This document shows, piece after piece, positions 1 through 64,000 of a DNA stretch of 64,000 bases; the first letter of the stretch is position 1, and each line of letters begins with the position of its first letter. The stretch comes from Acinetobacter piscicola (lineage in GTDB: Bacteria > Pseudomonadota > Gammaproteobacteria > Pseudomonadales > Moraxellaceae), in NCBI RefSeq assembly GCF_002233755.1, contig NZ_NIFO01000001.1:372001-436000 (forward strand), read 5' to 3'. Position numbers and translations under genes: made by a program. The notes under the pieces are model-generated. The model saw only the letters and a list, made by a program, of their open reading frames with translations, searched no databases and was not told the origin of the DNA.

Positions 1-1679
1 CGTTCTAATAAAAGTTCTTTATCAAAATCTAGGTAAAATACGGTGAATTCAGCATTTAAACCATTGCCTAAGTATTTGGTTCCAATTTCGTAGTTATTTG
101 ATTTTTCAGGATGTAAGCCGTCAAGAGTTGTAAAAGCTGTATTTATATTTTTATTCTGTGAATTCTTTACAGCTCTCGTTGTGACCAATTGGTTGTATTG
201 TTGTGGGCCGAATGATACGCCTGCATTGGCAAATACATTCCATTGGTCATTGAATGCATACTGTATTGCGATATTGGGTAAGAATTCATCCGATTTAATT
301 TTTGGATGAACTGTATTGACCGCAGCGCCATCTTGATATGCAGTGAAATCATTGTGAGTTTTAATTGACTCAAAGCGAACACCCGGTGTAATCGTCCATG
401 CACCCAGACCAAAACGGTTATCAATATACACAGCATGGGCTTTTGTTCCACCATCACTGGTGGTATTCGGTACACGCGTTCCTGGGATACCTGTTAATGT
501 ATTGTAGTCCGCTGTACGGCCTGAAAACTCAGAACTTTCTTCTTCTAAATAGCGATAACCTACAGTCACTTCATTATTCATTTTGCCCCATGTATAAGCT
601 CGAGAATAACGTGGTTCGATACCAAAATATTTATAATCACGAGGCGAATTACTAATACGGCTATTGGCTGTATTGGCAATCGCAGATTCAAGATCACTGG
701 TACGGAATGAATCGACGTAGTAGCCCAACACTTCAAAATTATTGACATCATCTTTATGGCTATATTTCACTGAAACGTCAGAACGACGACCTGCGAAATA
801 GTTACGAAATTGATTCGATTGATAAGGATTCTCTGCATATTGTGCAGCTGTTAAACCTTCAGGCATTTCACCACGACCTTCATAATGATGCAGATTGACT
901 GCAACTTCATCATGATCGGTAAATTGATATGATGTTTTTAACATTACGTCATCAATATCAATTTCATTGTTGGCTTCTCGGTAGCCATCACCTTTGGTTC
1001 CTGAATAAAGCAGGGCAAGACCCAAACCATTATCCATTGTTCCGCCAATGAATAGGCTTGGGCTATATTTGATTTGATCTGTACCTGTTGCAAACTCAGT
1101 GGTTAAACCGACTGAACCAGAAAGTTCTTGAGGAATAGAACGTGTCGCAAAGTTAATAATACCCCCCACGTTTTGTGGCCCAAAGCGTACTGAACCTGCA
1201 CCACGAACGACATCAACAGACTCAATATTCCCCATAGAAAGGGGAGCCATAGACAGCTGTGGCTGACCATATGGAGCAAAGGATAAAGGAACACCATCCA
1301 TCAACACAGTTGAACGCGGGGATAAACGTGAAGTTAAACCACGAACCCCTAAGTTTAAAGATACATCACTACCGCCAGTCCCGTTGCTGTCTTGAACTTG
1401 AACACCGGGAACTTGTTTTAAAGCATCACGAATTGAAGTAACAGCAGAGGCATCCATTTTTTTACGATCGATAATGGTTCGTGCACCTGCATGGTTATGG
1501 ACTTTTTCTGCATTGGCATTTTCTAACCAGTTACCTTTGGCTTGAACAACAATTGGGGCAAGCGTCTGCGTTTGATTATTGTCTTCATTTTCCGCATAGC
1601 TTATAGACGTAACAGAGAGGAAAGATAATCCAATCGCATAACTAAGGGTAGATGGCTTGAACTTTAAGCTTTGTAGCAT
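1..1679 (-). CDS. TonB-dependent siderophore receptor (C-terminus beyond window)
   Basis: Outer-membrane receptor that imports a ferric siderophore using TonB energy. The gene runs off the left edge, so about 559 N-terminal residues are seen and the last strands of the barrel are missing. Visible parts are a signal peptide ending near SVTSISYA, a TonB box-like stretch (TLAPIVVQA), a plug domain with GVRGL and VRGAGSVRFGPQNVGG, then the beginning of the 22-strand barrel. The plug resembles FecA-type ferric citrate receptors, but the ligand cannot be fixed from sequence. No FecIR-type regulator genes lie beside it on this side. The start ATG at 1679 gives a good signal peptide. Confidence 0.9.
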   Translation of the reverse strand, partial: MLQSLKFKPSTLSYAIGLSFLSVTSISYAENEDNNQTQTLAPIVVQAKGNWLENANAEKVHNHAGARTIIDRKKMDASAVTSIRDALKQVPGVQVQDSNGTGGSDVSLNLGVRGLTSRLSPRSTVLMDGVPLSFAPYGQPQLSMAPLSMGNIESVDVVRGAGSVRFGPQNVGGIINFATRSIPQELSGSVGLTTEFATGTDQIKYSPSLFIGGTMDNGLGLALLYSGTKGDGYREANNEIDIDDVMLKTSYQFTDHDEVAVNLHHYEGRGEMPEGLTAAQYAENPYQSNQFRNYFAGRRSDVSVKYSHKDDVNNFEVLGYYVDSFRTSDLESAIANTANSRISNSPRDYKYFGIEPRYSRAYTWGKMNNEVTVGYRYLEEESSEFSGRTADYNTLTGIPGTRVPNTTSDGGTKAHAVYIDNRFGLGAWTITPGVRFESIKTHNDFTAYQDGAAVNTVHPKIKSDEFLPNIAIQYAFNDQWNVFANAGVSFGPQQYNQLVTTRAVKNSQNKNINTAFTTLDGLHPEKSNNYEIGTKYLGNGLNAEFTVFYLDFDKELLLE

Positions 1680-1762
1680 GAGCGTCCTTGAAAATTCTAT
1701 GAGAATATGTGCAATTAAAATTTAGTTCATTTTAATCTTTTGTAATCTAAATTTAAATAAAC

Positions 1763-1777
1763 ATGATTATCATTTAT
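1763..1777 (-). promoter_or_regulatory. candidate Fur box upstream of the TonB receptor
   Basis: Read on the minus strand the site contains TGATAATCAT about 85 bases upstream of the receptor start. This matches the left half of the Fur consensus (TGATAATNATTATCA) well and the right half poorly. A second AT-rich piece with TGATCATT lies at 1819-1826. Iron repression is expected for such a receptor. The site itself is an inference from the match. Confidence 0.45.
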
Positions 1778-1915
1778 AACTATTGCTTAGTTAAAATTAA
1801 TTGAATTTTTAATAAATAATGATCATTTTAGATATCGCCTTTAGCTGTGTATTTTAATGCACCATTGGCTTATTGATATTGAATGCGCTGTTGTCGCAGC
1901 GAATATGCAGGCATG

Positions 1916-1940
1916 AAAAAACCGTGCATGAGCACGGTTC
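1916..1940 (-). terminator. intrinsic terminator after SIMPL-domain gene
   Basis: Perfect 8-bp stem (AACCGTGC / GCACGGTT) with a 4-base loop. On the minus strand it is followed by a run of T, and it lies 19 bases after the stop codon of the gene at 1959-2663. Confidence 0.8.
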
Positions 1941-1958
1941 TTATTGATTAAATTAAAC

Positions 1959-2663
1959 TTATTTCAGTTGAATTGAACCATTGGCATTCACAGTCACTTT
2001 AGATTCACCCGCTGAAACATCTTGAGGCGGAGCTGCTTCAGCATCAGAAAATTTTGCCATACTTGCACGCATCATGACGGGTTGTGGGTAATAGTTACTG
2101 GTATTCAAATTTAAGTTAACCAAGTTGTAGCTGGATTTATTCCAAGCTTGTGTAATGATTTGAGCACGTTGTTGGAAGCTTTTTGAAGCTTCGACCATCA
2201 ATTCATTTTCAACTTTCTTACGTTGTTCATCTGAAACAGAGAAGTTAATCGATTGAGTTTGGAAGTTTTGCTGCAATTCACTAATTAACTGACTTGCTGC
2301 TTTAAAGTCCTTACTTTCGATTTGGACTTCTGCACGTCCACGCCATTCTTTTAATTTCTGATTGTCATTGTCATATACAGGGTAAGTGGTTTGCGAACCT
2401 GTTTCGACTTTAACCTGCGGGTATTTTTTAGCAATAGCCATCGCTTGATTCATCAATTGAGCAATTTGTGATGAAAGTTCAGCAGGCTGTTTGTTGGTTT
2501 TTTCAATGAAGAGTACAGCATGCATTTCGTCATTAGACACTTGACGAGTTGCTTCAGCTTGTACATTGACAATATTGTAATTTAAAGGCTCTTTTTCAGC
2601 TGCAATAGTCATAGTGCTTAATGTCGTTCCTAAAAGTAGGGTAGTTAAAGCTAAATAACGCAT
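1959..2663 (-). CDS. SIMPL domain (DUF541) periplasmic protein
   Basis: Secreted protein of 234 residues with a clear signal peptide ending near TMTIAA. The rest matches the SIMPL/DUF541 family: an N-terminal segment with VQAEATRQVSNDE, a middle with the long helix QIAQLMNQAMAIAKKYP and the conserved TYPVYDNDNQKLKEWRGRAE, and a C-terminal strand segment. The family includes E. coli YggE and Brucella BP26, which are periplasmic and oligomeric and linked to oxidative stress; the molecular function is not settled. It stands alone, with its own terminator and about 500 bases of non-coding DNA upstream. The start ATG at 2663 is the only one that retains the signal peptide. Confidence 0.85.
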   Translation of the reverse strand: MRYLALTTLLLGTTLSTMTIAAEKEPLNYNIVNVQAEATRQVSNDEMHAVLFIEKTNKQPAELSSQIAQLMNQAMAIAKKYPQVKVETGSQTTYPVYDNDNQKLKEWRGRAEVQIESKDFKAASQLISELQQNFQTQSINFSVSDEQRKKVENELMVEASKSFQQRAQIITQAWNKSSYNLVNLNLNTSNYYPQPVMMRASMAKFSDAEAAPPQDVSAGESKVTVNANGSIQLK

Positions 2664-3168
2664 GGCAAATCCTTACAAAGTGTTTGTCAAATTTTTGACT
2701 ATTTGACTAAAAGTTATATGAAAGTGGTTTGAATATATTTTGATATTAAGCACAACTTGCGTATTACTTTGGCAGAATTTGTGGTGTAATTGTAATAATT
2801 TACGTATGATTTGCAAATTTGATAAAATTTAAATGATATAAAAATTAAATGCTTATATAAAAAATTAAACTGTTTGTTTATAAGGTATATGTAGATTTTA
2901 GCAAATAGAGATAATTATCGGGTTTTCTTTGCTTTGTCACATAGTATGATAATAATAGTAGTTTAGAGTTCGCTGAATGTTTTTTTCGATAAATGGGATA
3001 TAGATAAGTGCATAAAAGATATTTATTTTGTCGTAAAAAACTGTATCATTCCGCTCCTAGTTATGAATACACAAAGCACTCTAACTAGATTCTATAAAGC
3101 ACCGAGTCAAAAGACCGCAAGTCACCCGACTTATTTCTTTCAACCCATATCAGAGATGGTAATTCGAT
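2664..3168. other. intergenic region between SIMPL gene and dat
   Basis: About 500 bases with no convincing gene; the small open frame starting at 3063 overlaps the dat start out of frame and resembles nothing known. The region must hold divergent promoters for the SIMPL gene and for dat-ddc. A short hairpin (AAGTC-ACCC-GACTT, 3119-3132) lies in what is probably the dat leader. No clean -35/-10 pair could be chosen. Confidence 0.5.
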
Positions 3169-4542
3169 ATGAGCGTTACTTCTGTAAATCCTGCTGCCAC
3201 TTCCACAAACGAATACTACTTGACTCGCCAAAGTCAGATGGAATCGAATGTTCGTAGTTATCCACGTAAATTACCGTTAGCGATAGCGGAAGCACATGGT
3301 TGTTGGGTTACCGATGTTGAAGGTACAAAATACCTCGATTGTTTAGCTGGGGCAGGAACATTGGCTTTGGGCCATAATCATCCTGCGGTAATTCAAAGTA
3401 TTCAAGACACTTTAGCGAGTGGTCTACCTTTACATACTTTAGATTTAACAACGCCTTTAAAAGATGCTTTCACTGAAGCACTTCTTGCCGAACTTCCAGG
3501 TGGTCAAGAAGAGTATTGCTTACAGTTCTGTGGCCCATCTGGTGCAGATGGTACAGAAGCAGCAATTAAATTGGCAAAGACCTACACAGGTCGTAGCACA
3601 GTAATCAGTTTTTCTGGTGGCTATCATGGGATGACTCATGGTGCACTTGCGATGACTGGTAACTTATCTGCTAAAAATGCGGTGAATGGCTTAATGCCTG
3701 GCGTACAATTTATGCCATATCCGCATGAATATCGTTGCCCACTTGGGGTTGGCGGTGAAGCGGGTGTAGATGCCTTAACGTATTTCTTTGAAAACTTCAT
3801 CGAAGACGTTGAAAGCGGTGTGACGAAACCTGCAGCTGTGATTCTTGAAGCAATTCAAGGTGAAGGCGGTGTAGTAACTGCACCAACGAAATGGTTGCAA
3901 AAAATCCGTGAAGTGACTGAACGTCATAACATTGTTTTGATTCTTGACGAAGTTCAAGCTGGTTTTGCACGTTCAGGCAAAATGTTTGCCTTCGAACATG
4001 CAGGAATAGAGCCTGATGTTGTTGTGATGTCTAAAGCCGTAGGTGGTAGCTTACCATTGGCTGTTTTAGCAATTAAACGTAAGTTTGATGCATGGCAACC
4101 AGCGGGTCACACGGGTACATTCCGTGGTAACCAACTTGCTATGGGTACTGGTCTTGCAACAATTAAAACCATTAAAGAACAAAATCTTGCGAAAAATGCG
4201 CAAGAACGTGGTGATTTTTTACAAGCTGAATTGAAAAAATTAGCTGTTGAATTTCCATGTATTGGTAATGTTCGTGGTCGTGGTTTGATGATTGGTGTTG
4301 AAATTGTCGATGAGCGTCAAGCTGCGGATCATATGGGTTCATTACCTGCAGATTCACAGTTGGCTGCTGCAATTCAAACAGCTTGTTTCAACAATAAATT
4401 ATTGCTTGAAAAAGGTGGTCGTAGCGGTACGGTTATTCGTTTACTTTGCCCATTGATCATCACTCACGAAGAATGTGTTGATGCACTTGCTCGCTTTAAG
4501 AAAGCAGTTGCTGAAGCGCTTGTTGCAGTTCGAGGCGCATAA
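3169..4542 (+). CDS. dat: L-2,4-diaminobutyrate:2-oxoglutarate 4-aminotransferase
   Basis: Class-III PLP aminotransferase (457 residues) that makes L-2,4-diaminobutyrate from aspartate semialdehyde and glutamate, the first step to 1,3-diaminopropane. The PLP lysine is K289 in [25 protein letters not shown] and [14 protein letters not shown] are the usual cofactor-binding segments of the class. The next gene, only 3 bases downstream, is the matching decarboxylase; this dat-ddc order is described for Acinetobacter baumannii and fixes the substrate better than sequence similarity alone. The start at 3169 has a weak ribosome-binding site (AGAGATGG). Confidence 0.95.
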
Positions 4543-4545
4543 GTT

Positions 4546-6078
4546 ATGGTAGATTTTGCAGAACACAGTAAAGCGTTACTCTGCAATGATGCTCAATCTA
4601 TTGCTGACTATGAGTCAGCAATGGGTGAGGCGACTAAAGCAGTCGCAGCATGGTTGCAAAACGATAAAATGTACACTGGCGGAAGCATCAAAGATCTTCG
4701 CAGTGCAATTGCATTTAATCCTTCAAAAGAAGGTTTAGGTGTACATAAAGCTTTGGAACGTATGGTTGAGCTTTTCTTAAATAAAAGCTTAAAAGTACAT
4801 CATCCACATTCTTTAGCACATTTACATTGTCCTACGATGGTGACAAGTCAAATTGCTGAAGTATTGATTAATGCGACCAACCAATCCATGGATTCATGGG
4901 ATCAAAGCCCTGCGGGTTCTTTGATGGAAGTTCAATTAATTGATTGGTTACGTCAAAAAGTTGGTTATGGCGCAGGTCAAGCTGGTGTGTTCACTTCAGG
5001 TGGAACACAATCAAACTTGATGGGTGTTTTACTGGCGCGTGATGCATGTATTTCTAAAAATTGGAAAGACGAAAACGGTAATCCGTGGTCTGTACAGCGT
5101 GATGGTATCCCTGCGGATGCAATGCGTAATGTCAAAGTGATTTGTTCTGAAAATGCACATTTCTCTGTGCAAAAGAACATGGCAATGATGGGTATGGGCT
5201 TCCAATCTGTTGTAACTGTTCCTGTGAACGGTAACGCACAGATGGATGCTGATGCATTAGAAAAAACCATGGCTCATCTTCAAGCAGAAGGTAAGATCGT
5301 GGCGTGTGTTGTTGCAACAGCGGGTACAACCGATGCTGGTGCAATTGACCCACTGAAAAAAATCCGTGAAATCACCAATAAATATGGCGCGTGGATGCAT
5401 ATCGATGCGGCATGGGGTGGCGCACTGATTCTTTCTAATGATTATCGTTCTATGCTTGATGGGATCGAATTGTCTGACTCTGTGACATTAGACTTCCATA
5501 AGCATTATTTCCAAACAATTTCTTGTGGTGCGTTCTTGTTGAAAGATGAAGCGAATTATCGTTTCATGCATTATGAGGCTGAGTACTTAAACTCTGCTTA
5601 TGATGAAGAACATGGTGTACCAAACTTAGTCTCTAAGTCATTGCAAACAACGCGTCGTTTCGATGCATTGAAATTGTGGATGACTGTAGAATCGCTCGGT
5701 GAAGAATTGTACGGTTCAATGATCGATCATGGTGTTGATTTAACACGTGATGTTGCGGCATATATCAATGCAACAGAAGGTTTGGAAATGTTGGTTGATC
5801 CACAATTCGCTTCTGTATTGTTCCGTGTCGTTCCAGCAGGCTATCCAGCTGAGTTGCTAGATACGTTAAACCAAAACGTTGCAGATGAATTATTTGCACG
5901 TGGTGAAGCGAATATTGGTGTAACCAAAGTGGGTAATGTTCAATCATTGAAAATGACCACTTTAAGCCCTGTTGCAACTTTAGAGAATGTTCAAAATCTG
6001 TTGAATCTTGTATTAACAGAAGCTGATCGTATCAAAGATGCAATTGCAGATGGTACATATACACCTGCGATTGATTAA
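4546..6078 (+). CDS. ddc: L-2,4-diaminobutyrate decarboxylase
   Basis: Group-II PLP decarboxylase (510 residues) that converts L-2,4-diaminobutyrate to 1,3-diaminopropane, the main polyamine of Acinetobacter. The PLP lysine is K319 in LDFHKHYFQ, where most relatives have [16 protein letters not shown] and [17 protein letters not shown] are also typical. It is translationally linked to dat: its ribosome-binding site (GAGGCG) lies inside the last codons of dat. A strong terminator closes the two-gene operon. 1,3-diaminopropane has been connected with surface motility and growth in A. baumannii; that is literature knowledge and is not visible here. Confidence 0.95.
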
Positions 6079-6099
6079 TTCATCATGGTGATGTGCAAG

Positions 6100-6125
6100 A
6101 AGGAGATCAGATGATCTCCTTTTTT
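6100..6125 (+). terminator. intrinsic terminator after dat-ddc
   Basis: Stem AAGGAGATCA / TGATCTCCTT with a very small loop, followed by TTTTT, 21 bases after the ddc stop codon. Confidence 0.85.
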
Positions 6126-6226
6126 GTATGCTTAAGATATGGCTAGCGTTTTTTAATGAGTATGTTCTTAGCATGAATCAAAGCACATATAGGCGTATAT
6201 ATGAGCCTTGAATGATGATTAACCCA

Positions 6227-6586
6227 TTAGCCGTAATACTCGTTTAACATTTTACTAAAGCTCAGAAAAAATGAACTCAGTATGATCAGTGTCATAGAGA
6301 AACTACTACAAAAGAAAATAATTTTTTGGTAGTTCTGTCTACAGCTATTCATTAAAGGTAAATGATAGACATGATACATCGAACGTAAAGTCTGCATGGT
6401 GAGAATGAACAGTGAAATAAAACTGAAGCTAATCAATAGATTTTGCATCAGAAAAGAGGGGCTGATTTGTGATAATAATATGTAAAAAATGAGGCAACTC
6501 ATTGTAATGATCAACGTGATCATACTGGTTGAACCCACCATTTTCAGAAAAGTTTCATGCCATTCTTGACGATTTAATACTTTCAT
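6227..6586 (-). CDS. small inner-membrane protein, unknown function
   Basis: I do not recognise this protein of 119 residues. It has a short cytoplasmic N-terminus (MKVLNRQEWHETF), then three hydrophobic stretches at about residues 17-40, 45-63 and 87-108, separated by a short basic and aromatic loop (RSMYHVYHLPLMNSCRQNYQK). It has no cysteine pair or enzyme motif. A good ribosome-binding site (AAGGA) 10 bases upstream supports both the start and that this is a real gene. It lies opposite to its neighbours between ddc and pstS and shares a divergent promoter region with pstS, but nothing shows that it belongs to phosphate uptake. Confidence 0.6.
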   Translation of the reverse strand: MKVLNRQEWHETFLKMVGSTSMITLIITMSCLIFYILLSQISPSFLMQNLLISFSFISLFILTMQTLRSMYHVYHLPLMNSCRQNYQKIIFFCSSFSMTLIILSSFFLSFSKMLNEYYG

Positions 6587-6809
6587 TAGCCATTATCCTT
6601 TTTTTCTATTTTAAGCGAATTTTGCGTATAAAATAACGTAGGCACGACTTAAGTTGTCGCCTAATTGACTGAAATAAAAATGTATATTTGTGACAAATAA
6701 ATGATTGATTACATTTATATTCACAATATTAGAAAAAATTAAAATATATGACAGTTTTTTACATATTGAATTTTAAAGAGTTTTAATCAGATTTATTCTA
6801 AAATATCAA

Positions 6810-6849
6810 TTATCATAAAAGCGTCATAAAGCTGTAACTTCTTTGTCAT
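6810..6849 (+). promoter_or_regulatory. Pho box upstream of pstS (PhoB binding site)
   Basis: Four 7-base units spaced exactly 11 bases apart: TTATCAT, GCGTCAT, CTGTAAC and TTGTCAT, separated by AT-rich 4-base spacers. The centre GCGTCATAAAGCTGTAAC is close to the E. coli Pho box (CTGTCATAAAGCTGTCAC type). The position, about 90 bases before the pstS start, fits direct PhoB activation under phosphate limitation. Confidence 0.8.
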
Positions 6850-6940
6850 ATTTTAAAATCAAAATGCAGTTATCCGAAAAGTACAACATCACTAACAAAT
6901 GGCGTACTTCAAAATTGCAAGCTTATTAAGAGAGAAAAGA

Positions 6941-7957
6941 ATGCGCTTAAATCACATTGCACTTGCTTTAGTTGTTTCAGGGGCGGCGGTTGCAACCACA
7001 GCTAATGCAGCTCGTGACACGATCCAAATTGCTGGTTCTTCAACTGTACTTCCTTATGCAAGTATTGTAGCAGAAGAGTTTGGTCATACTTTCCCACAAT
7101 ACAAAGCACCTGTTGTAGGTTCTGGTGGTAGTTCTGCTGGTCTAAAACAATTCTGTTCTGGTGTGGGCGACAACACCATCGACATCGCAAATGCTTCTCG
7201 TAAAATTAAAGATACTGAAATCGCTGCATGTAAAAAAGCAGGCGTAAATAAAATCCAAGAAATCAAAATTGGTTATGACGGTATCGTATTTGCTTCAAAC
7301 TCAAGTAAAGCAGCTTATAAATTACGTCCACAGCACGTATTTGCAGCTTTAGCAGCTGAATTGCCATCAAATGGTAAATTGGTTCCAAACCCTTATACAC
7401 GTTGGAATCAAATTGACAAATCATTGCCAAATGAAGCGATTACTTTAGTTGTTCCTGCATCTAACCACGGTACACGTGAAGTATTCCAAGAAAAAATGGT
7501 TGAAGCTGGTTGTGAAAGTTACGATTACTTCAAAAAGTTAGATAAAGATGCACAGAAAAAAGCATGTTCTAATTTCCGTAAAGACGGACGTGTGATTGAA
7601 ATTGCAGGTGACTATACTGAAACACTTGCACGTTTAAAATCGTCTCCAAATGCAGTTGGTGTTTTCGGTCTAGGTTTCTATGATCAAAACCGTGACAAAT
7701 TACGTGTTGCGACTGTAAACAATGTAACACCTTCTGAGCAAACCATTCTAAATGGTACTTACCCAGTATCTCGTCCTTTATACTTCTATGTGAAAGGCGA
7801 ACATTTACAATCAATCAAAGGTTTAAAAGAATATACTGAATACTTCTTGAACAAAAAAGTATCTGGTAAAGGTTCTAAATTAGATAAAGCGGGTTTAATT
7901 TCAATGTCTGATTCTGAGCGCGCAAAAGTTCTTGCAGCTTTTAAAGCTGGTAAATAA
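6941..7957 (+). CDS. pstS: phosphate ABC transporter, periplasmic binding protein
   Basis: Periplasmic phosphate-binding protein that feeds the PstCAB permease. I chose ATG 6941 over an upstream in-frame ATG at 6899 because it has a ribosome-binding site (AAGAGAG, 6928-6934) and gives a normal signal peptide ending at ATTANAA; the product is 338 residues. IAGSSTVLPYA and GSGGSSAGLKQF near the mature N-terminus are the phosphate-contact loops of PstS/SphX-type proteins. It is followed by a hairpin and then pstC, the usual arrangement for making more binding protein than permease. A Pho box lies upstream. Confidence 0.95.
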   Translation: MRLNHIALALVVSGAAVATTANAARDTIQIAGSSTVLPYASIVAEEFGHTFPQYKAPVVGSGGSSAGLKQFCSGVGDNTIDIANASRKIKDTEIAACKKAGVNKIQEIKIGYDGIVFASNSSKAAYKLRPQHVFAALAAELPSNGKLVPNPYTRWNQIDKSLPNEAITLVVPASNHGTREVFQEKMVEAGCESYDYFKKLDKDAQKKACSNFRKDGRVIEIAGDYTETLARLKSSPNAVGVFGLGFYDQNRDKLRVATVNNVTPSEQTILNGTYPVSRPLYFYVKGEHLQSIKGLKEYTEYFLNKKVSGKGSKLDKAGLISMSDSERAKVLAAFKAGK

Positions 7958-7974
7958 TCAATCAGTCATAATCG

Positions 7975-8006
7975 AAGCTGATGGTGGGTGACTACCATCG
8001 GCTTTT
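7975..8006 (+). terminator. hairpin between pstS and pstC (attenuator)
   Basis: Stem AGCTGATGGT / ACCATCGGCT (one G-U pair) with an 8-base loop followed by TTTTATT. It lies inside the operon, so it probably stops part of the transcripts after pstS or protects the pstS message end. Confidence 0.65.
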
Positions 8007-8061
8007 ATTGCTAAGCAGAGTTTTTTCAAATCATGAAGATTGAAAAAACGGTGGAGAATAC

Positions 8062-9441
8062 ATGAATCTGCTACTTATTGGCGTGTTATTAGCTTTAATT
8101 GCTATCGCATATCAAATCGGGCTACGCAAAAGCCGAAGCCTAGCAGGTAAGGGAAATAACACTGCAATCTTACATTCGCGTCCAGGCTATTATGGTTCAT
8201 TGGTTGCGTTATGGTGTGGCATTCCTGCTTTTTTAATTTTGATCATTTGGAATTTGGTTGAACCAAGCATTTTACAACATTTAATTTTACAGAATGTTCC
8301 TGTAAATATTGCTTCTACACTTGATGAAGCCGGGGTAGATGTACTGGTTGACCGTATTCAAGCGATTGCTTCTGGGTTTGGGGTAACAGATACACCAGCC
8401 GCTTATGAAGTAGCAGCAGCAGAACAACTTGCTAAATTTGAAAGAATTGGTTCTTTTGCAAAATTCGCAGTAGTGACCTGTGCGGCAATGCTAGGACTTG
8501 TTTGGGCAAAGAAAAAAATTAGTCAACAATTCCGTGCACGTAATGAAGTAGAAAAAACAATTAATGTTGTTTTAATTCTTTGTTCTGGTGTGGCGATTCT
8601 CACCACCGTTGGCATTGTCATGTCAATGTTTAGTGAAGCAATGCACTTCTTCAAATTTGTCAGTCCAATGGAATTCTTCTTTGGCACAGAATGGAATCCG
8701 GGTTTTAGTACTTCTGGAAATGCAGAGGGTAGCTACGGATTATTACCATTGCTATGGGGTACGCTCATGGTGAGTGGTATTGCCTTATTGGTTGCTGTGC
8801 CGCTGGGTTTAATGATCGCTATTTATCTCGCTGAATATGCTTCTCCACGCTTTCGTTCTTGGGCAAAGCCAACCATCGAAGTTTTAGCGGGTATCCCAAC
8901 GATTGTATATGGCGTTTTTGCCATCATGGTGATTGGGCCAGTCTTTAAAATATTAGGTAATGCTATTGGTATTGAAGTCAATGCAACCAGTGCTTTAACA
9001 GCAGGTTTTGCAATGGGAATCATGATCATTCCATTTGTATCTTCATTATCCGATGACATTATTACGCAAGTGCCTCGTTCATTACGCGATGGCTCATTAG
9101 GTTTAGGTGCAACCAAGTCTGAAACCATTCGTCAAGTTGTATTGCCAGCAGCATTACCAGGGATCACAGGAGCATTCTTGCTTGCTGTTTCTCGTGCAGT
9201 CGGTGAAACCATGATCGTGGTACTTGCCGCAGGGAACAGTCCTTTATTGCATATCAATCCACTTGAAGCTGTTTCAACTGTGACAGTAACGATTGTGAAG
9301 CAATTAACCGGTGACACAGATTTTGCCAGTCCACAAGCATTGGTGGCGTTTGCACTCGGTTTAACCTTATTTGTCATTACATTGTGTTTAAACATTGTTG
9401 CACTTTACATTGTGCGTAAATATCGTGAGCAATACGAATGA
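8062..9441 (+). CDS. pstC: phosphate ABC transporter permease PstC
   Basis: Inner-membrane subunit of the high-affinity phosphate importer (459 residues, longer than E. coli PstC at 319). The extra length is an N-terminal part with two more hydrophobic segments (about residues 1-18 and 48-68) and a periplasmic-looking stretch around residues 75-130. The permease core follows, with the EAA-type loop near GLGATKSETIRQVVLPAALP that docks onto PstB. A ribosome-binding site (GTGGAG) precedes the ATG. The last four bases overlap the start of pstA (ATGA), showing coupled translation. Confidence 0.93.
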   Translation: MNLLLIGVLLALIAIAYQIGLRKSRSLAGKGNNTAILHSRPGYYGSLVALWCGIPAFLILIIWNLVEPSILQHLILQNVPVNIASTLDEAGVDVLVDRIQAIASGFGVTDTPAAYEVAAAEQLAKFERIGSFAKFAVVTCAAMLGLVWAKKKISQQFRARNEVEKTINVVLILCSGVAILTTVGIVMSMFSEAMHFFKFVSPMEFFFGTEWNPGFSTSGNAEGSYGLLPLLWGTLMVSGIALLVAVPLGLMIAIYLAEYASPRFRSWAKPTIEVLAGIPTIVYGVFAIMVIGPVFKILGNAIGIEVNATSALTAGFAMGIMIIPFVSSLSDDIITQVPRSLRDGSLGLGATKSETIRQVVLPAALPGITGAFLLAVSRAVGETMIVVLAAGNSPLLHINPLEAVSTVTVTIVKQLTGDTDFASPQALVAFALGLTLFVITLCLNIVALYIVRKYREQYE

Positions 9442-10832
9442 GTACATCAAATACATCTCCTGTGGATCAAAATGTATTTGATCCTCAAGTTGCAGCAGAA
9501 CTTCGTGAAAAGCGTAAGGCTAAAATTGCCAGTACATTGTCAAAGCGCCATCGTAGAGAAAAAACCTTTCGTATCTTTGGTTTTACTTCGGTGATTATTG
9601 GCTTAACCTTCGTTGCAATCTTGTTTGGTAGCATCTTATACAAAGGTCTTCCTGCGTTTTGGCAAGCCAGTATGACTGTTCCTGTTTATTTTGATCCAAC
9701 GGTGATTGATGCAGGACCGAAACCAACACAGAAAGTGGGTGAGTTACCTGCGCATTATGAAGAGCGTTATGTAGACTGGCAAACCAAGATGGGTATGGTG
9801 GATTGGGATGCTTTAATTGTGAATGGTTTGATTGCAAAAGATCCTTCACTTGAAAGTCGTCGTGATGAATTAAGCAATTTATACACCAGTTCTGAGGCGT
9901 ATCGTATCCGAGATATGGTGTTTAAAGATCCTGCTTTAATTGGTAAAAAAATAGAATTGAATTTTCTAACAGATGCTAATATTGATGTGTGGTTAGCCGG
10001 TAATATTGATCGTTCTTTGCCTGATGATCAGCAACAATTAAGCCCAGAAGTACGTAAACTTTCAGATGATTTAGCTGCAAAAGGTGTGATCGAACGTACC
10101 TTCAATACCCAATTGTTTAGTAATCCAGACTCACGTAGTTCACCAGCAACAGCAGGTTTAGCGGGTGCATTCATCGGCTCATTGTTCATGATGCTCATCG
10201 TGATTGCGATCTCTATTCCGCTAGGTGTAGCAAGTGCAATTTATCTAGAAGAATTTGCACCAAAGAATTTTATCACTGACATTATTGAAGTGAACATTAA
10301 CAACCTTGCAGCTGTTCCATCGATTGTATTTGGTTTACTCGGTGCTGCAATCTTTATTGGTTGGATGCATTTACCCATTTCAGCACCTTTAGTCGGTGGT
10401 TTGGTACTCAGCTTAATGACGCTGCCAACTGTAATCATTACCACACGTGCTTCGCTTAAAGCGGTACCACCATCGATTCGTCAAGCTGCCTTAGGTATCG
10501 GTGCATCACGTTTACAAACTGTTTTCCACCATGTATTGCCGTTGGCTTTACCAGGAATCATGACGGGTGCAATTATTGGTGTTGCGCATGCGTTAGGCGA
10601 AACCGCACCCTTATTATTAATTGGTATGAGTGCATTTGTTGCAAATATTCCAGTATCTCCATTAGATCAATCTACAGCATTACCTGTTCAGGTCTACTTA
10701 TGGCAAGGCAATGAGTTACGTAACTTCTTTGAAGGACGTACAGCTGCAGCCATCATCGTATTATTGGCATTGATGGTAGGCTTGAATAGTTTTGCGATTT
10801 GGTTACGTAAGAAATTTGAAGTTCGCTGGTAA
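9438..10832 (+). CDS. pstA: phosphate ABC transporter permease PstA
   Basis: Second membrane subunit of the phosphate importer (464 residues; E. coli PstA is 296). A basic cytoplasmic N-terminus (RKAKIASTLSKRHRREK) leads into a first membrane helix at about 49-70. Next comes a long soluble insert at about 75-225, not found in short PstA proteins, and then the usual five-helix core with an EAA-type loop around LGIGASRLQTVFHHVLPLALP. Large soluble inserts of this type are found in PstA of several gammaproteobacteria. It overlaps pstC by four bases, and pstB starts 15 bases later. Confidence 0.93.
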   Translation: MSTSNTSPVDQNVFDPQVAAELREKRKAKIASTLSKRHRREKTFRIFGFTSVIIGLTFVAILFGSILYKGLPAFWQASMTVPVYFDPTVIDAGPKPTQKVGELPAHYEERYVDWQTKMGMVDWDALIVNGLIAKDPSLESRRDELSNLYTSSEAYRIRDMVFKDPALIGKKIELNFLTDANIDVWLAGNIDRSLPDDQQQLSPEVRKLSDDLAAKGVIERTFNTQLFSNPDSRSSPATAGLAGAFIGSLFMMLIVIAISIPLGVASAIYLEEFAPKNFITDIIEVNINNLAAVPSIVFGLLGAAIFIGWMHLPISAPLVGGLVLSLMTLPTVIITTRASLKAVPPSIRQAALGIGASRLQTVFHHVLPLALPGIMTGAIIGVAHALGETAPLLLIGMSAFVANIPVSPLDQSTALPVQVYLWQGNELRNFFEGRTAAAIIVLLALMVGLNSFAIWLRKKFEVRW

Positions 10833-10847
10833 TAAAGGGCACAATAT

Positions 10848-11762
10848 ATGAATACTGTAGAAATTAAAAATTCCTTAGAACAGGATAGAACCGTGAATTC
10901 AGAACAATCTCAATCAGCATTGAATGAAACAGAACAAAAGCGTCAAGCGACGTCATTTGTTTCGCAATTTGAATCTAGTAGTACACCAAAAAAAGAAAAA
11001 AATACGACAGTTAAAATCAGTGCTGAAGATGTGCATGTGTATTATGGTGAATCTGAGGCCATTAAAGGTATTGATCTTCAAGTATTTGAGAATGAAGTGA
11101 TTGCATTTATTGGACCTTCGGGCTGTGGTAAATCAACATTTCTACGTACCTTGAATCGTATGAATGACACTATTGATACTTGTCGTGTAACGGGTAAAGT
11201 TCGTTTAGACAATCAAGATATTTATGATCCAAATTTGGATGTAGTTTTACTGCGTGCTCAAGTCGGTATGGTTTTCCAAAAACCAAATCCATTTCCAAAG
11301 TCAATTTTTGATAATGTGGCTTATGGCCCTAAACTGCATGGTTTAGCACGTGATAAATACGATTTAGAAGAAATTGTAGAAAATAGTTTGCGTAAAGCTG
11401 GTTTGTGGGATGAAGTAAAAGATCGTTTAAATCAGCCGGGTACAGGTCTTTCAGGTGGTCAGCAACAGCGTCTTTGTATCGCACGTACCATTGCAGTGAG
11501 TCCAGATGTAATTTTAATGGATGAGCCATGTTCTGCACTAGATCCTATTGCAACGGCAAAAATTGAAGAATTAATTTCTGAACTTTCTGCACAATATACG
11601 ATTGCGATTGTAACGCATTCTATGCAACAGGCTGCTCGTGTATCTGACCGTACTGCATACTTCCATTTAGGTGATTTGATTGAAGTGAATGCGACTGAGA
11701 AGGTATTCACACAACCCGATCATCAATTAACAGAAGCATATATCACAGGTCGTTTTGGTTGA
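10848..11762 (+). CDS. pstB: phosphate ABC transporter ATP-binding protein PstB
   Basis: ATPase of the phosphate importer. Visible motifs are Walker [10 protein letters not shown] (from residue 89), the signature LSGGQQQR (from 201), and Walker [13 protein letters not shown]. At 304 residues it is about 45 longer than E. coli PstB. The extra N-terminus is polar and low in complexity ([15 protein letters not shown]) and comes before the start of the conserved domain at [13 protein letters not shown]. The ATG at 10848 has an AAAGGG ribosome-binding site; an internal GTG at 10893 with AGGA before it is a possible second start. phoU, often next in this operon, is not here. Confidence 0.94.
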
Positions 11763-11784
11763 TCTAAAATACGTTGTGAAATTG

Positions 11785-11808
11785 AAAGAGCCGAAAGGCT
11801 CTTTTTTT
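11785..11808 (+). terminator. intrinsic terminator of the pst operon
   Basis: Stem AAAGAGCC / GGCTCTTT with a GAAA loop and a T run, starting 23 bases after the pstB stop codon. Confidence 0.9.
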
Positions 11809-11906
11809 ATTTGTAGTTCGTTCGTAGAAAGAAATTTTAGGTTTTCTCGTCCTGAGTCATACGATTTAATATATGATTTTGCAATATTTATAAAAAGATT
11901 TTTGAA

Positions 11907-12611
11907 ATGATTAAAGAAAAAATAATCGCAATGGGCGGCGGTGGATTTTCCACAGAATTAGATAATTCATTGCTTGACCAGTACATATTGAATGCGAGTG
12001 GTGTTGAGAAACCACGGATTTGCTTCCTACCCACAGCGGGTGGGGATAGTGAAGCTTATACGACAAGATTTTTTTCCAATTTTTCTTCGTACAATTGTGA
12101 ACCATTTTGTTTATCGCTATTTAGACCACAAATAGATGATATTGAATCATTTTTACTGAGTATGGATATTATCTATGTGGGTGGTGGAAGTACCAAGAAT
12201 TTACTCGCAATTTGGAAAGATTGGGATATTCCTCGGATTCTAAAAAAGGCTTTAGAAAATGGTACAATTCTCTCTGGTGTCAGTGCGGGAATCATTTGTT
12301 GGTTTGAAGCAGGTCTTACAGATTCATTTCATGGAAAATATGTTCCTTTAAAGAGTTTAGGTTTCTTATTAGGAAGTGTTTGTCCACATTGTGATTCTAA
12401 AGACGGTCGTCTTGAGAAATATATTGAATACATTCAAAGCGAAGAAATTCCATCAGGATATGCTATAGATGATGGTGTAGTGCTCCATTTTGAAAATGGT
12501 CAGTTAGTCAAGGCCGTAAAGTCTCAGCCGAATGCCAAGGTACTCTTCATTTCAAAGGAATTAGGTGTGATACATCAAAGACAGCTTGAAACTCAAACTT
12601 TAATAAAATGA
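11907..12611 (+). CDS. peptidase E-like serine peptidase (family S51)
   Basis: Cytoplasmic protein of 234 residues with the class-I glutamine amidotransferase-like fold of family S51 (dipeptidase E, cyanophycinase). The nucleophile is Ser126 in GVSAGI; MGGGGF at the N-terminus, CFLPTAGGDSEAYT, and YVGGGSTKNLL are the other conserved stretches. PepE of enterics cleaves Asp-X dipeptides, but this protein is closer to the YgaJ-like branch, so the exact substrate is uncertain. It stands alone between the pst terminator and the sohB gene and has a modest start context. Confidence 0.8.
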   Translation: MIKEKIIAMGGGGFSTELDNSLLDQYILNASGVEKPRICFLPTAGGDSEAYTTRFFSNFSSYNCEPFCLSLFRPQIDDIESFLLSMDIIYVGGGSTKNLLAIWKDWDIPRILKKALENGTILSGVSAGIICWFEAGLTDSFHGKYVPLKSLGFLLGSVCPHCDSKDGRLEKYIEYIQSEEIPSGYAIDDGVVLHFENGQLVKAVKSQPNAKVLFISKELGVIHQRQLETQTLIK

Positions 12612-12731
12612 GTTCTATTAAATACCCAACTTTCGACAGATAAATATTTAATTTAAAAATAGCTATTGAAAAATATCACCATTGACCTAATCTAAGTTTA
12701 AAGCCTAGGCCTATTAGAGAATATAAATTCT

Positions 12732-13694
12732 ATGTTATTTCATTTACCTAAAGTATCTGCAGAGATCCATATTGGTCATTTAAATGCACGTATTAACGAA
12801 CAAAGAAAAAGAATTGCGCAAACAACGTCTTCTAAACTAGAGCTTTTACAACTGACACAACAGTTTTCTAAAGAAGCACGTTTAAGAAAGAAAAATAACC
12901 AAAAAGTCTATGTTTTAGATTTTAAAGGTGATGTTCAAGCTTCTGCTGTTGAAAATTTACGTGAAGAAATCACGCTGATTTTGGCAACTGCAAAAGCAGG
13001 GCGTGATCGTGTCGTAGTGCGACTTGAAAGCCCTGGTGGTATGGTACATGGTTATGGTCTAGCTGCTGCACAATTGGTTCGTTTACGTGATGCAGGATTT
13101 AACCTGACAATCTGTGTGGATAAAGTTGCTGCAAGCGGTGGTTATTTGATGGCTTGTATTGCGAGTGAAATTATTTCAGCACCATTTGCAATCGTGGGTT
13201 CGATTGGTGTGGTTGCTCAAATACCTAATTTCAATCGTTTATTAAAAGAGCACCATGTAGACTTTGAACTTTACACCGCAGGTCAATTCAAACGTACCGT
13301 GACCATGTTTGGTGAAAACACACCAGAAGGTAAGGCAAAGTTTGAAGAAGAATTGCAACAAACTCATCAATTATTCAAGCATTTTGTGGAAAAATATCGT
13401 CCGCAACTCAATGTTGAAAAAGTGGCGACAGGTGAGCACTGGTACGGTGAAGATGCACGTAGTCTGAACTTAGTGGATAAATTACAAACTTCAGATGAAT
13501 ATTTGCTCGGTCTATTACCAAATCATGATGTTTATGTGATCCAAACACGCCGTAAACCAACTTTAGGTGAAAAATTAGGATTGCAAGCTGCACAAATGGC
13601 GGATGCTTTGATTCCCTCACTGATGAATAAATTGGTAAATGAAGTCACTCAATTAAACTCATCATTACCGATGTTTAGAGACAATAAGTTTTAA
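12732..13694 (+). CDS. sohB: SohB-type S49 peptidase
   Basis: Serine peptidase of the SppA/SohB family (320 residues). The Ser/Lys pair is seen as S135 in AASGGY and K187 in QFKRT, 52 residues apart as in other half-length S49 enzymes. VRLESPGGMVHGYGLAA is the typical oxyanion region. E. coli SohB has an N-terminal membrane helix; here the N-terminus is polar (IGHLNARINEQRKRIAQ) with no obvious helix, so the protein may be cytoplasmic or peripheral. The start at 12732 is the first ATG of the frame. A terminator follows. Confidence 0.85.
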   Translation: MLFHLPKVSAEIHIGHLNARINEQRKRIAQTTSSKLELLQLTQQFSKEARLRKKNNQKVYVLDFKGDVQASAVENLREEITLILATAKAGRDRVVVRLESPGGMVHGYGLAAAQLVRLRDAGFNLTICVDKVAASGGYLMACIASEIISAPFAIVGSIGVVAQIPNFNRLLKEHHVDFELYTAGQFKRTVTMFGENTPEGKAKFEEELQQTHQLFKHFVEKYRPQLNVEKVATGEHWYGEDARSLNLVDKLQTSDEYLLGLLPNHDVYVIQTRRKPTLGEKLGLQAAQMADALIPSLMNKLVNEVTQLNSSLPMFRDNKF

Positions 13695-13721
13695 GTCTAA
13701 TATCCAGTAATGATGTATTTG

Positions 13722-13755
13722 AAGAGTAATCAATGAACATTGGTTACTCTTTTTT
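13722..13755 (+). terminator. intrinsic terminator after sohB
   Basis: Stem AGAGTAATCAAT / ATTGGTTACTCT (one G-U pair), then a T run, beginning 28 bases after the sohB stop codon. Confidence 0.85.
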
Positions 13756-13887
13756 ATCTGTGAAGAGCTTTTTATTGGCTAAATAAACATAAAAAAATGA
13801 CCTCATGTGATCATGAAAGTTTTCTCAAAATTGATTAGCATGAGGCCAATAGGAATTTAAACAACAAACTCAATAAGGAACAGCATA

Positions 13888-15030
13888 ATGTTAGCTTATG
13901 ATGCAGATTTAGAACTTTTTCGTGATAATTTTAAACGTTTTATGAATGAACACATTGCGCCTTTTTATGAGCAATGGGAAAAAGAAGGCTTAATGCCTCG
14001 TTCGGTATGGACACTTTTGGGTGAAAATGGTTATTTGTGTGTTGATATTCCTGAAGAATATGGCGGTTATGGCGTACCCACTGAATATTCTTTGATGTTG
14101 GTTGAGGAGTCTTCACGTGCAGGCTATGGCGCATTATCTACAGCCATTTCATGCCATTCGGAAATTGCAGCGCCGTATATTTTAAATATTGCCAATGAAG
14201 AACAGAAACAATATTGGCTGCCTAAAATGGTTGCAGGTGAAGTGGTTGGTGCAATTGGTATGACTGAGCCGGGAGCAGGTTCTGATTTACAAGCGATGCG
14301 TACTTCAGCGATTTTGAATGGCGATCATTATGTTTTAAATGGTTCAAAAACATTTATTTCAAATGGTCAACATGCGGATTTAGTGGTTCTCGCGTGTAAA
14401 ACAGATCCGCAAGCGCGTGCAAAAGGTGTGTCATTGCTTTTGGTTGATACGCATTTGGACGGTTTTAAGAAGGGTACGAATTTAGACAAGATCGGCCTAC
14501 ATTCTCAAGATACTTCTGAATTGTTCTTTGATAATGTCAAAGTTCCTGCAAATCAACTTTTGGGTAATGCAGGAAATGGTTTTGCTTATTTGATGCAAGA
14601 ATTACCACGTGAGCGTACGGCGATTGCAGCAACAGCTTTGGGTGCAATTCGTGGTGCAATTGATATTGCGACAGTTTATGTCAAAGAACGTCAGGCTTTT
14701 GGTCAAGCAATTGGTAATTTCCAAAATACTCGTTTTGTTTTAGCACAAGCAAAAATTGATGAGTTAGCAACAGCAGCTTTTTATAATCAAAATTTAGCGT
14801 TATATAAAGAACATAAATTGGATGTTGAAACGGCTGCGGCTTTGAAAAGCTTTAGTACAGACATGCAAATGAAAGTTGCAGATAACTTACTTCAGTTGTT
14901 TGGTGGCTATGGTTATATGACTGAATATCCAATTTCACGTTTCTTTGTCGATGCGCGTATCCAGCGTATCTATGGCGGAACAAACGAAATTATGAAAGAG
15001 ATCGTGGCACGTGGCATGATTGGGCGTTAA
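13888..15030 (+). CDS. acyl-CoA dehydrogenase, long-chain type
   Basis: FAD enzyme of 380 residues that introduces the alpha-beta double bond into acyl-CoA. FAD and substrate motifs are AIGMTEPGAGSD and YGGYGYMTEYPISRFF. The C-terminus has IYGGTNEIMKEI, as in long-chain acyl-CoA dehydrogenase, with glycine where medium- and short-chain enzymes have the catalytic glutamate. The base is therefore probably the glutamate of LPRER (about residue 246) as in the long-chain and isovaleryl enzymes. No other beta-oxidation or leucine-degradation gene is adjacent, so the acyl chain it uses in the cell is open. Confidence 0.88.
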   Translation: MLAYDADLELFRDNFKRFMNEHIAPFYEQWEKEGLMPRSVWTLLGENGYLCVDIPEEYGGYGVPTEYSLMLVEESSRAGYGALSTAISCHSEIAAPYILNIANEEQKQYWLPKMVAGEVVGAIGMTEPGAGSDLQAMRTSAILNGDHYVLNGSKTFISNGQHADLVVLACKTDPQARAKGVSLLLVDTHLDGFKKGTNLDKIGLHSQDTSELFFDNVKVPANQLLGNAGNGFAYLMQELPRERTAIAATALGAIRGAIDIATVYVKERQAFGQAIGNFQNTRFVLAQAKIDELATAAFYNQNLALYKEHKLDVETAAALKSFSTDMQMKVADNLLQLFGGYGYMTEYPISRFFVDARIQRIYGGTNEIMKEIVARGMIGR

Positions 15031-15094
15031 TCTATATTTCTTTGAATATATGGAAGTTATTAGTAAATAGCTTCCATTGAGGAATAAAAATAAA

Positions 15095-15442
15095 TTGAAC
15101 CACGAGATAGAAAAACACCAACAATACCAAAAGCTTATACAGGCAAGAAATCGGTTTGTAATCAGTTTTTTCTCTTTACCATTTTTAATATATTTCTGTT
15201 ATTACATCTTAAAAATATTCATTGCGACTCAAGGCTTGGTTTTTGTTTTGACAATGATCTTTGGAATTTTTGCTTATCTCTTTGTCATGTTTGGTTTTTT
15301 AATGAAAGATATTTGTCCTTGGTGTAGGCAGACGTTCTTCTTTCGTGCAGGCACTCATGTAAAAATAAAAAACTTTTTATGGTTTAGCGGAAATCATTGC
15401 GGTCATTGCCAAGAACCTAAAAACATTAAGACTCTAGGCTAA
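15095..15442 (+). CDS. small membrane protein with two CxxC pairs, TTG start
   Basis: I do not recognise this protein of about 115 residues. It has a charged N-terminus (HEIEKHQQYQKLIQARNR), two membrane segments separated by a short loop, then a cytoplasmic tail with CPWC and CGHC, a likely zinc ribbon. There is no ATG before the first helix. I propose TTG at 15095, which lies 10 bases after a GAGGAA ribosome-binding site; another TTG at 15077 would lie before that site and is less likely. It follows the acyl-CoA dehydrogenase by 64 bases and may share its transcript. Confidence 0.6.
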   Translation: MNHEIEKHQQYQKLIQARNRFVISFFSLPFLIYFCYYILKIFIATQGLVFVLTMIFGIFAYLFVMFGFLMKDICPWCRQTFFFRAGTHVKIKNFLWFSGNHCGHCQEPKNIKTLG

Positions 15443-15469
15443 TAAAATAGAAATGTTATTTAGCACAGT

Positions 15470-15988
15470 TTAAGCTCTTAATACATTTAAACATTCACTA
15501 ATAAAAATGGGTAATTCTTGTGTTGAGCGAGAAGAGATATATAAATTATTGTCATTGACTACTTCACGGTCAAAAATGACTGCACCTGCTTCTTTAAGTT
15601 CTTCAATCATGGCTTCGATTGAAACCAAACGACGTCCAATTGCAATTTGCGCATCAATCAATAAATTAGGACTATAGCAACATAAAAAAATCGGTTTCTG
15701 TGCATTGGCAAAATTACGTAAAAAATCAATAAAACGTGGGTCTTGTTTGAGTAAAAGAGGAGAGTTTCCACCGGGAATCATCAGCGCATCAAAGTCCTGC
15801 ACTGAAATTTCATCGATCCCTAAATCGATACTTACAGATGATTTTCGTTGTTTACTATAAACAATATTCCCAGCCAATTTTTCAATATTTCGTACAGAAT
15901 GACTGGCAGCACGAAAGGCTTCGACAGGATGATGATATTCTGTATCTTCAAAATCATGGGTAATCAAAACAGCGATTCTTTTATTCAT
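15470..15988 (-). CDS. DJ-1/PfpI family protein with altered active site
   Basis: Cytoplasmic protein of 172 residues with the DJ-1/PfpI fold: VLITHDFEDTEYHHPVEAF at the N-terminus, DALMIPGGNSP in the middle, and FLCCYSPNLLIDA at the nucleophile elbow. Classic members have ICHGP there. Here the cysteine is kept but the following histidine is tyrosine and the glycine is serine, so peptidase activity of the usual kind is doubtful; a stress or redox role, or a deglycase-like role, remains possible. The gene is convergent with the CxxC membrane protein. Confidence 0.75.
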   Translation of the reverse strand: MNKRIAVLITHDFEDTEYHHPVEAFRAASHSVRNIEKLAGNIVYSKQRKSSVSIDLGIDEISVQDFDALMIPGGNSPLLLKQDPRFIDFLRNFANAQKPIFLCCYSPNLLIDAQIAIGRRLVSIEAMIEELKEAGAVIFDREVVNDNNLYISSRSTQELPIFISECLNVLRA

Positions 15989-16217
15989 ATTCTATTTCTC
16001 GAATTGCGCTTAACTCTTTCATCATAAATGGAAATCGTCATAACTCTATAGCTGCTTTGTAAATAATTTATGTGAAAAATAATGATGGAATTGGCTGTTT
16101 TTTATACAAAATTGAAGCAGTATTTAGATTCTCATCAATCAATTATTTCCTAATTGATGAACCGTGTATTGTTGCTAAGATAAAAGCAGTTTTGCTCAAC
16201 AAATTTAATCGAACTAT

Positions 16218-16226
16218 TGTTATACT
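16218..16226 (+). promoter_or_regulatory. candidate extended -10 promoter of pheA
   Basis: TGTTATACT reads as TG-N-TATACT, an extended -10 element, 58 bases before the pheA start. No good -35 was found, which is common for extended -10 promoters. Confidence 0.4.
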
Positions 16227-16283
16227 GTCGGAGGTCTTAAGCTTAGACTTTTCGTAATTCTCGACTTTAAAGGGCGTATAACA

Positions 16284-17390
16284 ATGATCAACGATGATCA
16301 AAACACGACTTCTCTCGATCTTGCTCAAATCCGTGAAGATATTGATTCTGTAGATCAACAAATTCAACAATTGATTAACCGTCGTGCAAAGCTGGCGGAA
16401 GCAGTTGCCAAAGCAAAATTTGCCGCAGAAGAGAATCCGCTGTTTTATCGTCCTGAACGTGAAGCTCAAGTATTACGTAAAGTGATGGATCGTAATGAAG
16501 GCCCATTGTCTGATCAAACCATGGCACGTTTATTCCGTGAAATCATGTCAGCCTGTTTAGCGCTTGAAGCACCACAAAGTATTGCATTCCTTGGCCCTGT
16601 CGGGACGTATACGCATTCAGCGGTTTTAAAACATTTTGGTCAAGATGCTGTGGTTCGTCCATTACCAACGATCGATGAAGTGTTCCGTGAAGTTGAAGCG
16701 GGTAGTGCACATTATGGTTTAGTACCCGTAGAAAACTCATCAGAAGGTGTGGTTAACCACACTTTAGATTGCTTTAAAGTATCGTCTTTAAATGTGATCG
16801 GTGAAGTTGAATTACGTATTCATCATCAATTCCTGGTGTCTTCAAATACGCGTAAAGACAGCATTAAACAGATTTATGCACATCAACAAACCTTGGCACA
16901 GTGCCGTAAATGGTTAGATGTACATTATCCGGGTGTAGAGCAGGTTGCTTTAAATTCCAATGCAGAAGCAGCACGCCGTATTCGCAATGAGTGGCATTCA
17001 GCGGCTATTGCATCGGATGTAGCGGCAAGTATTTATGATTTAGAAATTTTGCATGGCAATATTGAAGATAATCCAGAAAATACCACACGTTTCCTTGTGA
17101 TTGGGCGTGAAAAAATTCCTCAAAGTGGCAATGACAAAACTTCATTACTCATTTCTGCACATGATCGTGCAGGGGCGTTATTGGAAATTTTAGCACCCTT
17201 CGCGAAACATAATATTAGCTTAACCAGTATTGAAACTCGTCCTGCATTACCTGAAAAATGGGCCTATGTGTTCTTCATCGATTTAGAAGGTCATGTGGAA
17301 CAGGAAAATGTGAAAGCAGCGATTGAAGATATTCGCCCATTGGTGAAAGAAGTCCGTGTATTGGGTTCTTATCCTGTTGCTGTACTTTAA
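16284..17390 (+). CDS. pheA: bifunctional chorismate mutase / prephenate dehydratase (P-protein)
   Basis: Makes phenylpyruvate from chorismate in two steps of phenylalanine synthesis (368 residues). The order is an AroQ chorismate mutase (about 10-95, with RREDI-like helix start IREDIDSVDQQIQQLI and FYRPEREAQVL), a prephenate dehydratase (about 98-275, FLGPVGTYTH, VPVENSSEGVV, TTRFLVIG), and a C-terminal ACT domain (about 285-365, DRAGALLEIL and the ESRP-like IETRPAL) that normally binds phenylalanine for feedback inhibition. The fused tyrA-aroA gene starts 33 bases downstream, so the two genes probably form one aromatic amino acid operon. Confidence 0.95.
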   Translation: MINDDQNTTSLDLAQIREDIDSVDQQIQQLINRRAKLAEAVAKAKFAAEENPLFYRPEREAQVLRKVMDRNEGPLSDQTMARLFREIMSACLALEAPQSIAFLGPVGTYTHSAVLKHFGQDAVVRPLPTIDEVFREVEAGSAHYGLVPVENSSEGVVNHTLDCFKVSSLNVIGEVELRIHHQFLVSSNTRKDSIKQIYAHQQTLAQCRKWLDVHYPGVEQVALNSNAEAARRIRNEWHSAAIASDVAASIYDLEILHGNIEDNPENTTRFLVIGREKIPQSGNDKTSLLISAHDRAGALLEILAPFAKHNISLTSIETRPALPEKWAYVFFIDLEGHVEQENVKAAIEDIRPLVKEVRVLGSYPVAVL

Positions 17391-17423
17391 TATTGTTGTG
17401 AAATTAGTGGTATAAAAATCGTC

Positions 17424-19670
17424 ATGTCACAACTATTATTTAAAAAAGTTGCATTTATAGGGCTTGGGCTAATTGGTTCAAGTCTCGCTCGTGTGATTGT
17501 CGCAGAACATCTTGCAGAGAAAATTGTAGCGTCAACGCGCTCACAGAAAACTTTAGAAGATGCCAAAAATTTGGGAATTATTTCTGAAGGGTTCAGTGAT
17601 CCGATAGATGCAGTGAAAGGTGCAGATTTAATCGTACTGGCTTTACCTGTACGTGCGACACAGAAAATTCTTGAAATTATTCAACCTTATATCGCTGAAA
17701 ATGCAATCATTACCGATGTGGGTAGTACCAAGGGTAATGTGGTTGAAGCCGCCAAAGCTGTTTATGGTGAACATTTGCCTGCTGGTTTTGTTCCGGGACA
17801 TCCGATTGCAGGTGCAGAACATACAGGCGTACATGCAGGTAAAGTTGATTTATTTGCAAATCATAAAGTGATTTTGACACCATTGCCGAGTAGTTCAGAT
17901 TGGGCTGTCGAGAAATTAATACAGTTGTGGCAAGCAGCCAAAGCAGAAGTGATTTGTATGGATGTAGATAAGCATGATGAAGTGCTTGCACATACCAGTC
18001 ATTTACCGCATTTGATGGCATTTAATTTGGTTGAACAGCTTGCAAATCGTGAAGATAATCTTGATATTTTCCGCTATGCAGCAGGTGGTTTTCGTGACTT
18101 CTCTCGTATTGCAGCCAGTGATCCGCAGATGTGGCACGATATCTTTTTTGCCAATAAAAAAGCCATTCTCAATGCTGTAGACGGTTTTGAAACACAACTT
18201 GCGACATTACGCCAACTGATTAAAGATGAAAACTCACAAGCTTTGATGGGATTGCTCGGTCATGCACAAGCGGCAAGACAACATTTCAATCATATGCTCG
18301 CCAATAAACCTTTGATGGAGAAAAATAAGGTGACACAACAATTTACCATTTTGCCGGGTGATAAGACATTTAAAGGTAAATTTACCGTGCCGGGTGACAA
18401 GTCGGTGTCACACCGTTCCATCATGTTTGGTGCGATTGCTGAAGGTACAACGCATGTAACAGGCTTCCTTGAAGGTGAAGATGCGCTTGCGACACTGCAA
18501 GCTTTTCGTGATATGGGCGTCAGTATTGAAGGCCCTAAGAACGGTGAAGTGACGATTCATGGTGTCGGAATCAACGGTTTAAAAGCACCGAAGACAGCTT
18601 TGTATATGGGGAACTCAGGTACATCGATGCGTTTGTTGTCTGGCATGTTGTCTGCGCAGCAGTTTGATTCTGTTATGACGGGTGATGCATCGTTGTCGAA
18701 ACGTCCAATGGAACGTATTGCTAAGCCTTTACGTGAAATGGGTGCACAGATTCAAACCACAGGTGAGCGTGGTACGCCACCAGTATCGATTACTGGCGCT
18801 CAAGCTTTGAAAGGGATTCATTACGATTTACCGATGGCATCTGCACAGGTGAAGTCTGGAATTTTACTGGCAGGTTTATGGGCTGAAGGTGAAACTTCAG
18901 TGACTGAACCTGAACCAACTCGTGACCATACAGAACGTATGTTGCGTGCATTTGGTTATGATGTGAAAACTGAAGGCAATCGTATCTCTCTGCAAGGTGG
19001 TGGAAAACTAGTGGGTACTGAAATTCAAGTGCCTTCTGATATTTCTTCAGCAGCATTCTTTATGGTCGGTGCAGCGATTACTGAAGGTTCTGATGTAACA
19101 CTGGAAGCGGTAGGGATTAACCCAACACGTACAGGTGTCATTGAAATCCTCAAACAAATGGGTGCTGACTTAACCGTTGAAAATGAACGTATTGCAGGTG
19201 GTGAGCCAATTGCAGACATTCGTATTCGTGGTACACGGACATTAAAGGGTATTCATATGCCTGAAGATCAAGTGCCATTGGCAATTGATGAGTTCCCATC
19301 ATTATTCATCGCTGCGGCATGTGCTGAGGGTCAGACTGTGTTAACAGGTGCTGCCGAATTACGTGTTAAAGAGTCTGATCGTATTCAAGTGATGGCAGAT
19401 GGTTTAAAGACCATGGGCATTGACTGCACACCAACCGATGACGGCATCATTATCGAAGGTAAAGGTCAATCTGGTGATTGGTCTGCGATTTTCACAGGTG
19501 GTGAAATTGAGTCACATCACGATCATCGTATTGCAATGAGTTTCTCGATGGCAGGTTTACGTACTTCTGGTGAAATTAAAATCGTTGGTACAGAAACAGT
19601 TGCAACCAGTTTTCCTACATTCACTGAGTTGGCGAATCAGGCAGGCTTAGCTATTCAAGTCACTGAATAA
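17424..19670 (+). CDS. tyrA-aroA: fused prephenate/arogenate dehydrogenase - EPSP synthase
   Basis: One protein of 748 residues with two enzymes. Residues about 1-295 are a TyrA-type dehydrogenase with an NAD(P) fold (AFIGLGLIGSSLARVI) and GHPIAGAEHTG. Residues about 310-748 are EPSP synthase (AroA), with PGDKSVSHRSIM, GNSGTSMRLLSG, KRPMERIAKPL, and DHRIAMSF. The first part acts in tyrosine synthesis and the second is the sixth shikimate step. This fusion is known in Acinetobacter and some related gammaproteobacteria. I see no stop or frameshift at the junction near residue 300 (HMLANKPLMEKNKVTQQF), so it is a true fusion. Confidence 0.95.
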   Translation: MSQLLFKKVAFIGLGLIGSSLARVIVAEHLAEKIVASTRSQKTLEDAKNLGIISEGFSDPIDAVKGADLIVLALPVRATQKILEIIQPYIAENAIITDVGSTKGNVVEAAKAVYGEHLPAGFVPGHPIAGAEHTGVHAGKVDLFANHKVILTPLPSSSDWAVEKLIQLWQAAKAEVICMDVDKHDEVLAHTSHLPHLMAFNLVEQLANREDNLDIFRYAAGGFRDFSRIAASDPQMWHDIFFANKKAILNAVDGFETQLATLRQLIKDENSQALMGLLGHAQAARQHFNHMLANKPLMEKNKVTQQFTILPGDKTFKGKFTVPGDKSVSHRSIMFGAIAEGTTHVTGFLEGEDALATLQAFRDMGVSIEGPKNGEVTIHGVGINGLKAPKTALYMGNSGTSMRLLSGMLSAQQFDSVMTGDASLSKRPMERIAKPLREMGAQIQTTGERGTPPVSITGAQALKGIHYDLPMASAQVKSGILLAGLWAEGETSVTEPEPTRDHTERMLRAFGYDVKTEGNRISLQGGGKLVGTEIQVPSDISSAAFFMVGAAITEGSDVTLEAVGINPTRTGVIEILKQMGADLTVENERIAGGEPIADIRIRGTRTLKGIHMPEDQVPLAIDEFPSLFIAAACAEGQTVLTGAAELRVKESDRIQVMADGLKTMGIDCTPTDDGIIIEGKGQSGDWSAIFTGGEIESHHDHRIAMSFSMAGLRTSGEIKIVGTETVATSFPTFTELANQAGLAIQVTE

Positions 19671-19786
19671 GTGACTTATTGATTTTGAGTTAGAGGTTTG
19701 GTTATTTCTTTTAACTTTAAATATAGAAATGCAAGAATCGATAAAAAGCTCAAAGAATCATCTGATCGTTGTATATTTGTTCGACA

Positions 19787-19818
19787 ACAGCCAAGCAAAA
19801 GCTTGGCTGTTTTGTTTT
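19787..19818 (+). terminator. intrinsic terminator after tyrA-aroA
   Basis: Stem ACAGCCAAGC / GCTTGGCTGT with an AAAA loop and then TTTGTTTT, about 117 bases after the stop codon. Confidence 0.88.
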
Positions 19819-19866
19819 AATTGCTTATTCTAAACCCTACAACTATAAAGTCTTTTGGATGAAGCG

Positions 19867-20244
19867 ATGAGAACATTACAATTTACTGCAAACTGTGAAA
19901 GTCATGTGAAAAGCAATGATCATGGGAATGCATGTCATGTCACTCAGGGATATGTGACAGATTTATTGTCAAAGCAACTGACTGAATATGGTTTTAAAGT
20001 AGAGACAACAAATTCTGAAGAAAATTTAGCTGTGAGTGTAGCAAACCACCCGATAGATTTAGGCGTAAATTGTCAGCTTAATGATGATGGGTTATTGAGT
20101 TGTGAAATTTCAGCACATGCAGACGAAGAACAAGCTTGGTTTAAGAAGATTGAAACGCAAAGCATGATTAAGCAATTGGCAAATGCTGTTGAAAATGCAC
20201 TAAAGCAAAATGATACGTTTAGTGGTTTTCAGTGGAAAGGGTAA
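19867..20244 (+). CDS. hypothetical protein, 125 residues
   Basis: I do not recognise it. The frame is open from a TTG at 19855, but ATG 19867 with GGATGAAG before it is a better start. The protein is acidic, has no signal peptide or membrane helix, and carries three cysteines (CESH, NACH, VNCQ, plus LSCEIS). The pattern of alternating strands followed by two helices (TQSMIKQLANAVENALKQ) suggests a small compact cytoplasmic alpha/beta protein. It stands alone behind the aroA terminator. Confidence 0.6.
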   Translation: MRTLQFTANCESHVKSNDHGNACHVTQGYVTDLLSKQLTEYGFKVETTNSEENLAVSVANHPIDLGVNCQLNDDGLLSCEISAHADEEQAWFKKIETQSMIKQLANAVENALKQNDTFSGFQWKG

Positions 20245-20302
20245 ATTAAAATTTGACCATGAATGCTGATACAGCCAAGTATTCATGATCATGCGTACTC
20301 AC

Positions 20303-20827
20303 TTAACTTAAGCATTTTGTTTGGGTTATTACAGATTTAGAATTGTCTTTCACATAGTTGCAGAGTTGTTCAGCTTCTTGATTGGAAAGTCCCCAAAAGG
20401 CAATTACACCTCGCTCGTTTGGATCATTTTTATTGGATATATGTAAATATTGTGATCCAGAATATTCTTGATTTAACATGCTGATATATTTAGTGTCTGT
20501 GAAGCTACTACAAGATAAATTGGACAAAATTTCACAGTCTAAAGTACAACTATTTTTGAAATCTTTCATCAAGCCACTACCGCTACTGGATTGAATGATT
20601 TTTTCACATTGTTCAATATTTGCAAATGCGTAAACAAGCTTTAAAGTATAGCCATCTGCTTTTAAATCTAGGTTGATGTAGGCAGGTGTGTTTGTAACCT
20701 GCGTAGTCGGGGTTTGGCTAATCTGTTGATTGGTGTTGTTATTCCCATTCAAGATATGGTTTGTTTTGAACATTCCAATTAACCCAATTATAAGTAGTCC
20801 ACCCACCCACTTTAAAACTTTACTCAT
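20303..20827 (-). CDS. hypothetical membrane-anchored protein with cysteine-rich outer domain
   Basis: I do not recognise it. ATG 20827 gives MSKVLKWVGG, a single membrane helix at about residues 6-20, a Thr/Gln/Asn-rich linker, and a periplasmic domain with seven cysteines (EQCEK, NSCTLDCEIL, LSCSSF, EQLCNY, TKCLS). The even spacing suggests disulfides. A start further upstream at 20875 would add 16 polar residues before the helix and is less likely. No neighbour suggests a role. Confidence 0.55.
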   Translation of the reverse strand: MSKVLKWVGGLLIIGLIGMFKTNHILNGNNNTNQQISQTPTTQVTNTPAYINLDLKADGYTLKLVYAFANIEQCEKIIQSSSGSGLMKDFKNSCTLDCEILSNLSCSSFTDTKYISMLNQEYSGSQYLHISNKNDPNERGVIAFWGLSNQEAEQLCNYVKDNSKSVITQTKCLS

Positions 20828-21016
20828 ATTTTTCTCAAGTACATGATTATTTTTGTAAGGCTCAATATAAATCAAAAAAATTGTGAAATAAATATCAAAT
20901 GATTGAATTTAAGTGAATTTTTATAATATTTTTAGGCATTTGATTCGTTATTTATATTTTGGGAAAGTGCATGAGTGATTTTTTCTCGAATCCAAGTTTT
21001 ATATAGGTAAAATTTA

Positions 21017-21051
21017 GATGACAGTTATATACAAAAGAATGAACTGTCATC
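21017..21051 (-). terminator. hairpin downstream of DUF2147 gene
   Basis: 10-bp stem (GATGACAGTT / AACTGTCATC) with a 15-base loop, 29 bases beyond the stop of the gene at 21080. No strong T run follows, so termination here is uncertain. Confidence 0.35.
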
Positions 21052-21079
21052 ATTTTGGCATTTTTGAAATAAGAAACTA

Positions 21080-21520
21080 TTATTCCACACGCAACCAAGT
21101 TTGATTACGACCAATTGCAGAAATGCCTAAATAACCACGTAAAAATAATTTTTTGCCATTCGCGCTAATTTTGCCTTTTAAACGATAAATTTTTCCAGAA
21201 ACAGGATCAATAATTTTACCGTCGGTATAATTGACTTGATCTGTGGTTTTTAACCCAGAAATGACTTGCATACCAATGATTGGTTTATTGGTATAAGGTG
21301 CAGGGCAGTTGGTACAAAACTCTTTTGGTGTATAGCCCGGACGAGGTGTTGATTTCAATGCAGTACCTGCATATGTCCCATTACTTTGTTTTTCAATCTT
21401 GACCAGTCCTTTAGCTTCGCCAGTTTTGTCATCGATATAACGCCAAGTTCCTGCAATATCTTCAGCAAAAACGGATGAGCTAAGTAATGCGATGCAGGCA
21501 GCCATTGAAAAAATTTTCAT
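21080..21520 (-). CDS. DUF2147 secreted protein
   Basis: Small periplasmic protein (146 residues) with a signal peptide ending near SSVFA and the DUF2147 core: GTWRYIDDKTGEAKGLVKI, FCTNCP with its cysteine pair, GMQVISGLK, and LRGYLGISAIGRNQTW. The beta-rich domain resembles small lipocalin-like folds. Its function is unknown; in other bacteria such genes are often near lipid or organic acid genes, but no such link is seen here. It stands alone on the minus strand. Confidence 0.8.
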   Translation of the reverse strand: MKIFSMAACIALLSSSVFAEDIAGTWRYIDDKTGEAKGLVKIEKQSNGTYAGTALKSTPRPGYTPKEFCTNCPAPYTNKPIIGMQVISGLKTTDQVNYTDGKIIDPVSGKIYRLKGKISANGKKLFLRGYLGISAIGRNQTWLRVE

Positions 21521-21713
21521 AAAATCCCTTTGATATAATACTTTTAAAACATAAGCTATGATTAGCTAATACATTGATTATACAATTAATTATGCAGGGC
21601 AATATTTACATATTACGCCAAATATATGCGATTTTTTAGACTAAAAAGAGATGTTTTATGGGGCATGGTCGAGTAAATTGATTGTTTTGTGTTAATTCAA
21701 TTTGCTTTTAGAA

Positions 21714-21748
21714 ATAAAGTGAGTATCAAACTTTGACACTCACTTTAT
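21714..21748 (-). terminator. terminator overlapping the 3' end of rtcA
   Basis: Long stem ATAAAGTGAGT / ACTCACTTTAT plus an inner TCAA/TTGA pair, with a T-rich tail on the minus strand. The stem includes the rtcA stop codon, so it probably ends the rtc operon. Confidence 0.6.
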
Positions 21749-22757
21749 AAATTTTATGGATTGGTTCAAAGTCAATTTCACAGTCTAAAAACTTTTGAAT
21801 CATATCGGCTTGAGTTTTTGTATGTTCACTGATGGCTGATGCGGTAAATTGCCCACCTTGACCTAAAGCTAAAGGCAATAAAAGTTGGTCTGCTAAGTAT
21901 TCATCCACCACAGCATCTATGGCCAAATAAGATTGAACATCTTTCGCTAAATCATGTGCCACTTTTTCAGCACTTTTCTTCATTTCACCTAATGCTGAAA
22001 ATACTTGCTGATGATGTTCATAATTTAAAACAACAAAAGCTGTATTCCCTTGACTAATTCCTTGAAAGTTCAGTCTTTTACGTTGTGTTAAGCTTAATTT
22101 GTTATTTAACACTTCAAGCTCACGATCTGCAATATTGGGTTGAATATTTAAAGCTGCTGCAAAAGCATTGATTTCAAGTAATTTGCCTTTATTCAAAACT
22201 GAAAATTTCTGCTTTTCTACCCATGGGTGAATGGTTACATTCACTTGACCTGCACCGATTGGAAAGAAGCCAGCTTGCTTGCATTCAAAATCAACCTGTA
22301 TCCCAAGCTGTTGAATTGTAGGTAGAAAGCAGTGTTCAATAAAATCAGCAGTCGGTGCCATAGGATTATGTGTACTACCGTGTATGGTGATTTGACTGGC
22401 TTCATTTTGCATCATCAAAACAGGCAGTAAGGTTTGTAGTACCAGTATTGTGCTACCCGCAGAACCGATTTGAAAATCATATTTTCCAGTTTGTACTTGT
22501 TGAGGTTGAAAATACAAACTTTGAGAATGCAATTCTGCACCTTGAACAATTGCATTACTTATCCGTTGAGACGCTTGGACGCAGACTAAATGCTGACGCA
22601 TTAAGCCCGGTTTTTTACGTCCTGCACGGATATTCACAAGTTCAAAAGGAATTCCTGTCAACATAGAAAGGGAAAGGGCAGTTCTTAAAATTTGTCCGCC
22701 GCCTTCGCCTTGTGAGCCATCAATTTGGATGGTTTTATTTTTTAGAGATGTATTCAT
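21726..22757 (-). CDS. rtcA: RNA 3'-terminal phosphate cyclase
   Basis: Uses ATP to turn RNA 3'-phosphate ends into 2',3'-cyclic phosphates, the ends that RtcB can ligate (343 residues). DGSQGEGGGQILRTALSLS and the nearby GRKKPGLMRQHL are the typical N-terminal motifs; the expected AMP-accepting histidine is His312 in SEHTKT; EYLADQLLLPLALG is also conserved. It is the last protein gene of the minus-strand rtc island, 250 bases after the DIP1984-family gene, and that gap is itself structured. The ribosome-binding site is AGAAGA before the ATG. Confidence 0.93.
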   Translation of the reverse strand: MNTSLKNKTIQIDGSQGEGGGQILRTALSLSMLTGIPFELVNIRAGRKKPGLMRQHLVCVQASQRISNAIVQGAELHSQSLYFQPQQVQTGKYDFQIGSAGSTILVLQTLLPVLMMQNEASQITIHGSTHNPMAPTADFIEHCFLPTIQQLGIQVDFECKQAGFFPIGAGQVNVTIHPWVEKQKFSVLNKGKLLEINAFAAALNIQPNIADRELEVLNNKLSLTQRKRLNFQGISQGNTAFVVLNYEHHQQVFSALGEMKKSAEKVAHDLAKDVQSYLAIDAVVDEYLADQLLLPLALGQGGQFTASAISEHTKTQADMIQKFLDCEIDFEPIHKIYKVSVKV

Positions 22758-23007
22758 TTTCTTCTATCAATTTTATAAACAGAACATACTGTCAGTACAT
22801 GGTGATGCTAAGTGAGTGGTGACTCTGCTCTCACAAAGGGTTTCATTGTGCAAGGTGATGGGTTGATTTGTGCCTAATTTGGTTAAGTTAACCCGCTCGC
22901 TTCGCTAGCCACTACACTTTATTTTCAATCCAGTGTTGTGGAATTAGGGGATCTTGCACTCGCCCAGTATGTTCAAACTGGATTATAAGCCGAAACTTAT
23001 AAATTCT
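22758..23007 (-). other. structured intergenic stretch before rtcA (candidate second ncRNA or leader)
   Basis: No open frame of note. Read on the minus strand it holds an 8-bp stem AATCCAGT / ACTGGATT (22977-22984 with 22927-22934) closing a 42-base loop, a hairpin with GCTAGC-GAA-GCGAGC near 22894-22908, and GGTTAACTTAACC just after it. The gap is too long for simple translation coupling. It could be a processed RNA or a 5' structure controlling rtcA. I could not identify its family. Confidence 0.4.
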
Positions 23008-23469
23008 TTAAACTTCAAGCAAATCTACTTGCCAGTTAGTGGCTTGAATTAACACATTTAAATCACGCAATTTGGCACTGATATCATCGGCTTGCTTTTG
23101 CAAGGATGAAACAGGAATGACTTTGCGCCATTTAATCTCACGTGAGCTATAACGATCAAGTTCACGATGTGTATTGCTAATGGCAGTCGTTAAAATTTTA
23201 TGTCGTTCTACTAGTTCATCTCGTTGAGTCAATAAAGCAAGTAATGAACGACCATCTGTAAGTTTCGCCAAAGCATTGGTTTGATGAATGGCATAAACCA
23301 GTTTTTGAGATTCCTGAGTTAAAGCAAAAACTTGTTTCAATAACTCATTTGGATCTTCCGATGGTTCATCACCTTCTTGTATCAATACATTTGCATTAAT
23401 ACGTTGTTTGAGTGAAGCGAGTTTTTTCTGTTGGTCGCTTCGGAGTAATAATGCTTCTGCGAGTTTCAT
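23008..23469 (-). CDS. DIP1984 family protein (septicolysin-like)
   Basis: Mostly helical protein of 153 residues with the DIP1984/septicolysin pattern: an N-terminal LAEALLLRSDQQKKLASL helix, DEPSEDPNELL, LTQRDELVERHK, and the conserved RYSSREIKWRKVIPVSSLQ. No signal peptide is present. The family function is unsettled. Its position inside an rtc island, between a tRNA-like RNA and rtcA, suggests a role in RNA handling, which is an inference from the context. The ribosome-binding site AAGGAT lies 8 bases before the ATG. Confidence 0.75.
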   Translation of the reverse strand: MKLAEALLLRSDQQKKLASLKQRINANVLIQEGDEPSEDPNELLKQVFALTQESQKLVYAIHQTNALAKLTDGRSLLALLTQRDELVERHKILTTAISNTHRELDRYSSREIKWRKVIPVSSLQKQADDISAKLRDLNVLIQATNWQVDLLEV

Positions 23470-23494
23470 TTTATTATCCTTATGACTTAAATAA

Positions 23495-23899
23495 TTAGTG
23501 AATATTTAACACAATGATTTGATATAGAGCCTGTCGGGGTAATGTATCGACTGGAATGGATTCCGCAAACTCTATAACTTCTTCTAAAGTTTGTTTTTCA
23601 TGCCAAGTGGTCATGAAGTTATAATCATCGTCATCAGGCAAGTCATAATTACAGAATTCTAAATAACTATAATCCAGTGCATCATCCCAAATTGAACACT
23701 CATGTCCCCATGCCATAGCCCAATAACATTGTTCAGATTTTACAATCCAATCACTGCATAGATTGCGCCAGTCATTACTTACATTGTTGTTATGTATTGC
23801 AATGACAACAATGTAAGGTTGCTGTGGTAATTCAAGAGTGATTTCTTGGTTCGATAATAGGTCATAATGCTGAACGACAACCTGTTTAGAATATTCCAT
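23495..23899 (-). CDS. acidic protein of unknown function in the rtc island
   Basis: I do not recognise this protein of 134 residues. It is acidic and aromatic, with many tryptophans (NDWRNLCSDWIVKSEQCYWAMAWGHECSIWDD) and a run LPDDDDYN. The layout of an N-terminal strand pair, IVVIAIHNN, and a C-terminal helix EEVIEFAESIP suggests a small alpha/beta domain. It has no signal peptide. It lies 90 bases after the tRNA-like RNA and 25 bases before the DIP1984-family gene, so it is likely co-transcribed with rtcB. Confidence 0.6.
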   Translation of the reverse strand: MEYSKQVVVQHYDLLSNQEITLELPQQPYIVVIAIHNNNVSNDWRNLCSDWIVKSEQCYWAMAWGHECSIWDDALDYSYLEFCNYDLPDDDDYNFMTTWHEKQTLEEVIEFAESIPVDTLPRQALYQIIVLNIH

Positions 23900-23989
23900 A
23901 TGTTTTACTCATTTTCTTCTGCCAAAGCATTAGTTTTCTGTGAGTTTCATTTAATTACAGCTTTTAATCTGGTTTTGAACTTATTAAAT

Positions 23990-24222
23990 TGGTGGATATG
24001 ACGGGATTCGAACCCGCATCAACACGATAACCTCCGTTTTTAGTCGAGAGGTTGAGAAGCATCATTGGGAACGTGCGCCAGTCATAACCCTTACACAGAG
24101 CTACTCCCTGCAATCCGTAACCTTGCTGATGAACCCACTTTCCTATCATGCCTAGTTTTACCTAGACCGCCTTTTAGCTCAATCGTTTTAGGCGGTGTCG
24201 CTCCCTATATGACAGCATACCC
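23990..24222 (-). ncRNA. tRNA-like non-coding RNA next to rtcB (Y RNA/YrlA-like candidate)
   Basis: The ends fold like a tRNA: acceptor 5' strand GGGTATG (24222-24216) pairs with CATATCC (24000-23994), followed by A and an encoded CCA. A D arm TGTC-ATATAGGGAGC-GACA (24214-24196) keeps the GG of the D loop, and a T arm GCGGG-TTCGAAT-CCCGT (24017-24001) is perfect. Between D and T arms are about 178 nt, not the usual 25-45, with hairpins CCGCC/GGCGG (24195-24167), CTAG/CTAG and AACCTC/GAGGTT (24053-24029). It begins 8 bases after the rtcB stop codon. In Salmonella an rtcBA operon carries YrlA, a Y RNA with a tRNA-like domain, so a Y RNA relative is my first guess; an intron-bearing tRNA is the alternative. 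The small adjacent gap lacks any Ro (Rsr) gene. Confidence 0.7.
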
Positions 24223-24229
24223 TTTACAT

Positions 24230-25507
24230 TTACCCCTTCACACAAACTACCTGATTCAATGTATAAACCACTTCTACCAAATCACTTTGCGCTTTCATCA
24301 CATCTTCAATCGGTTTATAAGCAGAAGGGATCTCATCAATCACGGCTGCATCCTTACGGCATTCCACACCCTTGGTTTGTTCAATCTGATCTTCTACCGT
24401 AAACAACTTCTTGGCAGCAGTACGACTATATACACGACCAGCACCATGCGAACATGAACAGAAAGATTCCTGATTCCCTTTACCTTTGACAATAAAAGAC
24501 TTTGCACCCATCGAACCCGGAATGATCCCATACTCACCCAAACGAGCACGTACCGCACCTTTACGAGTAACCATGACTTCTTGTCCAAAATGCTCTTCTT
24601 TATCAACATAATTATGATGACAATTCACAGCTTCAACTTTGGCATTGAATGGTTTGTTGATGATGATGCGTAAAGCCTGAACAGCTGCTTCCATCATTAA
24701 CTCACGGTTTTTCATAGCAAAGCGCTGCGCCCAACCGACAGCAAACCAATAATCATCAAAATGTTCAGTACCCTCAACCAAATAAGCTAAATCTTTATCG
24801 GGCAGGTGAATGAAATGCTTTTGCATATCTTTACGGGCAAGCTCAATAAAGTGGTTACCAATCGCATTTCCAACACCACGAGAACCTGAATGCAGCATGA
24901 TCCACACTTGCTGATGTTCATCTAAGCAAACTTCAACAAAGTGATTTCCAGTTCCTAAAGTACCTAACTGTTTATGATTATTGGTATTTTTTAAACGAGG
25001 ATGCTTGGCACAAATATATTCAAAATCTGTCACCAATTCAGCCCAAACCTGATCTACACGTTCAGATGTATTTTCCCATGAACCACGGTCACGACGTCCT
25101 CGACCTTTCGTCATCCCATGTGGAATTAAACGTTCAAGCTCAGTACGTAACGCATGTAGATTATCAGGCAGATCAGATGCTGTAAGTGAGGTACGTGCTG
25201 CCATCATTCCACAACCAATATCTACACCAACAGCAGCAGGAATAATCGCGCCTTTGGTTGGAATCACACTTCCAATGGTTGCACCGATACCAACATGGAC
25301 ATCTGGCATCACTGCCATCCATTTATAAATAAACGGCATTTGTGCTGTTTTTAACAGTTGATCTTTCGACTTCTCATCGACAGGGACACCTTTTGTCCAC
25401 ATTTTGATTGGAACACCTTTTTCGTCCTGAATAATGTTATAAGCGCGTTCCTGATTTTGTGAAGAACTTGCTTGTTTTTCAATTTTTTCTGCTACAGAAA
25501 TTGTCAT
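24230..25507 (-). CDS. rtcB: RNA-splicing ligase RtcB
   Basis: GTP- and Mn-dependent ligase that joins 2',3'-cyclic phosphate (or 3'-phosphate) to 5'-OH RNA ends (425 residues). Metal and nucleotide motifs are GVDIGCGM, GTGNHFVEV, LHSGSRGVGN, GSMGAKSFIVKG, and CSCSHGAGRVYSR, whose histidine takes the GMP. I chose ATG 25507, which has a GAGGAT ribosome-binding site, rather than longer forms that start at 25582, near the expected transcription start. It is preceded by a leader hairpin and a sigma-54 promoter and followed at once by the tRNA-like RNA. Confidence 0.95.
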   Translation of the reverse strand: MTISVAEKIEKQASSSQNQERAYNIIQDEKGVPIKMWTKGVPVDEKSKDQLLKTAQMPFIYKWMAVMPDVHVGIGATIGSVIPTKGAIIPAAVGVDIGCGMMAARTSLTASDLPDNLHALRTELERLIPHGMTKGRGRRDRGSWENTSERVDQVWAELVTDFEYICAKHPRLKNTNNHKQLGTLGTGNHFVEVCLDEHQQVWIMLHSGSRGVGNAIGNHFIELARKDMQKHFIHLPDKDLAYLVEGTEHFDDYWFAVGWAQRFAMKNRELMMEAAVQALRIIINKPFNAKVEAVNCHHNYVDKEEHFGQEVMVTRKGAVRARLGEYGIIPGSMGAKSFIVKGKGNQESFCSCSHGAGRVYSRTAAKKLFTVEDQIEQTKGVECRKDAAVIDEIPSAYKPIEDVMKAQSDLVEVVYTLNQVVCVKG

Positions 25508-25526
25508 TGCTTTTATCCTCTTCAAA

Positions 25527-25555
25527 ACCTGCCTGCCAAGCGGTTGCAGACAGGT
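25527..25555 (-). promoter_or_regulatory. 10-bp hairpin in the rtcB leader
   Basis: On the minus strand ACCTGTCTGC pairs with GCAGGCAGGT (one G-U pair) around the 9-base loop AACCGCTTG. It lies between the predicted transcription start (about 25583) and the ribosome-binding site at 25521-25516, so it is in the 5' leader of the rtcB message. There is no T run, so it is not a terminator. Confidence 0.6.
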
Positions 25556-25593
25556 GATATAGCGATACATCTTATGATGCATGTATTGTATAT

Positions 25594-25609
25594 AGCGAGG
25601 AGTGTGCCA
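25594..25609 (-). promoter_or_regulatory. sigma-54 promoter of the rtcB operon
   Basis: TGGCAC-ACTCC-TCGCT on the minus strand, with GG and GC at the exact -24/-12 spacing. It differs from the consensus TGGCACG-N4-TTGCW at two positions only. The RtcR activator is encoded about 1.2 kb away on the other strand. Transcription should start near 25583. Confidence 0.85.
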
Positions 25610-25712
25610 AGTTTTGAATTTAAGAATAAATAAATTTTAAGATGTTGATAAATATTAAATAAAATAAAATATTTTTTCATTTAAAGGTTTTGTGTATAGT
25701 TTTTTAAGAAAA

Positions 25713-26318
25713 TTATATATCTTTAAATATATCTAAATATAAATTTTTATATCTACTAAATCCTATATCTAAGGCGTATTTTCCACCTGTAATGATGAGA
25801 TAATAATTAATCTCGCCATTAGGGAAATCCAGTTTGCTAAAGTACATGGGATGATCTGGAAATTGATAGTCGTAGCACTGTGCAATGTAATCGAGTATTC
25901 GGAATGTTAGGAAACTCCTTTTGTCATCTAAGTTTTGAGTTGGTAAGCGGGTATTAAGTAATAAAAATAAAGGAAATATTTTACTTTCAAGTTCACCAAG
26001 TGAAATTTGCTTTGCAGTAAATTTATGTTCTTTGAAAAAATGATAATGTTTAAAAAAATTACTTTCTAAATCTAAATTCTCATCATATTTGATGTAGTCA
26101 GCTGTAATTAAAAACTCCCTGATTTGCCCATCAGTTTCAGAAATACCTTCTAAATATCCTGCAAGATGACGAACTTCTCTTTTATTTAATTTCATAATGT
26201 CACATATTTTTTGAGAATCCATATAGTAAATATGGATTCTATAGACGAATTTTAGATAAAACGACTGAATGAATTTTTTCCAGAAACGCTTACTGAATAT
26301 CCCACACAGTATTTTCAT
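25713..26318 (-). CDS. hypothetical protein upstream of rtcB
   Basis: I do not recognise this protein (201 residues from ATG 26318). It has a basic and aromatic N-terminus (FSKRFWKKFIQSFYLKFVYRIHIYY) and a body with KREVRHLAGYLEG, SKIFPLFLLLNTRLPTQ and a C-terminal part rich in Tyr and Phe. No catalytic motif is seen. A GAGGAG box at 26335-26340 is rather far from the ATG. A second possible start is ATG 26222. The 5' end overlaps the end of the bS21-like gene, so the two are probably co-transcribed. The gene ends about 100 bases before the rtcB promoter. Confidence 0.5.
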   Translation of the reverse strand: MKILCGIFSKRFWKKFIQSFYLKFVYRIHIYYMDSQKICDIMKLNKREVRHLAGYLEGISETDGQIREFLITADYIKYDENLDLESNFFKHYHFFKEHKFTAKQISLGELESKIFPLFLLLNTRLPTQNLDDKRSFLTFRILDYIAQCYDYQFPDHPMYFSKLDFPNGEINYYLIITGGKYALDIGFSRYKNLYLDIFKDI

Positions 26319-26565
26319 CAGTGTGTTGATAATGCTCCTCAATATGGATTTTCAGCCTAATTGCAAGAGGATCATCTTTCAATATTTGGCTATGACCCAT
26401 CAAAAGTTTCTTTTCGGTCTTTTTACGATTTTTACTGGGTGGCTTTTCATGATAATTTTGGCATTTTTTATACCAATGATTTGTTTGCAGGTAGTATTTT
26501 TTGATTCTTAATTGCTCTAGGGCAAGATCAATATTGTCGTTTTGAACAATAACTTGTATAGACAT
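26290..26565 (-). CDS. bS21-like small protein (divergent ribosomal protein S21 paralogue)
   Basis: Small basic protein of 91 residues. Its first 55 residues align with ribosomal protein bS21 with one gap: a VIVQNDNIDLALEQLR start matches the bS21 pattern V-x-x-x-E-P-D-V-A-L-R-R-F, and YHEKPPSKNRKK matches the FYEKPTxERKRKK segment at the right distance. About 30 residues follow that bS21 lacks (LAIRLKIHIEEHYQHTDEN). The bS21 identification is my own comparison from memory and not a search result. GTG 26589 is another possible start; neither has a clear ribosome-binding site. It lies between rtcR and the rtcB promoter, on the same strand as rtcB. Confidence 0.55.
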   Translation of the reverse strand: MSIQVIVQNDNIDLALEQLRIKKYYLQTNHWYKKCQNYHEKPPSKNRKKTEKKLLMGHSQILKDDPLAIRLKIHIEEHYQHTDENTVWDIQ

Positions 26566-26778
26566 GATTTGCGTTTTAAAGACTGACACCTGTCTATGGT
26601 TTTGAGTTGAAGTGTTAAATTAGCAAAAGTGATGAAAAGATACAAGAATCTTGTCTATGGTTAAAATGATTAATCAGAGGATCAAACAATATCGGATCAC
26701 CACAAAGACTAAATTTAAATGTTTTATGATAAAAATCTAGATATGATGGTTATGAAAATATAAAATTTTATAGAAAGT

Positions 26779-28386
26779 ATGCAAAATACCAAAAAAACAG
26801 TCGTTATAGGTTTTGTGGGTTCAACCTTAGATCAAGGCAAAAAGCCTGAGCGTTGGCAACGTTGGCGTCCGACTATGAGCTTACTCATGCATGAAGACCT
26901 CATTGTTGACGAGTTGGTATTATTGCACGATCGCCGTAATGCAGGTTTAGTTGAGCATTTACAGCGAGATGCTTTACAGCTTTCTCCACAAACGCAGGTG
27001 ACAGGTCATAAAGTCAATATTCGAGATCCGTGGGATTTTTCGGATATGTATGGTGCATTGTATGACTTCGTAAAGTCATATCCGTTTGATATTGAAAATA
27101 ATCATTATCTATTGCATATCACCACTGGAACACATGTAGCACAAATCTGTTGGTATTTACTGATAGATGCTCATTATCTTCCTGCAAAACTCATTCAAAG
27201 CTCACCAACAGGTAAACAACAGCCTGAAGGTGAATATCGGATTATCGATTTAGATTTATCTCGTTATGCAGCTTTAACACAGCGTTTTGAGCATGAGCAG
27301 TCGGAAAATTGGTTACAGCTTAAAGCCAATATTGCGACAAAAAATAAAAGCTTTAATCAACTCATTCAAGAGGTTGAATTGGTCGCAACACGTTCGAGTG
27401 CGCCAATTCTAATCATGGGGGCGACAGGTGTAGGAAAATCACACCTAGCCAAACAGATTTATCAGCTTAAAAAAGAAAAGTTTCATTTATCAGGACGTTT
27501 CATCGATGTGAACTGCGCTACTTTAATCGGTGATAGTGCCATGTCGACATTATTTGGACACAGCAAAGGTGCTTTTACAGGAGCGATTGCAGCACGGACA
27601 GGTTATTTAAAAAGTGCAGATAACGGTATTTTATTCCTCGATGAAATTGGTGAATTGGGACTTGATGAGCAAGCGATGCTGCTGAAAGCACTTGAAGATA
27701 AATCTTTTTTCCCAGTGGGTAGTGACAAGGAAATTCAGGCTGATTTTCAACTGATTGCAGGGACAAATAAAGATTTACGTGAAGAAGTTCAGGCAGGGCG
27801 CTTCCGTGAGGATTTGTGGGCACGACTCAATACTTGGACATTCTTTTTACCCAGTTTAAAAGACCGTTTAGAGGATATTGCACCTAATATAGAATTTGAA
27901 TTACAACGTTTTGCCAATCAACATCAACGTCAATTACGTTTTCATAGCGATGCCTTGCAGAAATATTTAAAATTTGCACAGTCTTATGAAGCGACTTGGC
28001 AAGGTAATTTTCGTGATTTAACCGCTAGCGTAACTCGAATGGCGACTTTAGCGAATGGTGAGCGGATTGGCTTAAATGAAGTGAGTGCTGAAATCAATCG
28101 CTTACAAAAGATTTGGAATATTGAGCAGCATGCATCTTCAACGTTATTTTCAAATCTTGATCAAATACTAAGTGCCGAACAAATTGCACAGATTGATGAA
28201 TTTGATCGTATTCAGCTTGAAGGTGTCATTGAAATTTGCCGTAAATCGAAGTCTATGGCAGATGCAGGACGTCGTCTATTCTCGGTCTCTCGTGAGCAAC
28301 GGCAAAGTACGAATGATAGTGATCGAGTTAAAAAATATTTGGCAAAATTTTCTTTAAATTGGGATGATGTTAGTCGGAAGTTTTAA
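26779..28386 (+). CDS. rtcR: sigma-54 activator of RNA repair, RtcR
   Basis: Transcription activator of 535 residues. Residues about 1-175 are the RtcR-type CARF sensor domain (VIGFVGSTLDQGKKPERWQRWRP at the start, HITTGTHVAQICWYLL). The AAA+ domain follows with Walker A GATGVGKSHLAK, the sigma-54 contact loop GAFTGA, and Walker B ILFLDEIGEL. The C-terminus (ADAGRRLFSVSREQRQSTN) is the DNA-binding helix-turn-helix region. In Salmonella RtcR responds to tRNA fragments. The rtcB operon with its -24/-12 promoter is on the opposite strand. The gene ends 7 bases before the convergent patatin gene. Confidence 0.93.
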   Translation: MQNTKKTVVIGFVGSTLDQGKKPERWQRWRPTMSLLMHEDLIVDELVLLHDRRNAGLVEHLQRDALQLSPQTQVTGHKVNIRDPWDFSDMYGALYDFVKSYPFDIENNHYLLHITTGTHVAQICWYLLIDAHYLPAKLIQSSPTGKQQPEGEYRIIDLDLSRYAALTQRFEHEQSENWLQLKANIATKNKSFNQLIQEVELVATRSSAPILIMGATGVGKSHLAKQIYQLKKEKFHLSGRFIDVNCATLIGDSAMSTLFGHSKGAFTGAIAARTGYLKSADNGILFLDEIGELGLDEQAMLLKALEDKSFFPVGSDKEIQADFQLIAGTNKDLREEVQAGRFREDLWARLNTWTFFLPSLKDRLEDIAPNIEFELQRFANQHQRQLRFHSDALQKYLKFAQSYEATWQGNFRDLTASVTRMATLANGERIGLNEVSAEINRLQKIWNIEQHASSTLFSNLDQILSAEQIAQIDEFDRIQLEGVIEICRKSKSMADAGRRLFSVSREQRQSTNDSDRVKKYLAKFSLNWDDVSRKF

Positions 28387-28393
28387 TTCATCT

Positions 28394-29815
28394 TTAGAGT
28401 AGGCTCTGAATTGAACATCGCTTTATTTCTTGAAGTTTCTGTTTTTGTTTATCTGTTAAAGTCACTTTGATATCTTTGCGGACTTTTTTATATGCTCTCC
28501 AATTAAAACCTGTTTTTATTGGGTCAGGATGGTTGTTTAAATCGTTTTGTTGATACGTATTTTGTTTTGTAACGATAAAGTTATGCGCTGCTTTGACACC
28601 TAGTGCAAAGAGAGCCGCTTTTTGATCAGAATTCATATTGAAATCAAGCCAATGAAATTTATATTCATTTGATTCAGCAGTATTAATATAGGTAATTAAT
28701 TGTTGGTAATCATCATTTTGGTGTAAAAAACTATAATCAGCAGTGTGTCGGGCTGAATCAAATAATGTGCTTAAGTAGCTAGAAATGCTGTTTATATTTT
28801 TCGCTTGCTGACGATCTACACCGAGTTTGACACCAAATGTAGGGCATAACGGAATAAATTCACGTTGATGAAAAACATCAATTGGAAAATTTGACACGAT
28901 TCCACCATCAACAAAATATGCCTTTTGAGGTGCTTCACCTTTAAATCCAGTGAGCTTTTCCCAACACGGTTTTTTATCTCTTGGAATATCTTCAATTACA
29001 TGCGGTTTAAAGAATAGAGGAATCGACATCGAAGCACGTACATAATGTTTTGGATGTGTTGTTAGTGGCATAGTCCAATATAAAGCAGCCATTCTTGGAA
29101 ATATGATTTTACTTTCAGTACTCACATCCGTTGCTATTATTGCGAGTTCATTATGTTTAAAATCGTATTCTAATCTTGTACGGTCTTGAGCTAAATCATC
29201 TCGATCATTTGTATCGCGAATTTTAAGTAGATTTTCCTTATTCTCTAATTTTTTTAATAAATCTAGCGTGTTAAAGTTTTTGCCAAGGGTTTCTTCTAAC
29301 CATTGTTCAAATGCTTCTCCTGAATTAATCCCTAACTGTGTTTTACTAAACTTTCCAATTAAACCCAAGCCAATAATTTTAGGCAGCATGGCGATCCAAA
29401 AATTATCTTGTTGTTGAATGTTCTTAACCAATGCTTTGGCGAGTAGACCACCATCGACAAATTTATCCATACTCATCGAATCGAGTACTGCTAGGAGTTT
29501 TTCACTTTTAGGCTCATGTGACTGTCCTAATGAGGCAAGAAATAATGCATTGATTGCACCAGCGGATGTTCCAGCAATATTCAAAAATCGAATACCTGCT
29601 TGTTCTAAGGCATAGGTATAGCCGACCAGTGCAATACCAAGTACACCACCGCCTTCGAGCACTAAATCGACATATTGATGGCCTTCGCTATCGGTTAAAT
29701 CTGAAATAGGATGTTGTTGAATACGTTTTTGAATGTCAGCGACATAGTCTGAAATCTTTTTATTTTCATTTGGATATTTGTAGTTACCTATTTTAGAGAT
29801 TAAGGTCATTTTCAC
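28394..29815 (-). CDS. patatin-like phospholipase
   Basis: Serine lipid acyl hydrolase of 473 residues with the Ser/Asp pair of the patatin family: oxyanion loop GGGVLGIALVGY, nucleophile in GTSAGAINAL, and catalytic Asp in FVDGGIVSNFPID. No signal peptide is present, so it is not a classical type-V secreted lipase; it is probably cytoplasmic or delivered another way. A long C-terminal part (about residues 310-473) with basic ends follows the catalytic core. It meets rtcR end to end with 7 bases between stop codons and no terminator visible. It has no lipid gene as a neighbour. Confidence 0.85.
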   Translation of the reverse strand: MKMTLISKIGNYKYPNENKKISDYVADIQKRIQQHPISDLTDSEGHQYVDLVLEGGGVLGIALVGYTYALEQAGIRFLNIAGTSAGAINALFLASLGQSHEPKSEKLLAVLDSMSMDKFVDGGLLAKALVKNIQQQDNFWIAMLPKIIGLGLIGKFSKTQLGINSGEAFEQWLEETLGKNFNTLDLLKKLENKENLLKIRDTNDRDDLAQDRTRLEYDFKHNELAIIATDVSTESKIIFPRMAALYWTMPLTTHPKHYVRASMSIPLFFKPHVIEDIPRDKKPCWEKLTGFKGEAPQKAYFVDGGIVSNFPIDVFHQREFIPLCPTFGVKLGVDRQQAKNINSISSYLSTLFDSARHTADYSFLHQNDDYQQLITYINTAESNEYKFHWLDFNMNSDQKAALFALGVKAAHNFIVTKQNTYQQNDLNNHPDPIKTGFNWRAYKKVRKDIKVTLTDKQKQKLQEIKRCSIQSLL

Positions 29816-30051
29816 ACCCTAGTTATTATTGGTTTGATTCAATTCTACGTTAAATAAGCAAAGTGCAATTGGGGTTTTTATGAAAACATAAGCCAAATCG
29901 TAACAACATTTTTAATGTCTTTTATGATTGGAGGTATTGGTCATTTGCCTAATTTAAAAATACTGAGCAAGATGTTGCATGATTCTAATTTATTGATACT
30001 TTATGTACTGATGGTTTTATGTATTAATAGCTATATAGATTAATGATTTAT

Positions 30052-30080
30052 AGAAGAGCTAAACAGTGGTTAGCTCTTCT
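30052..30080 (-). terminator. hairpin after the alpha/beta hydrolase gene
   Basis: 11-bp perfect stem (AGAAGAGCTAA / TTAGCTCTTCT) with a 7-base loop, 21 bases past the stop codon of the gene at 30102. The T run is weak. Confidence 0.5.
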
Positions 30081-30101
30081 AAGTGTTATATTGTTCAAAT
30101 G

Positions 30102-30734
30102 TTAAGGTACGAGCAAAAAACGATTAATTGAGATTCTTAACTGTTTCAGATAACCCGTAAAGAAATGATTTGCACCAGGTAATACCGTAATGAGATGGCG
30201 TTGCGGTTTTGCCCACTCGATTAAATCACTTAATTTAGTTGTTGGGTCTGCTTCACCATGTACAAACAAGATATCACCTTTAATCGGTGGTGTTTCATAG
30301 TGGCGAAGACCGTCAACAGTTGCTGTCGGTAGACCACATAAAATCACTTGTTTAGGCTTAATTTCATCAGGCAGGGCATGATAAGCTTTTGCCATAACAT
30401 GTGCGCCGAAACTAAAGCCACCTACATAAAAAGGTAGACTTTTGTGTAATTGTCTAACATGTTTAATGACATCTAAAATGTCATCAGTTTCACCATGACC
30501 TTCGTCGTGAACACCTTCACATTGACCTGAACCACGGAAACTTGGACGATAAACCACACAACCTTGTTCAGTAAGAATCTGTGCAAGTAGTGCAGGTACT
30601 TTATGTTGCGGTGTTCCACCTTGCAGTGGATGAGGATGACAAACGACAGCAAATCCTTTTACTTCGCCCAGAGGATAGTCAACAAAAATTTCGATTTTGC
30701 CGACCGAACCTTGAATGAACAGTTGTTCGGACAT
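30102..30734 (-). CDS. alpha/beta hydrolase
   Basis: Cytoplasmic serine hydrolase of 210 residues. The oxyanion segment is CHPHPLQGGTPQHK, the nucleophile elbow GGFSFGAHV, a likely acid is in HGEADPTTKL, and the histidine is in LPGANHFF. This small family (CocE/dienelactone hydrolase-like, widely found as single genes in proteobacteria) has no defined substrate. It stands alone, divergent from yaaA. The ATG at 30734 begins MSEQLFIQGSVGKIEIF, typical for the family. Confidence 0.8.
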   Translation of the reverse strand: MSEQLFIQGSVGKIEIFVDYPLGEVKGFAVVCHPHPLQGGTPQHKVPALLAQILTEQGCVVYRPSFRGSGQCEGVHDEGHGETDDILDVIKHVRQLHKSLPFYVGGFSFGAHVMAKAYHALPDEIKPKQVILCGLPTATVDGLRHYETPPIKGDILFVHGEADPTTKLSDLIEWAKPQRHLITVLPGANHFFTGYLKQLRISINRFLLVP

Positions 30735-30858
30735 AATTTAAACGACAAATAGCAGGGGAGTGTTATAGTTTACCGATTCTGTTCATAGAAAACACGAATT
30801 GGAGTTAAAATATTCTGACTGATATAGTTTGATTAATTATTTTTTGATCAGGAAGCCC

Positions 30859-31638
30859 ATGCTCGCCCTAATTTCCCCTGCTAAGACGCTCGATTATGAA
30901 TCTACACGACCGACTGATACACACACCATACCAAGACTGCTTGATCAATCTCAACAGCTTATCGACCTAAGTCGTAAACTATCAGCCTCAGAAATCGCCA
31001 GTTTAATGAAAGTCAGCGAAAAAATTGCTCATTTAAATGTCGAACGTTTTCGCGATTGGAATTCAGATTTTAACTTTTCGAATGCAAGACAGGCAATTTT
31101 CGCATTCAAAGGCGATGTTTACACAGGTTTAGATGCTTATCATCTGTCAGCTGAAGACCTAGCATTTGCTCAAAAACATTTACGTAGCCTCTCTGGCCTA
31201 TATGGTTTGTTACGCCCTTTAGATTTGATGATGCCTTATCGTTTGGAAATGGGAATTCGACTTACCAACGCGCGTGGTCATAATCTTTATGATTTTTGGG
31301 AAGATCGAATCACGAATTTGATTAATCAAGATTTAGAACAAACAGGTTCAAAAGTATTGGTTAATATTGCTTCTGATGAATACTATAAATCAGTGAAAGA
31401 GTCCAAAATTCAAGCTGAAATTATTAAACCGGTCTTTTTAGACCAAAAGAATGGTCAATACAAAGTGATCAGCTTTTATGCCAAAAAAGCGCGTGGTTTG
31501 ATGGCTCGTTATATCATTCAAAATCAATTGGATAAATTGGAAGATTTAAAATCATTTAATATCGATGGTTATTATTTTGATGCAGATAGTTCGTTGAAAG
31601 GCGAGTTGGTGTTTAAACGTGATGAGCGTGTTGCTTAA
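30859..31638 (+). CDS. yaaA: peroxide stress protein YaaA
   Basis: Protein of 259 residues of the DUF328/UPF0246 family, the same length as E. coli YaaA (258), which lowers free iron and DNA damage during peroxide stress. [15 protein letters not shown] at the start, [44 protein letters not shown], and [14 protein letters not shown] are the family motifs. I chose ATG 30859 because AGGA lies 5 bases before it and because the product matches the family N-terminus; the longer TTG start at 30829 adds residues without similarity. Confidence 0.93.
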
Positions 31639-31651
31639 AATTTAAAGAATC

Positions 31652-31671
31652 CGCCAATCTTAGGATTGGCG
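31652..31671. terminator. hairpin between convergent yaaA and lipoprotein genes
   Basis: 8-bp perfect stem CGCCAATC / GATTGGCG with a TTAG loop. It sits between the two stop codons, so it could work for either strand. The T runs are short on both sides. Confidence 0.5.
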
Positions 31672-31698
31672 TTGTTCAGCCTTTTCAAGTTATCCAAA

Positions 31699-32142
31699 TC
31701 AATGTTTTGAAAATTGATCAACTAAAGGCTCTAATTTTTCTTGAGCAGTTTTATTCTTGTTGAAGACAAAAAGATCATTCATATTGTATTTGGCTGTATG
31801 AAGTTGTAATCCATTATCAAACAAATGTAAATATGCTTTAGAAATAACAGAATTTGTATCTTTATCTTTTTTAACATCATAAGTAAGCGTGTATTTACAG
31901 TCATTTGGTTTTTGTTGTGCATAAACCTGAGTATTGATTTGATTCGCTGTAAATCTATTTACGATGATATTTAAGTATTCTTTTGATGGATCTACGGCAT
32001 TATTTTCTTGAATGCACACTTTGGTTAAAGCGGGTAATTGTTCAGTATTTACAATAGCATTGAAAGATTGATGGCTGACACATCCAGTTAAACCAGCCAT
32101 CAAAGTCATTAGAAAAATTGAGTTCTTATTCATTGTATTCAT
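31699..32142 (-). CDS. lipoprotein, Sbal_3080-like
   Basis: Small lipoprotein (147 residues). The signal ends in the lipobox LTGC (LMAGLTGCVSH), so it is anchored to a membrane. The mature part has LTKVCIQENN, a segment YLNIIVNRF, and the cysteine-bearing DCKYTLTYDV, which matches the pattern I know from the Sbal_3080 lipoprotein family (moderate confidence). The function is unknown. An internal ATG at 32133 is an alternative start giving a slightly shorter signal peptide. Confidence 0.6.
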   Translation of the reverse strand: MNTMNKNSIFLMTLMAGLTGCVSHQSFNAIVNTEQLPALTKVCIQENNAVDPSKEYLNIIVNRFTANQINTQVYAQQKPNDCKYTLTYDVKKDKDTNSVISKAYLHLFDNGLQLHTAKYNMNDLFVFNKNKTAQEKLEPLVDQFSKH

Positions 32143-32196
32143 ATTTAATATAAAAAATAGTGTGATTTATTTTACATTAAAATATAAATTTGACAA

Positions 32197-32829
32197 CTAT
32201 GCTTGATTTTTTGTTTGTGTAAGCATGAACAAGCCTGTGAAAATTGCACCAATTGTGGCAAGGAACATATCTTTATGTGCATCCCACATATCACCTTGTT
32301 GACCATTATAATTTTCAGCTTCTTCAGGAGATAAACCTATAGCAATCCACCATTCAATCCATTCATAAACCAAGCTACTCGCCATGACGAATTGAATAAT
32401 TAATAAGAAGAGTACTTTAGGTTTTAAACTCGGTAACCAAACTTGGAAAAGACGATAGAAAATTGGGTATAAAAATAGCCCATAAAAGAAATGTACGAAG
32501 CGGTCGAACATATTGCGTGTCCAACCCATTGCATGGTTAAGGTCGAAGTGTAAGTATTTGATCATCCAGTCATTATAGGGTACATAAGAGTAGAGATAAT
32601 GTGCAGCAATCACATGAATGATTAGAAATAATATGTATAAGAAAAATGCCGAAAAGCTAAGTCCTATTTTTTTAATACATATAAATAAACCAATTAGCAT
32701 GAGCACAGTGCCGACTTGATGCAATAAATAAGAGGGATATTCTAAGGGGTGGATACTGGCGATAATAATGGCTATTGCCAAAACAGAGAGTACAAACCAA
32801 TGTTTTGAAGTGAGTGAATAATAAATCAT
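32197..32829 (-). CDS. DUF2238 inner-membrane protein (YjdF-like)
   Basis: Polytopic membrane protein (210 residues from ATG 32829) with about six helices. The conserved DUF2238 stretch is DRFVHFFYGLFLYPIFYR, followed by YEWIEWW and QGDMWDAHKDMFLATIGA. Function unknown. The longer form starting at 32910 would add 27 polar residues and overlap the purB terminator, so I reject it. It is downstream of purB on the same strand, but a strong terminator separates the two. Confidence 0.8.
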   Translation of the reverse strand: MIYYSLTSKHWFVLSVLAIAIIIASIHPLEYPSYLLHQVGTVLMLIGLFICIKKIGLSFSAFFLYILFLIIHVIAAHYLYSYVPYNDWMIKYLHFDLNHAMGWTRNMFDRFVHFFYGLFLYPIFYRLFQVWLPSLKPKVLFLLIIQFVMASSLVYEWIEWWIAIGLSPEEAENYNGQQGDMWDAHKDMFLATIGAIFTGLFMLTQTKNQA

Positions 32830-32879
32830 TTCGTTATTTTCATTGTGAAATTTTAAATGATTGTAATCAAAATACAATA

Positions 32880-32907
32880 AAAATGCGAAGCAAAAGCTTC
32901 GCATTTT
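32880..32907 (-). terminator. intrinsic terminator after purB
   Basis: 12-bp perfect stem AAAATGCGAAGC / GCTTCGCATTTT with an AAAA loop. On the minus strand the stem ends in TTTT and is followed by more T, 25 bases past the purB stop codon. Confidence 0.9.
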
Positions 32908-32931
32908 CAATGTTAAAATAAAACTAGAGTC

Positions 32932-34329
<1,398 letters not shown>

Positions 34330-34382
34330 TTAGATTTTGGAATTAAACGTAAATACAAAACGGAAGCCCTTTACTCATCAAA

Positions 34383-35114
34383 TTAAACAACCTGATATTG
34401 TAGTCGGGCAAGATCTTGAATATCTTGGAGAAGTTTGCGTTTACTAAACATCATATTCCATGAGCTACCACCCAGTTGTCGCCAAAGGTGAGCCATTTGC
34501 AAACCAGTAAATAAACTGGCACGAATACGATTGGTATGCGATGCGTCTTTAAACGCTTCTGCATTACCACGCACGAGAATTCGGGGATTGATTTGACCAG
34601 CAGTATCTACATAAGTTTGTGCTAAATTGGCAATAATACTTGGGTGCATGTAGTCATGATCAAAAAAAGAAAGCTGTTTTAATATTTTTTGTTGTGATTT
34701 TTCAATGATTTCTACAAATTTTGGATTGCCATATACTTTCTTTTCTAATGCTAAAAGTGACATGGCATAGGTCATGGGTAATTTTGCACTGGAAAGTTTA
34801 GGAATTCGTGATTTGGGTGAAGTATTAAATGGTTGGGTGATGCTGCTTTCTAAGGCTTTCAGTCCGAGAGAAATATCAGCCAATTGATTAAAGAAATCTA
34901 GGGTTTGATTGGAACAATTATCGGCAGGGCGAATATTCAAGCTGGCTTTAATCAATTGTTCGAAGTAAAAATTACCACTTTCGCCAATACTTTGATGTCC
35001 TGACATTGCAGTCATATGCGTCAGCTGTGTTGCTTGGAACACAGCCGCTAACGCCAAAGCTCTGTTTTGGCGTTGATTCAAAGTTTGAGGCTGTTGAAAG
35101 GGTAACTCAACCAT
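34383..35114 (-). CDS. hflD: high frequency lysogenization protein HflD homologue
   Basis: Helical protein of 243 residues of the HflD family. Conserved parts are [19 protein letters not shown] at the start, [13 protein letters not shown] in the middle, and [22 protein letters not shown]. In E. coli HflD is membrane-associated and binds lambda CII; the cellular role outside phage infection is unknown. The position between mnmA and purB is the conserved one. It starts 35 bases after mnmA ends. Confidence 0.9.
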
Positions 35115-35149
35115 GCCTAAATTCCTTTAAATAATTCTGAAAATTTAAA

Positions 35150-36301
35150 CTATTGAACAATAAAGTCGGGTTTTGGTGCATTGGTATGATGTATCACACC
35201 ACCACCTAAACATACTTCATTTACATAGAATACAACGCTTTGTCCCGGCGTTACAGCTCTTTGCGGTTCATCAAATTCAACACGGACACCATTTGGTACA
35301 TCAGTGTCGTTATAAATTGTACAAGCTTGATCTGGCTGACGATAACGTGTTTTTGCCGTGCATCGGAAACCTGTTTCTGGAATCGCTTGCTCACCTGCAA
35401 CCCAATCGATTGCTTCAGACCATAAAGTGGTACTTTGCATAAGTGGGTGTTCGTGACCTTGACCGACAACTAAACGATTACCTTCAATATCTTTATGCAA
35501 AACAAACCAAGCGCCTTCCTCAGCACCTTTAAGACCGCCTAAACCGATACCACCACGCTGACCGAGCGTATAGTACATTAAGCCGTGATGTTCACCAACC
35601 TCTTTTCCTGTATCTAGGACAATTTTTCCAGGCTGAGCGGGTAAATATTGTTTAAGAAAGTCATTAAAACGACGTTCACCAATAAAACAAATACCTGTTG
35701 AATCTTTTTTCTTAGCCGTTGCTAAACCCAAATCCTCTGCAATTTTACGAACTTGAGGTTTTTCAATTTCACCAACGGGGAATAGAGTCTTGTTAATTTC
35801 ACGACCATGTACTGCATGTAAAAAGTAAGTTTGATCTTTATTATCGTCAACACCACGTAGTAAAGGTGCGTATTCTTCACCACGAGAATTAGTCATCGTT
35901 TCACCACGACGGCAATAATGACCCGTTGCAATAAAGTCTGCACCTAAATTTATGGCATGGTCTAAAAATGCGCGGAACTTAATTTCTTTATTACATAGAA
36001 TATCTGGATTTGGCGTGCGACCAGCAGCATATTCTGCTAGAAAGTGTTCAAAGACACGATCCCAATATTCCATCGCAAAATTGGCTGTGTGTAACTTGAT
36101 ACCAATTTTATCGCAAACAGCCTGAGCATCAGCAAGATCATCCATTGCTGTGCAGTATTCCGTCCCATCATCTTCTTCCCAGTTTTTCATGAAAAGTCCT
36201 TCAACTTGATATCCTTGTTGAAGAAGAAGTGCTGCAGAAACAGATGAATCTACACCACCAGACATACCGACGATGACACGTTGTTGCATAGGATTAGGCA
36301 T
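35150..36301 (-). CDS. mnmA: tRNA-specific 2-thiouridylase
   Basis: Adds sulfur to U34 in the anticodon of Lys, Glu and Gln tRNAs (383 residues). The PP-loop GMSGGVDSS binds ATP, and the two catalytic cysteines are in [11 protein letters not shown] and [12 protein letters not shown]. The C-terminal beta domain with CLGGGVIH follows. Its first codons overlap the end of the NUDIX gene by 8 bases, which indicates coupled translation. Confidence 0.97.
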
Positions 36302-36779
36302 CCAAATTTGAAATTAAAGGAGAGTTTTGGTGCTCATAAATGAGCGAAAGTGGGTATTTTTGACCAGAAAGAGCATCTTGTACAGCTTTAATTACCAAAG
36401 GGCTGCGAGCGCGTGCAGTTTCAAGTAATTCTTCAAGGCTCATCCATTTTGGGCCAATGATATCTGTATCTAATTCAGCTTCTGGAAAATACTCAAGCAC
36501 ATGCGCTAAAAAACAAAATCTATAATAGGTGCGATCTGGAAACATGGGCGGGGTATAAGTGTAGATTCCAAGCAATGAATCAATTTCTACTGCATGACCC
36601 GTTTCTTCCATGGTTTCACGTATTGCTGCTTGGACTATACTTTCACCACATTCAACATGCCCTGCAGGTTGGTTGAATACCGTGTGTGTAACACCTTCTG
36701 TATGTTCTTCTACAAAAAGGAATTTTCCGTTTTTTTCTACAACTGTAGCAACGGTAACATGTGGTGTCCAAGAGGTCAT
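36294..36779 (-). CDS. NUDIX hydrolase, NudJ-like
   Basis: Phosphohydrolase of 161 residues. The NUDIX box is [20 protein letters not shown] plus TG, with all catalytic glutamates present. The N-terminus ([21 protein letters not shown]) and the place upstream of mnmA match NudJ of E. coli, which acts on HMP-PP and nucleoside di- and triphosphates. I chose ATG 36779 because it aligns with the NudJ start; ATG 36791 in the same frame is also possible. It heads the nudJ-mnmA-hflD-purB run. Confidence 0.85.
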
Positions 36780-36888
36780 AAACAGCACCATGGGAAATAA
36801 AGCACTATTCTACAAAATTTTGGGAGTGGTGGCTATGTAGAAATTTATTTTGAGTAGCGAAAATTTGGAATGACTTACACACTTTTAA

Positions 36889-37311
36889 TCATTCACTTAT
36901 GGGACAAGTTGTTTCACCAACTTTAACTTCTTTGATGATTATTTGATTATTCTCATCTTTTATGCAAATGAATGAATCATAGGTTTTATTTGTATCTAAA
37001 ATGACTTCATACACAACATTCTTTTCAAATTTATCTATAGGCACTTCTAAGCATTCTTCTTTTTTAATGGGTATAGGTTTACTTTTGTTTCTATGTATTT
37101 GTTCAAAATCAGTTTTCAGCTTTTTTGTTGAGTCAAATTTTAATATGTAAATCAATAATTGTCCTTTAAACCCATAATCAGTATTGGGATCATTCGTAAA
37201 AAAGCAAAGGTTGTTATTTTTAATGATAACATCTAATTTTTTACTCATTTGGCTACATCCGATGAAGGATAATAAGAAGAAACTGAGTAGTAAGAGTATT
37301 GTAGTTTTCAT
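36889..37311 (-). CDS. putative T6SS immunity lipoprotein, copy 8
   Basis: Lipoprotein of 140 residues, the last of eight related genes behind a PAAR and peptidase-effector pair. The signal ends in the lipobox SFIGC. The mature part has the family pattern KLDVIIKNNNLCFFTNDP, a middle ECLEVPIDKF, and FICIKDENN ... GETTCP, giving four conserved cysteines besides the lipid-bearing one. It belongs to the 'SQMSKKLDV' subtype with copies 1, 5 and 7. The family resembles the lipoproteins annotated elsewhere as putative periplasmic T6SS immunity proteins (DUF7480); that link is from memory. Confidence 0.7.
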   Translation of the reverse strand: MKTTILLLLSFFLLSFIGCSQMSKKLDVIIKNNNLCFFTNDPNTDYGFKGQLLIYILKFDSTKKLKTDFEQIHRNKSKPIPIKKEECLEVPIDKFEKNVVYEVILDTNKTYDSFICIKDENNQIIIKEVKVGETTCPISE

Positions 37312-37341
37312 AATTATTTTTAACTCGATGTATTTTGAAAA

Positions 37342-37749
37342 TTAATTCACAGGGCAAGTTTTCTCACCAGTAGTGATTTTCTGAACAAGTATTCGATTAT
37401 TATTGTTTTTTAAACAGATTTCTACGATATATGTGCGCCTCATTTCTAATGAAACTAAGTATGGTGTATCTTTCTTTAATGTGTTGATTGGAATTTTTAG
37501 ACAATCTTTTTCTTTTATTGGTAAAGGACTATTTGTATATTTTTTTTCAAAAACTGTTGCTATTTCTTTTTTATGCTCAAGTTTGTTTATATAAATGAGT
37601 AATTCTTTATTTGAATCATAGTAATTAGTGTCTGGATCATTTGTAAAAAAGCAAAGGCTATTATTTTTAATGATGACATCTAATTCTTTACTCATTTGGG
37701 TGCAACCAATGAGAACTAAAATTGATAAAGCTACAGTCAGTTTGAACAT
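37342..37749 (-). CDS. putative T6SS immunity lipoprotein, copy 7
   Basis: Lipoprotein of 135 residues with lipobox VLIGC. It is very similar to copy 1: both contain SKxLDVIIKNNSLCFFTNDP, YYDSNKEL and KLEHKKEI, with the same four mature cysteines. It overlaps the end of copy 6 by 13 bases, so the two are translated together. The long distance from copy 1 combined with high similarity suggests duplication of a larger block rather than a simple tandem step. Confidence 0.7.
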   Translation of the reverse strand: MFKLTVALSILVLIGCTQMSKELDVIIKNNSLCFFTNDPDTNYYDSNKELLIYINKLEHKKEIATVFEKKYTNSPLPIKEKDCLKIPINTLKKDTPYLVSLEMRRTYIVEICLKNNNNRILVQKITTGEKTCPVN

Positions 37750-38147
37750 GAGCTATCTTCTGGTCTCATAATTTTGAAAGTTAAAATAGGTTTTTTCTTT
37801 GAGATACAAACTAAAGCGGAAAAGTTTTTATTTGTTTCTAGGTTAACTTTATAGATCTTATTTTCTTCAAAAACATTCGACGGTATGGTTAAACAATCAT
37901 TTTTCTCAATCGGAAATTTTGTATTTGTGTATACTTTATCGTAAAGGCTTTTAAATTTTTCGTTTGGGTTGTACTCACCTACAAAAATCGTAAAGTAATT
38001 ATCATTACTTAGATATGTATTTTTATTGTTGGTGTAGATACATAAATTATTATCTTTCGTATTAATATTTAGTTTGTGACTGAGTGGTTGTGCACATCCT
38101 GAAATAAATAGTCCTATGCTGACATATAAGAATGCTAATTTGTTCAT
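37737..38147 (-). CDS. putative T6SS immunity lipoprotein, copy 6
   Basis: Lipoprotein of 136 residues with lipobox FISGC. The mature part is almost identical to copy 3 (CAQPLSHKLNI, KDNNLCIYTNNKNTYLSND, VGEYNPNEKFKSLY, ALVC, RPEDSSC), and the nucleotide sequence is also nearly the same, so the duplication is recent. The signal peptide (LAFLYVSIGLFISGC) instead matches copy 2, so the gene looks like a mosaic. Confidence 0.7.
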   Translation of the reverse strand: MNKLAFLYVSIGLFISGCAQPLSHKLNINTKDNNLCIYTNNKNTYLSNDNYFTIFVGEYNPNEKFKSLYDKVYTNTKFPIEKNDCLTIPSNVFEENKIYKVNLETNKNFSALVCISKKKPILTFKIMRPEDSSCSN

Positions 38148-38155
38148 AATTTAAC

Positions 38156-38578
38156 CTACGGGCAAGTTGTTTTACCTGCTTCAACCTTTTTAACAACTAA
38201 TTGATTATTATCATTTCTTATACAAATTAAAGCATGATAGATTTTATTTGTTTCTAGGGTAACTTGATATACCGTATTTTTTTTAAATTTATCTGCTGAT
38301 AGTTCCAAACAATTTTTTTCTTTAATTGGAAGAGCATGGCCTGAATATGATTTTTCAAAATCAGTTACAAATTGTTTGGTAAAATCAACCTTTCCAAATG
38401 ATAATAATAAATCATTGTCGTAACTATATTGGGTATCTAAATCATTTGTGAAAAAACACAAGTTATTTTCCTTTGCAGTAACATCTAAATTTTTTCCTCC
38501 TGAACTACATCCAAGTAGGGCTAAAAAAGAAAAACTCAATGTTAAAAAAATAAAGATGCTTATATTTGATATTTTAAT
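38156..38578 (-). CDS. putative T6SS immunity lipoprotein, copy 5, likely ATT start
   Basis: About 140 residues. It has a hydrophobic signal with lipobox LALLGC and a mature part GGKNLDVTAKENNLCFFTNDL with the four family cysteines. No ATG, GTG or TTG lies at the right place. A perfect GAGGAG ribosome-binding site at 38590-38585 is followed after 6 bases by ATT (38578), exactly where ATG is expected from the sister genes. Either ATT is used as a rare start or an ATG was lost by mutation and the gene is now weakly expressed. An ATG at 38728 would add 50 unusual residues and is not credible. Confidence 0.55.
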   Translation of the reverse strand: MKISNISIFIFLTLSFSFLALLGCSSGGKNLDVTAKENNLCFFTNDLDTQYSYDNDLLLSFGKVDFTKQFVTDFEKSYSGHALPIKEKNCLELSADKFKKNTVYQVTLETNKIYHALICIRNDNNQLVVKKVEAGKTTCP

Positions 38579-38636
38579 AATAAACTCCTCAAATTTAGTG
38601 CTGCTATATTTTTGAAAGTTATTAATGATTAATATC

Positions 38637-39092
38637 CTAAAATATATTGAAAAATTTTTCAAAAAAAGTCTTTTCCTTTTCGGAGGGTAGAGGGGTATTT
38701 GAACACTGATGTCCATTAATAACTTCATTTAGTTGGATTTTTTCTGAATTATGCGAAACACAAACTCGTACTGCATATGATTTTTCCATATCAAAAACAA
38801 TATCATAAGGGATATTGTTTTTGAAAGTTGATGAACCTATAGGAATACAATTATTACTATAGATGGGTGTTTTTATGTTTTTATAGACTTGACTATATGT
38901 ACTTTTAAATTTTTTTCCAGAAATGATTTCTCCTATGTATACATAAATTTGATTGTTATAAGGTTTTGCCTTTGTGTCATTGGTGTAAAGACAAATGTTT
39001 TTGTCTTTTATGGTTAGATGTAAAGGTTTATCTGGTGATGCAAAAGCATGGCTAGATAAAATAAATAATAGAAAGAAATTAACTTTTTTCAT
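38637..39092 (-). CDS. putative T6SS immunity protein, copy 4, secreted without lipobox
   Basis: Divergent family member of 151 residues. The signal peptide (MKKVNFFLLFILSSHAFA) has a normal cleavage site and no lipobox cysteine, so it should be free in the periplasm. The core is kept: LTIKDKNICLYTNDT, NNCIPIGSSTF, RVCVSHN and GHQCSN. A tail of about 18 residues (PLPSEKEKTFFEKFFNIF), basic and aromatic, is found in no other copy. Confidence 0.6.
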   Translation of the reverse strand: MKKVNFFLLFILSSHAFASPDKPLHLTIKDKNICLYTNDTKAKPYNNQIYVYIGEIISGKKFKSTYSQVYKNIKTPIYSNNCIPIGSSTFKNNIPYDIVFDMEKSYAVRVCVSHNSEKIQLNEVINGHQCSNTPLPSEKEKTFFEKFFNIF

Positions 39093-39141
39093 ACCAGATA
39101 ATTCCACTAAAAGAAAAGCTTGTGATAATAAATACTACTTT

Positions 39142-39162
39142 ATTAATTAATTAATTAATTAA
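39142..39162. repeat. TTAA tetranucleotide tract
   Basis: Five consecutive TTAA-type units at the stop codon end of copy 3. Change in unit number would move only the stop region of that gene (currently SSCIN then stop). Confidence 0.6.
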
Positions 39163-39565
39163 TGCATGAGCTATCTTCTGGTTTCATAATCTTGAAAGTT
39201 AAAATAGGTTTTTTCTTTGAGACACAAACTAAAGCGGAAAAGTTTTTGTTGGTTTCTAGGTTAACGTTATATATTTTATTTTCTTCAAAAATATTCGACG
39301 GTATGGTTAAGCAATCACTTTTCTCAATCGGAAATTTTGTATTTTTGTATACTTTATTGTAAAGGCTTTTAAATTTTTCGTTTGGGTTGTACTCACCTAC
39401 AAAAATAGTAAAGTAAATATCATTACTTAGGTATGTATTTTTATTGTTGGTGTAGATACATAAATTATTATCTTTCGTATCAATATTTAGTTTGTGACTG
39501 AGTGGTTGTGCACAACCTAACAATATTATTGAAATAAAAACTAAAGAGTATATAGAGTTATTCAT
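39155..39565 (-). CDS. putative T6SS immunity lipoprotein, copy 3
   Basis: Lipoprotein of 136 residues, same length as its near twin copy 6. The lipobox is ILLGC. The mature part has CAQPLSHKLNI, KDNNLCIYTNNKNTYLSND, DCLTIPSN and KPEDSSC. I chose ATG 39565 rather than 39610 because it gives a normal signal peptide and the same length as copy 6. The signal peptide differs from that of copy 6, while the mature parts are nearly the same. Confidence 0.7.
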   Translation of the reverse strand: MNNSIYSLVFISIILLGCAQPLSHKLNIDTKDNNLCIYTNNKNTYLSNDIYFTIFVGEYNPNEKFKSLYNKVYKNTKFPIEKSDCLTIPSNIFEENKIYNVNLETNKNFSALVCVSKKKPILTFKIMKPEDSSCIN

Positions 39566-39590
39566 AATTTTTTTATTAGTTAATGAAGTC

Positions 39591-39992
39591 TTAATCACAG
39601 GTACTTTCACCTGCTTTCACTTGTTTAATAGAAAATGAGTTATTTTTTTCTAAGATACAAATTCTAGAAGTAAAAGTTTTATTTATTGTGCTCAATGTAA
39701 TTGTATATGCCTTATCTTTCTCTATTTTATTCAAAGGGATATAGATACAGTTTTTTATTTCTGTAGGAAAAACTGTGTTATTATATTTATTTTCATACTC
39801 AGCTTTATAGTCTTTGTCAAAATTGATCAGTCCAAAGTGCACGAGAAAATTTTCAGTTTTATAACCTTGATGTTCGTTTGTGTATATACATAAGTTTTCA
39901 TTACTCATCTTAATATTTAACTCATGGTTTTGTTGATTACATCCAGAAATAAATAGACCGATGCTGACATATAAGAATACTGATTTGTTCAT
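39591..39992 (-). CDS. putative T6SS immunity lipoprotein, copy 2
   Basis: Lipoprotein of 133 residues with lipobox FISGC. The signal peptide (SVFLYVSIGLFISGC) is shared with copy 6, but the mature part is of another subtype: HELNIKMSNENLCIYTNEH, NCIYIPLNKIEKDKAY, SRICILEKNN and AGESTCD. The four cysteines are kept. It begins 3 bases after copy 1 ends. Confidence 0.7.
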   Translation of the reverse strand: MNKSVFLYVSIGLFISGCNQQNHELNIKMSNENLCIYTNEHQGYKTENFLVHFGLINFDKDYKAEYENKYNNTVFPTEIKNCIYIPLNKIEKDKAYTITLSTINKTFTSRICILEKNNSFSIKQVKAGESTCD

Positions 39993-39995
39993 AAT

Positions 39996-40412
39996 TTAAT
40001 CTGCAGGACAGGTTGTTTCACCAACGACAATTTCTTTTACAATTAATTGATTGTTTTTGCTTTTTAAACAAACTTCTGCGACGTAAGTATGGCTAATATC
40101 TAATACAACTGAATATGCTATATTTTTTTTAAACTGACTCAATGGTATTTCTAGACAATTCTCCTGTTTAATTGGTAAAGGTCTATTTATATATTTTTTT
40201 TCAAAAATTGTTGTTATTTCTTTTTTATGCTCAAGTTTACTCATATAAATAAATAATTCTTTATTTGAATCATAGTAATCAGTGGCTGGATCATTTGTAA
40301 AAAAGCAAAGACTATTATTTTTAATGATTACATCTAATTTTTTACTCATTTGGCTGCAGCCTATGAGAGTTAATATAAATAAACTTAATGTGATGTATGT
40401 AATACTTTTCAT
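39996..40412 (-). CDS. putative T6SS immunity lipoprotein, copy 1 (next to effector)
   Basis: Lipoprotein of 138 residues with lipobox TLIGC. The mature part has SQMSKKLDVIIKNNSLCFFTNDP, NCLEIPLSQFKKN, EVCLKSKNNQ and VGETTCP. It begins 2 bases after the effector stop codon, so it is the most likely cognate immunity protein. A periplasmic immunity protein predicts that the effector acts in the periplasm of the target cell. Confidence 0.75.
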   Translation of the reverse strand: MKSITYITLSLFILTLIGCSQMSKKLDVIIKNNSLCFFTNDPATDYYDSNKELFIYMSKLEHKKEITTIFEKKYINRPLPIKQENCLEIPLSQFKKNIAYSVVLDISHTYVAEVCLKSKNNQLIVKEIVVGETTCPAD

Positions 40413-40414
40413 AA

Positions 40415-41086
40415 CTATAATTTCGGTAGTAAATTTGAATTATTTGGATTAATTAAAAAGCTATTAAGTATTTTTTTAACTTGAGGTAGTAGGTGAATGC
40501 TTGTTTGATGGTGTTTTCTAGTAGGAGCAACATTTTTTAAATGAACAGCATCGAAATAAAATTCAATAATTCTACCTTGTTGTTCAAAATTAAAATCATT
40601 AAATTTTTTATTGTAATCTCGACCTAATAAATCCGTATCATATGCTTTTAGTTCATTCTTTCCGGAGTCTACAGAGTTAACTTGGGAAGTATAATCACCG
40701 TTACATAAATGTTTAATACCAAACCATCCGTTTGGAGTTCCTAATTGGTATTGCCAAACATGAGTCATTTCATGAATAAACCAATGTCGATCTTCCCCAC
40801 GTGTTGCGATGCTAAAATCTTGGTTTTTAATATATTCATTTCTAGATAGCACAATTTCACCCGCAGGTGACATCGCATTTCCTGTTTTGCTATGTATATA
40901 ACCTCCAATATTGATCAACACTTTTGAGTAGTCAATCGAATTCTTAAAAACCAATTGGCACATTTGTATTTCACCAGCAGTGAGTTTTCTTCTAACGCCA
41001 ATTTTAAGATGTAATGCACTAGCAGTTTTAAAGTCCTTATCCATTTTTTGCAATTTAGCTTTGAAACTCGCCAGTACATTACTCAT
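40415..41086 (-). CDS. T6SS zinc-peptidase effector (HEMTH)
   Basis: Protein of about 223 residues with a zinc site HEMTH at about residues 105-109 in HWFIHEMTHVWQYQLG. The stretch before it (RKLTAGEIQMCQLVFKNSIDYSKVLI) is the typical start of the Vgr-related/DUF4157-like peptidase domain found in type VI cargo proteins. No signal peptide is seen, as expected for a T6SS cargo. The third zinc ligand is not certain; ELKAYDTDLLGR downstream may hold it. It overlaps the PAAR gene and is followed at once by the immunity array. ATG 41092 and 41101 are other possible starts. Confidence 0.8.
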   Translation of the reverse strand: MSNVLASFKAKLQKMDKDFKTASALHLKIGVRRKLTAGEIQMCQLVFKNSIDYSKVLINIGGYIHSKTGNAMSPAGEIVLSRNEYIKNQDFSIATRGEDRHWFIHEMTHVWQYQLGTPNGWFGIKHLCNGDYTSQVNSVDSGKNELKAYDTDLLGRDYNKKFNDFNFEQQGRIIEFYFDAVHLKNVAPTRKHHQTSIHLLPQVKKILNSFLINPNNSNLLPKL

Positions 41087-41609
41087 GATCATGTTTCTCA
41101 TTCATGATTATTCTTATTTCGACTTCTTCATCACTATCACCAGTCGCAAATTCAGTTAAACCATTCATATCAGTTTTACCATGTATGACTCCATTTTTAG
41201 TAATGATTTCATAACACATATTAACTAAGGGCTCTTCCGTTAGCTCATCTTTTAGAAAAAATCTTTGACCGTATTGAAGCTGAGGTATATAGACGGAATT
41301 AGCTGTATTTTTTGATGAAAATTTAGAACTTCCTGAACTCGAACCACTGGCCATGACAGCTAAGTCCGATATTTTAATGTATCTTGAACCACATGTTGAA
41401 AGATCACCAGCGGCAACAATACTTTTACCTCCAACCGTCATAAAACCTTGATTAGAGGCAATGGCCTTTGATTGTATTTGACATCTAGGACAGTAGTGAG
41501 TCATTCCATCAAGATGCACAGCTTTACCTTCAACAATAAAAGATGAATCACCTAAAATGATGTATCCACCATGATCAGTTGTACAGCCAACAGTTATTAA
41601 TGCTTTCAT
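41079..41609 (-). CDS. PAAR protein with C-terminal extension (T6SS spike tip)
   Basis: 176 residues. Residues about 1-88 form the PAAR cone that sharpens the VgrG spike (VGCTTDHGGYIILGDSSF, HYCPRC, GGKSIVAAGDLSTCGSRYI), including cysteine and histidine residues for a metal at the tip. A serine-rich linker follows, and the last 75 residues (FFLKDELTEEPLVNMCYEII, GKTDMNGLTEFA) match the transthyretin-like extension often seen between a spike and its cargo. No VgrG, Hcp or T6SS structural gene is in the window. The gene heads the cluster. Confidence 0.85.
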   Translation of the reverse strand: MKALITVGCTTDHGGYIILGDSSFIVEGKAVHLDGMTHYCPRCQIQSKAIASNQGFMTVGGKSIVAAGDLSTCGSRYIKISDLAVMASGSSSGSSKFSSKNTANSVYIPQLQYGQRFFLKDELTEEPLVNMCYEIITKNGVIHGKTDMNGLTEFATGDSDEEVEIRIIMNEKHDHE

Positions 41610-42084
41610 TTTATTTTTTACTTATATTTAAGAGTCTTGTATTAAAACATAAACAATAAGGGAGGTGAAATTTTGTATTTTTATTATAATCACATAAAAT
41701 TTATATTAATTTTAACTTGAGCATAATAAGATAGGGTGTTTGTATCAGTTATAAATTTTAAAGTGAAATTAAAGAATATAATCTTCATTATTCAAAGCAA
41801 AACAATAAAATTGAGTTGTCAGAAATTAAATGTAAGTATTAAATTTAATGTTTGATTTACGACCTAAATACTCAAAAAAAATAAGATAAATACCTTTGAA
41901 TTTGTATTTCCTTCAAAATAAATATGTTTTGATATGTTACAAATACATGCTTTTGAATCGATATCTTAATTGCAAAGCTTTTGCAGCTCTCTAAATAAGC
42001 ATCATTCGAAAACACGTATTTAAATTTCAACGTGAATGTAATAATAAGTTTGATTATTCAAAAACTTGTTTTCAGATTTCACAG
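41610..42084. other. intergenic region upstream of the T6SS cargo island
   Basis: 475 bases, very AT-rich, without a credible gene. It should hold the promoter of the PAAR operon. No clean -35/-10 pair or repeat was chosen. It marks one border of the island, next to the gamma-carbonic anhydrase gene. Confidence 0.5.
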
Positions 42085-42630
42085 TTAGTTATTTTCTTGT
42101 TGTAAATAATTCCCCGCTACCTTTACATAATGTCTTGCTGAATAAGGTAAAAACTCTTTTTCTTTCTCGGTTAAAGCTCGAACTTTTTGTACAGGACTCC
42201 CCACATATAAAAAACCACTTTCTAAACGCTTACGTGGCGGAACCAAAGACCCTGCACCAATCATCACATCATCTTCGATAATGACATCATCCAAAACAAT
42301 ACTATTAATTCCGATCAATACACGATTACCAATTGTGCAACCATGTAAAGTCACATGATGGCCAACCGTTACATCCTCACCAATGACTAAAGGTGAACCA
42401 TTGGGTTTGGCATCATTTTTATGGCTTACATGTAACATACAGTGGTCTTGAACATTAGAATAACGACCAATCTTAATGCTATTTACATCGCCACGAATGA
42501 CAGCAAAAGGCCAAACAGAAACATTTTCAGCTAAAGATACTTCGCCAACAATCACAGATAAATCATCAATATAACAAGTCGAATCAATCTTTGGGTGATG
42601 CTCTAAATATGTACGAATATTCTTTTTCAT
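42085..42630 (-). CDS. gamma-carbonic anhydrase family protein (hexapeptide repeat)
   Basis: Left-handed beta-helix protein (181 residues) of the YrdA/CaiE-like family. Repeated I-x-G-x-x-V-type units run through VSVWPFAVIRGDVNSIKIGR, VGHHVTLHGCTIGNRVLIG, and VMIGAGSLVPPRKRLE, followed by a C-terminal helix. Metal-binding histidines (QDHCMLHVSH and VGHHVTLHG) are present. Activity as a carbonic anhydrase is not proven for this branch. ATG 42630 is preferred, since ATG 42639 directly touches the AAGGA ribosome-binding site. Confidence 0.85.
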   Translation of the reverse strand: MKKNIRTYLEHHPKIDSTCYIDDLSVIVGEVSLAENVSVWPFAVIRGDVNSIKIGRYSNVQDHCMLHVSHKNDAKPNGSPLVIGEDVTVGHHVTLHGCTIGNRVLIGINSIVLDDVIIEDDVMIGAGSLVPPRKRLESGFLYVGSPVQKVRALTEKEKEFLPYSARHYVKVAGNYLQQENN

Positions 42631-42691
42631 TGGCGACATTCCTTTTCAATATCCAATATCATTTTTAAACATTCAGACCATTATAAATAAA

Positions 42692-42722
42692 AAAGCATCC
42701 ATGTTAAGAACATGAATGCTTT
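42692..42722 (-). terminator. intrinsic terminator after dacC
   Basis: Stem AAAGCAT-C-CATGTT / AACATG-A-ATGCTTT with one mismatch and a 3-base loop, followed by a T run on the minus strand, 35 bases beyond the dacC stop codon. Confidence 0.8.
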
Positions 42723-42756
42723 AGTCTAAGACAAAACGAAGCGTTAAATCTTGGAA

Positions 42757-43905
42757 TTAAAACAAGTTGCTAAAGAACATTTTAATATGATCAATTAAAC
42801 GAGAGAAGAAACCAGCTTCTTCAACCGCTTTTAAAGCAACTAAAGGTTTTTCAGCAATCACTTTACCATCTAAAGTCGCTGTCAATTTACCCACAACTTG
42901 ACCTTGTTTTAACGGTGCATTTAAGTTCGGTTGAACATTGACTTGTGTTTTGATCGCATTGGCCTGACCTTTAGGCATGGTCACATTGAAGTTTTCTGCC
43001 AAACCAATTTGAACATCATTTTCTTGGCCGAAGTAAACTTTTGATTTTGCAAGAGCTTTGTTGGCAGGCTGTACACTTACAGTTTCAAAGTTTGAATAAC
43101 CCCAAGCTAAAAGCGTACGAGTTTGACTTGCACGTTCATTCATCGATGGCGCACCAAAGATCACTGAAATCAAACGCATTGGTCCACGTTTAGAAGACGT
43201 TGTTAAGCAATAACCTGCTTCGTCAGTATGACCTGTTTTTAAACCATCAACACTTGGATCTGTATAAAGCAGGGCATTACGGTTACCTTGCTTGATCCCG
43301 TTGAACGTGAATTCTTTTTCAGAGTAAATTGGATAATATTTTGAGCTGTCATGAATGATATGTTGCGCTAAAGTCGCCATATCTTTCGCAGTTGAATAAT
43401 GTCCTTCAGCGGGCATACCTGTTGCATTGATAAAATGAGTATTCACCATACCAACACGTTTTGCTTCTTGGTTCATGGCATAGGCAAAAGAACCTTCATT
43501 GCCTGAAATATGCTCAGCCATTGCTTTAGAAGCATCATTACCAGACTGAATGATAATACCACGCAACATTTCTAAAACTGTTGCTGTACCGTTCAACGGC
43601 ACGTACATACATGATTCAGTGCTACTACCACGACACCATGCAGACTCATTCATGCGAACTTTTTCATCTTCAGTCAGTTCACCTTTAAGGAGTTTTTGCT
43701 CAATGATGTAACTGGTCATCATTTTGGTCATTGAAGCGGGCGCTAACTTTTCATTTTCATTTTTAGATGCAAGAATTTGCCCAGTCTCATAGTCCATCAA
43801 GACATACGATTTATTATTTAATTCTGGCGGTGTAGATAAGACGGTTGCTGCGTAAGAAAATGAGGGTAAAAGTAATAATGCAGCAATGGCGCTTTTTCTG
43901 GTCAT
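42757..43905 (-). CDS. dacC: D-alanyl-D-alanine carboxypeptidase (PBP5/6)
   Basis: Periplasmic penicillin-binding protein (382 residues) that removes the last D-Ala from peptidoglycan stems. The active-site motifs are SMTK, SGND and KTGHTDEAG. A signal peptide (LLLPSFSYA) and a C-terminal amphipathic anchor (GFFSRLIDHIKMFFSNLF) are seen. I chose ATG 43905; the longer frame starts at a TTG (43920) that adds residues before the signal peptide. The short cysteines CRGSSTESC near residue 90 are a family-typical feature of Acinetobacter PBP5/6. Confidence 0.95.
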   Translation of the reverse strand: MTRKSAIAALLLLPSFSYAATVLSTPPELNNKSYVLMDYETGQILASKNENEKLAPASMTKMMTSYIIEQKLLKGELTEDEKVRMNESAWCRGSSTESCMYVPLNGTATVLEMLRGIIIQSGNDASKAMAEHISGNEGSFAYAMNQEAKRVGMVNTHFINATGMPAEGHYSTAKDMATLAQHIIHDSSKYYPIYSEKEFTFNGIKQGNRNALLYTDPSVDGLKTGHTDEAGYCLTTSSKRGPMRLISVIFGAPSMNERASQTRTLLAWGYSNFETVSVQPANKALAKSKVYFGQENDVQIGLAENFNVTMPKGQANAIKTQVNVQPNLNAPLKQGQVVGKLTATLDGKVIAEKPLVALKAVEEAGFFSRLIDHIKMFFSNLF

Positions 43906-43965
43906 TCTAGGTCGTTCCAATCGTTATATGGGCACAAAAACAGCCTAGTATTCTAGGATAAAGCA

Positions 43966-43994
43966 AAGCCGACTTCTACACGAAAAGTCGGCTT
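43966..43994 (-). terminator. hairpin after the small secreted protein gene
   Basis: 10-bp stem AAGCCGACTT / AAGTCGGCTT with a 9-base loop, 28 bases beyond the stop of the gene at 44023. A T-rich tail (TTGCTTT) follows on the minus strand. Confidence 0.6.
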
Positions 43995-44022
43995 ATTTCC
44001 TACTTATTGTAACTATTTTACT

Positions 44023-44421
44023 TTAATAGTTGTAATCAACCACTTCTTGGCACATTTCTTTGTTTTCTTTATCACCAAAGCGTTTCGAGTCTGCTTGAAT
44101 TTGCTTTAAAGAAGTTTTGAACTCTTTTTGTTTGCTGAGTTGTTTGATTGCTTCTTGAGGGTTCGCTTCATTTGGTAATACTTTTTTCAATTCAATATCA
44201 TAATTATGTTTAAATTTATTACTGTCTTTATCATCAATAAGTGACGGGCAAATTAAAGATAAATGATATACAGTCGCAATTTCGCCTATAGATATTTGTT
44301 CTTGAGTTACATCAATATTTTCTTCGCTTGCAGCTTTGTTTGGTGCAGCAAAGGTTTGAGTCATCAGAAAGCTACTTGCTGAAATAAGACTTAATGTAAG
44401 CATTTTAAAAGACATACGCAT
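44023..44421 (-). CDS. small secreted protein, MCR_0457-like, copy A
   Basis: About 132 residues with a signal peptide (LISASSFLMTQTFAA). The mature part has two cysteines (SLICPSLI and NKEMCQEVV) placed as in the neighbouring gene at 44604, so the two are paralogues. I think they belong to the MCR_0457 family known in Moraxellaceae, with moderate confidence. The function is unknown. The start is uncertain: ATG 44421, 44415 and 44451 are all in frame and none has a good ribosome-binding site. Confidence 0.6.
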   Translation of the reverse strand: MRMSFKMLTLSLISASSFLMTQTFAAPNKAASEENIDVTQEQISIGEIATVYHLSLICPSLIDDKDSNKFKHNYDIELKKVLPNEANPQEAIKQLSKQKEFKTSLKQIQADSKRFGDKENKEMCQEVVDYNY

Positions 44422-44533
44422 GATTAAACTCATAAACTTAAGAATGCGCATAGATTAAACATAAAAGCAGTGAAAAATATAGAGATAATGTATTGATGTT
44501 GTAGAGTTATATGAACTTATAATAGTTTAAATC

Positions 44534-44580
44534 ATGCAGAAACAGTGAGCTATAAACAGAGCAACTATGGGTTTCTGCAT
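44534..44580 (-). terminator. hairpin between the two paralogues
   Basis: 10-bp perfect stem ATGCAGAAAC / GTTTCTGCAT with a 27-base loop, 24 bases beyond the stop of the gene at 44604. No strong T run. Confidence 0.4.
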
Positions 44581-44603
44581 GACAATTATGGCTTGGCTAA
44601 TCT

Positions 44604-44969
44604 TTAAGATTCAAGTGTTAAAATATCATTACAAACAGCTTTATTCTCATCACCCTCTACTTCTTTGGCACTTGTTTGAGCTTCTTTAAATGCAGCTTGG
44701 TATTCCGCATCTTGTTGTAATTGTACCAATGTGGTTGATTTAGATAACTCTTTCAATGAACTTTGAGTTAATCCATCAATTTTACTGTTTAAAATTGGAT
44801 TATTTCCAATCAAAGCAGGGCATACTTCCGCCAATACTTGAGTTGCAGCAATATCTTCTTTAATTATAAGGTCTGCTTCTTGTGTGCTTAATGTTTCAGA
44901 AAATGCAGATTGTGCAAAAAGTGTGATGAATGCTATAGAAAATGTGCGAATAAGAGAACGTGTAATCAT
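44604..44969 (-). CDS. small secreted protein, MCR_0457-like, copy B
   Basis: 121 residues. Signal peptide ends near LFAQSAFS. The mature helical part has EVCPALIGNNP and KAVCNDIL, with the same cysteine spacing as the gene at 44023. Sequence identity between the two is low, so the duplication is old. It is divergent from surE. No function is known to me. Confidence 0.6.
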   Translation of the reverse strand: MITRSLIRTFSIAFITLFAQSAFSETLSTQEADLIIKEDIAATQVLAEVCPALIGNNPILNSKIDGLTQSSLKELSKSTTLVQLQQDAEYQAAFKEAQTSAKEVEGDENKAVCNDILTLES

Positions 44970-45087
44970 CTTTTTTAACTACAAATTGATTTAGAATTGG
45001 ATGCGTAACTATATATAATTGTTGAATAAATTTAAATCTATTTATTTAACGTAGACCGAATAAATGATGACTGAAGAGTAGACTATA

Positions 45088-45873
45088 GTGAATATTTTAA
45101 TTGCAAATGATGATGGTGTTTTTGCACCTGGTATTCAAGCACTTGCCAAAGCATTAAGACCATTGGGGCGTGTTGTAGTTGTAGCACCTGAAAGTGAACG
45201 TAGTGGTTTTTCGAGTGCACTTACATTGGATCGTCCACTTAGACCGATTCAAATCGCGCCTGATATGTGGGCGGTCAATGGTACACCAGCAGACTGTGTT
45301 TATTTATCTATGAATGGCTTATTTGACTTTGAATTTGACTTGGTGGTCAGTGGCATCAATAGCGGAGCCAATCTTGGTGATGATGTGCTGTATTCAGGCA
45401 CAGTGGGTGCAGCTTTTGAAGGGCGTTTGATGAAGCAAGCGGCAATTGCTGTTTCATTGGCAGGCAGTAATGTGCGTTCTTATGAAAGCGCAGATGATTA
45501 TGTGCAGGCCGCAAATTGGGTGTATGAATTCATTGCCAATGGATTACCACAACTGCCAGAACGGCATATTTTTAATATTAATATCCCCGATGTAGCAGAA
45601 ATAAAAGGTGCGCAAATTACCTATCAAGGTAAACGAATTCAATCTAAACCGATCACCAGTCATGTTGACCCACGTGGACGGCAAGTTTATTGGATTGGTT
45701 TAGCCGGTGAAGCGATAACGGATCCCGAAAAAAACCTACGAGATATTCAATCCGATTTTTTTGCAATTGCGAATGGGTTTGTTAGTATTACTCCCATTCA
45801 AATGGATGCGACCAATTACGGTGTATTGGAATCATTGCAATCGCAACTATCACATAGTCGTTTTGATGTTTGA
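45088..45873 (+). CDS. surE: 5'/3'-nucleotidase SurE
   Basis: Survival protein and nucleotide phosphatase (261 residues). The N-terminal motif [15 protein letters not shown] holds the metal-binding [19 protein letters not shown] and [23 protein letters not shown] are the other catalytic stretches. The start is GTG at 45088; no ATG lies near. In enterics surE is followed by pcm, nlpD and rpoS. Here the NlpD-like gene follows directly, and no pcm or rpoS gene is present in the window. Confidence 0.95.
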
Positions 45874-45977
45874 ATGTTATAAGTTTGTGAAAAAGCACTG
45901 TTAAACGGTGAAAGTTAATTGTTTTTTGCTAATCTTAGCAAAATATTTCAAATTTTAAGATGTAGAGAGGGAAATCA

Positions 45978-46823
45978 ATGCTTTTGGCTCGATCACAGCT
46001 CCAAATTCAAATGCCTAAGGTATGGATAAAAACGATTTTTTTAACAATCGCAATCACTTCTACATTGCTTGTTACGGGTTGTGCATCAAAACCACAAATT
46101 AATAATCCAACTCGATATGCAGTAGCACCAGATTATTATACTGTTCGTTCAGGAGATACATTAAGCGGTATTTCAATGCGTTACGGCTTAAGTTACATCA
46201 GTGTTGCTGAGATGAATGATATTGCGGCACCTTATAGAATCTATGTCGGGCAATCGATTCGTCTGAAAAAATCGGGCAATAATGTCAACCGCCCTGCAAC
46301 ACAAGCATTAACGACTGCACCACAAATTCAACGTCAGACCATTAATTTACCAACACAGCAACCAGTATCGCCACCTGTTGTGCAAACAGCCCCTGCAACA
46401 ACAACTGCACCTGTAGTGACAGCACAAGTGCCTGTCATTCCAGCAAAGAGCACAAGTTTAAGATGGGTTAAACCATCAAATGGGCCTGTGATTGCAAACT
46501 TTAATGTAACAAATAATATCAAAGGTTTGCGATTTGGCGGTAATCAAGGCGATCCAGTCTTTGCAGCAGCCGATGGGCAAGTGGTTTATGCTGCTGATGG
46601 ATTGAAAGAGTATGGTAATCTTGTATTAATAAAACACATTGATGGTTACATAACTGCATACGCTCATAACAGTCAAATGTTAGTAAAAAGTGGTCAAAAT
46701 GTTAGCGCAGGACAAAAGATTGCAGAGATGGGTTCTTCTGGTACAAATAGTGTTATGCTGGAGTTTCAAGTACGATTAGATGGTAAACCTATCAATCCTG
46801 CAAATATTTTACCAGTAAGTTAA
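45978..46823 (+). CDS. LysM/M23-domain lipoprotein, NlpD-like amidase activator
   Basis: Lipoprotein of 281 residues with lipobox VTGC. A LysM domain (YTVRSGDTLSGISMRYG, about 51-95) binds peptidoglycan; a Pro/Thr/Gln-rich linker follows; the C-terminal M23-type domain (about 180-281) has lost zinc ligands: the first motif reads GLRFGGNQGDPV without His and the last LEFQVR instead of LHFEIR. Loss of the catalytic site is typical of NlpD and EnvC, which activate amidases at division. The location after surE supports NlpD. The ribosome-binding site is GAGGGA. Confidence 0.88.
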   Translation: MLLARSQLQIQMPKVWIKTIFLTIAITSTLLVTGCASKPQINNPTRYAVAPDYYTVRSGDTLSGISMRYGLSYISVAEMNDIAAPYRIYVGQSIRLKKSGNNVNRPATQALTTAPQIQRQTINLPTQQPVSPPVVQTAPATTTAPVVTAQVPVIPAKSTSLRWVKPSNGPVIANFNVTNNIKGLRFGGNQGDPVFAAADGQVVYAADGLKEYGNLVLIKHIDGYITAYAHNSQMLVKSGQNVSAGQKIAEMGSSGTNSVMLEFQVRLDGKPINPANILPVS

Positions 46824-46918
46824 TAATTTTGATGCAAAGTGTAATTTTCTTCGTATAATACAATGAGTTGTTTTGAATGGAAAAATGTGAAGCAACTCAT
46901 AATTTCAGAGGGAAATTT

Positions 46919-47851
46919 ATGTTAGATCAACTTCGAGCAATGGGTGTCTTTGCTTGTGTTGTTGAAAAAAGCTCTTTCAGTGGTGCCGCGCGTGATCTTG
47001 GCATTACGACAAGTGCAGTTAGTCAGCAAATTCGATCTTTAGAACATGAAATGGAGGTTACACTTCTACATCGTTCTACACGGAAACTGAGTTTAACTGA
47101 GGCTGGTCAAGCTTTTTTCCACAGCTGTCAAGAAATGCTTGCTGCGGCAGAGCGTGGAAAAATCCGAATTAATGAGTTGCGAGACGACTTAGTTGGTGAT
47201 TTACGCATTGCGACTACCCCAGAAATAGGTGCAACACATGTTGTACCTGCATTATCACATTGGATGTCTGCACATCGTGGTTTGATGGTTCATTTTGAAG
47301 CAGATAACCAGTATATCGACTTGATTCAAGAGCGTATCGATATTGCTATTCGTATGTCTTCTAAAATGGAAGATTCGAATAACTTAAGTTGTATGCCATT
47401 GGCACGAGTAGATCAGATCTTAGTTGCATCGCCAAGTTATTTAAATCAAACATCGCCTATTTCACGTCCTGAAAATTTACAGAATCATGATCTGATTCCA
47501 ATAAATATTTTGAAAAACTATCAACATTTTTCATTTCAGCATGGTACGACAGGCGAAGTTGTTAATTTAGAGATGAAGCACCGTCTTCAAACAAATAATG
47601 TATTTATTGCAAAATCTCTATGCCAAAATGGTCATGGGATTGCACGCATTCTTTATTTAGATGTGCAAAAAGAATTGATGAATGGGACATTGGTTGAAGT
47701 ATTACCAGAGTGGAAATTACCAACTTTCACTTTGAGTGCGGTAACCTTAAAACGTGAACAACAACCGATGAAGATTCATCGTTGTTTAGATGCTTTAAAA
47801 CAATATTTCGGCCAACTACCAGGTGGCAGAATTTTCCAAGAAGCTTCGTAA
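46919..47851 (+). CDS. LysR family transcriptional regulator
   Basis: 310 residues. N-terminal winged helix-turn-helix (SFSGAARDLGITTSAVSQQI, LLHRSTRKLSLTEAGQ), then a periplasmic-binding-like effector domain from about residue 90. It belongs to the large CrgA/AaeR-like group. I chose ATG 46919 with AGAGGGA before it rather than 46877. The neighbours on both sides are unrelated and no divergent target gene is present, so its target is unknown. A terminator follows. Confidence 0.9.
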   Translation: MLDQLRAMGVFACVVEKSSFSGAARDLGITTSAVSQQIRSLEHEMEVTLLHRSTRKLSLTEAGQAFFHSCQEMLAAAERGKIRINELRDDLVGDLRIATTPEIGATHVVPALSHWMSAHRGLMVHFEADNQYIDLIQERIDIAIRMSSKMEDSNNLSCMPLARVDQILVASPSYLNQTSPISRPENLQNHDLIPINILKNYQHFSFQHGTTGEVVNLEMKHRLQTNNVFIAKSLCQNGHGIARILYLDVQKELMNGTLVEVLPEWKLPTFTLSAVTLKREQQPMKIHRCLDALKQYFGQLPGGRIFQEAS

Positions 47852-47870
47852 AAGTTCAAATCTAAATAGA

Positions 47871-47892
47871 AAAGCCGCTTTATAGCGGCTTT
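47871..47892 (+). terminator. intrinsic terminator after the LysR gene
   Basis: Stem AAAGCCGCT / AGCGGCTTT with a 4-base loop followed by TCTATTTC, 19 bases beyond the stop codon. Confidence 0.8.
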
Positions 47893-47937
47893 TCTATTTC
47901 TGTTATTTATCAATGTTCGCAATCAAAGCTGAACCCA

Positions 47938-47975
47938 ATGATTTAAATGGCTTGATATGAGCCCATTTAAATCAT
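47938..47975 (-). terminator. hairpin after argD
   Basis: 13-bp perfect stem ATGATTTAAATGG / CCATTTAAATCAT with a 12-base loop, 40 bases beyond the argD stop codon. No T run, so function is uncertain. Confidence 0.4.
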
Positions 47976-48015
47976 TTATACTTGAAGTACTTAACTTGAG
48001 TGTCGTGGTGATCAA

Positions 48016-49227
48016 TTATGCTAAAAAATTCTTAATCGCAGGAACTAAACGGCTTAATAAATCATTTGCTTGTTGATGATTCATGTTCAATGCAGGAAGT
48101 AAGCGAACAACATTGCCTGAAGTTACGTTGATAATAAGATGATGTTCATCACGTGCAATATTTACAAGCTCAGCACATGCCTTAGGTAGTTCGATACCAA
48201 TCATCATACCGAAACCACGAACGATGACATTTTGATCCGCAAGTTGAGTGCGGAATTGTTCAACCAAATAAGCACCGATTTCGGCCGCATTCGCAACAAT
48301 ATTTTCTTTCTCAATCAAATCAATGACTGTGTAGACAATACGAGAACCTAAGTGCGTTCCGCTGTATGTTGAACCGTGATTACCCGCGGTCAATACACCA
48401 ACGCCACGGCCTTGTGTCATTACAGCACCAATTGGAAAGCCATTACCCAAACCTTTTGCTGTGGTTAGAACATCGGGAACGATATTGGTGTGTTGATAAG
48501 CAAAATATTTACCAGTACGTCCATTACCTGTTTGTACTTCATCAAGCATCATTAACCAATTGTGTTGATTACAAATGTGACGGATTTCTTCAAGATAACT
48601 AAAGCCTTGTGGAGCAGTATTTACGCCACCTTCACCTTGAATCGGTTCAACTAGAATTGCCACAATATCAGGATGATTAATCGCAGCTTCTTCAATCGCT
48701 TCGATGTCCCCAAATGGAACACGAATGAAACCTTCAACTAAAGGTGCAAAGCCTTCTTGAACTTTTTTATTGCCTGTTGCAGATAATGTCGCAAGGGTAC
48801 GACCATGAAAAGATTGATCAGCGACAATAATTTTAGGGGTGCTAATACCTTGCAGATGGGCAAATTTACGTGCAATTTTAATTGCACCTTCATTCGATTC
48901 TGCACCACTGTTGGAGAAGAAAATTTCTTCCATACCAGAAACTTCTGCAAGTTTCTGAGCGGCAGCCGTTTGCCAAGCCACTTCATAAATATTACTGGTA
49001 TGAATTAAAGTCGCTGCTTGTTCAGCAATCGCTTCTGCGATGATAGGATGTGCATGACCTAAACCACAAACCGCAATTCCTGTAAGTGCATCAAAATACT
49101 CAGTATTATCTTCTGTGTAAAGATAAGAACCTCGTCCTCGCACAAAACTGATCGGTTGACGGCTAAATACAGACATCAAGTGAGATGGTTGATCAGGTTG
49201 TACCGGAGCGAGGGTGATATTGTTCAT
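48016..49227 (-). CDS. argD: acetylornithine aminotransferase
   Basis: Class-III PLP aminotransferase (403 residues) of arginine synthesis; enzymes of this type may also act on succinyldiaminopimelate for lysine. The PLP lysine is in TTAKGLGNG, with LVEPIQGEGGVN, MLDEVQTGNGRTGK and STYSGTHLGSR. It is a single gene, divergent from grxD, and no other arg gene is nearby. AstC/ArgD assignment rests on similarity alone; a biosynthetic role is assumed as no ast genes are beside it. Confidence 0.9.
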   Translation of the reverse strand: MNNITLAPVQPDQPSHLMSVFSRQPISFVRGRGSYLYTEDNTEYFDALTGIAVCGLGHAHPIIAEAIAEQAATLIHTSNIYEVAWQTAAAQKLAEVSGMEEIFFSNSGAESNEGAIKIARKFAHLQGISTPKIIVADQSFHGRTLATLSATGNKKVQEGFAPLVEGFIRVPFGDIEAIEEAAINHPDIVAILVEPIQGEGGVNTAPQGFSYLEEIRHICNQHNWLMMLDEVQTGNGRTGKYFAYQHTNIVPDVLTTAKGLGNGFPIGAVMTQGRGVGVLTAGNHGSTYSGTHLGSRIVYTVIDLIEKENIVANAAEIGAYLVEQFRTQLADQNVIVRGFGMMIGIELPKACAELVNIARDEHHLIINVTSGNVVRLLPALNMNHQQANDLLSRLVPAIKNFLA

Positions 49228-49355
49228 GACTAACTCTTATCTGTTAGGAATAAAAAGAAAAGATCATCTAACCAAAGATTGGCAAAGATTTAAAGCCTAA
49301 ATACAAATAAAATTGGAAATAATCGCCAAGACATATTCTTTATTGTGGATTTAGG

Positions 49356-49361
49356 TATAAT
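49356..49361 (+). promoter_or_regulatory. candidate -10 element of grxD
   Basis: Perfect TATAAT 28 bases before the grxD start. A matching -35 is weak (TATTCT region). Confidence 0.4.
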
Positions 49362-49388
49362 GCAGGCAGATGAGTTGAGGATTTATCA

Positions 49389-49733
49389 ATGACTGAACAA
49401 GCGCGTGATACAGAAGCATTAATTCGCGATCAAATTGCTAAACATGCAGTACTTCTTTATATGAAAGGTACTCCGCAGTTCCCACAATGTGGTTTCTCTG
49501 CTCGTGCAGTTGAAGCTCTTAGTCAAATTGGTCGTCCATTTGCTTATGTAAATATCTTGGAAAATGCTGATATTCGTGCACTTTTGCCACAAATTGCAAA
49601 TTGGCCAACATTCCCACAATTGTGGATCAATGGTGAGCTGATTGGCGGTAGCGATATTATGCTCGAAATGTTCCAAAATGGTGAGTTAAAGCCGTTGGTT
49701 GAACAGTATAGTCCTGCATCTGAAGCTCAATAA
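49389..49733 (+). CDS. grxD: monothiol glutaredoxin, Grx4 type
   Basis: Cytoplasmic protein of 114 residues that carries and passes on [2Fe-2S] clusters. The active-site motif is CGFS in GTPQFPQCGFSARAV, with MKGTP before it and WPTFPQLWINGELIGGSDI behind it. Length and motifs match E. coli GrxD (115 residues). It is a single gene with its own terminator. Confidence 0.96.
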   Translation: MTEQARDTEALIRDQIAKHAVLLYMKGTPQFPQCGFSARAVEALSQIGRPFAYVNILENADIRALLPQIANWPTFPQLWINGELIGGSDIMLEMFQNGELKPLVEQYSPASEAQ

Positions 49734-49747
49734 GCTGAAGATATTCA

Positions 49748-49769
49748 AAAAGCACCGAAAGGTGCTTTT
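49748..49769 (+). terminator. intrinsic terminator after grxD
   Basis: Stem AAAAGCACC / GGTGCTTTT with a GAAA loop, then T, 14 bases past the stop codon. Confidence 0.9.
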
Positions 49770-49884
49770 TTATTGGCTAGTTTTTTGTTATTTATGAAAA
49801 AAATATTTTAAATTCTTAATTTTAAGAGTTAAGTTTTTTAATAAATGTAGAAGTTTAATCATTTATTATCATCATTACAAAAGC

Positions 49885-49911
49885 ATTACGCTCTGATATT
49901 CAGAGCGTAAT
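49885..49911 (-). terminator. hairpin after the Lon-like gene
   Basis: 12-bp perfect stem ATTACGCTCTGA / TCAGAGCGTAAT with a TAT loop. It is T-rich on both sides, so it may serve both converging transcripts. Confidence 0.65.
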
Positions 49912-49947
49912 TTTATTTTTGGTTAAACTTTCAAAATAAAGGTAAAA

Positions 49948-52533
49948 TTATTCACTTTTATTTTGTTTTTCAATTGGTTCGATAGAAGTAATCTCAACAA
50001 TAGCCGTTGCTTCGCTTTCAACCTTTTTGTCTTTTTTTGCCTTCTTCTTTTTTTTCTTTTTCTTCGGCTTTGTCTCGATTTCTATTCCGTCTTCAAGCGC
50101 TTGCCAGTATTCAAGCTGCGCCATGACAGCAGCATAGATAGAACCTTTGGTGTAACGACCTTTTTTATCGAGCGTTCCGACAGGACGAGCCATGAGTATT
50201 TCTAAAGCTTGATCAATGGTATCAATCGCATGAATATGGAATTGTTTAGCTTCAACGGCTTCAATCACATCTTGACGTAACATCAAATGTTGCATGTTTT
50301 GACGAGGAATGATCACACCTTGCTTGTGCGTTAAACCTTGTAATTTGCATGCATCAAAGAAGCCTTCAATTTTAGCATTTACACCACCAATCGGTTGTAC
50401 TTGACCCAATTGGTTCATTGAGCCTGTAATTGCCCATGATTGATCAATCGGTAATTGGCAAATTGCTGATATCAATGCGGATAATTCAGCAACAGTGGCA
50501 CTGTCACCATCGACTTGACCATAACTTTGTTCAAAGGCAAGGGCAGCAGAGAAGTGTAAAATTTGTTCACGACCAAAATGTGCTTTTAAGAAGCTAGACA
50601 TCAACAACACGCCTTTGGCATGCAATGAGCCGCCTAATTCAACGCTACGTTCGATATCTAAAATATCACCGCCACCTTGATAAACTGAGGCAGTTAAGCG
50701 AGAAGGCAGGCCAAATTCAACATCTGCATAATGAATCACAGACAATGCATTGATCTGCCCTAAACGATGCCCACGTGTTTCAATCAATTGTGTGCCGCGT
50801 GATAAATCTTGCCAATACAACTCACGTAAATAGCCTAAGCGGTATTGACGATGTTTGAGTGCGGTATTGATGTGATGTGATGTCACTAGCTTTTCACCAG
50901 ATTGTGCAGCATGGTGATGCGATTCACGAATCAAATCGCCTAAGGTTAAAGCATGTAATGACAATGAACTTTGGTCTTCAGCTTGGCGACTAGAGTCTGT
51001 AAGTAAGGCCGCAAGTGCTGAGCGATCAAAAGGCAATAATTTGTCTTGCTGAACATAATCTGCAATCAACTGCATATAGGCTTGTTCATTGTCATCATTA
51101 CGTTGCAAGGTATCGGTAAAATCAGCACGGATTTTAAAAACACTACCTAGTTCAGGTTCAAGCTCTAAAATTTCATAATAAATTTCAGGTTCTGCAAGTA
51201 AAACGACTTTTAAATTCAATGGAATAGATGCCGGTTCAATCGAAATACTCCCGGTTAAAGTCAGCATGTGTTCCAACGATGAAAGCTTTAATTGTCCAGA
51301 CTTTAAAGCACGTTTTAACCCTTGCCATGCATAAGGTTGTTCTAAAAGCTGTTCAGCTTCTAAAATTAAAAAACCACCATTGGCTTGATGCAAAGAACCT
51401 GGACGAATTAAAGTGAAATCTGTCGTAATCGTGCCATTTTGAGTTAATTGTTCAACATGACCCAATAAGTTGTAATGGGTTGGGAAGTCTTCAAAAATAA
51501 CTGGTGCACCTGAATTCGGCTTATTACTCACCACCACATTGGCTTGGTAGCGAGAAGGCACACGGTTAAACAGCGCAGGAGAAAATTCTTCACCTTCTTG
51601 GTCTAAAATGGTTTCGACATTTTCAATAATATCGGCAGCATATAGTTTTAAGTACTGTTCAAGCCCTTGTACGGATTCAAACTTATTGAGAATGACTTCC
51701 ATGCGAGGAATAACAACTTGCTTGGCAATATCACGATTGAGTTCAGAAACTTTATCTCGTGCCTCATCTTCAAGGTCACCCAGTTGTAAACCTAACCGTT
51801 CTAATTTTTTATCCATGTAACGGATTTTGGAATGAATTTCAGCACGTTGTTTGCTATTCAAAGCATTCATGTCTTCTTGTGACATTTCAAAAACTTCATC
51901 ATTTTTGACATGAATCGGTACAAAGATATGCTCATCATGTCGATTGATGAGTTTTAGATCTAAATCTTCGCCTTCTTTGGTCAATTCAACCAAGGCCAAT
52001 TGTTGTTCATTACCAGTCACTTGGCGGATTCGTTCGATATGATTGTGATATGTTTCAGCACTAAAACGACGTTCAAGCTGTTTGAGAATAGTTTGCCACG
52101 TTTGATGAACTAAACTCTGAAATTTACTGCCTTGGCTTGCGGGAAAACGTAGTGCAATTGGTTGTCTTGCATTCTTAAAGTTATAAACATAGACCCAATC
52201 ATCAGGGGTTTGCATTGTTTTAGCATGTTGTTGTAGTAAACGCTTAATCATGGTGCGTTTACCTAAGCCTGCTGTTCCTACTGCAAAAATATTATAGCCA
52301 GAATAAGGCAAAGCGATGCCTGCCTCTACAGAGGCTTTAGCACGATCTTGACCTAAAAAGTTATTTAAGGGCTTAATTCTTCGTGTAGAAGAAGGGATCG
52401 TTACAAAATTTGGAATATGCGTAAGCTGCTCTGATTTAAGCGCCGTTAGTGCCAGTGTATTTTGAATTTCCGTTTGATCAAAAGCAGTTGCTAATTTGTT
52501 TTCAATTTTTTGTAGTGCAGTTGTGGTTGTCAT
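49948..52533 (-). CDS. Lon-family ATP-dependent protease (YcbZ/LonC type)
   Basis: 861 residues. An N-terminal ATPase part has the P-loop-like VGTAGLGKRTM and a long coiled middle (SKIRYMDKKLERLGLQLGDLEDEARD). The C-terminal Lon protease domain has the catalytic Ser in VDGDSATVAELSALIS and Lys in GGVNAKIEGFFDAC. E. coli YcbZ is the nearest known relative; substrates are unknown. The C-terminal tail is a striking lysine run (KPKKKKKKKKAKKDKK). ATG 52533 is preferred to the TTG at 52596. In the classic Walker A a Gly-Lys-Thr/Ser is expected; here GKR is seen, typical of this branch. Confidence 0.88.
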   Translation of the reverse strand: MTTTTALQKIENKLATAFDQTEIQNTLALTALKSEQLTHIPNFVTIPSSTRRIKPLNNFLGQDRAKASVEAGIALPYSGYNIFAVGTAGLGKRTMIKRLLQQHAKTMQTPDDWVYVYNFKNARQPIALRFPASQGSKFQSLVHQTWQTILKQLERRFSAETYHNHIERIRQVTGNEQQLALVELTKEGEDLDLKLINRHDEHIFVPIHVKNDEVFEMSQEDMNALNSKQRAEIHSKIRYMDKKLERLGLQLGDLEDEARDKVSELNRDIAKQVVIPRMEVILNKFESVQGLEQYLKLYAADIIENVETILDQEGEEFSPALFNRVPSRYQANVVVSNKPNSGAPVIFEDFPTHYNLLGHVEQLTQNGTITTDFTLIRPGSLHQANGGFLILEAEQLLEQPYAWQGLKRALKSGQLKLSSLEHMLTLTGSISIEPASIPLNLKVVLLAEPEIYYEILELEPELGSVFKIRADFTDTLQRNDDNEQAYMQLIADYVQQDKLLPFDRSALAALLTDSSRQAEDQSSLSLHALTLGDLIRESHHHAAQSGEKLVTSHHINTALKHRQYRLGYLRELYWQDLSRGTQLIETRGHRLGQINALSVIHYADVEFGLPSRLTASVYQGGGDILDIERSVELGGSLHAKGVLLMSSFLKAHFGREQILHFSAALAFEQSYGQVDGDSATVAELSALISAICQLPIDQSWAITGSMNQLGQVQPIGGVNAKIEGFFDACKLQGLTHKQGVIIPRQNMQHLMLRQDVIEAVEAKQFHIHAIDTIDQALEILMARPVGTLDKKGRYTKGSIYAAVMAQLEYWQALEDGIEIETKPKKKKKKKKAKKDKKVESEATAIVEITSIEPIEKQNKSE

Positions 52534-52759
52534 ATTAGAAACAGTGGTTGAACTTAATTGATCGTGTCTTTGCGTCACAGGTTGAATCCAAAACAAATGA
52601 AGGTTTAAAAGTTAAAGGTATACAGGATTGGGGGTAAAGATCAAGCGCCAAAAGCGGAAATATCTGTAAATGCGTACAACAGTTGCATAAAAATGATTGA
52701 AACTCTGAGCATTAAGCGGTTGAATAGCACTATTTCATTTTTCAGAAAATAATAACGCA

Positions 52760-54904
52760 ATGACAACACAGTCTACAGGTTGGAAATCTGCCTTTACCGC
52801 ATTTCTTGACCGTCGTGCAGCTATTATGCTGTTTTTGGGTTTTTCAGCAGGTATCCCAATCCTTCTTATCTTCTCTAGCTTGTCTTTATGGTTGGGGGAA
52901 GCTGGGATCGAAAAGAGCGCAGTAACTTTTTTTAGTTGGGCTGCTTTGGGTTATTCCTTCAAATTTGTTTGGGCACCGCTGATTGATGAATTGCCCGTAC
53001 CATTTTTAACCAAAAGTTTAGGCCGAAGACGTGCTTGGTTATTGATTGCTCAGATACTCATTATTTGTGCAATTAGTATCATGGCATTTTCAGATCCTGC
53101 GCTTGGGCAGAGTTATATTTACCAAATGGCGGTTGGTGCGGTTTTGCTCGGCTTTTCAGCAGCAACGCAAGATATTGTCATCGATGCTTATCGTATCGAA
53201 CTTGCTGAAACTGAAATGCAAACGGTGCTTGCTTCTACTTATAATGCGGGATATCGCATAGGGATGATTGTTGCAGGTGCAGGTGCGCTGTTTCTTGCTG
53301 CATCATTAGGCACGGCCAAAGGTAACTATATTTATGAAGCTTGGAAATATACCTATTTAACCATGGCTGCTGTGATGGTCGTTGGTATTATCACGACATT
53401 AATTATCCGTGAACCGATGGTTAACCGTATAGATAAACATTATAAAAATATTGATTACTATCGCTTAGTATTTGTTTTTATTGTCGCTGTTGCAAGTTTT
53501 GTTTGTTTCTATATTTATTCGGATGATGTTGTCCAGTATTTGCAAACACAGTGGGAAATCAAAGACAGTTTCTTGAAATTTTTAATGGAAGCTGTGCGAT
53601 TTTTAGGTTCTGGTGCAGGTGCTATTTTTGTAGCAACATTCCTCATACGCATGGGTGTTGTGAATAAGCAAATGGCCTATGAAACTTGGGTCAATCCGAT
53701 AGCCGATTTCTTTAAACGTTATGGAGTTAAACTGGCTTTAGTTTTATTATTGTTGATTGGTTTTTATCGAATTTCTGACATTATTGCAGGGGTGATCTCC
53801 AATGTGTTTTATCAAGATTTAAATTTTACCAAAGAACAAATCGCTGAAGCAGTCAAAATTTATGGTGTAATTTTCAGCTTGGTTGGTGGTTTCTTAGGTG
53901 GTTTACTTGCACAACGTATGAACATTATGAAATTGATGTTTGTTGGTGCAATCTTGGCAAGTTCAACCAATTTAATCTTTATTGGTTTGGTGAAGTCAGG
54001 TGCGCCTATGCAGCCTGTCATGTTACAAGTGGGTGAAAAACAATACCAAGCTCAACCTGATGAAGTGGGTTATTGGAAAGTCCTCGTTTCAAATCAAGAC
54101 CTAGTACAGGCTAAGCAGATTCAAGTGAATGTTGCACTTGCAGATCAATCTGAAAAAGCTGAATACGTTGTGCCGTATTTAACAGACAATGGTGCAGCAC
54201 AAATTCAAATCCTACCTGTGACCAGTGATAATCAACTATCAACAGCTGAGTTAAAGCAAAATGTTGTCATTAAAGGGCAACTTGTAGGTGTGCAAGCGAC
54301 TGACTTAAATGCAGAACAACCAATCACTTTAAAGTTGGATGGAAAAGAGTATTCTGCAAAACTAGATAAAGATGGCATGTTTACTGGGACAATTGATGGT
54401 AAAAATTTACAAAGTTCTGCTTCAAAAAATGTCATTGCAATCGCCAACTTTAATCAGTCACATGCGAATTTAAATGCACAGCAAAATTATCAAATTAGCG
54501 ATAAGAAAACTGCTGTGGATGTTGATATTCAACCGATTACAGTAGTCAATTTACAGTCCGCAGATGCTGTAGAAATTAAAGGTAAAGTAATCGAACAATA
54601 CAGTTCAGCTTGGCTTTATTTTGCAATTATTGTCGATAATCTGGCTTCCGGCTTAGCAGGTGCAGCATTTATCGCATTCCTTTCTAGCTTGACCAGTGTT
54701 TCATTTACAGCCGTTCAATATGCTATTTTTAGCTCACTGATGACTTTAACACCTAAAATTCTAGGTGGTTATTCTGGAACGATTGTAACCAATATTGGTT
54801 ATCCGAAATTCTTTTTAATGACCACTTTAATTGGTATTCCGATCCTCATTCTCGTGGTGTGGGTCGCTAAACTTTTGAGAGAACATACAAATCGTCAAAT
54901 TTAA
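52760..54904 (+). CDS. ampG: AmpG-type muropeptide permease with large inserted domain
   Basis: MFS importer of anhydro-muropeptides for peptidoglycan recycling (714 residues; E. coli AmpG is 491). The start FSAGIPILLIFSSLSLWL and FVWAPLIDELP ... GRRRAW are characteristic, as is ATQDIVIDAYRIE. Residues about 414-613 form a soluble, beta-rich insertion (IQVNVALADQSEKAEYVVPY, KLDGKEYSAKLDKDGMFTG) between late membrane helices. Helices resume at SAWLYFAIIVDNLASGLAGA. It stands alone, with two terminators downstream. Confidence 0.88.
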   Translation: MTTQSTGWKSAFTAFLDRRAAIMLFLGFSAGIPILLIFSSLSLWLGEAGIEKSAVTFFSWAALGYSFKFVWAPLIDELPVPFLTKSLGRRRAWLLIAQILIICAISIMAFSDPALGQSYIYQMAVGAVLLGFSAATQDIVIDAYRIELAETEMQTVLASTYNAGYRIGMIVAGAGALFLAASLGTAKGNYIYEAWKYTYLTMAAVMVVGIITTLIIREPMVNRIDKHYKNIDYYRLVFVFIVAVASFVCFYIYSDDVVQYLQTQWEIKDSFLKFLMEAVRFLGSGAGAIFVATFLIRMGVVNKQMAYETWVNPIADFFKRYGVKLALVLLLLIGFYRISDIIAGVISNVFYQDLNFTKEQIAEAVKIYGVIFSLVGGFLGGLLAQRMNIMKLMFVGAILASSTNLIFIGLVKSGAPMQPVMLQVGEKQYQAQPDEVGYWKVLVSNQDLVQAKQIQVNVALADQSEKAEYVVPYLTDNGAAQIQILPVTSDNQLSTAELKQNVVIKGQLVGVQATDLNAEQPITLKLDGKEYSAKLDKDGMFTGTIDGKNLQSSASKNVIAIANFNQSHANLNAQQNYQISDKKTAVDVDIQPITVVNLQSADAVEIKGKVIEQYSSAWLYFAIIVDNLASGLAGAAFIAFLSSLTSVSFTAVQYAIFSSLMTLTPKILGGYSGTIVTNIGYPKFFLMTTLIGIPILILVVWVAKLLREHTNRQI

Positions 54905-54918
54905 AAAGCTGAACAATT

Positions 54919-54954
54919 AAAGTATGAGAGTAATGGACTTCGCTCTCATACTTT
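54919..54954 (+). terminator. hairpin 1 after ampG
   Basis: 12-bp stem AAAGTATGAGAG / CTCTCATACTTT with a 12-base loop, 15 bases beyond the stop codon. Confidence 0.6.
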
Positions 54955-54958
54955 ACTC

Positions 54959-54994
54959 AAACCTATTTCATTTGAACTGTGAAATAGGTTTTTT
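54959..54994 (+). terminator. hairpin 2 after ampG, intrinsic terminator
   Basis: 11-bp stem AACCTATTTCA / TGAAATAGGTT with a 9-base loop followed by TTTT. It is the better terminator of the two. Confidence 0.8.
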
Positions 54995-55119
54995 AAATTT
55001 AGAGTGTGATTTATATTTGAGAATAAGCATTTATAGTGATCGATTTAGTTTTTAAATAAATATATTGATCCACAATTTTTGTTAATTTGTGTGGGTTGGA
55101 TTTTCTATTGGGGAATAGG

Positions 55120-57318
55120 ATGAATAAGCAACTTTTTGCTTTAAATTTAGCCATAGTATTGGCATTGTCGGGATGTGGTGGCGGTGGAGGTTCTGAACAA
55201 GGGAAAAATAATTCAGACAATGGTAATGAAACTACACCAAAACCACCATCTGAAAATAATAATGAACAATTTGTTTTATTAAAACAATTACGTACTGCTG
55301 ATGCTGCATCAGAGTTAAATCCAAGTACATTTGGTTTGGACGAGTGGAACCCGCGAGCGATTGCTAGAGATGGTGATGTATTATATATCGCCAATAGCAA
55401 TGAAAAATCACAAATTTTGCGCTATGACTTAAAAACTAAAACTGTACTTACAGCAATAGACCCTGAGAAAATCACAGGTATTTTAAAAGCATGGAATACT
55501 TTAAATGATATCAGTATCTATAAAGGTCGTTTATATGTTTCATCATTTCCATCAAGCCGTGTCGATGTTTTAGATATCAGTACAGGAACACCACAATATG
55601 TCATGGCGTTAGGTACGGGACAGTGGTGGGGTGATACAGCAAACAGCGCAATTGTGCATACACATTCAGTGACTGCGAATGACAATTACGTTTTTTCAGC
55701 AGATATGGAAAACCGTATTAATGTCTGGTCGCAAAGTCAGGTGGTTGCAGCAAATAGTTTAAAAGCTCGAAAATATGCACGCTTGGTATTGCCAAAATGT
55801 GAGCGAAAATGTGTTGTACGCTTAGAAACCGTTGGAAATTTACTTTATGCCAATTTAAGCAATGGTAATACCTTTGTTTATGATGTGAGTAATTTACAAC
55901 AAGGTGCTGTTGATGTTGCAGCAACACGCCAACAGACAGGTATTGCTTCCGTAAGCCATTTAGCCAATGATGGTTTGCTTTATGCATTACGTAGTAGTGG
56001 GGCAGTAGAAACTTATCCAAGTGATCAATTAACAACGATAAGTGACGTATTACCCAATGCTATTGATCGTATCGCATCTTATCGCGTACAAGGTCAAGAT
56101 CAATCTCAGAGTTTGGCAAAAACCACTGATCTAGCTGTATATGAAAATAACCTGATGAGTTTGGTCAATAATAAAGTCATTATTATGCCTTTGCGTGCTT
56201 TACAGCAACGTAAAACATCCACTGTCGTGAATCCATTACAGTTGCAGCAAGCACAAAAAGTCAGCAGTTATAAGATGTTACAGGATGGTGAGAGTTGGGA
56301 GACGCTCACGAATCCGAATCTACGTCATGTGATGATGAATGAAATTCTCTCTGCAACGTTGAACCGTGATACCGTTCAATTACAAAGCTACAGTGCCATA
56401 CCTGTTTCAGATTTAGAAATTCAAGCAAGACTTAAAGGGACTGAACAATGGATGGTCTTGGCTAAACTGGATCAATTGGATGCATTTTCAAATGTGTCAT
56501 TAAAATTGAAAATAAATGATGATTCACGCTTTAACTTGATCGATGGTTCAGGTTCGATCCAATTGGCGGGTTTAAGCCAATTAAATCAATTACCAAGTGA
56601 TCTTTTTGATTTAAAAATTGCTTCGCAAACGGATATGCATGTTCAAAAATTGTCGAAAATTAAAGCCAAGTGGAATATTTATTTTGGTACGTATAATCCT
56701 GAAGCAGACTCAAAATGGTTGAGAATTACACCATTATATGCCCGTGAATGGGTCATTATGATGACTAATTTTGCCTATACCTTAAGTAGCCCTGAATTCG
56801 AACATCTTTGGTTTAATCATAAAAAAGTCATGGGATATGATTTCTTTGGTAATGGTGGCATGATTGATGGCGAAAATGGTTACTTTAAAGACGCTGATTA
56901 TACGCGTGTCTATCAAGAAATATTTGATCGCGGTGGGATCTCTCTAGGGATTACCAATATGGGTGGTGGACTCGGCGGTGGTGCTGTTTTAGGCGTTGAT
57001 CCTTGGATTTATTATGGTCATTACCGCTGGTCTGGCTTAGGCATTGTTGCACATGAATTTGGACATCATTGGGGTAATCATAGCAGTGCATGGTCAAATG
57101 GTAATTATGGCTTCCAGCCGATGATTGGCGATCTTCATTTTTACATGCAACATCAAAATGATTTGCCGTATTTAGATCCGAATGCCAATAAACTTCATTT
57201 GGCAAATGCGGCTGATTTATATGGCAGTGTTTCAGCAAATATTGTGAACAAAGCACCAAACAGTTCACCGTGGAATAAAATTGATCAGTATTTTGCAGAT
57301 TATCCATTGAAAAAATAA
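55120..57318 (+). CDS. large lipoprotein with predicted metallopeptidase domain
   Basis: 732 residues from ATG 55120, which has a GGGGAATAGG box before it. The lipobox is ALSGC, followed by a Gly run and a Ser/Asn-rich linker. Residues about 70-350 look like a beta-propeller (YIANSNEKSQILRYDL, RLYVSSFPSSRVDVLDIS). The C-terminal 200 residues hold HEFGHHWGNH (zinc-type, from residue 645) with GVDPWIYYGHYRWSGLGIVA before it. I know no exact family name. The motif has HExxH, and the extra histidines at +6 and +10 differ from metzincins. The protein may process surface material; this is inference. Confidence 0.7.
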   Translation: MNKQLFALNLAIVLALSGCGGGGGSEQGKNNSDNGNETTPKPPSENNNEQFVLLKQLRTADAASELNPSTFGLDEWNPRAIARDGDVLYIANSNEKSQILRYDLKTKTVLTAIDPEKITGILKAWNTLNDISIYKGRLYVSSFPSSRVDVLDISTGTPQYVMALGTGQWWGDTANSAIVHTHSVTANDNYVFSADMENRINVWSQSQVVAANSLKARKYARLVLPKCERKCVVRLETVGNLLYANLSNGNTFVYDVSNLQQGAVDVAATRQQTGIASVSHLANDGLLYALRSSGAVETYPSDQLTTISDVLPNAIDRIASYRVQGQDQSQSLAKTTDLAVYENNLMSLVNNKVIIMPLRALQQRKTSTVVNPLQLQQAQKVSSYKMLQDGESWETLTNPNLRHVMMNEILSATLNRDTVQLQSYSAIPVSDLEIQARLKGTEQWMVLAKLDQLDAFSNVSLKLKINDDSRFNLIDGSGSIQLAGLSQLNQLPSDLFDLKIASQTDMHVQKLSKIKAKWNIYFGTYNPEADSKWLRITPLYAREWVIMMTNFAYTLSSPEFEHLWFNHKKVMGYDFFGNGGMIDGENGYFKDADYTRVYQEIFDRGGISLGITNMGGGLGGGAVLGVDPWIYYGHYRWSGLGIVAHEFGHHWGNHSSAWSNGNYGFQPMIGDLHFYMQHQNDLPYLDPNANKLHLANAADLYGSVSANIVNKAPNSSPWNKIDQYFADYPLKK

Positions 57319-57330
57319 AGACCAAACGAA

Positions 57331-57361
57331 GTAAAAGCAGCCAAACAATGGCTGCTTTTAC
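57331..57361 (+). terminator. intrinsic terminator after metallopeptidase lipoprotein
   Basis: 13-bp perfect stem GTAAAAGCAGCCA / TGGCTGCTTTTAC with a 5-base loop, 12 bases beyond the stop codon. Confidence 0.8.
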
Positions 57362-57435
57362 TTTGAGTAAATTGAAATTTTCAACGCTATTGCCTATATT
57401 GACAGGCTATATTTTATAAAATAGGAAAATCAATC

Positions 57436-57837
57436 ATGCGCATGCTGCATACCATGTTACGTGTAGGCAATTTAGAACAATCTTTAGCGTTCTATACTGA
57501 AGTACTCGGTATGACTTTACTTCGCAAACGTGATTATGAAGAAGGTCGCTTTACTTTGGCTTTTGTGGGTTATGGTGATGAAGAGAGCAATACAGTGCTA
57601 GAGTTGACGCATAATTGGGACACATCGAGTTATGAGTTAGGTAATGCTTATGGTCATATCGCCATTGCTGTAGATGATGCTTATCAAGCCTGTGAAGAGA
57701 TTAAAGCACGTGGTGGAAATGTTGTTCGTGAAGCAGGGCCGATGAAGGGTGGCGTGGCGGTGATTGCTTTTGTTGAAGATCCAGATGGTTATAAAATTGA
57801 ATTAATTCAGCAAGATCATGATGCTCGTAACAATTAA
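57436..57837 (+). CDS. gloA: lactoylglutathione lyase (glyoxalase I)
   Basis: Converts the methylglyoxal-glutathione adduct to lactoylglutathione (133 residues). Metal ligands are at the expected places: His5 in [10 protein letters not shown], a Glu in [10 protein letters not shown], His in [10 protein letters not shown] and Glu in GYKIELIQQ. Length and motifs match the nickel-dependent E. coli GloA. It is a single gene with a terminator behind it. Confidence 0.96.
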
Positions 57838-57957
57838 TTATGATGGTCGTTGAGTAGGATGAAATATTCAGGAAATTGTCATAAAACACTTAAGTAAAAG
57901 CCTAAGTGTTTAAATGAAATACTGAACATTTTGTATAGATGCTAGCTTAATTTATTT

Positions 57958-58014
57958 AGCTCAGTAAGATAAGTCGTTTACCTATAGGTAAACTTTTGAT
58001 TACTGGGCTTTTTT
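57958..58014 (+). terminator. branched hairpin and T run after gloA
   Basis: Outer stem AGCTCAGTAA / TTACTGGGCT with an inner perfect palindrome GTTTACCT-AT-AGGTAAAC, ending in a run of T. The inner palindrome alone could also be an operator. Confidence 0.55.
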
Positions 58015-58052
58015 GTAAGCTCTTAATTTCACTCAGAGGATAGGGGGCTTAG

Positions 58053-59060
58053 GTGAAACTATTAAAAATTCTAGCTTTGGATCGGTTTACTTTTCTTTTG
58101 GTTGTAATGGTCATTTTGGCTACACTTTTACCTGTACATGGGCAAGCTGCGCTTGTTTTTGGCAAAGTGACGACCTTTGCCATCGCCATTTTATTTTTCT
58201 TACATGGTGCAAAACTTTCCCGTGAAGCTGTTATTGAAGGCGTTTTACATTGGAAACTTCACGCGTTGGTCTTTGCATTTACATTTGCATTATTTCCTAT
58301 CATTGGATTGTTTGCTGAGCCTATTTTAGTACCACTATTGGGACAACAGTTGTACTGGGGTTTCTTGTTTATGTGTTTTTTACCATCAACAGTACAGTCT
58401 TCAATTGCTTTTACTTCAATGGCTAAGGGAAATGTGGCAGCCGCCGTGTGTAGTGCTTCATTTTCAAATTTAATAGGTATGTTTATTACCCCAATTTTAG
58501 TGAGCTTATTTATTTTTGGGCAATCTAAGCATGGTTATGATCCAACCTCATCAATTATCGAAATTACTTTACTGCTGTTAGTGCCTTTTATCGCAGGACA
58601 ATTATTACGGCCGTATGTTTTCCCAATCATGCAGAAAAACCCCAGTATTGTGAAAACTTTTGACCAAGGTTCTATATTGATGGTGGTCTATGGTGCTTTT
58701 AGTGGGGCGGTTGTTGCAGGACTTTGGCAGCAGGTGAGTTGGACGACACTGATTTATTTAATTTTAGCGTGTTCAGTTTTTTTAACGATCATCATGCTAT
58801 TGGCATTCTTTATTCCCAAATGGCTCGGGTTTAATCAACAAGATCAGATCGCTATTTTCTTTTGTAGTTCAAAGAAAACGCTTGCTAGTGGCGTACCCAT
58901 GGCGCAAATTCTGTTCATCGGTCAACCGCTTGGTATGATTGTTTTACCGATTATGATCTTCCATCAGATTCAGCTAATGGTTTGTGGTGTGATTGCGAGT
59001 TATTGGTCAAAGCAAAAAACGACCGAAATGCAAATTAATCAAGATTCTGTGTTGGATTAG
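58053..59060 (+). CDS. bile acid:sodium symporter (SBF-like) family protein, YfeH type
   Basis: Inner-membrane transporter with about ten helices (335 residues). Family features are FLHGAKLSREAVIEG, CFLPSTVQSSIAFTSMAKGN (the crossing region), and FFCSSKKTLASGVPMA. E. coli YfeH is a close relative of the same length; its substrate is unknown, and 'bile acid' is only the family name. The start is GTG 58053, with AGGGGG upstream. Confidence 0.87.
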   Translation: MKLLKILALDRFTFLLVVMVILATLLPVHGQAALVFGKVTTFAIAILFFLHGAKLSREAVIEGVLHWKLHALVFAFTFALFPIIGLFAEPILVPLLGQQLYWGFLFMCFLPSTVQSSIAFTSMAKGNVAAAVCSASFSNLIGMFITPILVSLFIFGQSKHGYDPTSSIIEITLLLLVPFIAGQLLRPYVFPIMQKNPSIVKTFDQGSILMVVYGAFSGAVVAGLWQQVSWTTLIYLILACSVFLTIIMLLAFFIPKWLGFNQQDQIAIFFCSSKKTLASGVPMAQILFIGQPLGMIVLPIMIFHQIQLMVCGVIASYWSKQKTTEMQINQDSVLD

Positions 59061-59083
59061 TCGCATTTGGCTAAAAACTTCAG

Positions 59084-59261
59084 TATAATATGCTCCACTT
59101 GTTGTGCTTAGCTCTGACACTTATAGTCTCGGTGGGCCAAAAGAAATGGTCTGTTGTGGTGTTAACCTGTTGAATTTATTTTTAAATCAACTTTCCTCAA
59201 TTTATTGAGAGTGGTTAATTGCGATGACAGCAAAACCTTTCTTAACTTAGGAGAATCGACC
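59084..59261 (+). promoter_or_regulatory. rpmE promoter -10 and long leader
   Basis: Perfect TATAAT at 59084-59089, giving a leader of about 165 nt before the L31 start. The leader has a short hairpin CTCAA-TTTA-TTGAG at 59196-59209 and a possible decoy start. E. coli rpmE is controlled by its own product through the leader; a similar role here is an inference. Confidence 0.4.
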
Positions 59262-59486
59262 ATGCGCGCCGATATTCACCCAAAATACGAAAAATTAGTT
59301 GCTACTTGTTCATGTGGTAACGTTATCGAAACTCGTTCTGCTTTAGGTAAAGAAACAATTTACCTTGACGTATGTTCAGCTTGCCACCCATTCTATACTG
59401 GTAAACAGAAGAATGTTGATACTGGCGGTCGTATCGATAAATTCAAACAACGTTTTGCTGGTATGTCACGTTCTGTTAAACGTTAA
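59262..59486 (+). CDS. rpmE: 50S ribosomal protein L31 (zinc-binding type)
   Basis: Ribosomal protein bL31 (74 residues). Zinc ligands are in CSCGN and CSACHPF, so this is the C+ type. [19 protein letters not shown] and [14 protein letters not shown] are typical. ATG 59262 has an AGGAG ribosome-binding site and the right family length; the longer frame from 59205 is a leader read-through. Confidence 0.97.
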
Positions 59487-59500
59487 TATCGCGAAACGAA

Positions 59501-59525
59501 AAAACGGGCTTAAGCCCGTTTTTTT
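59501..59525 (+). terminator. intrinsic terminator after rpmE
   Basis: Palindromic stem AAAACGGGCTT / AAGCCCGTTTT followed by TTT, 14 bases beyond the stop codon. Confidence 0.88.
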
Positions 59526-59836
59526 GTGTCTAAAATTTGTGTTTAGAATTTTTAACGATGTATAAGTGATCTGTTTGTTAAAGCATGTTTTTAATTAGGT
59601 ATTGAATCTTAATCAGGCGATATAAGAACTATCATTCTAAAAGAAGTACAAAATTATGCGCTCATGGTGTTTATCTAAATCTTAATTATCGAGCGAGTAT
59701 CTCATTATCCTATAACCCGATCGCCTACCTTTTATCTTATCTCCTTAACCCTTTTATAACTACCTGATAGGTAGTTGCGAGTGTATCAGCATTGGCACAT
59801 CATCATATCTCTTATAACTCAAAGAGAGTTTTGATC
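59526..59836. other. intergenic region upstream of the alpha/beta hydrolase
   Basis: About 310 bases without a gene. It has the palindrome at 59758-59776 listed separately. Otherwise nothing is seen that I can name. Confidence 0.5.
59758..59776 (+). promoter_or_regulatory. operator-like palindrome before the hydrolase gene
   Basis: AACTACCT-GAT-AGGTAGTT, perfect 8-bp arms around a 3-base spacer, 60 bases before the hydrolase start. The form is typical of TetR-family operators (TACCTGNNAGGTA type). No TetR gene is in the window; the next gene after the hydrolase is an XRE-type regulator. Confidence 0.5.
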
Positions 59837-60736
59837 ATGTCGCTCAGTCATACACGTGCTGCAGTAGAACAAACATCCTATTCATCAGCAGCGCAAGCTT
59901 TTCTCAAAGCTCCTATTCAGCACATCAAAGTAGACGATGCAACTTTTGCCTTACGTCGTTTTGGTAAGGGGCCAGCATTATTGTTGATTCATGGGTTTCC
60001 CTTAAGTAGCTTTACTTGGCGACATATTCTACGAGGGCTTTCGGCGCATTTTACTTGCTATGTACCAGATTTACCCGGGCTTGGTGATTCAATTTGGCAG
60101 GACAACACAGACTTTAATTTTGTAGCACAAGCAAGCCGCTTGAAAAAAATGATGGATATTCTGGAAATTTCAAAATATAGCATTATCGCGCAGGACACTG
60201 GTGCGACGATTGCCCGTTGCCTGACGCTACAAGATAGTCAGCGTGTCCAAAAATTAGTGATGATCAATACTGAAATATCATTTCATCGTCCGCCATGGGT
60301 CGTTGAGTATCAAATACTCACTAAAATTCCTGGGGTGGCACTGATATTTCAACAATTATTGCGATCTCATAGCTTTCTTAAATCATCCTTGGGTTTTGGT
60401 GGTAGTTTTCAAAATATGGCATTGATGAACGATGAATTTTTGCAGCAATTCATCGCACCATTGGCAGATAAAACTCGTTTACGAGGGCTTATTTCTTATT
60501 TGAATGGTATTGATTGGGATGTTGTAGATGGTCTTGCTGTACAACACCAAGCTATACGTCAGCCTGTATTATTATTGTGGGGTGAAAATGATCTGACCTT
60601 TCCATTAACTTATGCAGAAAAAATGTTACCAGAGTTTCCTGATGCGGTACTTAAAATCATTCCAGACTGTAAATTATTACCTCATGAAGAAAAGCCTGAA
60701 ATGGCTCTAGTCGCCTTACTTGAATTTCTTGGGTGA
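59837..60736 (+). CDS. alpha/beta hydrolase with Asp nucleophile (haloalkane dehalogenase/epoxide hydrolase-like)
   Basis: 299 residues from ATG 59837 (AAAGAGAG before it). The oxyanion motif is HGFPLSSFTW, then DLPGLGDS, and the nucleophile elbow IAQDTGATIAR has aspartate where esterases have serine, as in haloalkane dehalogenases and epoxide hydrolases. LLWGENDLTFPL gives a possible acid and LPHEEKPE the histidine. The substrate cannot be fixed. The XRE/MmyB-like regulator gene follows after 58 bases on the same strand, so it may regulate this gene. Confidence 0.8.
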   Translation: MSLSHTRAAVEQTSYSSAAQAFLKAPIQHIKVDDATFALRRFGKGPALLLIHGFPLSSFTWRHILRGLSAHFTCYVPDLPGLGDSIWQDNTDFNFVAQASRLKKMMDILEISKYSIIAQDTGATIARCLTLQDSQRVQKLVMINTEISFHRPPWVVEYQILTKIPGVALIFQQLLRSHSFLKSSLGFGGSFQNMALMNDEFLQQFIAPLADKTRLRGLISYLNGIDWDVVDGLAVQHQAIRQPVLLLWGENDLTFPLTYAEKMLPEFPDAVLKIIPDCKLLPHEEKPEMALVALLEFLG

Positions 60737-60794
60737 GAATAAAAGTGTTTTATATTGCAATGAATAAAAATAGATTTTAATGAGATAAACTTTT

Positions 60795-61580
60795 ATGGAT
60801 ATGAGTATGCGATCTGTTATAAGTTTTGGTCAAAGATTAAAGCACTTACGTAAGTTGCGCGCTCTTAGCCAACTCGAACTTGCAGAGCGTTGTGGTATTT
60901 CGCAACGACACCTTGCATTTTTGGAATTAGACAAATCGAATCCTAGTCGGCGAATGGTGCTGGATTTAGCCGATACACTCCGTTTATCAATTGATGCTCA
61001 AAATACACTGTTATTGGCGGCGGGTTTTGCTGCTGTGCACCCAGATACAGCATGGTCAGATAAACGCTTGGAATATATTGATCAGGCTGTAGAGATGATT
61101 CTTGAAAAACAAGAACCTTATCCTGCTATTGTTGTTGATCGATTGTGGAATATTAAACGAACCAATCGAGCAGCTGATACATTATTTGCATGGATATTTG
61201 ATTATCAAATGGTAATTTCAGCAGATATTTTGGTTGGGCAGAATTTAATAAGACTGATGACAACTGAGGCTTTGCAACCTTTAATGCCAAATGCTATTGC
61301 ACTGGCGCGAGAGTTACTAGTAGCCACACGAAGGATGTTTGATTCATCAATAGAAACATTAAATGAGCTTGAGTTGCTAGAAAAAGAGTGTGGTATTCAT
61401 AAAGAGCGCAGTATTCATACTATGCAGCCTCCACCCTTAGATTGGCCAGTCATTCCAGTTATACTAGAAAAAAATCAGGTTAAACTATCTTTGGTATCTA
61501 CAATCACATCATTTGGTGCACCACGTGATTTAAATCTACAAAATATGTTAATTGAAAGTTTTTTCCGACTGATGCCGTGA
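60795..61580 (+). CDS. XRE-family regulator with MmyB-like ligand domain
   Basis: 261 residues. The N-terminal helix-turn-helix is FGQRLKHLRKLRALSQLELA, then RCGISQRHLAFLELDKSNPS. The C-terminal part (about 95-261, YPAIVVDRLWNIKRTNRAAD, and DWPVIPVILEKNQVKLSL) matches the MmyB-like domain, a PAS-like pocket thought to bind a fatty-acid-like ligand. It probably controls the preceding hydrolase or itself. ATG 60795 is the first start; ATG 60807 is also possible. Confidence 0.85.
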   Translation: MDMSMRSVISFGQRLKHLRKLRALSQLELAERCGISQRHLAFLELDKSNPSRRMVLDLADTLRLSIDAQNTLLLAAGFAAVHPDTAWSDKRLEYIDQAVEMILEKQEPYPAIVVDRLWNIKRTNRAADTLFAWIFDYQMVISADILVGQNLIRLMTTEALQPLMPNAIALARELLVATRRMFDSSIETLNELELLEKECGIHKERSIHTMQPPPLDWPVIPVILEKNQVKLSLVSTITSFGAPRDLNLQNMLIESFFRLMP

Positions 61581-61888
61581 CTAAAGCTTTTTTTCTAACG
61601 CTCCAAAATCCATAGTAAGTATAGATATTGCTAACATAAAAATTGATACTTAATACAGTGTTGGAATCAAAGATGTTGGGAGGTGTGAGTTTTTCTAAGT
61701 GTAGCAAAACATGCTCAGTTGGACAGTCACAAAAATGGCTATATTGGCACAGTTGTTCTCGATGATCGCTTATATGTAAAACCATCTGTCGGATGATGAT
61801 TACGAAAAGCTCCCATGCTTTGCATGACAGCTTTTTCTAAGTTACGACAATTTATATATTGCTTATGGCATTTATACTCAATACTTCA
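61581..61888. other. intergenic region between XRE gene and FimX-like gene
   Basis: About 308 bases with no convincing gene. A minus-strand frame of 93 codons covers most of it (with CDCPTEHVLLHLEKLTPP) but overlaps the end of the XRE gene and resembles nothing I know. Confidence 0.45.
61804..61836 (+). terminator. hairpin with T run between convergent genes
   Basis: Outer stem GAAAAGCT / AGCTTTTT and an inner CATGC-TTT-GCATG. It is followed by T on the plus strand and, more weakly, on the minus strand, so it probably ends both the XRE and FimX-like transcripts. Confidence 0.55.
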
Positions 61889-64000
61889 TTAATGATCTTG
61901 AACATCCGTTAAATGATCTAGTTTCTTCTGGAAATACTCACCTTGTAAGTAGCGAACTTCCACATTCCATGCGTTTGCAAAGGAATTCATATCATTTAAG
62001 TTTTTCAATATCATGTCGACAGGTTTAATCTCATGGTATTTCTCTAATAAACGTTGGAAGTCACCTATTGCAGCATCATTATTTAATTGCTCAGTAAATT
62101 TCTCATCCAGTGTGAGTAGACCAACATCAATTTGTTTTAAGATGGCTTCACTTGAAATCGTTGAACCAAAGCGGCGAATTGAAATTTCCGCACCATTTTC
62201 TCTTAAGATCGTAAATTGCTTTTGCGATTCAATGATATTTTTTGCAATATCTTCTTCGTCAAATTGTAAAATAAGTGGATGAGAAAGACGGCTACCTACA
62301 ATAGTCAGTAATTTGGAAATAAGTTCAGGAAATTGCTTGTCATTAAATAGAACATGACGATTTAAATTTACCACCAATTTTGCTTCAGGATATTGCGTAA
62401 TAAAGTTATGTAGTTGTTTACACGCTTCAACTAAAATCCAGCGATCTAATTTGACTGAAAGCTCAACATCATCATCTAAATCAATTAAATTACTGACTTT
62501 CTTCCATTGATTTTCAAAGATAAAACCACAACTTACTTCGTAAATATTTAGGATACTATCTTGTTTATCGTAGAGTTGTTGGTATTTAAGTTGAATTTCA
62601 CCTTTTTCAAGCGACCGTGCGATTTGGGTGAGAATAGGGGATTCTTGGAAAGTTGGATTTGCTTGAGCATCAATGATTGGTTTTACAGGTGCAGCTTCAA
62701 ACTGAATAGGTTTATTCGTTTCAAGTTCTAACTTTGGTTTTTCAACAGCCAACTCAATCTTTGTTTCTTGTAATGTTGCAGACAATTGTAACTCAGATAC
62801 TGAATTTTTCTTTACGAGGCGGTTGTCATAGGCTTGTTCTAAAATTTTGCCAAAGTTTGCATCAGTAAAGTCATTCGGTTGAATGTTTGTATAACCAATT
62901 TTCAGATTAAGTGGATAGGTTTCTGCATTAATTTCAAGTAATTGAGGTTTTTCTAAAGCATGTAAACTGTGTATGCGTGATTCTAAGATAGTGTCTGATT
63001 CAGCTTGTAAAATAATCGCATATAGCATGTTATCAATCTGAAAAACGGTGCTATTGGTTTGCTCTTGAATAAATTGTTTAAAACCTTCCAAATATTGAAT
63101 AACAGTATTCCAATTTGAATTAAAGATTTCTTTAGAGCAATCTGAAAAACTAAATAAAACCAATGCATTGGCTTTAGCAGGTTGATTCATTAAACAAGCG
63201 TTAATTTGTTGAAAACTGTTTGCAACAAATGAAATTTTTTGTTTAGACAAATCTGATGAAGCGGTTGCATAGCTATTGGTTTCAATCGTGATTTGAATTG
63301 CATCTTCTTCGTCAGAAGGGAGAAATTCAATTTTTAAAGGGTTTTCTGATTTTGCATTACTGTTGAGCGTGTCGATTTCAAAGCGAGCAAGATCAAACTG
63401 ACCTTGTGAAATCTTTTTAAACCGTTGTTTAAAGTCATTGATATTTTTTGGCTGTAAAATATCAAGTAAAGGCAGACCAATAATATCTGCAACATCATTC
63501 AAACCGAAAAGTTTTAAATATTCTTCATTGGCTTCGGTGTGAATACCTTCTTGAATGAGCGCAACAGCTTTATGCTGTTCAACAGCCAAAGCTTGCGCTT
63601 GGTTTTTTGCATTTTCAAGATCATTAAATAAATGTTTTTGAGCTTGTAATGTGCGGCTATAAGATAATGCACGAATCAAACTTATATAGAAACGTTCAGT
63701 GTATTCCAAATTAATAACATCATAGATGCCTTTTTGGATAAACGATAAATATTGATCATTTTGATAGTCCTCAGGTTTTAATAATAAAACAGGAATATCA
63801 ATTTCAGCTGAAGCTTGAATAAGTGTAACGGCTTGCTCGATTTTAATATCATAAGCACGACCAAATATAATCAAATCCCATGAAGTATTGAGTTGTTTTT
63901 CAAAGCTTTTCAATTCATCGAGTAAAGTAGCATGAACCAAATGATTTTTACTTTGAAAGAGATCAACAATTTCATTATATCGAATTTGGTTATCATCAAT
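61889..64000 (-). CDS. FimX-like degenerate EAL domain protein (N-terminus beyond window)
   Basis: The frame stays open to the right edge, so about 703 C-terminal residues are seen. From the N-terminal side come a receiver-like fold (DLIIFGRAYDIKIEQAV), a coiled stretch, a PAS-like domain (about 120-200, with EEYLKLFGLNDVADIIG), a diverged GGDEF-like domain, and an EAL-like domain. The EAL part lacks the usual signature: YEVSCGF stands for EAL and RRFGST for DDFGTG. This matches FimX of Pseudomonas and Xanthomonas, which binds c-di-GMP without degrading it and controls type IV pili. The end (LQGEYFQKKLDHL) is also FimX-like. Confidence 0.75.
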   Translation of the reverse strand: MDDNQIRYNEIVDLFQSKNHLVHATLLDELKSFEKQLNTSWDLIIFGRAYDIKIEQAVTLIQASAEIDIPVLLLKPEDYQNDQYLSFIQKGIYDVINLEYTERFYISLIRALSYSRTLQAQKHLFNDLENAKNQAQALAVEQHKAVALIQEGIHTEANEEYLKLFGLNDVADIIGLPLLDILQPKNINDFKQRFKKISQGQFDLARFEIDTLNSNAKSENPLKIEFLPSDEEDAIQITIETNSYATASSDLSKQKISFVANSFQQINACLMNQPAKANALVLFSFSDCSKEIFNSNWNTVIQYLEGFKQFIQEQTNSTVFQIDNMLYAIILQAESDTILESRIHSLHALEKPQLLEINAETYPLNLKIGYTNIQPNDFTDANFGKILEQAYDNRLVKKNSVSELQLSATLQETKIELAVEKPKLELETNKPIQFEAAPVKPIIDAQANPTFQESPILTQIARSLEKGEIQLKYQQLYDKQDSILNIYEVSCGFIFENQWKKVSNLIDLDDDVELSVKLDRWILVEACKQLHNFITQYPEAKLVVNLNRHVLFNDKQFPELISKLLTIVGSRLSHPLILQFDEEDIAKNIIESQKQFTILRENGAEISIRRFGSTISSEAILKQIDVGLLTLDEKFTEQLNNDAAIGDFQRLLEKYHEIKPVDMILKNLNDMNSFANAWNVEVRYLQGEYFQKKLDHLTDVQDH

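What the first reader, a model, noticed from the sequence alone, without database searches (positions are those of the whole stretch)
23990..24222. tRNA-shaped non-coding RNA placed 8 bases after rtcB
The sequence shows a 7-bp acceptor stem, D arm, T arm and an encoded CCA, but about 178 nt between D and T arms. Known rtcBA operons can carry Y RNAs with tRNA-like domains (Salmonella YrlA), and RtcR senses damaged tRNA. This RNA may therefore be a Y RNA relative, a decoy or sensor for RtcB/RtcR, or an intron-bearing tRNA that RtcB itself joins. The overall length and the lack of a Ro gene nearby are unusual.
Basis: partly seen in the sequence, partly recalled or inferred. Interest (0 to 1): 0.82.

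Follow-up and report, generated by a model that had tools for sequence, protein, structure and literature searches.

The report
Alanine-type tRNA-like RNA beside rtcB
Next to a bacterial RNA-repair gene lies a conserved tRNA-shaped RNA, absent from the RNA family library used here, that carries the recognition mark for being loaded with alanine and has a large folded domain in place of the anticodon arm, which hints at a helper RNA for cells whose translation machinery has been damaged.

Summary
The window RNA (24222-23990, minus strand, 7 nt after rtcB) has 18 close relatives and more distant ones in tRNA arrays of Pseudomonas megaplasmids and Vibrio phages. Compensatory changes are far above controls (172 two-sided cells; 46 in shuffles, at most 47 in slid controls). 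Of the 19 close members, 18 have RtcB (14), a T4-type kinase-ligase (3) or Ro alone (1) in the fetched stretch; RtcR is seen in 12. It is not a Y RNA: not permuted, no Rfam match at cut-off, and separate YrlA copies at three loci. No intron layout fits. The alanine mark, acceptor G3:U70 with A73 and CCA, occurs in 19 of 19 close members and 3 of 3 plasmid relatives, but not in the phage form. Among 146 ordinary tRNAs it marks 6 of 6 tRNA-Ala and 1 of 140 others. I predict alanylation. About 175 nt of other structure replace the anticodon arm; no tag frame is conserved. Best guess: a stress-induced alanylated tRNA mimic acting on damaged translation; a decoy for tRNA-cutting toxins is the main rival. 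Function is untested.

The parts
23990..24222 (-). the tRNA-like RNA, 233 nt
   Evidence: 18 close relatives; covariation. R2 223.4 bits, but R2 was built with this sequence among its 15
24216..24222 (-). acceptor stem 5' strand; G3 pairs with U70
   Evidence: 3:70 is G-U in 19 of 19 close members
24197..24213 (-). D arm (3 bp drawn; a fourth pair possible by eye), loop with GGG
   Evidence: two-sided changes in 3 of 3 pairs; place
24167..24195 (-). hairpin A, 5 bp, large loop starting A-rich
   Evidence: two-sided changes in 4 of 5 pairs
24152..24165 (-). hairpin B, 4 bp, GUAANA-like loop
   Evidence: two-sided changes in 3 of 4 pairs
24144..24151 (-). helix P 5' strand (8 bp)
   Evidence: two-sided changes in 8 of 8 pairs
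24053..24137 (-). inner domain Q with terminal hairpin S (24087-24102)
   Evidence: helices 8 to 11 vary little or break in some members and are less certain
24030..24052 (-). hairpin U, loop contains UAA
   Evidence: two-sided changes in 5 of 7 pairs; UAA at -51 to -53 from the 3' end in 18 of 18 intact close members
24022..24029 (-). helix P 3' strand, followed by 4 nt (24018-24021) before the T arm
24001..24017 (-). T arm, 5 bp + UUCGAAU loop
23990..24000 (-). acceptor stem 3' strand and ACCA
   Evidence: ACCA in 19 of 19
24230..25582 (-). rtcB (RNA ligase), immediately upstream
   Evidence: PF01139 E 2.8e-131
26779..28386 (+). rtcR, divergent sigma-54 activator
   Evidence: PF06956; PADLOC RtcR model
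21726..22757 (-). rtcA (RNA cyclase)
   Evidence: PF01137
23495..23899 (-). DUF7684 gene between RNA and rtcA
   Evidence: PF24733
23008..23469 (-). DUF6847 gene
   Evidence: PF20935

Best explanation
This is a member of a new family of alanine-type tRNA-like RNAs encoded mostly in RNA-repair loci. Shown by comparison: a tRNA body (acceptor, CCA, D arm, T arm) in which the anticodon arm is replaced by two hairpins and an 8-bp helix that carries a conserved folded domain, with invariant G3:U70, A73 and CCA in the close members. Inferred: the RNA is transcribed with the RtcR-controlled repair operon when tRNAs or ribosomes are damaged, is cut out by RNase P and tRNA 3' processing, and is charged with alanine by AlaRS, which reads the acceptor stem rather than an anticodon. 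Inferred and less certain: the charged RNA acts on ribosomes stalled by RNA damage in a tmRNA-like way, using its folded arm instead of a codon, but without a conserved tag frame. About 0.95 for a real conserved tRNA-like family, about 0.8 for alanylation of the window RNA, about 0.35 to 0.4 for the ribosome step; the confidence given is for the whole chain.
For: Covariation in all main helices. G3:U70 with A73 and CCA in 19 of 19 close members and 3 of 3 distant plasmid relatives, although pairs 4 to 6 vary by paired changes; the same mark in 6 of 6 tRNA-Ala and 1 of 140 other distinct tRNAs of the loci held (loci fetched partly for similarity to this RNA). A review states that tmRNA's third acceptor pair is completely conserved as G-U, a potent AlaRS identity element, and that AlaRS depends largely on the acceptor stem (PMC3985003, passages). 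Contexts: RtcB, a T4-type ligase or Ro in the fetched stretch of 18 of 19 close members; tRNA genes near 4 of 19 close members and all 5 distant sequences examined. [quoted passage not shown] In an RtcB ligation assay on E. coli RNA the most frequent target was tmRNA (PMC9650030, passages). rtcB and the gene directly downstream rose 252-fold under tigecycline in A. baumannii (PMC7652931, passages).
Against: No transcript, charging or ribosome binding has been measured. The distant phage form has A-U at 3:70, so alanine identity is not universal in the wider family. No conserved tag frame ends at the UAA of hairpin U in 16 members read, and in one the codon before it is a stop; other frames were listed, not tested. 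The own genome already has an ordinary tmRNA with a tag. The D arm has a stem, unlike tmRNA's, so SmpB binding is doubtful. One of 19 close loci (L267) has no match to RtcB, RtcA, RtcR, Ro or the ligase set in 18 kb, and none was found in the short stretches held for the five distant sequences. RtcR is seen in only 12 of 19 (L182, L232, L237 lie at contig ends). A simple scan found no convincing sigma-54 promoter between rtcR and rtcB. Distribution is patchy: in a family-wide search of 348 genomes the window's is the only one of its genus.
Confidence: 0.38

Rival explanations
1. Decoy or sentinel: the RNA mimics tRNA (tRNA-Ala or tmRNA) and is cut by tRNA-damaging nucleases in place of real tRNAs. 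Its 2',3'-cyclic-phosphate 5' fragment could feed RtcR, and RtcB or another ligase resets it.
For: RtcR near 12 of 19; RtcR binds such 5' tRNA fragments. It occurs with ligases of two families, as expected if it serves the system rather than one enzyme. It also sits in tRNA arrays of phages and megaplasmids. Hughes et al. suggest YrlA's tRNA-like domain as a competitive inhibitor of the anticodon nuclease.
Against: No anticodon loop: hairpin S has a 5-bp stem and mostly 7-nt loop, but its second base is G in 14 of 15 members, not the U33 of tRNAs (U33 recalled). A decoy for anticodon nucleases would not need an invariant alanine pair.
Confidence: 0.3
2. Cis-acting processing element: the tRNA-like fold only recruits RNase P and tRNA 3' processing to separate rtcB mRNA from downstream genes, and the RNA has no further role.
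For: It sits 7 nt after the rtcB stop in the window, 9 nt after in L233, and 8 nt before the predicted rtcA start in L242.
Against: Its place is not fixed: before rtcB in L142, L183, L237; no rtcB match in L151, L227, L230, L231, L267. A processing signal does not explain the conserved inner domain or the G3:U70.
Confidence: 0.1
3. Y RNA (YrlA) variant that tethers Ro/Rsr to an effector.
For: tRNA-like domain, same type of operon; Ro near 4 of 19 (L151, L183, L233, L234); in L151 the RNA lies between rtcR and Ro and no YrlA was found.
Against: Different topology, no YrlA match at E up to 10, YrlA copies present separately in L183, L233 and L234, no Ro match in the fetched stretch of the other 15 (3 at contig ends), own genome without TROVE.
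Confidence: 0.06
4. Intron-bearing tRNA whose halves RtcB joins.
For: tRNA ends with a long insert beside an RNA ligase.
Against: Hairpins A and B stand between D stem and helix P, so removing one insert leaves no anticodon arm; the insert folds and covaries as a domain; no group I intron match at E up to 10; also found with another ligase type and, in L267, with none.
Confidence: 0.03

Closest known systems
tmRNA (SsrA, Rfam RF00023)
   Same: Acceptor stem with G3:U70, CCA, T arm; an extra domain closed by a helix just before the T arm; a hairpin loop with UAA (tmRNA's stop in its helix 5 is recalled); weak scores to the tmRNA model (17.4 and 20.1 bits)
   Different: Below the 47-bit cut-off; D arm has a stem; no conserved tag frame; 211-275 nt; encoded apart from the genome's ordinary tmRNA
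YrlA Y RNA (Rfam RF02553)
   Same: tRNA-like domain, RtcR/Ro/RtcB-type loci
   Different: YrlA is circularly permuted, 90-150 nt, closed by a Ro-binding stem; this RNA has a free acceptor end with CCA and coexists with YrlA at three loci
tRNA-Ala
   Same: G3:U70, A73, CCA, D and T arms
   Different: No anticodon arm; about 175 nt of other structure in its place
RtcR-controlled rtcBA / rsr-yrlBA-rtcBA repair operons
   Same: Gene neighbourhood
   Different: This RNA is an extra, separate component, found also with a T4-type kinase-ligase set and in tRNA arrays of phages and megaplasmids

Membership tests
YrlA / bacterial Y RNA | 5' and 3' ends pair in a long stem (Ro site), tRNA-like domain in between | tested here: not met
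   Ends form acceptor stem + CCA; YrlA layout from Rfam alignments and PMC8394870 passages
YrlA / bacterial Y RNA | Match to Rfam RF02553 | tested here: not met
   No match at E up to 10 for the window RNA or the Eleftheria copy
YrlA / bacterial Y RNA | Ro/Rsr partner in the genome | tested here: not met
   No PF05731 in own genome; Ro near 4 of 19 members
tmRNA | Alanine identity G3:U70, CCA | tested here: met
   19 of 19 close members; 3 of 3 plasmid, 0 of 2 phage sequences
tmRNA | mRNA-like domain with tag frame | tested here: not met
   No shared peptide ends at the hairpin-U UAA in 16 members read
tmRNA | Deformed D arm that binds SmpB | tested here: not met
   D stem of 3 pairs, two-sided changes in each, 96.5% of cells paired; SmpB binding itself not testable
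tmRNA | Rfam cut-off 47 bits | tested here: not met
   17.4 bits, 20.1 for the Eleftheria copy
tRNA | Cloverleaf with anticodon arm | tested here: not met
   ARAGORN finds none in the window; helices A, B, P, Q, S, U instead
intron-bearing tRNA | Anticodon stem restored on removal of one insert | tested here: not met
   By reading the consensus structure
alanine-accepting RNA | Charged by AlaRS | not testable with these tools
   Predicted from the acceptor stem only

The most novel reading that the evidence does not exclude
A third kind of tRNA-mimicking bacterial RNA, beside tmRNA and Y RNA: an alanylated, damage-induced RNA shared by RNA-repair loci with unrelated ligases and by tRNA arrays of phages and megaplasmids, which enters stalled ribosomes with a folded arm in place of codon reading and without a tag frame.
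Probability: 0.3. Interest if true: 0.93.

Novelty: new variant of a known kind. Interest (0 to 1): 0.8.

Why it matters
What RNA-repair operons serve is unsettled. A conserved, apparently chargeable tRNA mimic built into these loci ties RNA repair directly to translation. It gives a small, testable handle: charge it, delete it, look for it on ribosomes. I know of no other structured RNA family shared by RtcB-type loci, T4-type ligase loci and tRNA arrays of phages and plasmids (recalled, not searched exhaustively). Rfam and ARAGORN miss it here.

Tried and rejected
Y RNA membership: rejected. The own genome's 45-bit YrlA hit lies on a row of tRNA-Lys genes, a chance match.

tmRNA with a short tag: UAA sits in the hairpin-U loop of the intact close members, but the in-frame peptides upstream share nothing and one member has a stop codon directly before it.

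Pseudoknot between the hairpin-A loop and the conserved CCAAU strand: not supported (54.9% paired; some slid versions as good).

Close relatives in phage and plasmid records: blastn gave one nearly full-length match, the Eleftheria plasmid; the other listed matches covered 11-18% of the query, and 35 and 16 more records were not listed. I first took these for plain tRNA matches. A second look showed that the Vibrio phage matches (6 records) and the Pseudomonas FeN3W and P. silesiensis plasmid matches are ends of distant relatives; the P. amygdali one (L143) lies on an ordinary tRNA-Asp.

Four pattern scans of viral contigs gave 33 stretches. All were checked, 6 by eye, 16 with R1, 11 with R2; one is a member (L151).

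Sigma-54 promoter before rtcB: no convincing site. Sigma-70 promoters and intrinsic terminators: about as many as in shuffles.

Rows dropped: the class search had matches at E <= 0.01 in 193 of 274 genomes; 4 were kept (own, G418, G414, G207). The next best is 35.8 bits. Of the 26 next loci held (L156-L181), ARAGORN finds a tRNA or tmRNA at the match in 25; L166, at a contig end, is uncalled, and with R2 none exceeds 32.7 bits. The rest of the 193 were not examined. G1196 (41.1 bits) is tRNA-Trp. L182:1020 is tRNA-Gly. L236 is kept in the 19 but degenerate (broken T arm, mismatch at 2:71) and is not in alignment A6.

Scores alone do not separate the five distant sequences (41.3-53.2 bits with R2) from the best tRNA (41.1); I accept them on the order of hairpins, read by eye and, for three plasmids, from a joint fold. 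They are not in the covariation counts. Large genome searches scored only a few candidates per genome (5 or 6 with R2), so carrier counts are lower bounds.

Mended after the report was returned once for checking: the ligase in L230 had not been tested (now); gap sizes in L233, L242 and L142; the phage and plasmid matches; the count of pattern stretches checked; the domain length.

Full report
What is there. On the minus strand the window carries, 7 nt after the rtcB stop codon, a 233-nt sequence (24222-23990) with a 7-bp acceptor stem, D arm, T arm and encoded CCA. The neighbours are rtcR (divergent), two ORFs without Pfam match, rtcB, the RNA, DUF7684, DUF6847 and rtcA. Nothing in Rfam reaches its cut-off in the window, ARAGORN is silent, and the best relevant weak match is tmRNA at 17.4 bits (cut-off 47) through acceptor and T arm. 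RtcB is 93-95% identical to five named Acinetobacter records, so I take the genus as Acinetobacter.

Close relatives. A blastn search found the first on an Eleftheria terrae plasmid (67% over 220 nt), ending 21 nt before an RtcB gene. A pattern scan found L151 in a virus-flagged contig. A second model from 15 members (R2) added G727 (349 genomes of the phylum) and G1100 and G1250 (390 genomes of the order); searches in the orders of G414 (20 genomes) and G418 (3) found only the known copies. In all 19 close members: 17 genomes, one plasmid, one viral contig. With R2 they score 126.7-248.3 bits (15 of them built the model).

Distant relatives. Two weak R1 matches first set aside, on a Pseudomonas sp. 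FeN3W plasmid (L144) and in Vibrio phage Va1 (L145), score 41.3 and 51.8 bits with R2. ARAGORN calls neither, and both lie at the end of rows of tRNA genes. The phage form (177 nt) is in 6 Vibrio phage records (two looked at, L145 and L268). The plasmid form also occurs on P. silesiensis (L269) and Pseudomonas sp. Leaf58 (L270) plasmids, again among tRNA genes. They share, in order, acceptor, D arm, hairpin A, hairpin B with its GUAA motif, a long domain, a hairpin at the place of U, T arm and ACCA (phage by eye; three plasmids by joint fold). The best tRNA seen scored 41.1, so this rests on architecture rather than score.

Structure. In the 15-sequence MAFFT alignment, 91.5% of cells pair; 33 of 62 pairs and 101 cells have two-sided changes, against shuffle means of 15.9 and 26.6 and at best 19 and 31 in slid controls. 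The structure scored is that alignment's own RNAalifold consensus. With 19 members aligned to the model: 38 pairs and 172 cells, against 22.5 and 46.3, and 24 and 47. Best supported are acceptor, D stem, hairpins A, B and U and the 8-bp helix P (8 of 8 pairs). Inner helices 8-11 vary little or break in some members. Helix P ends 4 nt before the T arm, where a tRNA's anticodon stem would end; hairpins A and B lie between D stem and helix P. A proposed pseudoknot failed.

The alanine mark. Acceptor pair 3:70 is G-U in 19 of 19 close members, with A73 and CCA in 19 of 19, while pairs 4, 5 and 6 vary with compensation. The three plasmid relatives also have G3:U70, A73 and CCA; the phage form has A-U at 3:70. 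As a control, among 146 distinct tRNA sequences that ARAGORN finds in the 267 loci held, G3:U70 with A73 occurs in 6 of 6 tRNA-Ala and 1 of 140 others. A review calls this pair completely conserved in tmRNA and a potent identity determinant for AlaRS, which depends largely on the acceptor stem (PMC3985003, passages). I infer that the window RNA is alanylated; this is a prediction.

Neighbourhoods of the 19. RtcB is in the fetched stretch for 14 (window, L142, L182, L183, L228, L229, L232-L237, L242, L266; in L182 it is 3.1 kb away), a kinase-ligase with phosphatase-like and third gene for 3 (L227, L230, L231; PF09511 tested in L231, the other two by 74% identity) with RtcR, Ro with RtcR for 1 (L151), and none of these for 1 (L267). 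RtcR is seen in 12 of 19; L182, L232 and L237 are at contig ends. Ro is in L151, L183, L233 and L234. In L183, L233 and L234 YrlA matches lie between Ro and RtcB (one over the cut-off in each, plus weaker ones in L183 and L233), separate from this RNA. In L182, L242, L266 and L267, 28 tRNA genes lie within about 3 kb of the RNA, none for alanine, but the plasmid array of L144 has two tRNA-Ala, so this means little. L182, L242 and L266 also hold HNH-type and slipin genes (Band_7 tested in L182; the rest by eye), L266 a CCA-adding-enzyme-like gene, and L242 a second RtcB-like gene (27% identity) and a PrfH-like gene (by eye). In Anabaena, rtcB, a slipin gene, HNH genes and a tRNA operon are repressed by one regulator and released under translation stress (PMC10272220, passages; abstract).

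Spread. RtcB matches of 80% identity or more and near full length occur in 50 of 175 genomes of the genus (my count), but the RNA only in the window's. L040 shows what looks like a deletion remnant directly after rtcB. In L229 a copy of the last 109 nt or so of rtcB (85% identical to the main copy) ends 14 nt before the RNA. Across 80 RtcB loci, the first reading frame after rtcB falls into 29 clusters among the 74 loci where one was found. So the RNA seems to travel as cargo in a variable slot after rtcB and to be gained and lost.

How it may work. [quoted passage not shown] In a ligation assay on E. coli RNA, tmRNA was the most frequent RtcB target (PMC9650030, passages). rtcB was among the two most induced genes under tigecycline in A. 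baumannii (PMC7652931, passages) and rose 2.6-fold under minocycline (PMC9741440, passages). A chargeable tRNA mimic in such loci and in tRNA arrays of mobile elements, with arms that cannot read codons, fits best with a role on stalled or damaged translation; the invariant alanine pair argues that charging matters for the bacterial and plasmid forms. The lack of a tag frame means any rescue differs from tmRNA's. The phage form without the G-U pair, and the link to tRNA arrays, keep a decoy or sentinel for tRNA-cutting toxins a serious rival.

Is it known? Rfam 15 has no matching family at its cut-off. Ten literature searches in the held library showed no description in their listings; key papers on bacterial Y RNAs and RNA-repair genomics are not held, so an earlier mention cannot be excluded.

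Noticed in passing
L144:2792-3027; L269:373-611; L270:319-562; L145:2853-3029; L268:1353-1529: Distant relatives of the RNA in tRNA arrays of three Pseudomonas megaplasmids and of Vibrio phages (6 records); the phage form lacks G3:U70.
   Followed up: partly
L227, L230, L231 (e.g. L231:9946-13054): RtcR next to a T4-type RNA ligase gene (N-terminal kinase-like motif by eye), a metallophosphatase-like gene and a third gene without Pfam match: an RtcR-linked repair set without RtcB.
   Followed up: partly
L032-L111, directly after rtcB: The slot after rtcB is hypervariable: 29 clusters of first reading frames among 74 loci. Looks like a cargo site of small proteins.
   Followed up: partly
L229:9824-9925: Partial second copy of the rtcB 3' end just before the RNA, suggesting cargo enters by recombination at the rtcB end.
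   Followed up: partly
L040:6333-6380: Apparent deletion remnant of the RNA directly after rtcB in A. calcoaceticus JUb89.
   Followed up: partly
L182:940-4317; L242:5665-6833; L266:5782-7354; L267:8984-9339: tRNA arrays near the RNA, with HNH and slipin genes in the first three; three tRNA-Leu in L182 are only 78-79 nt (no long variable arm).
   Followed up: no
L183:7962-8810 and L233:12385-13282: Rows of several YrlA-like RNAs between Ro and RtcB.
   Followed up: no
L145:172-242: Sub-threshold YrlA-like match (34.8 bits, cut-off 69) in the Vibrio phage Va1 tRNA array.
   Followed up: no
L108:5789-5864: An ordinary tRNA-Pro gene a few nt after rtcB in a deltaproteobacterial MAG.
   Followed up: no
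window 25713-26342 and 26290-26589 (-): Two reading frames between rtcR and rtcB without Pfam or PADLOC match.
   Followed up: no
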